From positions 1 through 34,784 of the forward strand of contig SLNR01000167.1 in assembly GCA_007132905.1 (NCBI GenBank): a stretch of DNA of 34,784 nt, read 5' to 3'. The stretch is from Candidatus Sumerlaeota bacterium (GTDB lineage Bacteria > Bacillota > SLNR01). Below the pieces are notes generated by a model. That model had not been told where the DNA came from and searched no databases. It saw nothing but the letters and a program-made list of their open reading frames with translations. Below, in pieces: positions 1-34,784 of the stretch (position 1 is the stretch's first letter; each line of letters begins with the position of its first letter). Position numbers and translations under genes: made by a program.

Positions 1-514
1 CCTGCTCGATAGAGCCAAAGAATTAGGTCACGAGGTAATCGGGATTGGCAAGGTCTCCGATATTTTTAACGGTAGAGGGTTTACAGCCAGTATATCGACA
101 AAGAGTAATGAGAAAGGGATAGAGAAAACCATTGAAGTTTTAAGGGAAGGTAGACAGGGGATTGTTTTTGTTAATCTCATTGATTTTGACATGCTCTTTG
201 GCCATAGAAACGATCCTTTTGGCTACGCAGAATCTTTAATTGAATTTGACAGTCAATTGCCGAACATAATCTCAGCGATGAGTTCAAACGATTTGCTAAT
301 GATAACGGCTGATCATGGATGCGATCCCACCAATGAGAACACCGACCATACAAGAGAATTAGTTCCTTTGCTTGTATATGGTGAAATGATCAAACCAGGT
401 GTTGATATTGGCAAAAGAGACTCTTTTAGTGATGTCGCTGCTACTATTGATAAATTATTAAGTTTAAATAAATTTGGACGGGGTAAGGATTTTAGCACAA
501 AAATCATGAAATGA
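1..514 (+). CDS. deoB: Phosphopentomutase, C-terminal part
   Basis: This is the 3' end of a gene that begins before the window; the first complete codon is at base 2. The product interconverts ribose-1-phosphate (or deoxyribose-1-phosphate) with the 5-phosphate, linking nucleoside breakdown to central sugar metabolism in the cytoplasm. About 170 residues are visible. They contain the alkaline-phosphatase-superfamily signatures NLIDFDMLFGHRNDPFGY and ITADHGCDPT followed by TDHTRE, where the Asp and His residues bind the two metal ions. The next gene, a purine nucleoside phosphorylase, starts 9 bases after the stop and makes the ribose-1-phosphate that this enzyme uses, so the two are very probably one operon. 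Confidence 0.96.
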   Translation, partial: LLDRAKELGHEVIGIGKVSDIFNGRGFTASISTKSNEKGIEKTIEVLREGRQGIVFVNLIDFDMLFGHRNDPFGYAESLIEFDSQLPNIISAMSSNDLLMITADHGCDPTNENTDHTRELVPLLVYGEMIKPGVDIGKRDSFSDVAATIDKLLSLNKFGRGKDFSTKIMK

Positions 515-523
515 GGGATTGTT

Positions 524-1342
524 ATGGAAGAGCATTTAAAAGCACAAGAGGCAGCTCATTACTTAGAAAAAGCAGGTATTGGTAAACCTAAAATAGGTGT
601 TATATTGGGTTCTGGATTAGGTAATTTCGCAGATGAAATTGAAGATGCCGTTGAAATCCCATATAAAGAGATTCCTCATTTCCCGGTATCTACTGTCCAG
701 TCTCACAAGGGACAATTTGTCTTCGGCAATCTTTTTGGCAAAGCGGTTTTGGCCATGCAGGGCAGGGTCCATTATTATGAGGGATATACGATGAATCAAG
801 TTATTTTTCCCATCAGAGTAATGCAAAAACTTGGTTTGCCGTCTCTCATCATAACAAATGCAGCTGGAGGGATCAATCGCCACTATAAAACGGGAGATTT
901 TATGCTTATTGCAGATCACATCAACTATCTTGGAACCAATCCATTAATTGGTTCTAATGAACAAGAATTTGGCGAACGTTTTCCAGATATGAGCAGTGCC
1001 TATGATCAACAATGGATTTCTGAAGCGGAGCGAATTGGCAGGGAATCAGAAATTAGCCTCAGAAAAGGTATCTACATTGCTGTCACGGGTCCTAGCTTTG
1101 AAACCCCCGCCGAAATTAGAATGTTTGAAAAAATAGGAGCGGATGCCGTTGGCATGTCAACTGTTCCCGAAGTTATTGCCGCAAATCACATGGGCATAGA
1201 GGTTTTGGGTATCTCATGCATAACCAATATGGCCGCGGGTGTACTGCATCAAAAAATCACTTCAGAAGAAGTCATAGAAACCGCAAAACGCGTAAGGCCC
1301 GATTTCATCCGACTTTTGAAGTCGCTGATTAAAGAGAAGTAG
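524..1342 (+). CDS. punA: Purine nucleoside phosphorylase (trimeric PNP-I type)
   Basis: The 272-residue product cleaves purine nucleosides with phosphate to give the free base and (deoxy)ribose-1-phosphate. The length is normal for the trimeric PNP/MTAP family. Visible motifs are GSGLG near residue 30 (phosphate loop), QSHKGQ, MQGRVHYYEGY, TNAAGGIN, TGPSFETPAEIRM and GADAVGMSTVPEVIAA, the last three lining the base and ribose pocket. It follows deoB by 9 bases, a typical salvage pair. The symbol could also be pupG or deoD-like by other naming schemes; a strict split between guanosine/inosine and other specificities was not attempted. The start ATG has a modest upstream SD (GAGGGA). Confidence 0.95.
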   Translation: MEEHLKAQEAAHYLEKAGIGKPKIGVILGSGLGNFADEIEDAVEIPYKEIPHFPVSTVQSHKGQFVFGNLFGKAVLAMQGRVHYYEGYTMNQVIFPIRVMQKLGLPSLIITNAAGGINRHYKTGDFMLIADHINYLGTNPLIGSNEQEFGERFPDMSSAYDQQWISEAERIGRESEISLRKGIYIAVTGPSFETPAEIRMFEKIGADAVGMSTVPEVIAANHMGIEVLGISCITNMAAGVLHQKITSEEVIETAKRVRPDFIRLLKSLIKEK

Positions 1343-1350
1343 GATTTAAC

Positions 1351-1379
1351 TTGTTTATTTTTCAAGATTTGCATATAAT
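1351..1379 (+). promoter_or_regulatory. Sigma-A-type promoter for the site-2 protease / scp genes
   Basis: A TTGTTT box at 1351-1356 and a perfect TATAAT at 1374-1379 are separated by 17 bases. Predicted transcription start is near 1386, about 47 bases before the chosen start codon. The site lies in the gap between the nucleoside phosphorylase and the protease gene. Confidence 0.55.
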
Positions 1380-1432
1380 GGGTGTATTCGAAACTGAAAA
1401 TGGAGAAGAAAGATGATGTTGGAGGTTTGAGA

Positions 1433-2059
1433 ATGAACATTTCAGATATGATTTTAGCTATTCCTGCTCTTATGATTAGTTTGGCCTTTCACGAATATGC
1501 CCATGCGAAGGCAGCTGATTGGCAAGGAGATCCCACCCCAAGACGAGCCGGACGTCTTACCTTAAATCCGATATCCCATATTGATCCGATAGGTTTAGTT
1601 GTATTCTGGCTATTTCGTTTTGGTTGGGCAAAACCAGTTCCTGTTAATCCATTTCTTTTCAGAAATCGGCGCTACGGGGATGTTATTGTATCAATAGCCG
1701 GGCCGGCCACAAATTTTATTTTAGCCTTTATCGCCGTGTTCATTTTTAGGAGCGGGATTGCTGCCTTTAATCCTGCTTTACAAACTGTTTTCGCACTGCT
1801 GATTATCTACAATCTTTCTTTTGGGATATTTAACTTGCTTCCCATCCCTCCGTTAGACGGCTCCCATGTCCTAAAGGGCTTTCTTCCGGAGAGTCTTAAA
1901 AGTAAGTATCAACAAATTGAATCATTTAGTATGATCATTCTAATCGTTTTGTTGTGGACCGGCATAATAGGACGCATTTTGGGTCCTGCAGTATATTCAG
2001 TCATTGACCTTTTTGATTCTATCGCTTTTAGCTTTTTCCGATTAGTGGGGTTATTTTAG
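1433..2059 (+). CDS. Site-2 protease family membrane metalloprotease
   Basis: The 208-residue integral membrane protein belongs to the M50/site-2 protease family of Bacillus YwhC type. The zinc motif HEYAH (HExxH) lies about residues 20-24 in the first hydrophobic helix, and the second zinc-ligand motif NLLPIPPLDGS is in a later helix. Several further hydrophobic segments follow. It probably cuts membrane substrates within the bilayer, but no substrate is evident. I chose ATG 1433 because GGAGG at 1421-1425 lies a good distance upstream. An in-frame ATG at 1382 would lie at the predicted transcription start and has no ribosome site. In many Bacillota this family sits just before scpA, as here. 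Confidence 0.9.
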   Translation: MNISDMILAIPALMISLAFHEYAHAKAADWQGDPTPRRAGRLTLNPISHIDPIGLVVFWLFRFGWAKPVPVNPFLFRNRRYGDVIVSIAGPATNFILAFIAVFIFRSGIAAFNPALQTVFALLIIYNLSFGIFNLLPIPPLDGSHVLKGFLPESLKSKYQQIESFSMIILIVLLWTGIIGRILGPAVYSVIDLFDSIAFSFFRLVGLF

Positions 2060-2082
2060 CGAAACTGCAGGTGGCGGATATC

Positions 2083-2850
2083 ATGAGTTATGAAATAAAA
2101 ACAGAAGTTTTTGAAGGGCCAATGGATTTATTGATTCACTTAATTAAAAAGAACGAGGTAGATATTTCCGACATTCCCATTGGCAAGATAACACAACAGT
2201 ATATGGATTATCTTTATTCACTAGAGCAGCTAGATCTTGAAATAGCGAGTTCTTTTATAGTTATGGCAGCAACGCTAATAAGCATCAAAGTAAAGATGTT
2301 GCTGCCGCAAAAAAAGTTACAAAAAGATGATGAAAAAGCAGAAGAGGAAATTGAGGAGGACCCAAGGGCTGAACTAGTTCGGCGTTTGATTGAATACCGA
2401 AAATTTAAAGAAGCGGCAAAGAATCTAGAAGGAAAAGAGTATGAACGGTCTTTTGTTTATGTCTGTAAAAGTTCGTCTCTGGAAATTAATAGGAAATATA
2501 TTACAACAAAAAACAAAGACGGGCTTGAGGCAGTACACCTGCACCAAGCCTATCTACATTTGTGGGAAAGCGTAGTTTCAAACAATGAAGCGGTGGTAAT
2601 TTATCGAGAAGAAATCCCTGTACAAGAAAAAATTGAGGAGATACTGCATCTTCTTTTTACTGCTGAGAAAAAGTTGTCTTACTCTAAGCTTATTATTGAT
2701 CCACAAAACAAGCATGAAAAAATCGTTACTTTTCTCGCCCTGTTAGAGTTAGCAAAAGGGAAATACATACATCTTCATCAGGATGATAATTTCTTTGAGA
2801 TCAATATTACCAAGAGCAACCAGGAGGGTAAGACATCAGTCCATGGATAA
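2083..2850 (+). CDS. scpA: Segregation and condensation protein A
   Basis: The 255-residue kleisin subunit bridges SMC heads and pairs with ScpB in the SMC-ScpAB complex that compacts and segregates the chromosome. The N-terminus has the family signature FEGPMDLLIHLIKKNEVDI followed by IPIGKITQQYMDYL. An acidic linker occupies about residues 85-98, and a C-terminal winged-helix region (about residues 180-250) binds the SMC head. ATG 2083 is chosen over GTG 2071 because the SD-like AGGTGG at 2069-2074 is well placed only for 2083. The gene overlaps scpB by 8 bases, indicating translational coupling. Confidence 0.95.
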   Translation: MSYEIKTEVFEGPMDLLIHLIKKNEVDISDIPIGKITQQYMDYLYSLEQLDLEIASSFIVMAATLISIKVKMLLPQKKLQKDDEKAEEEIEEDPRAELVRRLIEYRKFKEAAKNLEGKEYERSFVYVCKSSSLEINRKYITTKNKDGLEAVHLHQAYLHLWESVVSNNEAVVIYREEIPVQEKIEEILHLLFTAEKKLSYSKLIIDPQNKHEKIVTFLALLELAKGKYIHLHQDDNFFEINITKSNQEGKTSVHG

Positions 2851-3403
2851 AACACATGTTAAAGCGGCTGCTGAAGCAGTGCTCTTTGCCAGCGAACAAC
2901 CAATAAACATAAAAAGTCTTGCATCCATTCTTGAAATAAGTGAAAAAGAAGCAAAATGGGTTCTTGAGGAAATCAAGGCTTTTTATGAGAACAGAGAAGC
3001 AGGAGTACAATTGAGTCAACTGGCCGATGGGTATTTATTCACAACAAAAGAGGCCTATGCCGCGTATATCGAAAAATCATTAAATGAAAGCAGATCCGCA
3101 TCTCTATCCTATGCTGCCTTAGAAACACTTTCCGTCATAGCGTACAAACAACCAGTTACTAGAAATGAGATTGAGAGGATTCGCGGCGTTAATGTGGATA
3201 GAACAGTTGCAACTCTACTTGAAAGGCAGCTTATCAAAGAAGCAAGTAGGATGGATGCTCCGGGCAGACCCATCTTATATGGCACAACACAGCACTTTTT
3301 GGTTTATTTTGGCCTCAATTGTTTAGAAGATCTTCCTGACCTGCCAAAAGACGCCGAGGTGATGATAGAAGAAGAAGAAGAAGAAAAAGAAAATGGAGAA
3401 TGA
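2843..3403 (+). CDS. scpB: Segregation and condensation protein B
   Basis: The 186-residue partner of ScpA is made of two winged-helix domains. Typical features are AAAEAVLFASEQPI at the start, ALETLSVIAYKQPVTRNEIERIRGV in the middle and the GRPILYGTT turn. The tail is a run of glutamates encoded by a GAA/GAG tract, common in this family. The start overlaps the end of scpA (ATGGATAA). The SD AGGAGGG at 2821-2827 is about 15 bases away, longer than usual, so re-initiation after ScpA translation probably helps. In many Bacillota rluB follows closely; here it is about 7 kb downstream. Confidence 0.95.
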   Translation: MDKTHVKAAAEAVLFASEQPINIKSLASILEISEKEAKWVLEEIKAFYENREAGVQLSQLADGYLFTTKEAYAAYIEKSLNESRSASLSYAALETLSVIAYKQPVTRNEIERIRGVNVDRTVATLLERQLIKEASRMDAPGRPILYGTTQHFLVYFGLNCLEDLPDLPKDAEVMIEEEEEEKENGE

Positions 3404-3407
3404 GCTG

Positions 3408-3436
3408 AGCTGATATCTGAAAATCAGCTTAATTTT
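3408..3436 (+). terminator. Candidate intrinsic terminator after scpB
   Basis: A 7-bp stem (AGCTGAT at 3408-3414 with ATCAGCT at 3423-3429, 8-base loop) is followed by TAATTTTT. It lies just after the scpB stop and would separate the scp genes from the accessory block. Confidence 0.55.
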
Positions 3437-3525
3437 TCACTTGTGAAAGTAAAAGGGAAACGGCAGGATTTTCTTTTCAATTCAAGAAAGGGATAATACA
3501 TAGTAACAAGGAGGGAGTGATCGTC

Positions 3526-4185
3526 GTGAAACTCTTTGATGATATATATCTTGTGGCCGGAGCTGAATTAGATTCAGACCCGGGAGACGCTAACACTTAT
3601 TTAATAGACGGTGGACAGAAACTTGTTTTAATTGATTCGGGAGGAGGTTACAACGTAGAGGGTTTATACAGGGAAATGGGAAAAGATGGTTTTGATAAGA
3701 GTCATATTGATATGATTATCAATACTCACTGCCACTTTGATCATACGGGCGGAAATTACCAGATTCGAAAAGACACCGGTTGTAAAACAGCCATTCATGA
3801 AACAGAAGTTGAAGCTATCGAAAAAGATACAGAGCTGACCGTATCTGATCTTTGGGGACATGATTTGACTCCCTGTCCCGTAGATCGAGAGTTAAAGGGC
3901 AATGAAGAGTTGGCCGTGGGAAAACATATACTAAAGCTTGTTCATGTTCCTGGACACTCTCCGGGCAGCACTGTGATCACGATGGAACAGGCCGGGAAAA
4001 AGATGGTTTTTATCGGAGACTGCCTTGCCCTGCTTAATCTTCCCGGAGAGAGCAAAAGTGATCTTCGGTCTTCTTTGCAAAAACTTATTGAAATGGAGCC
4101 TGATGTTTTATTGACTGGTCATGAAGGACCGATCGTCACTAATCCGAAAGAATTTTTAAAAGAACATTTGGATATTGTACTGTAG
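3526..4185 (+). CDS. Metallo-beta-lactamase-fold hydrolase
   Basis: The 219-residue cytoplasmic protein belongs to the glyoxalase II/MBL-fold superfamily. The binuclear metal motif THCHFDHTGG places H68, H70, D72 and H73. A later VPGHSPGS supplies another His, FIGDC the bridging Asp, and TGHEGP a C-terminal His. Such proteins cleave thioesters, phosphodiesters or lactones; the substrate is not deducible. GTG 3526 is chosen because AAGGAGGG (3508-3515) lies 10 bases upstream, whereas GTG 3517 would be only one base from it. It is the first gene of the block between scpB and rluB and may or may not belong functionally with the B12/PLP cluster. Confidence 0.85.
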   Translation: MKLFDDIYLVAGAELDSDPGDANTYLIDGGQKLVLIDSGGGYNVEGLYREMGKDGFDKSHIDMIINTHCHFDHTGGNYQIRKDTGCKTAIHETEVEAIEKDTELTVSDLWGHDLTPCPVDRELKGNEELAVGKHILKLVHVPGHSPGSTVITMEQAGKKMVFIGDCLALLNLPGESKSDLRSSLQKLIEMEPDVLLTGHEGPIVTNPKEFLKEHLDIVL

Positions 4186-4331
4186 AAGTGTTATCGTTAA
4201 TGGTCTTTTTCGTCTAGCCTAAGAAACAAAACCGAGATTAAAAATGAGAAGATGTAGAAAAAGAATATATAATTGGCAGGATTTATCTATTTTAAACCGA
4301 ATGTTGAACAAATTAATTTTTTATACAGTGG

Positions 4332-4350
4332 TGCTCATCAATGATGAGTA
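4332..4350. promoter_or_regulatory. Palindrome upstream of the B12/PLP gene cluster (operator candidate)
   Basis: CTCATC (4334-4339) and GATGAG (4343-4348) form a perfect inverted repeat around the 3-base centre AAT, with one more outer T-A pair at 4332/4350. It sits 21 bases before the start of the 148-aa protein gene. A dimeric repressor such as the FCD-family regulator encoded at 6448 could bind here; this is inference from position and symmetry. Confidence 0.35.
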
Positions 4351-4370
4351 TAACAGAAAGGGGGAGTCTA

Positions 4371-4817
4371 ATGGGGAAAGATCCATATGAATCCGGTCTG
4401 CTTAAGAAAAGCCCTTACGTTTCCAAAGAAACTGTGTTTGCTAAAGTGGTGGCAATTTTGGATTTTGCTTCTGAAGAAAGGGGACTTAAATTGATTAGTC
4501 AGCCTTCCAGGGCAGTCCGCGAAGGAGATGTACACGAACTTATTATTACCAGCGATAAAAGTGCCTCGCCCGGCGGCTGTGTCAATGAAGTTTCCTATAT
4601 CGCGTTTGTTAAAGTCCAAAACAGCGGTGTTATCCTCAAAAATGATGTTGTTAAGCACAATGGCAAAAGAATGGGAACTTTGGCTGGTTTTGATGAAACC
4701 CATATGCCTAATCATCAAAATATTCTGCTGTACTCACCGGATAGAATTTCAAGCCGTCAACTAGGAATACAATTGGGAGATATGATCTCTTTTGGAATGG
4801 AAAACGAAAATAAATAA
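4371..4817 (+). CDS. Conserved-looking protein of unknown function, first gene of the B12/PLP cluster
   Basis: The 148-residue product is soluble, with no signal peptide or membrane segment. I do not recognise a domain of known function. Conserved-looking features are the central SPGGCVNEVSY, with a single Cys in a glycine-rich turn, the GDVHELIIT strand, and a C-terminal ISSRQLGIQLGDMISFG. The alternation of beta strands suggests a compact beta-rich fold. ATG 4371 has the SD AAAGGGGGAG at 4357-4366; an upstream ATG at 4341 lacks one. The PLP enzyme starts 18 bases after its stop, so the two are almost certainly co-translated. A role as small subunit or substrate-handling partner of that enzyme is possible but unproven. 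Confidence 0.75.
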   Translation: MGKDPYESGLLKKSPYVSKETVFAKVVAILDFASEERGLKLISQPSRAVREGDVHELIITSDKSASPGGCVNEVSYIAFVKVQNSGVILKNDVVKHNGKRMGTLAGFDETHMPNHQNILLYSPDRISSRQLGIQLGDMISFGMENENK

Positions 4818-4835
4818 TGGCAGGAGGTTGGTAAA

Positions 4836-6299
4836 ATGAGTGATTTTACATTTAAGTATCAGATGTATAAAAGTTTACAAGAAAACATACCCAATATCTA
4901 TGAGGACTTGCGGAAAGAAGCAAATGAGATTGGAATACCCCATGATCTCAAAGGGCGGTTCGGTTTGACGGGTGCAATCTCGGGATGCCCCGCCCCTCTT
5001 AGAAAAGACATCATGGAAGCTGGCGAAAAAACGGCAACTCAAGTTATTCCATTGAAAAACATGGTAGATGAAATAAGAGAGATTGTTAAAAGTGTATATG
5101 GTGACGAATATGATGCTGCTCCATTAAGTACATGTGAGGCGGGATTGTGGGTGTCTTTTGATTCCCTCTGCACACCGCCCATGCAGGGACGGGGAGATAA
5201 CTATAGAACCCGATATATCGCTCCTTATGAAAAACACCTTCATCACCAAGGAAGTTATGGACGGCCTTATCCACCCAAATATAAGGATATTTTTGCCGAT
5301 CGTGGTTCAACTTCCGGAGAGCTGGGGTTTGCCGGAAAAAGACAAGAAAACATGGACGCAGTGATAGTTCCTCTGGTAGGAGCTAATTATGATGTGCACG
5401 GGATTAAATATCACCCGGTTCCCCTTCTGAGCGAAGTGGACGCGGAGGCTTCAGGAAAGCGGATCAGTGATATTGTGCAGATGCATCAGAACATGGTCAC
5501 CGGTTTTACTTCTTTAGGTTATGATACGCCCGGGTATGGCTACAAAGATAAAGATGCGGACGGTACACCTGTTTTACAAAAGAAAATTGCCGAAGAAGCA
5601 CATAAGCTGAATGTTCCGTACATTATCGACAATGCCTGGGGAATTCCCTTTGTAGGGACAGATATCCGGAAAACAGGTGCCGATGTGATGATATTCAGCA
5701 TGGATAAAGCTACCGGAGCACCAACTAGCGGATTAATCATCGGCAAAGAAGATGTCATGGTGTCAATCAGAAGAGCATTGGGCATGCACGGTGAGCGCTG
5801 GGGAACTCCCAATTCATATGGAAAAGCTGCCTATGTAGGCTTTGATCCGGGCAAAGAGGCTTTAGCGGGCCAAATAGCAGCACTCCAAGTGCTCCGTGAC
5901 CAGCCGGATGTCCTTAAACAACCTGTTGATGACATGTTTGAAATTATCAAGGACGAGTTTTCAAAGATCCATCCAGATCTGCAAAAAGGGATCATAATTT
6001 CTAAAACTTACAACTCGACAGCGATTGAAGTAAATTATGAAGGAACATGGTCTGAGGGTCATATGGGCATCCCCATATTTACGATTGAAGATATGTATTC
6101 AGGAACGAACCTGTTCCAATCAGGCTTGGCACAAATGGGAATCATTCCTACTGTTGCCTACGACGCCAACATTTTCATTTCACCGGGGTTGGGAACAACA
6201 GATGAGCATGGCCAAGTTGTGGAAGAGAAAGCTAGAAAGGCCGTGCGCGGCCTGGTGAGGACGATGGAAATTGTCTCTGAGTATGCAGGAATAATCTAG
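4836..6299 (+). CDS. Fold-type-I PLP-dependent enzyme of unassigned reaction
   Basis: The 487-residue protein has the hallmarks of the aspartate aminotransferase fold. IIDNAWG supplies the Asp that pairs with the pyridine nitrogen (D265). FSMDKATGAPTSG follows 26 residues later, with the probable Schiff-base lysine K291 and a glycine-rich turn. The layout resembles the SelA/SepSecS and cysteine-desulfurase-like branches more than classical transaminases. The N-terminal GRFGLTGAISGCPAPL and the GRGDNYRTRYIAPYEKH segment are distinctive and may form the substrate pocket. I cannot assign the reaction. It has a strong SD (AGGAGG) and lies 18 bases after the 148-aa gene. Its genomic partners are a cobalamin-dependent mutase and a P-loop NTPase, so a role in amino-acid rearrangement or breakdown is the leading inference. 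Confidence 0.85.
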   Translation: MSDFTFKYQMYKSLQENIPNIYEDLRKEANEIGIPHDLKGRFGLTGAISGCPAPLRKDIMEAGEKTATQVIPLKNMVDEIREIVKSVYGDEYDAAPLSTCEAGLWVSFDSLCTPPMQGRGDNYRTRYIAPYEKHLHHQGSYGRPYPPKYKDIFADRGSTSGELGFAGKRQENMDAVIVPLVGANYDVHGIKYHPVPLLSEVDAEASGKRISDIVQMHQNMVTGFTSLGYDTPGYGYKDKDADGTPVLQKKIAEEAHKLNVPYIIDNAWGIPFVGTDIRKTGADVMIFSMDKATGAPTSGLIIGKEDVMVSIRRALGMHGERWGTPNSYGKAAYVGFDPGKEALAGQIAALQVLRDQPDVLKQPVDDMFEIIKDEFSKIHPDLQKGIIISKTYNSTAIEVNYEGTWSEGHMGIPIFTIEDMYSGTNLFQSGLAQMGIIPTVAYDANIFISPGLGTTDEHGQVVEEKARKAVRGLVRTMEIVSEYAGII

Positions 6300-6305
6300 C
6301 AGAAC

Positions 6306-6338
6306 TGGCCAGCTGATTTGAACGACATCGGCTGGCCA
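6306..6338 (+). terminator. 12-bp hairpin after the PLP enzyme gene
   Basis: Bases 6306-6317 pair with 6327-6338 (one G-T wobble) around a 9-base loop, just 6 bases after the stop codon. The G+C-rich stem suits a terminator, but the following sequence has only a weak T tract (ACTTACATATTT). It could instead be an RNA-processing element or an operator for the regulator gene downstream. Confidence 0.4.
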
Positions 6339-6447
6339 ACTTACATATTTGACATAGCGGTGCAGCCTTATTCCATCTGGAGGAAGTTCTCCCTTTATTT
6401 ACCCTTTTTATTTTTTTATCAGCATCGCCAGGATAGGGGGTGAATAT

Positions 6448-7191
6448 ATGCTTTCAAAAAAGCAAGAGCAAGAACACCACGTCTTAAGAGCATTGAATAA
6501 TTCCAAAGAGCCTATTGGCTCGGGTGGTATCTGCGAAGAGCTGCGGTTATCCGGTTATGAAACGAGCGAAGCCACAGCCGGACGGCTTTTAAGAGGTTAT
6601 GACCAGCAGGGATTTACCTATCGTGTAGGCTATCGCGGGCGTCGATTAACAGATAAAGGAAAGGCGAGACTTGAAGAGCTAAACATGGAAAAGGAGCGGG
6701 CCCGTTTTGGAAATGAATTGATCAATACCCTTAAAGCGCAGAACCGGGAAGAGCTGATCGATATTTTGATTGCCCGTCGGGTCATCGAAAAGGAGACGGC
6801 CAGACTAGCAGCTCTTAATGCTTCCTCAAAAGACTATGAACAGCTGCGAAAAATTGTTGCACGTCACGATACTTTGAATCAAAAGGGGCGAGGAGGGGCA
6901 GAAGAAGATATACAGTTCCACCGATTAATCGGAAAAATGGCCGGAAATAAGGTGCTTATGGCTGCTATGGATTTAATCCGGCAAGACGGCCAGTTATCTC
7001 CTGTTTTCGAATATATTAGAAAGCATGTGAAAAGCAGTGTTGTTTCAGACCATAAGAAAATCCTGCATGCGATTGAAAGTAAAAAACCGGACCGAGCTGA
7101 AGTGGCTATGATTGAGCATATAAACAATATTATTGAAGATGTGGAAGAATACTGGTCTTCTGCTGACAGATCTAAGTACGCCAGTCTTTAA
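6448..7191 (+). CDS. Transcriptional regulator: RNase R/NrpR-type winged helix fused to an FCD ligand domain
   Basis: The 247-residue protein has an N-terminal DNA-binding region (about residues 1-72). Its pattern, LRALNNSKEPIGSGGICEEL then SEATAGRLLRGYDQQGFTYR and GRRLTDKGKARLEEL, resembles the HTH_12 winged helix of NrpR-like regulators rather than a GntR domain. Residues about 85-240 form an FCD-type all-helical ligand domain with the metal-binding pattern D154/H158 (DIQFH), H202 (SDHKKIL) and H224 (EHINN). FCD domains usually sense small organic acids. It lies inside the B12/PLP cluster between the PLP enzyme and the mutase, so it probably controls these genes in response to the substrate or a product. 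The SD is GGGGGTG before ATG 6448. Confidence 0.85.
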   Translation: MLSKKQEQEHHVLRALNNSKEPIGSGGICEELRLSGYETSEATAGRLLRGYDQQGFTYRVGYRGRRLTDKGKARLEELNMEKERARFGNELINTLKAQNREELIDILIARRVIEKETARLAALNASSKDYEQLRKIVARHDTLNQKGRGGAEEDIQFHRLIGKMAGNKVLMAAMDLIRQDGQLSPVFEYIRKHVKSSVVSDHKKILHAIESKKPDRAEVAMIEHINNIIEDVEEYWSSADRSKYASL

Positions 7192-7224
7192 CTAAGCTTT
7201 GGAAATCATAAAGAGGTGATCAAT

Positions 7225-7449
7225 TTGAACAGGACACTCAAAAATTCACTCATTGACGCCATCGATGTGGAAACTTTTATCTCGTGCTCGAATGAAGAAG
7301 AGGCAAAAAACATCATGCTATCTTTTCTCAAAGAAATAGGCTTTGTGGATTCTGATATCGTGTTTGTTGAACACCAGGGCTTAGGAGCACGGGTAAGAGC
7401 TAGAGGATATGCTTATAAGCCTGGCGATACATATGGATGGTTAGAATGA
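7225..7449 (+). CDS. Small 74-aa protein preceding the cobalamin-dependent mutase
   Basis: The product is a short soluble protein without Cys-rich, membrane or signal features beyond a single Cys. It has an acidic helical first half (SNEEEAKNIMLSFLKEIGF) and a C-terminal strand/turn region rich in Gly and Arg (HQGLGARVRARGYAYKPG). I do not recognise the family; it does not look like the small ornithine aminomutase subunit OraS or the B12-binding small subunit of glutamate mutase. The chosen TTG start has the extended SD AGAGGTGATC ending just upstream; GTG 7216 lies inside that SD. Only 27 bases separate its stop from the chosen mutase start, so it may be a small subunit or assembly partner. 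Confidence 0.65.
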   Translation: MNRTLKNSLIDAIDVETFISCSNEEEAKNIMLSFLKEIGFVDSDIVFVEHQGLGARVRARGYAYKPGDTYGWLE

Positions 7450-7476
7450 ATTATTTTGAATCAGGGGGTGATGAAA

Positions 7477-9321
7477 GTGCCGGCAGCGGAAGAAAAAAAG
7501 AAAATATTACTAGCTCCTTTAGATCCAGTTCATGATATTGGCTTAAAAATGATTCGAAATGAACTTAGCCAATTTGGGCATGAAGCCATTCTACTGCCTC
7601 CTGATTATTCTCCTCAAGAAATCATAAAAATTGCGTCGGATGACCGCTTTGATTTTATTATGATCAGCCGAACTTTGGGATATGGAGTAGCTGAGATCCT
7701 CGGAGAATTCATTGATTTGGCCGATGCCGCTGGAATTAGAGAGGAAACGGCTATAGTTATTGGAGGGATGGCTATTCGGCCTGAACTTGCGGCGGAGATT
7801 GGTTTTGATGCCGGCTTCGGTCCGGGAACAGATCCTGCACAAGTTAGGGCTTATGTTGAAAACAAGTCATATGTGGCAGTTGAACAGAAAGCACAGAAGA
7901 AAAAAAAGGATTTAACGGAAAGTTCATCATATAAGTATCGTAATGAACATATTGCCTCATTATTAGATGAGATTGTTGATGGAATCCTTACTTGGAGTCA
8001 TGGAAAAAAATCCCCTGGAATTGAGCGGTCAAAACTTAGGAGAGAGTACATTCAATCTCAAAAATATCCTGAGAATTCTGATCGCAGCCAAAATTTTTCT
8101 GCTGAGAAAAAAGAATATTTTGATCACTGCAGCAAATCAGCCCATGATTTTTATAAAAGCGGTGTACTTCCAAGCAAAACTCGCTCTCTTAGCAGCACAG
8201 AGCAGGATGCTTTAGATGAAATGGTAAAGAAATTTGAAGACAAAGGCTCCTGCAAAACAATACAGCATCATGAGAAACAGCCCAAAGTGTTTGTGCAGTA
8301 CGGAACAGGTTGTCCTTTCATGGATGTAATGCATATCAAGCTGAGCGAATCTTGGGGAGCCGACGGAATGCTCCATTTCGATCCATCTTGGGGGGCGAGA
8401 ACCGAAGGTCTGTTAGAAGGGATGATAGCCCATCAAGAAGATGGCTCAGTAATCACTTATGAAAATCTAAAAACGATAAGAAGGATGACAGAAGAAAGCA
8501 CCCTCTGGTCTGTGAGGGCCCATAGAGGACTAAACACCCCTGAGACGGTGGTGCTAGCGGGCGAGACAGGTGCCGACCTTACCAAGATAAACATTGTTTA
8601 TGGATCATTAGGTGCAGGAACAGATCCGGAACGTCTTACGGTGGATGGAATAGAATCCATTCGCCTTGCTGCTGATTACAAACTTCCGTTTGATATCCCC
8701 ACCAACGAGGAACTTTGCGGTGTGCCTGCCTACAAAGCTTTTGCAGGCATGTTAATTGTGGCTCATCTAGGCATTAGACTGGGCGCAAAACCGCTGTTAA
8801 AGCCTCTGTTTTGCTACTCGCCAGAAGTGATGATCAACGGCCAGATGAATGAAAATTATGTAGATTACAATGCTGCCAAAGTGCTGGCACTTTCGAGAAT
8901 ATCTGATATTCCTATTTGGCCGGGAGAACCAATCGGTTTTTTGACTCACAGTGAAGACCGGGTACAGTCATCTGTCACAACGTCCCTACATGCCGCGCTT
9001 GCATCGTCACTACGAGTTCCGGCCATTTCAATTGCTTCATCCGATGAGGCTTACTCGGGAGGGTCGATCACATCAGCCGCTCGGATTGATACACTTCGAG
9101 CTGTGGAAGAAGCCTTTCGGTTTTATGGTGATTCAACGATAGCTTTTTCGGATAAAGCGAATAGCTGGGCAGACGAGATCGAGAAAAATATAATAAAAGT
9201 CTTGCAAAAAGTAGCGCGGGCTGATTCATTTGTCGACGCAATGTATGATGGGATTCTTGGCAGCAAAGAAGACGGGGCCTACCCGGGAAGAACAGGGCGA
9301 AACACTGTAATAAAATCATAG
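7477..9321 (+). CDS. Cobalamin-dependent mutase-like enzyme (N-terminal B12 domain + glutamate-mutase-E-like barrel)
   Basis: The 614-residue protein starts with a B12-binding Rossmann domain (about residues 8-130). It contains LDPVHDIG (D16, H19, G22; lower-ligand His), an SxL-type motif in MISRTLGYG, and a GG motif in VIGGMAIRPE. A charged linker (about 135-265) leads to a catalytic-barrel-like region (about 269-600) beginning VFVQYGTGCPFMDV. That region resembles the QHGT start of the glutamate mutase E subunit and continues with NIVYGSLGAGTDPERL and FDIPTNEELCG. It probably carries out an adenosylcobalamin radical carbon-skeleton rearrangement. The substrate is unknown. GTG 7477 follows the extended SD AGGGGGTGAT at 7463-7472; ATG 7471 overlaps it and TTG 7456 precedes it. 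No clear PLP lysine is seen, so an aminomutase is less likely but not excluded. Confidence 0.82.
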   Translation: MPAAEEKKKILLAPLDPVHDIGLKMIRNELSQFGHEAILLPPDYSPQEIIKIASDDRFDFIMISRTLGYGVAEILGEFIDLADAAGIREETAIVIGGMAIRPELAAEIGFDAGFGPGTDPAQVRAYVENKSYVAVEQKAQKKKKDLTESSSYKYRNEHIASLLDEIVDGILTWSHGKKSPGIERSKLRREYIQSQKYPENSDRSQNFSAEKKEYFDHCSKSAHDFYKSGVLPSKTRSLSSTEQDALDEMVKKFEDKGSCKTIQHHEKQPKVFVQYGTGCPFMDVMHIKLSESWGADGMLHFDPSWGARTEGLLEGMIAHQEDGSVITYENLKTIRRMTEESTLWSVRAHRGLNTPETVVLAGETGADLTKINIVYGSLGAGTDPERLTVDGIESIRLAADYKLPFDIPTNEELCGVPAYKAFAGMLIVAHLGIRLGAKPLLKPLFCYSPEVMINGQMNENYVDYNAAKVLALSRISDIPIWPGEPIGFLTHSEDRVQSSVTTSLHAALASSLRVPAISIASSDEAYSGGSITSAARIDTLRAVEEAFRFYGDSTIAFSDKANSWADEIEKNIIKVLQKVARADSFVDAMYDGILGSKEDGAYPGRTGRNTVIKS

Positions 9322-9334
9322 GAGGGAAATCCTC

Positions 9335-10411
9335 TTGAAAGTAATAGGGATAATCGGTACGGCAAAAAACACAGGTAAAACAACCACCCTCCAATGTTTG
9401 CTAGAAGAAGCAGTCAAAGACAACGATTTGAAAATTGGCGTTACTAGCATAGGATACGATGGGGAATGGATTGATAGTATCACGGGCTTGCCTAAACCGA
9501 GGCTTTATGTTCAAGAGGATACATACATTGCAACCGCTTCTCAATGCCTGGAAAAAAGCAGCTGCGCTGTTAAAAAACTGGTCACAACGGATATTTTAAC
9601 CCCGTTGGGACCAGTAGTGATTGCGCAAGTCGAAAAAGAGGGCCTGCTAATGACGGCCGGTCCAAATAAGAGCTCTGATGTAAAGGAATTAATTGCACTC
9701 ATGAAAAAGTTCGATTGTGATATTTTTTTCATAGATGGGGCACTGAACAGAGTCATACCCTTTGGAGCCTCTGATGCGATCGTTGTGGCAACAGGAGCTG
9801 CGAAAAATCAAAACATAACGCAGTTAGCACTAGAAACAAAAAATTTGGTTAATGTTTTGACTTATGACTTTGAGATGGATAATGAGGATTTTGATTATCA
9901 TAAAGAGGGAATTTGCATTTTTTCCCGGGATCAAAAACCAATTCAGCTTTCTTTTTCTTCTTTGCTTACACGGGAGCACTCAGATGCACTTATAAAGACA
10001 GTTAATTCAAGCACAGCTGTCATTTATATTCCGGGTGCGCTTTTATGGGATCCATTGACCTGTTTGGTAAAGGGAGTACCTCAATCGAATCAAAAGAAGA
10101 CCATTGTCTTGCCTCACAATCTTACTTTGGTCCTTTCCGGGGATTTAAAAAAAACCATGGAAGCAGTTGATATGTGGTCTGATAAAGGCTTTTCCTGGAA
10201 AGTGGTCCACAAGATTAATCTGCTGGGGATTACTTTGAATCCTTTTTATCCAAGCTACCGACCGAATAATAACCAGTATTCATCGATGTATGTCTGTGCC
10301 GGGGAGCTTAATCGTGAAATGAGCAGGATATTATCTGTTCCTCTGTTCGATCTAAAAAGTGATGGTTGTGAAAAACTTTGGGAAAGTATTTTAACTATGA
10401 ATAAAGGGTGA
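9335..10411 (+). CDS. P-loop NTPase, candidate mutase reactivase or chaperone
   Basis: The 358-residue protein opens with a Walker A motif, IIGTAKNTGKTTTLQCLL (residues 5-22), and carries a Walker-B-like IFFIDGALNR about residues 130-139. The N-terminal half resembles SIMIBI-type NTPases. The C-terminal half (about 190-358) is unassigned. The TTG start is preceded by AGGAGGGA at 9321-9328, overlapping the mutase stop, which implies coupled expression. B12 mutases commonly need an ATP- or GTP-dependent partner to replace damaged cofactor: MeaB for methylmalonyl-CoA mutase, KamB/KamC for lysine 5,6-aminomutase. A similar role is inferred from position only. MobB-like or other cofactor functions remain possible. 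Confidence 0.75.
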   Translation: MKVIGIIGTAKNTGKTTTLQCLLEEAVKDNDLKIGVTSIGYDGEWIDSITGLPKPRLYVQEDTYIATASQCLEKSSCAVKKLVTTDILTPLGPVVIAQVEKEGLLMTAGPNKSSDVKELIALMKKFDCDIFFIDGALNRVIPFGASDAIVVATGAAKNQNITQLALETKNLVNVLTYDFEMDNEDFDYHKEGICIFSRDQKPIQLSFSSLLTREHSDALIKTVNSSTAVIYIPGALLWDPLTCLVKGVPQSNQKKTIVLPHNLTLVLSGDLKKTMEAVDMWSDKGFSWKVVHKINLLGITLNPFYPSYRPNNNQYSSMYVCAGELNREMSRILSVPLFDLKSDGCEKLWESILTMNKG

Positions 10412-10415
10412 TCAT

Positions 10416-11150
10416 ATGGATGAACGACTTCAAAAGATTTTATCACGCAGGGGGATTGCTTCTAGGCGTAAAGCAGAAGAGATGATTCGTGCTGGAAGGA
10501 TTAAGGTCGACGGCATAGTTGTCACTGATTTGGGATTTACAATCGAATCTGAAAAACATCTTATCGAAGTAGATGATAAACCCATTGAAAAAAGAGAGCC
10601 TAGGACATATATCCTTTTAAATAAGCCAAAAGGGTATTTATCGACAGTCCATGATCCCCAAGGCAGAAAAACAGTACTTGATTTACTGCCCGCTATTTCG
10701 CAAAGGATTTACCCTGTTGGCAGGCTTGATTATGATACTGAAGGTCTGCTTTTGCTGACAAACGATGGAGAGCTTACCTATCTGCTGACCCATCCGAAAT
10801 TTGAAATAGAAAAGACTTATCGGGCTATTGTGGAAGGTAAAGTAGATGATAAAACTATTGAGCAGTGGCGAGATGGCCTTTTCATTGAAGAGGGGAAAAC
10901 GGCTCCTGCAAAAGTGACAAAAAAAAAGATTACTTCATCGCAGTTTGAACTGCTTATTACCATCCATGAAGGGAGAAAAAGACAGATAAAAAGAATGGCA
11001 GAAGCGACTGGTCTGACAGTTATTTATCTGCAGAGAATGGCGTTCGCTTTTTTGACCCTCAAAGGAGTTCCCAAAGGGAGTTTTAGGTATCTTACAAACG
11101 AAGAAGTGAGAGAATTAAAGAAACTGGCAGAAGAAAACAAACCGACCTAA
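10416..11150 (+). CDS. rluB: 23S rRNA/16S rRNA pseudouridine synthase (RluB/RsuA family)
   Basis: The 244-residue protein has an N-terminal S4 RNA-binding domain (ERLQKILSRRGIASRRKAEEMI, then GRIKVDG) and the catalytic GRLDYDTEGLLLLTNDGEL, whose Asp attacks the uridine. A C-terminal HEGRKRQIKRM follows. It probably modifies 23S rRNA (RluB) rather than 16S; the family split is not certain from sequence alone. It starts 4 bases after the stop of the P-loop NTPase gene, with its SD (GGGTGATC) overlapping that stop, so it is now read with the accessory block. In many related genomes it follows scpB closely. Confidence 0.93.
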   Translation: MDERLQKILSRRGIASRRKAEEMIRAGRIKVDGIVVTDLGFTIESEKHLIEVDDKPIEKREPRTYILLNKPKGYLSTVHDPQGRKTVLDLLPAISQRIYPVGRLDYDTEGLLLLTNDGELTYLLTHPKFEIEKTYRAIVEGKVDDKTIEQWRDGLFIEEGKTAPAKVTKKKITSSQFELLITIHEGRKRQIKRMAEATGLTVIYLQRMAFAFLTLKGVPKGSFRYLTNEEVRELKKLAEENKPT

Positions 11151-11161
11151 CTTAAAAATAC

Positions 11162-11190
11162 TTGAACAAAAACAAAACTTCACATATAAT
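11162..11190 (+). promoter_or_regulatory. Sigma-A-type promoter of the cobalamin operon
   Basis: TTGAAC (11162-11167) and a perfect TATAAT (11185-11190) are spaced by 17 bases. The predicted start point near 11197 is just before the riboswitch P1 stem. Confidence 0.75.
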
Positions 11191-11199
11191 GAAAAGAAA

Positions 11200-11393
11200 A
11201 AGTGTTTAGGTGCCCATAAAGGGATAATAGGGAAGTCCGAAAGCAAGTGTGCAAGTAAATCGGCGCGGTCCCGCCACTGTATACAGAGATGCGGCGCACA
11301 ATAGCCACTGCTTAACTGTGGGGTTGCAACCACGAAAAAGCGGGAAGGCAGCGCAGCAGATGATCTGGAGCCAGGAAACCTGCCTAAATACGT
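11200..11393 (+). ncRNA. Cobalamin (B12) riboswitch
   Basis: The leader contains the standard landmarks: TTTAGGTGCCC at the 5' side, GGGAAGTCCG near 11231, GCGCGGTCCCGCCACTGT near 11263-11280, and the B12 box GAGCCAGGAAACCTGCC near 11369-11384. Closing stem P1 can form between 11202-11210 and 11383-11391 (9 bp with one wobble). It senses adenosylcobalamin or a related cobalamin and lowers expression of the genes that follow, here btuF-btuC-btuD-cobO, when the cofactor is plentiful. Confidence 0.95.
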
Positions 11394-11454
11394 ACCAAAG
11401 AACCTTCGTTGGAAAGGGGGCGTGTGATTATATCAGTTGAGAAGGATTTTACTG

Positions 11455-11492
11455 GATAACCCTCCGTTTCTATTAGAAGCGAGAGGGTTATC
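11455..11492 (+). terminator. Strong hairpin between riboswitch and btuF (expression-platform candidate)
   Basis: Ten bases (11455-11464) pair perfectly with 11483-11492. The stem continues inward by about 6 bp after a bulged A, to a 5-base loop. It ends 8 bases before the btuF SD (AGGAGGGG, 11501-11508). There is no proper T tract after it (GATATCTTAGG), so it may act as a poor terminator or shape access to the ribosome site rather than as a classical attenuator. Confidence 0.5.
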
Positions 11493-11517
11493 GATATCTT
11501 AGGAGGGGTTTGTCTAT

Positions 11518-12471
11518 ATGAAAAGTTCTATTAAACGCTCAATCAAAACTATTTTGATAGTGATCATAGCAGCGCAGTTGATTTTGCTTTCTGGCTGTGG
11601 ACTATTCGATAATGGAGTAGGTACCACAAACGGGGACACTTTTCCCATGACAATTGTTGATGATGCCAACAGAGAAGTTACTGTACATGATAAGCCGGAA
11701 AGGATTGTAAGTTTTGCACCGGCTCACACAGAAACTCTTTTTGCTTTGGATTTGCAAGACTATATCGTCGGAATAGATGATTATAGCGATTACCCCGTCG
11801 GAACACAGGATATTCAAAAAGCAGGCGACGCACTTAACCCAAATTATGAAGTCATCATGGAATTGGCTCCCGATATTGTTTTTACCGTCGGAACGGAGGA
11901 CTCGCCTTTGGTGGAAAGATTAGATGAGCTTGGAATCACATGTGTCGTATTGCAGGCAGAATCCCTGCAGAGCGTTTTTGATGATATGCTGATAATTGGC
12001 CGCCTCACCGGGAAGACAGAAGAAGCAGAAGCTCTTGTAAACGAGCTGCTAGCACAAGTAAACGAAATTGAAAATAGAGTAAAAGATTTGCCGGAGGAGG
12101 ATAAAGTGACTGTTTTTTACGAGCTGTCACCACCCGGTACCTGGGGTTTGTGGACTATCGGCCCGGACTCTTTCATTCACGATCTGATTCAAATTGCCGG
12201 CGGTATTAATGTGGCAGGTGAAGAGGACGGAGACTATTTCAGCTATAGCGAAGAGATGCTCATTGAAAAAGATCCTATGGTGATTATTACCCCGAATCCG
12301 CAATCGCCCGGTGAAATCGAAGAAGGAAACAGACCTAGCTGGGAGACCATTGAGGCGGTAAGAAGCAAAAGGGTTTATCTGGTTGATCAAGATGTAGTGT
12401 CCCGGCCGGGTCCGCGGGTAGTAACGGGGCTTAAAGAGATTTCAAAAGCTTTGTATCCTAAGCGAGAATAA
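11518..12471 (+). CDS. btuF: Cobalamin ABC transporter substrate-binding lipoprotein
   Basis: The 317-residue protein has a lipoprotein signal: basic start, hydrophobic core and lipobox LLSGC with C27. It therefore sits on the outer face of the membrane. The rest is a class III periplasmic-binding-protein fold, with FPMTIVDDANREVTVHDKPERIVSFAPAHTE-type strand order near residues 42-75, a long central helix (about 170-195) and ELSPPGTWG in the second lobe. Members bind corrinoids or ferric siderophores/heme. The riboswitch and cobO in the same operon argue for cobalamin. Its SD AGGAGGGG lies 9 bases before ATG 11518. Confidence 0.9.
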   Translation: MKSSIKRSIKTILIVIIAAQLILLSGCGLFDNGVGTTNGDTFPMTIVDDANREVTVHDKPERIVSFAPAHTETLFALDLQDYIVGIDDYSDYPVGTQDIQKAGDALNPNYEVIMELAPDIVFTVGTEDSPLVERLDELGITCVVLQAESLQSVFDDMLIIGRLTGKTEEAEALVNELLAQVNEIENRVKDLPEEDKVTVFYELSPPGTWGLWTIGPDSFIHDLIQIAGGINVAGEEDGDYFSYSEEMLIEKDPMVIITPNPQSPGEIEEGNRPSWETIEAVRSKRVYLVDQDVVSRPGPRVVTGLKEISKALYPKRE

Positions 12472-12534
12472 GTAAGACAGTGGCAAATTAACCAACTTAC
12501 CGTAATAGGGATAGGGATGGATGTGATCTAGCTT

Positions 12535-13593
12535 ATGGACACACAAGATATCAAAAAAGGGATACACAAAAAACAAAAAAACAACACAAGCATTATACTT
12601 ATTATGCTGGCTTTGCTCATAATATTAATCCCATTTTCTGCAGCTGCTGGCGCTGTAGCCATCCCTCCGTCCCAATTAATCCAAATGCTGTTGAACCAAA
12701 TTCCATTTTTGGATCTCGTTTTTGACGACAGCTGGCTGCTGTCTCATGAACAGATCTTCTTTCAAATTCGGCTGCCGCGGGTGATAATGGCTCTTTTGGT
12801 AGGATTTTCGCTGGCCTTAGCCGGAACTACTTTGCAGGGGGTTTTACAAAATCCGTTGGCGGATCCTTATCTAGTTGGCCTTTCGTCTGGGTCTGCTCTG
12901 GGGGCATCAATCGCCATTTTACTGCGAAGACAAATCGCTCTTTTCGGATATGGATCAATACCTATTTTTGCTTTTTTAGGAGGGTTGTTCAGTCTTTTCA
13001 TTGTGTATATTATTGCTAAAAGAGGAGGAAAAGTATCAACAGCAAACCTCATCTTAGCCGGCGTTGCGGTAAGCGCATTCTTTTCTGCTGTTGTATCTTT
13101 GATCATTGTGTTCCAGGGGGAGAGAATGGGGGAAATTATATTTTGGTTGATGGGCGGCTTAGCCAATGCCTCTTGGCGTTATGTTTTCGCAATTATTCCT
13201 TATATTTTAATCGGCAGTACGATCATCTTCCTTTATGCAAGACCAATCAACATCCTGGGTCTAGGCGATTCAAGTGCACATCATCTAGGCTTAGAAGTTG
13301 AATCAGTCCGCAAATTGTTACTAGCTTGTGCATCTTTAATTACGGCCGCTTCTGTTTCTGTAACAGGTTTGATCGGGTTTGTGGGTTTGATCGTGCCCCA
13401 TATGCTTAGAAGAATTATCGGTCCTGATCACCGTTTGCTTTTACTGGCTTCGGGAATAGGTGGGGCTGTTCTTCTGCTCTTAGCTGACACCATGGCACGT
13501 ACAGCCCTGTCGCCCAGGGAAATACCAGTCGGTATCATAACAGCATTAATGGGTGCGCCTTACTTTGTCTATCTTTTAAAACGAACGACTTGA
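12535..13593 (+). CDS. btuC: Cobalamin ABC transporter permease
   Basis: The 352-residue polytopic membrane protein belongs to the FecCD/BtuC permease family, normally ten helices. Typical signatures are RLPRVIMALLVGFSLALAG near residues 80-100, QNPLADPYLVGLSSGSALGA after it, and LIGFVGLIVPHMLRRIIGPDHR near residues 280-300, which contacts the ATPase. It lies 63 bases after btuF and 19 bases before the ATPase gene, giving a complete uptake system. The start ATG 12535 has only a moderate SD (GGATGTGATC) about 6 bases upstream. Confidence 0.92.
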   Translation: MDTQDIKKGIHKKQKNNTSIILIMLALLIILIPFSAAAGAVAIPPSQLIQMLLNQIPFLDLVFDDSWLLSHEQIFFQIRLPRVIMALLVGFSLALAGTTLQGVLQNPLADPYLVGLSSGSALGASIAILLRRQIALFGYGSIPIFAFLGGLFSLFIVYIIAKRGGKVSTANLILAGVAVSAFFSAVVSLIIVFQGERMGEIIFWLMGGLANASWRYVFAIIPYILIGSTIIFLYARPINILGLGDSSAHHLGLEVESVRKLLLACASLITAASVSVTGLIGFVGLIVPHMLRRIIGPDHRLLLLASGIGGAVLLLLADTMARTALSPREIPVGIITALMGAPYFVYLLKRTT

Positions 13594-13612
13594 TGAGAAA
13601 GGGGTTTGAGGT

Positions 13613-14944
13613 ATGTCAGTCCTCTTTGAGATCCACGGTATAAAAACTGCTTACGATTCTCTGCCAGTACTGCAGGGAATCACATTTTCGATAGAAAAAG
13701 GAGATTTTGTCGGCATCGTGGGACCGAACGGATCCGGAAAATCCACTTTGATTAAAAACATGGCCAAAGTTCTCCCCTATCAAGCGGGGCGTGTTTTTTT
13801 TATGGACAAAGAACTGGAAAAGTATCGCCAGAAAGAGTTTGCAAAGAAACTAAGTGTTGTATCACAGGAACATCCGGCAGAAATCGCCTACTCGGTGTAT
13901 GATGTCGTCATGATGGGAAGGACTCCCCACTGGGGCTTTTTTCAAAAAGAGACTGTAGCTGATGAAGTGATTGTCGAGCAAGCCTTAAAACTTGCCGGAA
14001 TCAGCCATCTAAAGAAAAGGCTTGTCAGTGAGTTAAGTGGCGGAGAGAAGCAAAGAGTGTTTATTGCCCAGGCAATTGCCCAAAAGCCAGAGATTTTGCT
14101 GCTAGATGAACCTACAACTCATCTAGATATTCATTACCAGGTTGAAATAATGGATGTCATCAATAAGCTTAATGAGGATCAAAATTTAACCATCTTGGTG
14201 GTTCTTCATGATTTGAATCTTGCTTCCCAGTACTGTGATAAGGTTATTATGCTGGATCAAGGTTGTATTGCCGCCATGGGAACGCCTCAAGAAGTGATCA
14301 CCGCATCGAATATATCAAAAGTGTATAATTGCGAAGTAACTATCTCCAGCCACCCAATAACGCAAACACCTTTTGTGGCTCTGCATCCTAAGATCAACAA
14401 CCGCAATTTCAGTAGGGATCAAAACCGCTCTGTTGTCATCCATATCGTAGCCGGGGGAGGAAGTGGCTTTGAATATTTTAACATATTTAAAAGGTATGGT
14501 TATGCTGTGACAGCCGGAGTTTTAAATATGGGAGATTCTGATTGGATCGAAGCCCAAAAAAACAACATCGAATTAGTAGAAGAAGAGCCTTTTTCCCCGA
14601 TTACAGACACAAAGAAAAGGGAAAATATCATTTTGGCAGCCCAGTCTGATTTGATTGTGCTTACCGACGTTCCTTTTGGTCGCGGAAATATCGAAAATGC
14701 TCGTACTGTTGCAGAACTTGCAGAAAAAGGCAAAACCGTTTTAGTTGTTAACCAAGACAGTCTAAAAGAAAGAGATTATTCAGGAGGAATTGCCTCGAGT
14801 TGTTTAGAAAGTATCAAGGGTCTTGCAAATGTTTACCTCTGCTCAAAGAAAGACACAATTGATACGGTAAATGGCATATTAAAAGAAGGTGAGGGACATG
14901 AAAAAGAAGCTAGAAGAAGGGATGATTCAGGTCTATACGGGTAA
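13613..14944 (+). CDS. btuD: Cobalamin ABC transporter ATPase with a C-terminal extension
   Basis: Residues 1 to about 250 are a standard iron/cobalamin-type ABC ATPase: Walker A GPNGSGKST (37-45), signature LSGGEKQR (about 141), Walker B ILLLDEPTTHLD (about 161-172) and the switch His in VVLHDLN. The 443-residue length is about 180 more than a minimal BtuD. The extra part (about 262-443) begins SVVIHIVAGGGSGFE and has alternating strands and helices with a DLIVLTDVPFGRGN segment, suggesting a Rossmann-like nucleotide- or ligand-binding domain. The gene end overlaps cobO by 47 bases, so the last 15 or so residues are constrained by the cobO reading frame. Confidence 0.9.
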   Translation: MSVLFEIHGIKTAYDSLPVLQGITFSIEKGDFVGIVGPNGSGKSTLIKNMAKVLPYQAGRVFFMDKELEKYRQKEFAKKLSVVSQEHPAEIAYSVYDVVMMGRTPHWGFFQKETVADEVIVEQALKLAGISHLKKRLVSELSGGEKQRVFIAQAIAQKPEILLLDEPTTHLDIHYQVEIMDVINKLNEDQNLTILVVLHDLNLASQYCDKVIMLDQGCIAAMGTPQEVITASNISKVYNCEVTISSHPITQTPFVALHPKINNRNFSRDQNRSVVIHIVAGGGSGFEYFNIFKRYGYAVTAGVLNMGDSDWIEAQKNNIELVEEEPFSPITDTKKRENIILAAQSDLIVLTDVPFGRGNIENARTVAELAEKGKTVLVVNQDSLKERDYSGGIASSCLESIKGLANVYLCSKKDTIDTVNGILKEGEGHEKEARRRDDSGLYG

Positions 14945-15491
14945 CAGCAAAGGGAAAACCACAGCTGCCTTGGGATTAGCCTTGCGGGCAATCGGTCATC
15001 ATTTTCACATTGCCATGGTCCAGTTTCTAAAAGGCTCATCTTATGCCGGCGAAATTTTTGCTGCCGAACGACTTTACCCGCAGCTAGAGATCTACTCCTA
15101 TGGATATGAATGTCCGAGAGGTGGCATGATAAAAAGTGGCGAAACAAAATGCGTGGGCTGCATGGATTGTTTTGTCATGCCCGGAAAGATAACAGACGAG
15201 GACCGGGAAATTACTCAACTGGCAATGGATTGTGCAAAACGCGTGACAATTTCTGGAGACTACGACATCGTCATACTCGATGAAATAAGCAATCCGGTGA
15301 ATCTTGGGTTAATAGACGAGGAGGAAGTCTTAGACTTAATTGACCGAAGACCGCAGTATACAGAAATGGTCCTTACTGGAAGAAGCATGCCTGATCGGAT
15401 CATTGAAGCTGCTGACTTAGTTACAGAAATGGTAGAGATTAAACATCCCTTTCAAAAAGGCAAAACAGGACGGCGCGGCATAGAATTTTAA
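14898..15491 (+). CDS. cobO: Cob(I)alamin/cobyrinate adenosyltransferase, CobO/BtuR type
   Basis: The 197-residue enzyme transfers the adenosyl group of ATP to cob(I)alamin or its precursor, making adenosylcobalamin. The P-loop variant YTGNSKGKTTAALGLALRA lies at residues 13-31, and DYDIVILDEISNPVNLGL supplies the Mg/Walker B part. Unlike textbook BtuR, residues 72-91 hold four cysteines (C72, C85, C88, C91; ECP, then KCVGCMDCF), a possible metal site. The start is ATG 14898 with SD GAAGGTGAGGG. It overlaps btuD by 47 bases and is followed 16 bases later by a phosphatase gene. It would load incoming cobalamin for the mutase encoded upstream. Confidence 0.9.
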   Translation: MKKKLEEGMIQVYTGNSKGKTTAALGLALRAIGHHFHIAMVQFLKGSSYAGEIFAAERLYPQLEIYSYGYECPRGGMIKSGETKCVGCMDCFVMPGKITDEDREITQLAMDCAKRVTISGDYDIVILDEISNPVNLGLIDEEEVLDLIDRRPQYTEMVLTGRSMPDRIIEAADLVTEMVEIKHPFQKGKTGRRGIEF

Positions 15492-15507
15492 GGCTGGGGG
15501 GTATAGA

Positions 15508-16122
15508 TTGTCAAATTTGCAGCTATTTGTTGTGCGTCACGGAAGTACCGTTTGGAATAGAGAAACCAGATATCAAGGCCAAAAAGATATTTCCCTCAGC
15601 GAAGAGGGGAAAGAACAGGCTGCTAAGATTTCTATTCGGTTCCAGCAAGAACCGGTTCAAGGTATTTATACAAGCCCATTGAAAAGGGCCCTGCACACAG
15701 CCGACATGATTGCAAAGCCCCACGGCATGGAAGTGGGCATTTTGCCGGGAATGAAGGAGATAGGATTTGGTGATTGGGAAGGGAAACCTTATTCAATCGT
15801 TCAGCAAGAGTATGCAGAAACTCTCAGGCACTGGATTGAAGACCCGGTTCAAAATCCCATCCCCAACGGAGAGTGTCTTAAGGATCTAAAACGACGGGTC
15901 AAATCGGCTCTGGATGAGATACTGGCCCGACATTCGACGGGAAAAGTTATTCTTGTTGGCCACAGCGGCTCGATTCGCATGATTTTTTGTATTGTGTTGA
16001 ATATGGAACTGTCTTCTTTTTGGAGAATTATGCAGTTTAATGGAGCGGTCAATTTAATACAATACAGAAACAAAACGCCTACTGTTTATGCTGTAAATGA
16101 TATCAACCATCTACAGCAGTAA
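15508..16122 (+). CDS. cobC: Histidine phosphatase family protein, probable alpha-ribazole phosphatase
   Basis: The 204-residue protein has the family's phosphohistidine motif VVRHGSTVWN (catalytic His about residue 11), the acid/Arg region IYTSPLKRALHTADMI, the EIGFGDWEGKPY motif of CobC/phosphoglycerate-mutase-like phosphatases, and the second active His in VGHSGSIRMI. It could dephosphorylate alpha-ribazole phosphate in the last steps of cobalamin assembly or salvage. Position after btuFCD-cobO supports that, though general phosphatases share these motifs, so the symbol is tentative. It starts with TTG behind a GGGGGG SD. Confidence 0.75.
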   Translation: MSNLQLFVVRHGSTVWNRETRYQGQKDISLSEEGKEQAAKISIRFQQEPVQGIYTSPLKRALHTADMIAKPHGMEVGILPGMKEIGFGDWEGKPYSIVQQEYAETLRHWIEDPVQNPIPNGECLKDLKRRVKSALDEILARHSTGKVILVGHSGSIRMIFCIVLNMELSSFWRIMQFNGAVNLIQYRNKTPTVYAVNDINHLQQ

Positions 16123-16194
16123 TGAGAGCGGCGTTGTTTCGGTTTTTGATGAAAAAGCTTTTTTCTGTTTTTAACTTTTTTAAGGAGGTTCATT

Positions 16195-17784
16195 ATGTTT
16201 GATATTCTAATCAAAGACGGGATGGTCATCGATGGTTCGGGAAACCCTTGGTACAAAGCCGATATCGGCGTGAAACAGGGAAAGATTGTTTCGATAGCCC
16301 ACAGTTTAGAAGATGATCATGCAAAAGAAGTCGTGAACGCATCGGGATTGACGGTTGCGCCTGGCTTTATTGACATGCACAGTCATTCAGACCTAATGCT
16401 GTTTGAAAAGCCGGAGGCCGAAGAAAAAACAAGGCAGGGTATAACTACAGAGCTTCTTGGGCAAGATGGAATAGGAGTTGCCCCTATTAGTGAAAACAAC
16501 ATTCATAACTGGAGGCAAGTTCTCTCAGGATTGGCAGGCAATCCGGATATCAATTGGCAATGGAGAAGTTTTGGAAGTTATTTAGATGCTCTGCAGGAAC
16601 GAAAGACATCAACAAATCCGGTTGTCTTAGCTACACACGGGGCAATCAGGCAGGAAGTGGTAGGATTAGACAATCGCCAAACAACGGCAGAAGAACTGGA
16701 AGAAATGAAAAAATTAGTTGCCGAAGCGATGGAAGCGGGGGCTGTCGGTCTTTCGCTAGGACTTATCTACCTGCCTTGTTTTTATGCATCTCGAAACGAA
16801 TTAGTTGAGATGTATAGAGTTGCGGCTGCCTACAATGGTTTCATGGTGGTTCACATACGCAATGAAGCAGATTTAGCCGAAGAGGCTATGCAAGAAGTTA
16901 TTGAGATAACTCAAGAAGCGGGCGTCCCGCTTCATGTTTCTCACTTTAAAACAGCTGGCCGATCTAATTGGCATAAAAGCGAAATCATGCTCCAAATGGC
17001 CGAGGGAGCTCGAGCAAAAGGGCACGAAATTACATTTGACCAGTACCCCTACACGGCAGGAAGCACCATGTTTTTTGCTATTTTACCCCAATGGGCACTG
17101 GAAGGCGGCGCCGAAAAGATGTTAAAACGCTTAGAAGACAGGGATTTGAGGGGAAAAATCAAGGAAGACATTAAAAACGGCATTCCTGGCTGGCAAAATA
17201 TGATTAAAGATTCCGGTTGGGAGAACGTTATGATTACTTCCGTGCGAACTGAAGAAAACAAACATTTGGAAGGGAAATATATGACCGAAATTGCGGCCGA
17301 ACTCAGTAGAGATCCGGTTGAGGCAGCCATGGATTTATTAGTTGAAGAAAAAGCAGCTGTTGGAATGGCGACATTTGCACAAAGTGAAGACAATGTTAGA
17401 AAGATCCTTCAGCATGATTGCCAGATGGTCTGCACCGACGGACTTTTAGGAGGGAAACCTCATCCCCGCGTCTACGGTTCGTACCCGAAGGTTCTGGGAA
17501 AATATGTACGGGAAGAGAAAATCATAACACTACCGCAAGCCATCAGGAAAATGACGTCTTTTCCCGCGCAACGACTAGGTCTAAAAGACAGAGGAATCAT
17601 TCGGGAAGGGATGATTGCAGATATTGTTGTCTTTGATGCGGATAAAGTGATTGATAGAGCAACTTATGCCGACCCCAGACAATATCCTTTAGGGATTGAC
17701 CATGTGATGGTCAATGGCACATTCGTAATCAAAAACAGCGAGCATACAAAGAAAAAACCGGGCAAAGTACTGCGGAGGCAATGA
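16195..17784 (+). CDS. N-acyl-D-amino-acid deacylase-like amidohydrolase
   Basis: The 529-residue amidohydrolase-superfamily protein has the N-terminal metal motif FIDMHSHSD (H62, H64), further ligands in VVHIRNEAD (H220) and HVSHFKTAG (H250), and the catalytic Asp in VCTDG (D415). The overall plan is that of D-aminoacylases, which release D-amino acids from N-acyl forms. Where those enzymes have a metal-ligand Cys in VGNCG, this protein has LGQDG with Asp at residue 91, so metal content or substrate may differ. The SD TAAGGAGG is strong. The MazG-like gene follows 3 bases after the stop, then the flavin reductase-like and M20 genes, forming one probable operon. Confidence 0.85.
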   Translation: MFDILIKDGMVIDGSGNPWYKADIGVKQGKIVSIAHSLEDDHAKEVVNASGLTVAPGFIDMHSHSDLMLFEKPEAEEKTRQGITTELLGQDGIGVAPISENNIHNWRQVLSGLAGNPDINWQWRSFGSYLDALQERKTSTNPVVLATHGAIRQEVVGLDNRQTTAEELEEMKKLVAEAMEAGAVGLSLGLIYLPCFYASRNELVEMYRVAAAYNGFMVVHIRNEADLAEEAMQEVIEITQEAGVPLHVSHFKTAGRSNWHKSEIMLQMAEGARAKGHEITFDQYPYTAGSTMFFAILPQWALEGGAEKMLKRLEDRDLRGKIKEDIKNGIPGWQNMIKDSGWENVMITSVRTEENKHLEGKYMTEIAAELSRDPVEAAMDLLVEEKAAVGMATFAQSEDNVRKILQHDCQMVCTDGLLGGKPHPRVYGSYPKVLGKYVREEKIITLPQAIRKMTSFPAQRLGLKDRGIIREGMIADIVVFDADKVIDRATYADPRQYPLGIDHVMVNGTFVIKNSEHTKKKPGKVLRRQ

Positions 17785-17787
17785 GCG

Positions 17788-18120
17788 ATGGATATGAAGG
17801 ATATGCAGACAGAAGTCGACGACTGGATTGCCCAATTTGAGGAAGGGTATTGGCACCCTTTGTCGATGATGGCGAGGTTGACAGAGGAAGTTGGAGAATT
17901 GTCTCGCGAAATCAATCATACCTTTGGTGAAAAACCTAAAAAGAATTCTGAAGAAACCGGCAATATTGAAATGGAATTAGGAGACATCCTTTTTGTGATC
18001 GTTTCTTTTGCCAATTCGCTTGATATTGATTTAGAAAAAGCTTTTGGAATGGTAATGAAAAAATATCGACAAAGAGATACGATGAGATGGACCCATAAAA
18101 AGGAGGACGGTAAAGAATGA
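17788..18120 (+). CDS. MazG-like nucleotide pyrophosphohydrolase
   Basis: The 110-residue all-helical protein belongs to the MazG/YpjD group, which hydrolyses nucleoside triphosphates to monophosphates. Metal ligands fit the pattern LTEEVGELSREI (E33, E34, E37) and EMELGDILFVI (E63, D66). The length is typical for the small single-domain form. It starts behind GGAGG, 3 bases after the deacylase stop, and its ATGA end overlaps the next start, so translation is coupled. Its role beside peptide/amino-acid hydrolases is not clear. Confidence 0.85.
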   Translation: MDMKDMQTEVDDWIAQFEEGYWHPLSMMARLTEEVGELSREINHTFGEKPKKNSEETGNIEMELGDILFVIVSFANSLDIDLEKAFGMVMKKYRQRDTMRWTHKKEDGKE

Positions 18121-18683
18121 GTAAAAAATCTTTAGCTCCGGAAACCCTGCTTTACCCAGTACCAGTAGTGATGGTGAGTTGTGGAAACAGGAAAGGGGAT
18201 CACAATATTATCACGATTGCTTGGGTTGGTACATTGTGCTCGGAACCACCCATGGTAGGGATATCGGTCAGACCAGAAAGGTATTCTTACGATATGATTA
18301 AAGAAAGCAATGAATTTGTCGTGAACATACCGTCTCATGACCAATTAAAAGCCACCGACCACTGCGGGATAGTTTCGGGTCGAGACCAAGACAAATACAA
18401 ATCGGCTGGGTTGAACAAAAAAGAGGCCCTCAGTTTAAAGGCGGCTCCCATAATTGAAGATTGCCCCGTTAATATCGAATGCATAGTCAAAAACACTGTT
18501 CCATTAGGAAGCCACGATTTATTTATCGGAGAGATTACTGCTGTTCAGGCCGATGAAGAAATTATCACGGCAAAAGGGGCCATCGATGTTAAGAAAGCCA
18601 ACCCGCTAGCCTACGGCGCCGGAGAATACTGGCTTCTTGACCAATCGGTATTAAAACACGGGGAATCGAAAATAAGCAAATAG
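18117..18683 (+). CDS. Flavin reductase-like FMN-binding protein
   Basis: The 188-residue protein shows the split-barrel flavin reductase pattern: LLYPVPVVMVSCG at the start, TIAWVGTLCSEPPMVGISVRPERYSYDMI (FMN phosphate region), and NEFVVNIPS. It would bind FMN and reduce it or a small substrate, as in the DIM6/NTAB group. It overlaps the MazG-like gene by 4 bases and is followed 15 bases later by the M20 gene. No partner monooxygenase is present nearby, which suits an anaerobe where these proteins act as electron carriers or reductases. Confidence 0.85.
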   Translation: MSKKSLAPETLLYPVPVVMVSCGNRKGDHNIITIAWVGTLCSEPPMVGISVRPERYSYDMIKESNEFVVNIPSHDQLKATDHCGIVSGRDQDKYKSAGLNKKEALSLKAAPIIEDCPVNIECIVKNTVPLGSHDLFIGEITAVQADEEIITAKGAIDVKKANPLAYGAGEYWLLDQSVLKHGESKISK

Positions 18684-18698
18684 TTGTAATGGAGGTTA

Positions 18699-20126
18699 AT
18701 GATGATGGATTCTCGCTTGATGCAGCTTGTTGTCAACGGAAAGAAAGAAGATGATAATACTTATGTCTATCATATCGATGGTGAAGACTATCTTTCCATG
18801 CGGCAGCTAGCCGACTACCTGCCTTTTGAAATGACCATCGATGAGAACACAAATGAAATTTTGATAAAGAAAAAAGATACAGATGAAGTCCCTGTCCGTA
18901 AACAGAGAGAACTTCCGGAAAAGGCTGACAAAGTCAGGTCTATGATCAAAAAATACGAAAAGCGACTTTATGAAATAAACAAGTCCATTTTTGATCATCC
19001 AGAGAAAGGGAATCAAGAGCATCATGCTTGTCAACAATTAACCAGTTTTTTAAACGAAGTTGGTTTTGAGGTTATCCAGGGTTTGGAAGGGAAAATACCG
19101 AAGGAAGATAAGGAAGTATTTCTTGATACAGCTTTTAAAGCGGTAATCAAAGGAAAAGAGCCGGGCCCCGTAATTGCCGTCATGCTCGAATACGATGCGC
19201 TTCCCATGGGACATGCGTGCGGCCATAACTTGATTGCCTCCTCCGGTATGGCAGCAGCTATAGCTCTGGCCCCCTTGATGAAGGAAGTCGCGGGTGAGCT
19301 TTGGGTCATGGGTACACCGGCAGAAGAAGGCGGCGAATATGGAGGAAAAATTCCTTTACTACACGCAGGTCAATTTGAAGGAGTCGATATAGCTCTCATT
19401 ACCCATCCAGGCGATCGCTGGGATACGGGGGCGGATTTTTTGGCAATTTCAGGCGCTCAGATTGAATTTACGGGAAAGCCTTCCCATGCTTCCGCCGCAC
19501 CTGAAAAAGGGATTAGCGCTTTGGATGCTGCGATTATTGCATACAACTCCATCGAGATGATGCGGGAACATTCACGCTCTGATGCAAGAATTCACGGAAT
19601 TATTAAAGAAGGCGGCACGGCTTCTAACATCGTTCCGGAAAGGGCGGTGCTGAGTTATGCAGTCCGCGCTTTAGATCAGCCTTATGTTGAAGTTTTAAAA
19701 TCAAAAATAGAAAACTGCGTAGAAGCAGGAGCAGTAGCGACAGGAGCACTTGGCAAAGTTGATTGGTCTTTTGGTTATAGTGCACCTATTAATGTAGCAG
19801 AACTCGATCATATGGTATTGGATTACGCAAGATTGTTGAATATTAACGAGATTAAGCAATGGGAAGCTTTGGGTTCGTCGGATTTGGGGAATATTGGTTA
19901 TGAAATCCCCACCTGTAATCTCTGGTTCAAAATTACCCCGGAAGGCGTACTTCCTCACACGCATGCATTTTTAGAAGCATCGGGCAGCAAAGATGGCTTT
20001 CAATCTGCCCTTGCAGCAGGTGAAGTATTAGCCTTTTCCGCTCTTGAATTATTTGAAAACCATGAAATGGTTTCCTTGATTCAGCAGAAGTTTCATAAAG
20101 AGAAGGAAAGTCTTTTGTCTCAATAG
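18699..20126 (+). CDS. M20-family amidohydrolase with an N-terminal stalk-like domain
   Basis: The 475-residue protein has two parts. Residues 1 to about 70 (VVNGKKEDDNTYVYHIDGEDYLSMRQLADYL and ILIKKK) look like the copper-amine-oxidase N-terminal-like 'stalk' domain common on secreted clostridial proteins. Residues about 78-460 form an M20 peptidase of the AbgB/amidohydrolase group: MLEYDALPMGHACGHN, PAEEGGEYGGK, the dimerisation-domain FTGKPSHASAAPEKGISALDA, and the late LPHTHAFLEASGS. Such enzymes cleave aminoacyl or aminobenzoyl-glutamate amide bonds. No signal peptide is present, so the stalk would be inside the cell. Three consecutive ATG codons follow the GGAGG SD; the first is used here. 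Confidence 0.85.
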   Translation: MMMDSRLMQLVVNGKKEDDNTYVYHIDGEDYLSMRQLADYLPFEMTIDENTNEILIKKKDTDEVPVRKQRELPEKADKVRSMIKKYEKRLYEINKSIFDHPEKGNQEHHACQQLTSFLNEVGFEVIQGLEGKIPKEDKEVFLDTAFKAVIKGKEPGPVIAVMLEYDALPMGHACGHNLIASSGMAAAIALAPLMKEVAGELWVMGTPAEEGGEYGGKIPLLHAGQFEGVDIALITHPGDRWDTGADFLAISGAQIEFTGKPSHASAAPEKGISALDAAIIAYNSIEMMREHSRSDARIHGIIKEGGTASNIVPERAVLSYAVRALDQPYVEVLKSKIENCVEAGAVATGALGKVDWSFGYSAPINVAELDHMVLDYARLLNINEIKQWEALGSSDLGNIGYEIPTCNLWFKITPEGVLPHTHAFLEASGSKDGFQSALAAGEVLAFSALELFENHEMVSLIQQKFHKEKESLLSQ

Positions 20127-20167
20127 ATATGTGAAAGTAAAAAGAAATCTGGTTAGGAGAGGTAGCT

Positions 20168-22909
20168 ATTTTAAAAAGAAGAATATCAAAAATTCCCAGA
20201 AAACGTTTCCTTTTACTGCTTTTATTTGTTCCTATTCTTTTGCTTTTTTTGTTGGCCGAAATATATACCGATTGGCTTTGGTTTTTGTCATTAGGTTATG
20301 ATCAAGTTTTCAGGACAAGGATACTTATGCAAGGCAAGTGGTTTCTTATTTCTGGTTTTTGTTTTTCGGTTTTTCTTCTTGCCAATGTGCTCTATGGAAA
20401 AATTAAACGAAACCAATTTCAATTAGCTTTTGCAAGAAAGCTTATTGGGTTTGATGTCAGTCAAACTTTAATTGTCAGAGCCACATACATTTCAGTTGTC
20501 ATTATGGCCGTGCTCGGGGGATTATACGCAAGCCAGCATTGGTTGCTTTTTGAGCAGTATTTTCATCAAACAGCTTTTAATATTGCCGATCCCCTCTTTC
20601 AAAAAGATGTTGCTTTTTATGTGTTCTCTTTGCCTTTGATGCAACTACTGCTTCATCTTTTTTGGCTGGCTTTGATCGCTTCTGTATTTTTGATGAGCAC
20701 CCTTTATATTCTCACCGGATCCGTTTTTACCGCCAAGGGGAATCTTAGGCTTAGGCCTAATGCAGCATCGCACATGCTGCTGCTGTTAAGCGTCTTCTTT
20801 ATCATCAAAAGCATGGATTATTATCTGCAAATCAACCAATTGGTCTATTCTTCAAGAGGCGTTGTTTTAGGAGCTGGTTATACCGATATGTATGCTCATT
20901 TGCCCATATTAAGGATCTTGATGGCTTTTAGCTTATTGATGGGTTTGTTAATTCTATATCTCAAAAGAAAAAACAATCTTCGGATCTTATCTTTTTCTTT
21001 GGCTGCGTTTTTCATTGTTACTGTGGTAATTGGTACAGTCTACCCGCAAATTGTTCAAAGGCTTTATGTTGAGCCAAATGAATTAGCAAGAGAAAGACCG
21101 TATATCGAAAATAACTTAGAATATACAAGGATGGCTTACTCCCTCAACCATGTAAATGAAAGAAGTTATGAATTGGAAACCATAACGGCAGGATCCTTTG
21201 TTGAAGACAATCAACAAGCTTTGGCGAACGTACGGCTGTGGGACTGGAGACCCTTAATTCAAACTTATAACCAGCTCCAATCTATTAGGCCCTACTATGT
21301 ATTCAATGATGTGGATGTCGGAAGATATCTCATCGACGGCGAAATCAGTCAAGTAATGGTTTCTCCCCGCGAGTTAGACATAAAAAGTTTACCGGAGCAA
21401 GCCCGCAACTGGATTAATAAACATCTAAAGTACACCCATGGATACGGCATTGTCATGAATAGAGCCGCCGAATCCACTTTGCAAGGGTATCCTGATCTGA
21501 TCATTCGAGATATTCCGCCTTTATCTACTTATGATGATTTGAAGGTAGATAAACCTCAGATCTATTTTGGAGAAAAAACTAATGAGTACGTTATTATTAA
21601 TACCAAGGAAAAAGAGTTTGATTATCCAATAGGGACCGAAAACGCAGAGACAGTGTATGCAGGTACTGATGGAGTAAATATTGGTTCATTTTTAAACCGC
21701 ACTGCTTTTGCTTACCGTTTCAAAAGTTACAGAATATTATTTTCTGAGGGCATTCAAGCTGAAAGTCGAGTGCTTTTCAATCGAAACATTGTAGATAGAG
21801 TAAATTTGATTGCCCCGTTTCTCCATTTTGATCGTGATCCTTACATTGTACTAGACGAAGGAAAGCTGTACTGGATAATTGATGCGTATACAATGTCTGA
21901 TAGGTATCCTTATAGTGAGCCTTATGTGCCAAGCAATGAAAACCAACCTCGACACTTAACTGGAATCAACTATATTCGCAATTCAGTCAAGGTGGTGATT
22001 GATGCTTATCAAGGGACTGTTGACTTTTATGTAGCTGATCAGCAAGACCCTCTCATCCAGACTTATGAGAGCATTTTTCCGCAAATGTTTGAGCCTATAG
22101 AAAAGATGCCTAAAGGGATTCGTTCGCATACTCGCTATCCCGTAGATTATTTTTCTGTTCAAGCGGAAATGTATCGAGGTTATCATATAACGAATCCTGA
22201 TTCTTATTATAATAAAGAAGATTATTGGGATTTGCCACAGGAAAAATACGCTGAAGAAAAGATCCCTCTAGAACCTTACTATGTGATGACAAAGCTGCCA
22301 GAAACAGATTTTTCCGGTAATGAGTTAGAGTTTGTGTTACTTCTTCCTTTCACTCCGACCGAGCGGCAGAATATGATTTCTTGGCTAATCGCCCGTAATG
22401 ACGGTGAATCTTACGGGCAGCTATGGAACTACAGGCTTTCTCGGCAGGAGCTTATTTATGGTCCCGAACAGATCGAAGCCAGGATTGATCAAGATTCTGA
22501 GATTTCCCAGTTGATGACGCTTTGGAACCAGGGGGGCTCGGAAGTGATTCGGGGAAACCTTACGGCCCTTCCCCTGGAAGGCTCTATTCTCTATATCGAA
22601 CCGGTCTATTTGCAGTCCACGGGAACGAAGATGCCACAACTAATCCGCATTATTGCGGCTTATAAAGAGCAAATCATCATGGCTGAGTCATTAAAAGAAG
22701 CTTTAGAGAGGCTATTTTTGGATAGTTCCGTTCCCCAAAGGCCTTCAGCACCGGCTACATCCAAGGATCTTGAGTCGGCTATTGAAGAGCTTTCAGCACT
22801 CTATCAACAGGCAAATGATTTCCTTAAAGCAGGTAACTGGGCGGAATACGGAGAAACAATGGAATCGTTAGGCAATAAGATACAAGAAGTAGAAGGAATG
22901 ATTGAATAG
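20168..22909 (+). CDS. UPF0182 family integral membrane protein (probable ATT start)
   Basis: The roughly 913-residue protein matches the UPF0182 family of large membrane proteins of unknown function: about seven N-terminal transmembrane helices to residue ~300, then a long outside domain starting YPQIVQRLYVEPNELARERPYIENN. A C-terminal ALYQQANDFLKAGNWAEYGETM helical hairpin is typical of the family. The frame is open well upstream of TTG 20240. The first AGGAGAGG SD (20155-20162) is followed by ATT at 20168, and the encoded LKRRISKIPRKRF plus hydrophobic run gives the expected basic start and complete first helix. TTG 20240 would remove most of that helix and has no SD. The ATT start is an inference. 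Confidence 0.85.
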   Translation: MLKRRISKIPRKRFLLLLLFVPILLLFLLAEIYTDWLWFLSLGYDQVFRTRILMQGKWFLISGFCFSVFLLANVLYGKIKRNQFQLAFARKLIGFDVSQTLIVRATYISVVIMAVLGGLYASQHWLLFEQYFHQTAFNIADPLFQKDVAFYVFSLPLMQLLLHLFWLALIASVFLMSTLYILTGSVFTAKGNLRLRPNAASHMLLLLSVFFIIKSMDYYLQINQLVYSSRGVVLGAGYTDMYAHLPILRILMAFSLLMGLLILYLKRKNNLRILSFSLAAFFIVTVVIGTVYPQIVQRLYVEPNELARERPYIENNLEYTRMAYSLNHVNERSYELETITAGSFVEDNQQALANVRLWDWRPLIQTYNQLQSIRPYYVFNDVDVGRYLIDGEISQVMVSPRELDIKSLPEQARNWINKHLKYTHGYGIVMNRAAESTLQGYPDLIIRDIPPLSTYDDLKVDKPQIYFGEKTNEYVIINTKEKEFDYPIGTENAETVYAGTDGVNIGSFLNRTAFAYRFKSYRILFSEGIQAESRVLFNRNIVDRVNLIAPFLHFDRDPYIVLDEGKLYWIIDAYTMSDRYPYSEPYVPSNENQPRHLTGINYIRNSVKVVIDAYQGTVDFYVADQQDPLIQTYESIFPQMFEPIEKMPKGIRSHTRYPVDYFSVQAEMYRGYHITNPDSYYNKEDYWDLPQEKYAEEKIPLEPYYVMTKLPETDFSGNELEFVLLLPFTPTERQNMISWLIARNDGESYGQLWNYRLSRQELIYGPEQIEARIDQDSEISQLMTLWNQGGSEVIRGNLTALPLEGSILYIEPVYLQSTGTKMPQLIRIIAAYKEQIIMAESLKEALERLFLDSSVPQRPSAPATSKDLESAIEELSALYQQANDFLKAGNWAEYGETMESLGNKIQEVEGMIE

Positions 22910-22940
22910 CTGTGAATTTGTCTAAAAACAGATCCAAAAT

Positions 22941-22970
22941 TTGACACCACCAAAAAATATGTTTTATACT
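22941..22970 (+). promoter_or_regulatory. Sigma-A-type promoter of trxB-trxA
   Basis: A perfect TTGACA (22941-22946) is followed after 18 bases by TATACT (22965-22970). This is the best promoter match in the window, and it lies 50 bases before the trxB start. The adjoining GTATACC...GGGTAC is an imperfect inverted repeat that could hold an operator. Confidence 0.75.
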
Positions 22971-23020
22971 AAGTATACCTTGCTGGGTACGCTTTAACAC
23001 ATTAAGGGGGTCAATTGAAC

Positions 23021-23953
23021 ATGACGGCCGAAGAAAAAATATACGATGTTATTATCATTGGAGGCGGGCCGGCTGGTTTAACAGCGGCTATTTACGCAGG
23101 TAGAGCTCTCTTATCTACCCTTATGATCGAAAGAGCCATGCCGGGGGGACAAGCTGCTACAACTGATGCCATTGCTAATTATCCTGGTTTCCCGAATGAA
23201 ATCACAGGGCCCGAGCTGATGACGAAAATGGAAGAACAAGCTAGAAATTTTGGCTTAGAAGTCATCTCAGCTGATGTTGATTCGATAGAGGCGGAAAATA
23301 AAATAAAAAGAATTTTTGCCGGAGGAAAAGAATACAAGGCCCGGTCGGTGATCATAACATCCGGAGCCGATCCCAATAAATTGTCCGTTCCCGGAGAAGA
23401 TAAGTTTACGGGTGCAGGCGTATCCTATTGTGCAACATGTGATGGTGCGTTCTACATAGACAAGCATGTTTTGGTTGTTGGCGGGGGCGATTCAGCCATC
23501 CAGGAAGCCATTTTTCTGACCCGCTTTGCTGAAAGGATCAGTGTTGTCCATCGAAGAGATAAACTTCGGGCTGCAAAAACGGTCCAGCAAAAAGCATTTG
23601 ATAATCAGAAAATTGATTATTTCTGGGATTCCGTAGTAGAAGAGATCAAGGGTTCTGACAAAGTTTCTTCTGTGATTTTGAAAAATGTAAAAACAGATGA
23701 ATCTAAAGAGATTGAAATCGACGGAGTATTTATCTATGTCGGTATAACACCAAATACCGGTTTTTTACCGCCGGCTGTAAAAACTGACGATAGAGGTTTC
23801 ATTATAACTGATGAGTCTTTGCAAACAGCCGTTCCCGGTGTTTTTGCAGCCGGCGATGTGCGAAAGAAGCTGTTGAAGCAAATTGTCACAGCCGTCAGTG
23901 ACGGTGCGGTAGCAGCCACCGCAGTCGAGAAATATCTCGAAAATTTTTCGTAA
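23021..23953 (+). CDS. trxB: Thioredoxin-disulfide reductase
   Basis: The 310-residue FAD/NAD(P)H enzyme reduces thioredoxin. It shows the FAD motif IIIGGGPAGLTAAIYAGRA, the redox centre SYCATCDGAFY (CxxC), the nucleotide motif VVGGGDSAIQEA with HRRDKLRAA (Arg residues typical of NADPH use), and FAAGDVRKKLLKQIVTA at the end. ATG 23021 is chosen because its product begins like the Bacillus enzyme (EEKIYDVIIIGGG). TTG 23015 is a possible alternative, closer to the AAGGGGG SD. It has its own strong promoter, and trxA follows 13 bases after the stop. Confidence 0.96.
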   Translation: MTAEEKIYDVIIIGGGPAGLTAAIYAGRALLSTLMIERAMPGGQAATTDAIANYPGFPNEITGPELMTKMEEQARNFGLEVISADVDSIEAENKIKRIFAGGKEYKARSVIITSGADPNKLSVPGEDKFTGAGVSYCATCDGAFYIDKHVLVVGGGDSAIQEAIFLTRFAERISVVHRRDKLRAAKTVQQKAFDNQKIDYFWDSVVEEIKGSDKVSSVILKNVKTDESKEIEIDGVFIYVGITPNTGFLPPAVKTDDRGFIITDESLQTAVPGVFAAGDVRKKLLKQIVTAVSDGAVAATAVEKYLENFS

Positions 23954-23966
23954 ATGGGGGATTTAA

Positions 23967-24296
23967 ATGAGCGAAAAAGTGATTCATGTAAGTGATGAAG
24001 ATTTTGATAAGGAGGTTATTCAGTCTGAAATCCCGGTTCTTGTTGATTTTTGGGCCGATTGGTGCGGTCCATGTAAAATGATCGCGCCTGTCATCGAAGA
24101 GTTAGCCGGTGAGATGGAAGGCGAATTGAAAGTGGCAAAACTTGATGTGGATCAAAACAAGGGGATTGCAAGCAAGTTTGGCATCATGAGCATACCAACC
24201 ATGGTTGTTTTCAATGACGGGAAAGCTATTGAGCGTTTTGTCGGGTTTATGCCTAAAGAGAAGCTTAAAGAAGAAATCGAAAAAGCTCTTACGTAA
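23967..24296 (+). CDS. trxA: Thioredoxin
   Basis: The 109-residue protein has the classic active site FWADWCGPCKMIAP and the cis-proline strand IMSIPTMVVF. It carries electrons from TrxB to disulfide substrates in the cytoplasm. The length is standard. Its SD GGGGGAT precedes ATG 23967, and the trxB-trxA pair is probably one transcript from the promoter at 22941. The gene cluster further on makes bacillithiol, a second thiol system. Confidence 0.97.
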   Translation: MSEKVIHVSDEDFDKEVIQSEIPVLVDFWADWCGPCKMIAPVIEELAGEMEGELKVAKLDVDQNKGIASKFGIMSIPTMVVFNDGKAIERFVGFMPKEKLKEEIEKALT

Positions 24297-24573
24297 AGAA
24301 GAGGCAAAAAGTAAATCAATGGATGAAATCAAGGGGCTTTGCAAACAGAATGCCATGCCGCGTTTAAAACGAATAGAAGAGCAAGGTCGGGGCCTGCAGA
24401 AGATGTTGTTATTTGACTGGCGGCTATTCGATCAGCCGTTGAGTATGTTACGCCAGCCATCCCGGGCACTCAGATGTTTGAATGCATTGCTTCTGAATTC
24501 AAAAAAACAAAGACTGTGATAAAGAGACAGAGCAAATAAAAAATGCTGATGAAGCTTTCATAATCAACAGTGT
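24297..24573. other. Gap after trxA: no intact gene, possible gene remnant
   Basis: Nothing intact is supported here. A short + strand frame (24319-24519, 66 codons) lacks a ribosome site and has no family look. Another + frame near 24426-24530 reads VEYVTPAIPGTQMFECIASE after a stop and has a protein-like composition, so the stretch may be the decayed tail of a lost gene. No database comparison was possible. Confidence 0.35.
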
Positions 24574-24603
24574 GAAAAGCGGTTGGCAGCCGCTTTTCCT
24601 TTA
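24574..24603 (+). terminator. Intrinsic terminator after the trxA region
   Basis: A 9-bp stem (GAAAAGCGG at 24574-24582 with CCGCTTTTC at 24590-24598, 7-base loop) is followed by CTTTAT. The A/T steps at the stem base suit a terminator. It separates trxB-trxA from the acyltransferase gene. Confidence 0.6.
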
Positions 24604-24677
24604 TCGATGAAGCTTCTCTATGATGAATCGCATAATGAACACTCATCATGAAAAAAATTGCACGAAAGGACATGTTT

Positions 24678-25394
24678 ATGAAACTATTTTGGCAATGGTC
24701 TGTGTTTTTCTTTGGCCTTTTCCCTTTTAAGATTAGAAAAAAACTGGTGCGATTGTTATCGACGCGGATGCTGAATGCCTACGCAGATATTTCGGTGGCT
24801 GGGCAGGAAAACCTCAAGGCAGTAGAAGATCAAAGAGTTATTTTTGTAGCAAATCATTTAAGTAATGCTGATGCAATTGTCATCAGACACGTTCTTCAGG
24901 GCCGTGAACCGGTTTTTCTGGCGGGGGTGAAACTTCAAGAAGAAAAAAACAGCAAATTGATGTTAGAAACATTTGATACGATAATCATCAATCCTGAGCA
25001 AGCCGATCGAAAAGCTTTGACAGAAGCAGTCCGGGTTCTCAAAAATGAACGCTCTGTGTTGGTTTTTCCAGAAGGAACTAGAAGTCGGGACGGCAGTATG
25101 ATACACGGCAAAAAAGGCGTTTTGTTGTTGGCAAGATTTTCCAAGGCTCTTATTGTCCCTATCGGGCTCGAAGGTACGGAGAAATTGGTGCCCATTAGCG
25201 AAACATCCATCGATCGAGAATTTTTTCAAAAGGCAAAAGTTAAAGTCAAATTTGGCAAACCGTTCACGCTTCCGAAAATAAAAAGTAAAGACAAAAAAAA
25301 CTTAGAAGAAGAAACGCTTCGCTTTATCATGTGTAAGATTGCCTGTCTTTTATCTCCTGAATACAAAGGTGTTTATAGTGAATGTCATGATTGA
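24678..25394 (+). CDS. plsC: 1-acyl-glycerol-3-phosphate acyltransferase-like (PlsC family)
   Basis: The 238-residue membrane-associated enzyme acylates lysophosphatidic acid to phosphatidic acid, the second step of phospholipid synthesis. The catalytic motif appears as NHLSNAD (NHx4D) about residues 65-71, and the acyl-acceptor motif as VFPEGTRSRDGSM about residues 130-143, with VPIGLEGTE after it. A hydrophobic N-terminal segment anchors it. ATG 24678 has AAAGGA 8 bases upstream; ATG 24648 in the same frame has no ribosome site. The ylbF-type gene follows 24 bases later. Confidence 0.88.
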   Translation: MKLFWQWSVFFFGLFPFKIRKKLVRLLSTRMLNAYADISVAGQENLKAVEDQRVIFVANHLSNADAIVIRHVLQGREPVFLAGVKLQEEKNSKLMLETFDTIIINPEQADRKALTEAVRVLKNERSVLVFPEGTRSRDGSMIHGKKGVLLLARFSKALIVPIGLEGTEKLVPISETSIDREFFQKAKVKVKFGKPFTLPKIKSKDKKNLEEETLRFIMCKIACLLSPEYKGVYSECHD

Positions 25395-25418
25395 GAAAAA
25401 TAGATGGAGGGGAGTATT

Positions 25419-25757
25419 ATGAGTATCCATGATCATGCGCATAAACTTGCCAGAGAGTTGGCAAACAGCAGTGAATACAAAGAACTACTAAAAGCCAGAG
25501 AGAAAATTAAAGATGACCCTAAAACTTTGGAGATGGTTAAAGATTTTCGGTCGAAGCAATTTGAATTGCAGGCTTCGCAATTAACCGGCCAGGAAGATAT
25601 GAAAGAAAAAGAAGAGGCATTAGAAAAATTATACGGGGTAATATCCTCTAACTCTGCAGCCCGCGAAGTACTTGAAGCCGAATACAAATTCAACAAATTA
25701 TACACAGATATTCAAAATATTTTAAACGAAAGTATAAAAGATAGTATGGAATGGTAG
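25419..25757 (+). CDS. ylbF: YlbF/YmcA family protein
   Basis: The 112-residue, highly helical and charged protein matches the YlbF/YmcA (DUF964) family. The signatures are LARELANSSEYKELLKAREKI, an internal FRSKQFELQA, and a C-terminal YKFNKLYTDIQNILNESI. In Bacillus these proteins form the Y-complex that supports RNase Y mRNA processing, sporulation and competence. Whether the same role applies here is unknown. ATG 25419 follows the strong SD TGGAGGGGAG. No signal or membrane segment is present. Confidence 0.85.
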   Translation: MSIHDHAHKLARELANSSEYKELLKAREKIKDDPKTLEMVKDFRSKQFELQASQLTGQEDMKEKEEALEKLYGVISSNSAAREVLEAEYKFNKLYTDIQNILNESIKDSMEW

Positions 25758-26339
25758 CCAGCTTTGGAAGGCTGAACACAGCCAGTGCAAAGTGTGTACT
25801 GGCAAAAAAGAGAAAGCCCCCGTGTATGGTAAGATTTAAGCAAAACTAAAAACCAACCACAGGGAAACTATTCTTATGACTTGATATACTAAGTGATGGG
25901 AAAATCACGCAGTGGCCTTTGAAAAATCTAGAGCAGTTAGTAAAACAATAAGACGACGTCCGTGATTTGATCAAGAAGATGAATGGAAAGATTAAAAGTC
26001 GCGCCCGCAGGAATGTTCAGAAAAGGGGCTGGATCAGTTGACTGCGTTACACGTTTTTGCTTTTACTGTTGGATATTTGCATGAGTGTGTGGGAAAGCAG
26101 AAGCACAATAACAAACACTGCGCGAATCAGAAAAGCGATCGGCGGTTTAAAAGAGCTCAAAAGCAAGACCGGGTGAATCTGACTGTCCTTAACACAGGAA
26201 AGAAATCTAGAACCCAGACTTTGTTAAAAGAAGATTATAAATATCAAATACTTTAGTTATACAAGAGATGTAAATATTTTTTTCTTGCGGAAATTGACAT
26301 TGCCTTTTTCATAACTTCACTCAAAGGTCTTGTAAATCA
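25758..26339. other. Gap between ylbF and bshC: no intact gene, possible decayed insertion sequence
   Basis: About 580 bases without a convincing gene. Near its start GCCAGT and ACTGGC form a small hairpin (about 25781-25804). A 72-codon + strand frame at 26038-26256 is rich in Lys, Gln and Asn and has no family signature or ribosome site. Frames change every few tens of codons, as in a degraded transposase region, but I cannot name an element. Confidence 0.35.
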
Positions 26340-26348
26340 TGGTAAAAT
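26340..26348 (+). promoter_or_regulatory. Extended -10 promoter candidate for the bsh operon
   Basis: TGG followed by TAAAAT (26343-26348) matches an extended -10 element (TGnTATAAT). The -35 region 17 bases upstream is weak. It lies 34 bases before the bshC start and after the gap, so it is the likely start region of the operon. Confidence 0.4.
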
Positions 26349-26382
26349 TAAGTAAATCAAGCACAGCGCAGGGGTGGATATA

Positions 26383-28029
26383 ATGAAAACAGAAAGAGTT
26401 AAAGAATTTCCAATGAAAGACCAACTGTTTAACGATTATATAGAAGCATTTGATAAAGTATCAGATTTTTTCACTTTCGATCCAAAAGAAGAAGAGAGTT
26501 TTCAAAGACGAATGGAAACCATGGTTCCCAAACCTTTTGAACAACGAAAAGAGTTAGTTGCAAGTTTGACTGCATACAATCGAAGTTTAGGATGCAGTCA
26601 TAAAGTATTAAGGAATATTAAAAAACTAAAGGAAAAGGATACATTTGCAGTTGTGACCGGGCAGCAAGCTGGTATTTTTGCCGGCCCCCTTTACAGTATC
26701 TATAAAGCAGCTGCTGTTATCAGTCTCTCAAAACATATTGAAAACGAGACAGGGAAAACTGTGGTGCCCATTTTTTGGGTGGCTAGCGAAGATCATGATT
26801 TTCAAGAAGTTAGCTCGGTTTTTGTTCCCGGAAAATCAACCAAAACGGAAAAAATTTCAGTTTTGAAACCTTATGCCAATAACATTTCAGTTGGCAATTT
26901 GCCGTTGCCCAAAGACATCGATGATGCTATAGAAAATTATGAAAAACTGACTCTAGAAGATAAGTACAAAGAGAAATGGATGGAGATCATTAAAAGCGCC
27001 GCTTACGGTTCAGGTTCTCTAGCCGACTGGTTTGCTCGCCTAATGTCGGCTCTTTTTAGTAAATATGGCCTGATCTTTTTTGATTCCATGGACCAGCACG
27101 GCAGAGATTTTTCAAAATCAATTTTTCTGGCCGCACTTCAAAACCACGATGAGATAAATCATGTGTTAACTGATAATAAACATGAGCTAACAGCTAAGAA
27201 GTATACCCCCCAGCTAGAATGGGATAGTCAAACGCTTCCATTCTTTTTAAACACACCTGAAGGACGTTTTTCTTTAGTAAAGGAAGATGATCATACTTAT
27301 ACAGCCAATGACCCTTCGAAAACCTGCTTCAGTAAAGAAGATATTGAATCAGAAATTGATAAAAAGCCCGGGCGTTTCAGTCCGAATGTGCTGTTAAGAC
27401 CCATGGTCCAAGATCACATTTTACCCACCGTTGCCTATGCAGCCGGTCCGGGTGAGATTGCCTACTACGCTCAGCTAAAAAACATCTATCCAGTTTTCCA
27501 GCAAGAAATGCCAGTGATATTCCCGAGGCTGAGCGCAACCATTATCGATGAGGACATGACCGAAGCTCTCAATATTTTTGACTTGTCGATCGAAGAGCTT
27601 TTTTACGATCACGATGACCATCTTAAGAATTACTTGCATAGTAAGGAACCTTTCTCCATTGAAAAGCGGTTTGACGAAATCAAGCAGATATTCGAAAATT
27701 ACTACAATCATCTAGGGAATGACCTAGTTGAAATTGATGAAGATTTAAAAACACTTTCCGAAGAGAATTTTGGAAGGATTAGACATCAAATTGAGTATCT
27801 TGAGAACAAAACAAAACAAAAGCACAGACGCAATGAAAAGAAAGCAGTTCAACTATATGAGAACCTAAAAGAAAATCTATTGCCTAAAGGAAATCCTCAA
27901 GAAAGAATGTTTACCGTTTTCCCTTATCTGTTCCGACTTGATCAAGCTTTTTTAGATGCCGTTACGGATATTCAGCCCGATCAGTATTTTCAGCATATAG
28001 CCTTATTGGTAGGAGATGATAAAAATTAG
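26383..28029 (+). CDS. bshC: Bacillithiol biosynthesis cysteine-adding enzyme
   Basis: The 548-residue protein is the putative ligase that adds cysteine to GlcN-malate in the final step of bacillithiol synthesis. Family signatures are VVTGQQAGIFAGPLYSIYK followed by PIFWVASEDHDFQEV, and later PNVLLRPMVQDHILPTVAYAAGPGE. A coiled-coil-rich segment occupies about residues 430-490 near the end. The length agrees with the usual ~540 residues. ATG 26383 follows the SD AGGGGTGG; GTG 26374 overlaps that SD. The bshB1 gene overlaps its end by 14 bases. Confidence 0.95.
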   Translation: MKTERVKEFPMKDQLFNDYIEAFDKVSDFFTFDPKEEESFQRRMETMVPKPFEQRKELVASLTAYNRSLGCSHKVLRNIKKLKEKDTFAVVTGQQAGIFAGPLYSIYKAAAVISLSKHIENETGKTVVPIFWVASEDHDFQEVSSVFVPGKSTKTEKISVLKPYANNISVGNLPLPKDIDDAIENYEKLTLEDKYKEKWMEIIKSAAYGSGSLADWFARLMSALFSKYGLIFFDSMDQHGRDFSKSIFLAALQNHDEINHVLTDNKHELTAKKYTPQLEWDSQTLPFFLNTPEGRFSLVKEDDHTYTANDPSKTCFSKEDIESEIDKKPGRFSPNVLLRPMVQDHILPTVAYAAGPGEIAYYAQLKNIYPVFQQEMPVIFPRLSATIIDEDMTEALNIFDLSIEELFYDHDDHLKNYLHSKEPFSIEKRFDEIKQIFENYYNHLGNDLVEIDEDLKTLSEENFGRIRHQIEYLENKTKQKHRRNEKKAVQLYENLKENLLPKGNPQERMFTVFPYLFRLDQAFLDAVTDIQPDQYFQHIALLVGDDKN

Positions 28030-28705
28030 CAAACACCTTGATCTTATGGCATTTGGCGCACACCCGGATGACGTGGAAATCGGTGCCGGCGGTTTTGTGG
28101 CCAAGCAGAGTGCACTGGGGCATTCAGTGGCCATTGTTGATTTGACGAAAGGCGAAATGTCGTCAAGGGGAACTGTCGAAGAACGAAAGCAGGAATCAAA
28201 AAAGGCGAGTGAAGTGTTAAGTCTTTCCTTCCGGGAAAATCTTGCCTTTCCGGACAGGCATTTATCCGTCATAGACGAATACCTTAAGCCCATTGTTAAA
28301 CTCATACGGATTCACCGGCCCTCGATTTTGATAGCACCGTATTGGATCGATCGACATCCAGACCATGTCAAATGCAGTGAACTTATCACAGAGGCCCATT
28401 TTAGCAGCGGATTATTAAAGTTTTTACCCGAAATACCTCCTTACCGGCCGCCTTTTCTTTTCTATTATTACATAAATAAAGCTGAAGGAGCGGCTTTTGT
28501 CTGCGATGTGTCGGATTATTATGAAAAGAAAAAGGCTTCTGTTTTGGCCCATGACTCACAATTTGCAGGAAGATTTCCATATAGCTTGGAAAGCAGAGAT
28601 AGGTATTTCGGCGCGCAAATTCGAACACTATATGGAGAAGGATTTGCTTCAAAAAATGTCCTGCCGATTTCTGATCCTGTTTCGTTGTGGAGGAAAAAAC
28701 GATGA
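28016..28705 (+). CDS. bshB1: Bacillithiol biosynthesis deacetylase BshB1
   Basis: The 229-residue LmbE-type zinc deacetylase removes acetate from N-acetylglucosaminyl-malate. The zinc motif FGAHPDDVEIGAGG is near residues 13-26, and WIDRHPDHVKCSELI supplies the other metal and catalytic His residues. It overlaps bshC by 14 bases. The AGGAG ribosome site directly abuts ATG 28016, so coupling with bshC translation is likely; ATG 28046 would cut into the first strand. The end overlaps the next start in an ATGA. Confidence 0.95.
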   Translation: MIKISKHLDLMAFGAHPDDVEIGAGGFVAKQSALGHSVAIVDLTKGEMSSRGTVEERKQESKKASEVLSLSFRENLAFPDRHLSVIDEYLKPIVKLIRIHRPSILIAPYWIDRHPDHVKCSELITEAHFSSGLLKFLPEIPPYRPPFLFYYYINKAEGAAFVCDVSDYYEKKKASVLAHDSQFAGRFPYSLESRDRYFGAQIRTLYGEGFASKNVLPISDPVSLWRKKR

Positions 28706-29826
28706 AAATTGCCATAGTATGCTACCCTTCTTACGGAGGGAGTGGAGTAATAGCCACGGAGTTAGGAAAAAAGATGGCCTTAAGAGGTCATGAGGTGCAT
28801 TTTATTAGTTATGAACGACCCTTCAAATTGGATCTATTCCACGAAAACCTCTATTTTCATGAAGTGGAAATATTTGATTATCCGTTGTTTAAATTTCCTC
28901 CCTACTCTATTGCTCTTGCAAGCAAAATTGTCGAGGTAGCCCGGTGCGCCGGCCTTGATATTGTCCACGTTCATTATGCTATGCCGCATGCCATTAGTGC
29001 TTATTTAGCCAAACAAATGTTGAGCAGCTCGGATCTGCCGTTTATTACCACTCTGCACGGAACGGACATTACTTTGGTCGGCTCTGACAAACAGTTCTAC
29101 GATGCAACAAAATTCAGCATCGAAGAAAGTGACGGCGTGACGGCTGTGTCAAATAGTCTAAAACAAGAAACTCAAAGCATTTTCGAGACCAAAAAAGACA
29201 TTCATACGATCCATAATTTTATTGACACCAAGCAGTTTTACCGAGCAGAAAATCCGGTCTTGAGACAGAGATACGCGCAACCGGATGAAAGTATATTAAT
29301 ACACATTTCAAACTTCAGGGCTGTAAAGAGAATTGAAGACATATGTGAGATATTTGCCATAGTAAATCAAAAGAAGCCGAGTAAACTTTTGCTGGTGGGA
29401 GACGGACCCGAGATCATAAAAGCACAAGAGTTCGCCAGTAAAAACAGTTTAAGAGATCGCATCGTTTTTTTGGGAAAACAGGAAAGAGTCACTGAATTGC
29501 TATCCATTTCAGACCTATTCTTACTTCCTTCAAGCAAAGAGAGTTTTGGATTAGTGGCTTTAGAAGCTATGGCTTGTGAAGTGCCCGTAATCGCTGCCAA
29601 AACCGGTGGAATACCTGAAGTCGTAAATGATGGCTCTTCTGGTTTTCTCTCCCCTGTAGGGGATGTGGAAAATATGGCGACAAATGCTTTAATGTTGCTT
29701 GAAAATGATTCTTTGCACCGGCGGTTTAGAGAAGCTGCCAGGGAAAGAGCCATCACGACCTTTAGCTCTGAGAAGATACTCCCTGTGTATGAGTCGTTCT
29801 ATCGAGAAATAATTGAGCAATGCTAG
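28702..29826 (+). CDS. bshA: Bacillithiol biosynthesis glycosyltransferase BshA
   Basis: The 374-residue GT4-family enzyme joins UDP-GlcNAc to L-malate, the first step of bacillithiol synthesis. It shows YGGSGVIATELGKKMALRGH at the start, the HVHYAMPHAISAYLAKQ region, LLVGDGPE, and the nucleotide-sugar motif SFGLVALEAMACEVPVIA with GGIPEVV. ATG 28702 follows TGGAGG by 8 bases; GTG 28687 overlaps that site. With bshC and bshB1 it makes a complete, compact bacillithiol operon in reverse pathway order. Confidence 0.96.
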   Translation: MKIAIVCYPSYGGSGVIATELGKKMALRGHEVHFISYERPFKLDLFHENLYFHEVEIFDYPLFKFPPYSIALASKIVEVARCAGLDIVHVHYAMPHAISAYLAKQMLSSSDLPFITTLHGTDITLVGSDKQFYDATKFSIEESDGVTAVSNSLKQETQSIFETKKDIHTIHNFIDTKQFYRAENPVLRQRYAQPDESILIHISNFRAVKRIEDICEIFAIVNQKKPSKLLLVGDGPEIIKAQEFASKNSLRDRIVFLGKQERVTELLSISDLFLLPSSKESFGLVALEAMACEVPVIAAKTGGIPEVVNDGSSGFLSPVGDVENMATNALMLLENDSLHRRFREAARERAITTFSSEKILPVYESFYREIIEQC

Positions 29827-30664
29827 AGAGCTTTACTTTGATTTTCTAAAAAAGCTCTGAAAGCAATCAAAAGAAACTGGTGGTGATCCTTACAAAGCTT
29901 TTTTCTAGCATGATGCAAAATGCATTTTTTTATGCAAAATTGACTGTCTCTGATAGAAAAAAGCTAGCAAGACAGATCATCCAAAAGTTTTGGGTAGCTG
30001 GCTTCCGCGTGAAAACTTTACTATAAAAGCTTAAAAGGTTGAAATTCTTCAAAGAATACAAGTTTGTAAAAACATCAAATTTTTTTACCGTCAATTAAAC
30101 ATGTCATATCAATGTATACGCTGGATTAAATCAGATTCATTGAATAGTAGTGATGAGGATAGGTACTCTGCATGCTGAAGCTTGAACAATAGCGGGAGGT
30201 TTGTAACCGGCAAGCCGTTAGCTCTTAAAAGCCTGGATGCCCCATCTGCAGATAAGGTTTGTAATCAAATATTTTAACAGGAACAGGGACTGAGCAAATA
30301 AGTTGAGGTGGTTGACTCTATTTTCGATAAGATGCAAAAGATATCCAAAGAGACTTATAACTACGATCGCACCCGCTGAAAAAGTGATTTTTTTCTTACT
30401 AATCAAGCTTAACCGTTTCATTCAATAGAGTTGAAAAGATCTTTGTTTTTGCCACCTGGCCATCATTTTTTGGGGAGTGCCTGAACATTCCTTTAAGCAG
30501 GGTGTGATTACTCTATTTGCATAGAGAAAAATCAGCAGTTGATGGCGAGCTTTTTTCACTGTCTTTAAAAAGTCAAGGATATGGTTTTTTACTGAGAAAA
30601 AGAGGAGATCAACTTTGAAAGAAGAAATTGTTTTTGTTTGCTTCATCTATGGGGAGATAGTGAA
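29827..30664. other. Gap between bshA and the MFS gene: inverted repeats, no intact gene
   Basis: About 840 bases with no convincing gene on either strand. Just after bshA an 8-bp inverted repeat (AGAGCTTT/AAAGCTCT, 29827-29858) is followed by a 12-bp one at 29896-29965. Two short - strand frames (30218-30421 and 30422-30646) lie end to end; the second ends with a basic segment (TPQKMMARWQKQ), faintly like a transposase tail. Both lack ribosome sites. The most likely reading is decayed mobile-element DNA. Confidence 0.35.
29896..29965. repeat. Perfect 12-bp inverted repeat with nested hairpin
   Basis: AGCTTTTTTCTA (29896-29907) and TAGAAAAAAGCT (29954-29965) are exact reverse complements. 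Between them TGCAT and ATGCA can form a smaller stem over a T run. In RNA this could fold as a long two-part hairpin after the bsh operon, acting as a 3' end or processing signal. Confidence 0.5.
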
Positions 30665-31948
30665 ATGAAAGTCGATAATGATTCAATGAAAAAAATGCTT
30701 GTGTATCGAAGATGGATTTTTTGTCTGTTCTTGATCAGTTTTTCGCTGATTTTTTTTCATAGAATGTCGAGTGCTGTTGTTGCCTCTGAACTTACCGGAG
30801 CTTTTGATGTGGATGCTGCTTCGCTGGGAGTACTGTCTGCCGCCTATTTTTATCCGTATGCCCTTATACAGATTCCCGTAGGTCTTCTAGTGGACAGATA
30901 TGGTCCTCGGACTATAGTGGCGGGTTTTCTTGGTTTGACAGGTCTGGCATCCATTATGTTTGGAGCAGCGCCTACATTCCAATCAGCTTTGTTTTCTCGC
31001 ATTCTCATTGGATTTGGCGCAGGCTGTGTTTATATTCCTGCCTTGAAGATGTTGTCGAGTTGGTTTAGGCCCAAAGAATTTGCGGCTCTAAATGGAATAA
31101 TGATGGCAGCGGGAAATCTGGGAGCCATGGCAGCGGCTGTCCCTCTAGCTTGGTTAATCTATATGGTTGGTTGGCGCGGTTCCTTTTTTATTATGGGCCT
31201 TTTCACTTTAACACTAGCAGTTCTTGATTATTTGGTGATTCGGAATAAACCTTCCGACGTAGGCTTTAGCCCGCCAGATGGAGAAACAACCGATGAGCCG
31301 CAGTCGACTTTAGCGGTAGGGGCTGCCTTAAAGAGCACGTTGGGAAGTTTTCACTTTTGGCCATTGGCATTATGGAGTTTTGCCATCGTGGGTACATTGT
31401 TTGCGTTTCAAGGCTTGTGGGCCGTCCCTTTCCTTCAGGAAGTGTATGGCTATACCAATGTCGAGGCCGGTAAAATGATTACGATGGTACCGATAGGCAT
31501 TATTCTATGCGCTCCGGCTGCCGGTTTTTTGTCTGATCAGGTATTTCACTCAAGGAAAGTGCCGGCGTTAATTGGAAGTCTGACTTTTACCATGGTTTGG
31601 TTTGTTCTGGCTTTTTTCACGGAAAGGATAGCGGTTTTGCATTTTTACTTTTTGTTTTTGGCAATGGGCCTTTCCTTTGGTTTTTTCGGGGTCACCTTTG
31701 CGCAGATAAAGGAACTCTTCCCCATCCATATAGCCGGTACGGTGACAAGCGCCTATAATGTCTTTGGGTTTATGGGAGCGGCCTTCTTTCAAATTATGAT
31801 GGGTAGGATTATTGCTAGCTTTCCCGTCGCTCTAGCCAATGATGTTGCTGCCCAGGCTTACGGATCAGCTTTTCGCTTTTGTTTCATAGCGATGCTCTCA
31901 GCTAACATCCTGCTTATGATTTCCAAAGAAACTTTAAAGAATAATTGA
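30665..31948 (+). CDS. Major facilitator superfamily transporter
   Basis: The 427-residue protein has about twelve hydrophobic helices. The MFS loop 2-3 motif appears as GLLVDRYGPRTIVAGF near residue 75, and SRILIGFGAGCVYIPALKM in helix 4. A central loop (NKPSDVGFSPPDGETTDEP) separates the two halves. It probably moves an organic anion or sugar acid; the substrate is not deducible. ATG 30665 has GGGGAG 8 bases upstream, better than an earlier in-frame start at 30638. The HAD phosphatase gene begins 10 bases after the stop. Confidence 0.88.
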   Translation: MKVDNDSMKKMLVYRRWIFCLFLISFSLIFFHRMSSAVVASELTGAFDVDAASLGVLSAAYFYPYALIQIPVGLLVDRYGPRTIVAGFLGLTGLASIMFGAAPTFQSALFSRILIGFGAGCVYIPALKMLSSWFRPKEFAALNGIMMAAGNLGAMAAAVPLAWLIYMVGWRGSFFIMGLFTLTLAVLDYLVIRNKPSDVGFSPPDGETTDEPQSTLAVGAALKSTLGSFHFWPLALWSFAIVGTLFAFQGLWAVPFLQEVYGYTNVEAGKMITMVPIGIILCAPAAGFLSDQVFHSRKVPALIGSLTFTMVWFVLAFFTERIAVLHFYFLFLAMGLSFGFFGVTFAQIKELFPIHIAGTVTSAYNVFGFMGAAFFQIMMGRIIASFPVALANDVAAQAYGSAFRFCFIAMLSANILLMISKETLKNN

Positions 31949-31958
31949 GGTGTATAAA

Positions 31959-32780
31959 ATGGATTTTAAACTGGCCGCTTTTGACTTAGACGGGACTTTG
32001 CTAAACGAGCGATCTGAAATTACTGTAGACACCCAAGAAGCCATTCGCAAGCTTTCAGCAAAGGGAGTACATATTACCATTGCTACGGGCAGAGTTTTCC
32101 AATCAGCTTCGTATTTTGCGCAGCTTCTGAATGTTAATATACCCATTATCAGCTGCGACGGTGCCTTAGTAAAAGAATCCAAAACCGGAAAAGAACATTA
32201 TCATCGGAAAATTCCCATTCGACTTGCCAAAGATATTGCAAAATTTGGAGAAGAATATGAGGTATATTTGCGTTATTATATCGGAGATATCATGTATGTC
32301 GACCGTAATTGGGAACATGCAAGCCGCATATCCAAGCGTTTAAGAATACAAGCTGTGCAGATCCCTTCTTTACTTTCTTTATTAGAAGAACTCAACGAAG
32401 AGCCCACCCTTATTTCCATTACCGAACCGGATGATCGTTTCCATCGATATTATGATGATCTTTACCGGGCTTTTTATAACAAGCTGACCTTAAATCGTTT
32501 CACGGCCGCCAACGGGATTTGCGGCTTGGGAATTATCCACCCTGAGTCTTCCAAGGGAAAAGCTTTATCAGTTTTAGCCGAACATCTTGGTGTTCAAAAG
32601 GAAGAAATTGTTGCTTTTGGAGATGATTTAAATGACATTGGTCTATTCGAAGAGGCAGGATTTAAGGTTGCTATGGGAAATGCCGAGCAAAAAGTAAAAG
32701 ATTTGGCCGATTGTGTTTGTGGTTCGAATCTAGAAAATGGAGTTGCCAAAGCGATTTATGCCATAATAGAGAGTATCTGA
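31959..32780 (+). CDS. Cof-type HAD-IIB family phosphatase
   Basis: The 273-residue soluble phosphatase has the HAD nucleophile motif FDLDGTLLN (D9, D11), motif II IATGR, the type IIB cap, and the motif FGDDLNDIGLFEEAG near residue 220. Family members hydrolyse sugar phosphates, flavin or pyridoxal phosphates. A Lys in the SSKGKAL segment (motif III) completes the site. ATG 31959 follows the SD TTGAGGTG. It probably shares a transcript with the transporter upstream and ddl, which starts 27 bases after its stop. Confidence 0.92.
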   Translation: MDFKLAAFDLDGTLLNERSEITVDTQEAIRKLSAKGVHITIATGRVFQSASYFAQLLNVNIPIISCDGALVKESKTGKEHYHRKIPIRLAKDIAKFGEEYEVYLRYYIGDIMYVDRNWEHASRISKRLRIQAVQIPSLLSLLEELNEEPTLISITEPDDRFHRYYDDLYRAFYNKLTLNRFTAANGICGLGIIHPESSKGKALSVLAEHLGVQKEEIVAFGDDLNDIGLFEEAGFKVAMGNAEQKVKDLADCVCGSNLENGVAKAIYAIIESI

Positions 32781-32807
32781 ATAAAGTCTAATGGGGGGAA
32801 GATTGAT

Positions 32808-33911
32808 TTGAACAAGAAACGCATTGGCATTGTATTTGGTGGTCGCTCCGGAGAGCACGAGGTGTCTTTGATGTCGGCGGCATCCATAAGCGAAGCGATC
32901 GATAAAGAAAAATATGATGTTGTCCCAATTTACATCACAAAACAAGGTAAATGGCTGCCGCCGTCTTCTGCTGAAGCTGTTCTTGCTTCCGGCAAATTAA
33001 TTGACGAAGAAGAAAGGGTAGCCATAGTCGGCGACCCCACCTACGAATATCTAGTCCGCCTTACCAAAGAACATGAAGGCGCAGGTCTTCCCGATGGAAA
33101 GGTCGATGTTATTTTTCCTGTGCTTCACGGCACCTACGGTGAAGACGGAACCATTCAAGGACTGCTGGAATTGGCCAATATTCCCTATGTAGGCGCTGGC
33201 GTAATGGCCTCGGCGGTTGGCATGGACAAAGAAATGATGAAAGATATTTTTCGGGCCAAAGGGCTCCCTGTGGTCGATTATGTAGTCATAAGAAGAAGTC
33301 AATGGGAACATGATCCTGACAAGGTGTTTGAACAGGTTGAACAATCTTTGACTTACCCTGTGTTTGTGAAACCTTCTAATCTTGGTTCAAGCGTGGGGAT
33401 CAGTAAAGTAAAATCTGATAAGCAATTAAGGGAGGCCCTTGATACTGCCTGTCTGTACGACAGAAAGGTGCTCATTGAGGCTGGAGTTGAGTGTCGGGAA
33501 ATTGAATGCAGCGTACTGGGAAATGAACGGCCCATCGCCTCAGAGGTGGGTGAAATTATTCCGGCCAACGAATTTTACGATTATGAAGCAAAGTATTTTG
33601 ATAATAGTACTAAATTGGATATACCGGCTAAAATCAATTCAGAAGTGAAAGACAGGGTGAAATTTCTTTCCATTGAAGCGTTTGCAGCATTGGACTGCAG
33701 CGGCATGGCTAGAGTGGATTTTTTCCTTTGCAAGAAAACGGGCAAACTTTTTTTAAATGAGCTCAATACTATTCCAGGCTTTACCAAAATGAGCATGTAC
33801 CCTCGTCTATGGAAAGCCTCCGGTCTCAACTACAAAGATCTCATTGACAAGCTGCTGGACTTGGCTGTAAAAAAACATCAGGATAAAAATCGCTCAAAAA
33901 CAGACTTTTAG
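32808..33911 (+). CDS. ddl: D-alanine--D-alanine ligase
   Basis: The 367-residue ATP-grasp enzyme joins two D-alanines for peptidoglycan synthesis. Signatures are IVFGGRSGEHEVSLMSA at the start, PVLHGTYGEDGTIQGLLELANIPYVG, VKPSNLGSSVGISKV (ATP-grasp loop) and FLNELNTIPGFTKMSMYPRLW (metal and dipeptide site). The gene starts with TTG at 32808, about 7 bases after GGGGGGAAG. No neighbouring van genes are present, so it is a housekeeping ligase rather than a resistance ligase. Confidence 0.96.
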   Translation: MNKKRIGIVFGGRSGEHEVSLMSAASISEAIDKEKYDVVPIYITKQGKWLPPSSAEAVLASGKLIDEEERVAIVGDPTYEYLVRLTKEHEGAGLPDGKVDVIFPVLHGTYGEDGTIQGLLELANIPYVGAGVMASAVGMDKEMMKDIFRAKGLPVVDYVVIRRSQWEHDPDKVFEQVEQSLTYPVFVKPSNLGSSVGISKVKSDKQLREALDTACLYDRKVLIEAGVECREIECSVLGNERPIASEVGEIIPANEFYDYEAKYFDNSTKLDIPAKINSEVKDRVKFLSIEAFAALDCSGMARVDFFLCKKTGKLFLNELNTIPGFTKMSMYPRLWKASGLNYKDLIDKLLDLAVKKHQDKNRSKTDF

Positions 33912-33943
33912 TGAAAGATTTAGTTCCATAGAGGATATCCAAT

Positions 33944-33956
33944 GACTGTCACAGTC
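33944..33956. promoter_or_regulatory. 13-base palindrome between ddl and the DUF1893 gene
   Basis: GACTGT and ACAGTC flank a single C. The site lies 40 bases before the next start codon and may be an operator or a chance repeat; no promoter boxes were clear around it. Confidence 0.25.
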
Positions 33957-33995
33957 TGGAAGGATCAACACCATTTACGATAGAGGAGAATGCTC

Positions 33996-34445
33996 ATGAA
34001 CGATCTGCAAATAGCCAAAGAAGAACTTCTTAAGGGGCATTCCCTGGCTATTGTAAAAGAGGGAATCGTTTTGGCACGGAAAAATGGAAATTGGGTTAAC
34101 CCGATCGTCGAAGCCTTCGATAAATTAAGAGAAAAAATGCACGGATCATCCGTTGCAGACAGAGTAATTGGCAAGGCAGCCGCCGTCATTTGTATTTATG
34201 CAGGAGCAAAAGAAGTGTACACTCCTCTTATTAGTGAACCGGGGAAACTTGCCTTAGAAAAAGCTTCGATAAAAGCAGAGTATGAAAATATAATTCCCGG
34301 TATTTTAAACCCAAACAAAACTGGACTGTGCCTTGCGGAAGAAAAGCTGATAGATGTGGATGATCCCCTTGCGGGAATGGAGATCCTTTGGGATTTATTA
34401 AAAAAAGACAGAAAAAATTTACGCTTGAATGAAGGGGAGGGTTGA
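33996..34445 (+). CDS. DUF1893 family protein
   Basis: The 149-residue protein matches the DUF1893 pattern: LAIVKEGIVLARKNGNWVNPIVEAF at the start, DRVIGKAAAVICIYAGAKEVYTPLISE (conserved GKAAA and helix), then an AEYENIIPGILNPNKTGLCLAEE segment with a late Cys. The family has a cytidine-deaminase-like fold of uncertain function. ATG 33996 follows GAGGAG by 7 bases; the ATG two codons earlier is too close to that site. It ends 1 base before the chosen start of the following dehydrogenase gene, so the two are coupled. Confidence 0.82.
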   Translation: MNDLQIAKEELLKGHSLAIVKEGIVLARKNGNWVNPIVEAFDKLREKMHGSSVADRVIGKAAAVICIYAGAKEVYTPLISEPGKLALEKASIKAEYENIIPGILNPNKTGLCLAEEKLIDVDDPLAGMEILWDLLKKDRKNLRLNEGEG

Positions 34446-34446
34446 T

Positions 34447-34784
34447 TTGACTCGCTATAGAATTGCTGTTATTGCCGGCGATGGTATTGGCCCTGAAGTA
34501 ACATCAGAAGGAATCAAAGTACTTGAAGCCTTACAAGAAAGTTTTAAGTACTCCATTGATTTTGACTTTTTTCCATGGGGTTGTGAATACTACCATGAAC
34601 ATCAAAGGATGATGGATGAAGATGGCTTGAAAAAGCTGTCTGTTTTTGATGCCATTTACCTGGGAGCTGTAGGTGACCCGTCAGTTCCGGACGACCTCTC
34701 CCTTTGGGGTCTATTGCTGCCTATTAGAAAAGGGTTCGATCAATATGTAAATCTTAGGCCAATTAAACTTCTGCCCGGAGCTCC
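34447..34784 (+). CDS. Tartrate/D-malate dehydrogenase-type enzyme, N-terminal part
   Basis: Only the first ~112 residues are in the window. The start TTG 34447 follows GGGGAGGG. The N-terminus RIAVIAGDGIGPEVTSEGIKVL is the NAD-binding start of the isocitrate/isopropylmalate dehydrogenase family. The segments FFPWGCEYYHEH, DAIYLGAVGDPSVPDDLSLWGLLLPIRKGFDQYVNLRP fit the tartrate/D-malate dehydrogenase branch (DmlA/YeaU type) better than LeuB or Icd, because of the WG..YY and LWG..LPIR..FDQYVNLRP spacing. Substrate is therefore inferred as D-malate or tartrate. The rest of the gene lies outside. Confidence 0.85.
   Translation, partial: MTRYRIAVIAGDGIGPEVTSEGIKVLEALQESFKYSIDFDFFPWGCEYYHEHQRMMDEDGLKKLSVFDAIYLGAVGDPSVPDDLSLWGLLLPIRKGFDQYVNLRPIKLLPGA

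Follow-up and report, generated by a model that had tools for sequence, protein, structure and literature searches.

The six consecutive genes at positions 4371-10411 of the window (the whole stretch of 34,784 nucleotides analyzed here) fairly likely encode an adenosylcobalamin mutase of lysine 5,6-aminomutase stock that has lost its PLP site and takes part in an amino-acid rearrangement with a PLP partner enzyme. Computation here shows the gene set, the co-occurrence of its members, their homologies, the retention of the B12 ligand, and the loss of PLP contacts. In the proposed scheme, the mutase would consist of a 621-aa protein and a 77-aa subunit, would depend on adenosylcobalamin, and would share ancestry with lysine 5,6-aminomutase, its own PLP site having been lost. 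A KamB-type reactivase would keep it active. Radical chemistry by the mutase would rearrange an amino acid in a catabolic route, and the PLP enzyme and the DUF6917 protein would handle the substrate or product by elimination, cleavage, or deamination, joined in many relatives by RidA and an FAD oxidoreductase. Induction of the module by its substrate would fall to the FCD regulator.

To our knowledge, few B12-dependent amino-acid mutases are known. If the proposed reading is true, the module adds to their number a mutase whose domain order is unseen in the known ones compared here, and the apparent loss of the PLP site in an aminomutase-like scaffold opens the evolution of PLP dependence in the superfamily to testing. 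The presence of the module in about one tenth of the sampled genomes of the phylum, and in Thermotogota, Atribacteria, Treponema, and others, may point to an overlooked amino-acid route of anaerobes. Searches of the open-access literature, subscription journals being outside its scope, yielded no description of the module under DUF6917, new mutase clusters, diaminopimelate fermentation, dipicolinate fermentation, or KamB/KamC. The view that this is not an already described operon with a named substrate is thus upheld within that literature, and the pathway is probably new to description.

Gene set and setting in the window

All six ORFs anticipated by the earlier note are present on the forward strand. 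The small protein has 77 residues when counted from its GTG start, not the 74 first given. The protein taken as unrecognized has the expected 148 residues, but it matches DUF6917 (PF21891, 141.6 bits, cut-off 27) and is assigned to that family. Its relatives begin with M-x-DPY in a 27-row family alignment, which supports the start at 4371 and leaves the longer start at 4341 unsupported; a PDB profile search with it gave no match. The regulator carries the FCD domain at 81.5 bits and the RNase R-type winged helix at 48.8 bits in the domain search. The mutase is 50-62% identical to its relatives and the PLP enzyme 56-70%, so the genes are conserved and not chance ORFs.

Table 1. Positions in the window of the six cluster genes and of the B12-related features downstream.
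Feature	Position	Strand	Length	Basis
DUF6917 protein	4371..4817	+	148 aa	PF21891
Fold-type-I PLP enzyme	4836..6299	+	487 aa	invariant K291/D265, AlphaFold, Foldseek
FCD-domain regulator, RNase R-type winged helix	6448..7191	+	247 aa	PF07729, PF08461
KamE N-terminal dimerization domain homologue	7216..7449	+	77 aa	hhalign
B12 mutase (predicted)	7456..9321	+	621 aa	profiles to KamE/KamD, Foldseek
P-loop NTPase, KamB-type mutase reactivase	9335..10411	+	358 aa	NF052386
Cobalamin riboswitch (context, outside core)	11191..11401	+		RF00174, 92 bits, gathering score 31.5
BtuF-like	11518-12471			recognized by eye from sequence
BtuC-like	12535-13593			recognized by eye from sequence
BtuD-like	13613-14944			recognized by eye from sequence
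CobO-like	14889-15491			recognized by eye from sequence
CobC-like	15508-16122			recognized by eye from sequence

The intergenic gaps across the six genes are 18, 148, 24, 6, and 13 bp, and promoter- or terminator-like sites in the cluster are no more frequent than in shuffled sequences. Housekeeping genes (ScpA, ScpB, RluB-like) flank the cluster; the RluB start lies 4 bp downstream of the last cluster gene, so the transcript may extend past 10411. Further downstream, the riboswitch precedes genes of B12 uptake and adenosylation, which fits a need for adenosylcobalamin; the argument is qualified by a glutamate mutase that is also encoded in the window's assembly. Two hydrolase genes lie 3' of the B12 genes, an N-acyl-D-amino-acid deacylase-like amidohydrolase (16195-17784) and an M20-type peptidase (18699-20126), and neither has a clear link to the cluster.

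The predicted mutase and its cofactor sites

The 621-aa protein begins with a KamE-type B12 domain (about residues 15-135), followed by a KamD-type helical region and barrel (about residues 165-606). The B12-binding domain at its start scores 52.4 bits in a Pfam search. In hhalign comparisons, this domain aligns with the KamE profile at an E-value of 8.1e-20 and the C-terminal part aligns with KamD at 4.9e-6; the control pairs KamD-OraE and KamD-glutamate mutase give 7e-30 and 0.11, respectively. The AlphaFold model (pLDDT 85.5) has lysine 5,6-aminomutase alpha as its best PDB match in Foldseek (1xrs_A, E 1.1e-17, TMt 0.64), followed by OraE (E 1e-10) and glutamate mutase E (E 6e-10). The structural match and the profile alignment (hhalign E 5e-6) both assign a KamD-type barrel fold. 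With its B12 domain, its barrel, and the ligand histidine H26 in 105/105 sequences, the protein falls among the adenosylcobalamin-dependent isomerases in the broad sense.

The 77-aa ORF has no significant match in a Pfam-type domain search and aligns with KamE residues 40-76 in hhalign (E 3.8e-6, probability 87). Its gene lies directly upstream of the mutase gene in most loci. By the profile matches to KamE and KamD, every part of KamDE is present in the two proteins, though in a new order, and profiles and model identify the pair as a predicted rearranged enzyme of the lysine-5,6-aminomutase type. Two genes that had been taken as unknown, those of the 77-aa protein and the P-loop NTPase, turn out to be parts of the mutase system.

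In lysine 5,6-aminomutase (LAM), the PLP ligands are K144, R184, S189, Y236, S238, Y263, R268, and N299 (PMC3958899). These positions were mapped through profile alignments and residues were counted over 105 mutase sequences; the alignments have only 13-20% identity, so individual mapped positions may be off. The K144 position, which lies in KamE 11 residues past the B12 histidine, is L in 101/105 and F, M, or V in 4, and is never K. The R184/S189 phosphate motif is replaced by HFDPS in the mutase family. The position of Y236 is A in 104/105, that of S238 is R in 105/105, that of R268 is A or G, and that of N299 is L in all 105. Y263 is the sole barrel PLP contact retained, as Y382 in 105/105, by a distant alignment. 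H26 and E531 are invariant, as is K377 (105/105), which aligns with OAM H182, a residue touching the substrate carboxylate; K377 and K427 are conserved lysines of the barrel half. The loss of the PLP lysine and of nearly all PLP contacts, together with the invariant B12 histidine, suggests that the mutase is probably PLP-independent. The simplest reading of these residue patterns is a PLP-free B12 enzyme whose pocket would now bind carboxylate groups.

It is unlikely that the mutase is still a class III PLP- and B12-dependent aminomutase shifting an amino group, its PLP held by other residues such as K377 or K427. There is a likeness to lysine 5,6-aminomutase in overall fold, helper subunit, and reactivase, and the position of the PLP-stacking tyrosine is kept (Y382), but the Schiff-base lysine is missing from its position in every sequence, the phosphate-binding residues are replaced, and the pyridine-nitrogen residue has become an invariant arginine.

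The P-loop NTPase is assigned to the KamB reactivases (NF052386 of NCBIfam, 225.8 bits, cut-off 210), and its P-loop GTAKNTGKTT is invariant in 28 homologues; a Pfam search gives only a weak MobB match. The window's assembly holds no Lys-AminoMut_A match, so the substrate in the KamB name does not apply here, and automatic annotation would label the reactivase of the module as that of lysine aminomutase, with the wrong substrate. In several relatives, the neighborhood of the mutase lacks KamB. The KamB score above a curated cut-off speaks in favor of a known lysine or ornithine fermentation route with diverged subunits. Such a route is improbable: the lack of Lys-AminoMut_A in the assembly counts against it, the OraE matches in that assembly are confined to the B12 domain, and the mutase reaches only 48.1 bits with the KamE model NF052385 (cut-off 280) and 26.5 bits with the OraE model NF040743 (cut-off 800), whose barrel-to-B12 order it also lacks. 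Moreover, KamD coexists with the module mutase in other genomes (e.g., G074, G079, G112, G116, and G125).

The B12 domains also match corrinoid proteins of methyltransferases weakly in a profile search, as a corrinoid-binding protein of methyl transfer or sensing might. Such a non-mutase role is more improbable still, since a barrel of the lysine-5,6-aminomutase type follows the B12 domain in one chain, an aminomutase dimerization domain and a mutase reactivase are encoded alongside, and no methyltransferase occurs in the neighborhoods examined.

Partner genes, distribution, and substrate

The PLP enzyme has a putative Schiff-base lysine, K291 (SMDK), and an aspartate, D265 (DNAW), both invariant in 28 homologues, and a weak match to Aminotran_5 (class-V aminotransferases, 23 bits). 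The fold, the Schiff-base lysine, and the aspartate at the pyridine nitrogen place it in fold type I. Its AlphaFold model (pLDDT 84.9) matches SelA, Cap15, and SepCysS at E-values of about 1e-13, with a query-normalized TM of at most 0.56 among the PDB matches listed, and the model suggests that it lacks a close structural subfamily among them. Fold type I and a local match at the Schiff-base lysine are shared with SelA, DgaE, and the Cys/Met-metabolism enzymes, but every named family scores far below its cut-off.

In a sample of 399 genomes of the window's phylum, the full-length mutase is present in 38, the PLP enzyme in 40, and DUF6917 in 39. Both partners are present in 38/38 mutase genomes (Fisher's test, p about 1e-51 before phylogenetic correction); beyond these, one genome (G049) has only the PLP enzyme and another (G387) has a PLP enzyme fragment and DUF6917. 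Both also accompany the mutase in 11/11 genomes chosen from the GTDB scan described below to span lineages in several phyla, sometimes kilobases away from it. The B12- and PLP-linked cluster proposed earlier is borne out by the domain matches and this almost perfect co-occurrence, and the failure to co-occur that would have counted against it was seen in neither set. The housekeeping flanks and the variable gene order might point to chance co-location of genes from separate pathways. For the mutase, PLP enzyme, and DUF6917, which occur together even at a distance, the co-occurrence makes this very unlikely; the linkage of the FCD regulator and of KamB is looser. Some genomes (G037, G079, and G303) carry two full mutase copies, about 56-61% identical to that of the window, and the two copies may perhaps differ in substrate.

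A scan of GTDB species genomes gave 143 relatives, of which 79 loci were kept. They come from the Bacillota genera Thermovorax, Tepidanaerobacter, Heliobacterium, Heliorestis, Sporomusa, and Desulfosporosinus; other records carry the titles Atribacteria, Thermotogota, Treponema, Candidatus Adiutrix, and Delongbacteria. The gene order varies between loci. Gene content was counted over 74 named loci whose mutase ORF is intact, each count being a minimum since contigs break off and the ORF calling was simple: PLP enzyme at least 60, KamB at least 58, 77-aa protein at least 58, FAD oxidoreductase at least 47, DUF6917 at least 44, FCD regulator at least 44, RidA at least 32, and transporter at least 25. 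The core is DUF6917, the PLP enzyme, the 77-aa protein, the mutase, and usually KamB. In Bacillota loci (L061, L098, L151, and others), dacF, spmA, spmB, and rluB often adjoin the module; as candidate pathway genes, the Bacillota neighbors dacF, spmAB, rluB, and scpAB were set aside as housekeeping context.

RidA, the FAD oxidoreductase, and the transporter are found in the clusters of relatives and are absent from that of the window. In many relatives RidA sits beside the PLP enzyme, which is consistent with a reaction that forms an enamine or imine. The FAD oxidoreductase resembles GidA and has conserved cysteines; it is absent from the window's own assembly (94.5% complete), so the window appears to hold a reduced version of the module and the pathway to differ among species. 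The transporter family (about 460 aa; L039:12146-13531 and relatives), tied to the module in the loci counted above, belongs to no Pfam family, although 2/21 match CitMHS weakly, and a PDB profile search with it gave no match.

An Rfam scan of the relatives for a substrate riboswitch found none linked to the cluster, and the clues to the substrate come from extra genes at the module in one clade of the tree (Atribacteria, UASB270, and Thermotogota). These genes encode TRAP transport, D-amino-acid dehydrogenase, meso-diaminopimelate dehydrogenase, and DapF. In Pseudothermotoga (L137 and L203), about 18 genes on the same strand, several named by eye, comprise RidA, DUF6917, the PLP enzyme, a multi-subunit D-amino-acid dehydrogenase, a TAXI-TRAP transporter, and an Asp/Glu racemase family member; flavoprotein and 2Fe-2S subunits, the FAD oxidoreductase, the transporter, and meso-diaminopimelate dehydrogenase; and a GltP-type symporter, DapF, the 77-aa protein, the mutase, and KamB. 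The in-cluster meso-diaminopimelate dehydrogenase scores 289.6 bits (cut-off 180.6) and keeps 10/10 substrate contacts in two loci and 9/10 in a third. No DapF other than the in-cluster one was found in Thermotogota, so it may be the biosynthetic enzyme. The DapF-like protein of UASB270 (L147:6749-7609) scores above the DapF cut-off and has serine for both catalytic cysteines; independent recruitment of DapF in UASB270 was rejected, since both cysteines are lost and the loci form one clade. In an Atribacteria locus (L207:12692-18999), dapB, dapA, aspartokinase, an aminotransferase, and dapF adjoin the module on the same strand.

Diaminopimelate is an amino acid of the bacterial cell wall. Diaminopimelate or a close diamino dicarboxylate is the leading guess for the substrate, a weak and tentative one, and the limitation of diaminopimelate-linked genes to a single clade counts against it. 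It is rather doubtful that the module carries out an undescribed B12-dependent breakdown of diaminopimelate, in which the PLP-free mutase would rearrange the diamino diacid and the new PLP enzyme would cleave the product. Dipicolinate or a proline-like substrate was also considered, in view of the D-amino-acid dehydrogenase genes of one clade, and the evidence did not single out either.

Comparison with known B12-dependent mutases

2-Methyleneglutarate mutase is a PLP-free acid mutase with a B12 domain and a barrel, and the predicted mutase may be likened to it. Glutamate mutase (MutS, MutE) likewise combines B12 and a barrel without PLP, and its H, K, and E positions are comparable to those invariant in the module mutase. 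It is a weaker structural match than lysine aminomutase; the module mutase has no Pfam match to PF06368 (Met_asp_mut_E), and its hhalign alignment to MutE has an E-value of 0.13.

OraS/OraE resembles the module in joining barrel and B12 domain in one chain and in its similar dimerization domain. In contrast, OraE has the order barrel, dimerization domain, and B12 domain, whereas the B12 domain comes first in the module mutase. A separate full OraS is lacking in the module, and an OAM_alpha match in the linker has an E-value of 0.15.

In KamD/KamE with KamB, the barrel fold, B12 domain, dimerization domain, and reactivase of the module are all represented. The subunit arrangement nevertheless differs from that of the glutamate, lysine, and ornithine mutase operons, as had been claimed at the outset. 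Compared to KamDE, the dimerization domain of the module is a separate 77-aa protein, the B12 domain is fused ahead of the barrel, the mapped positions lack the PLP lysine and most of the PLP contacts, and the partner genes are different.
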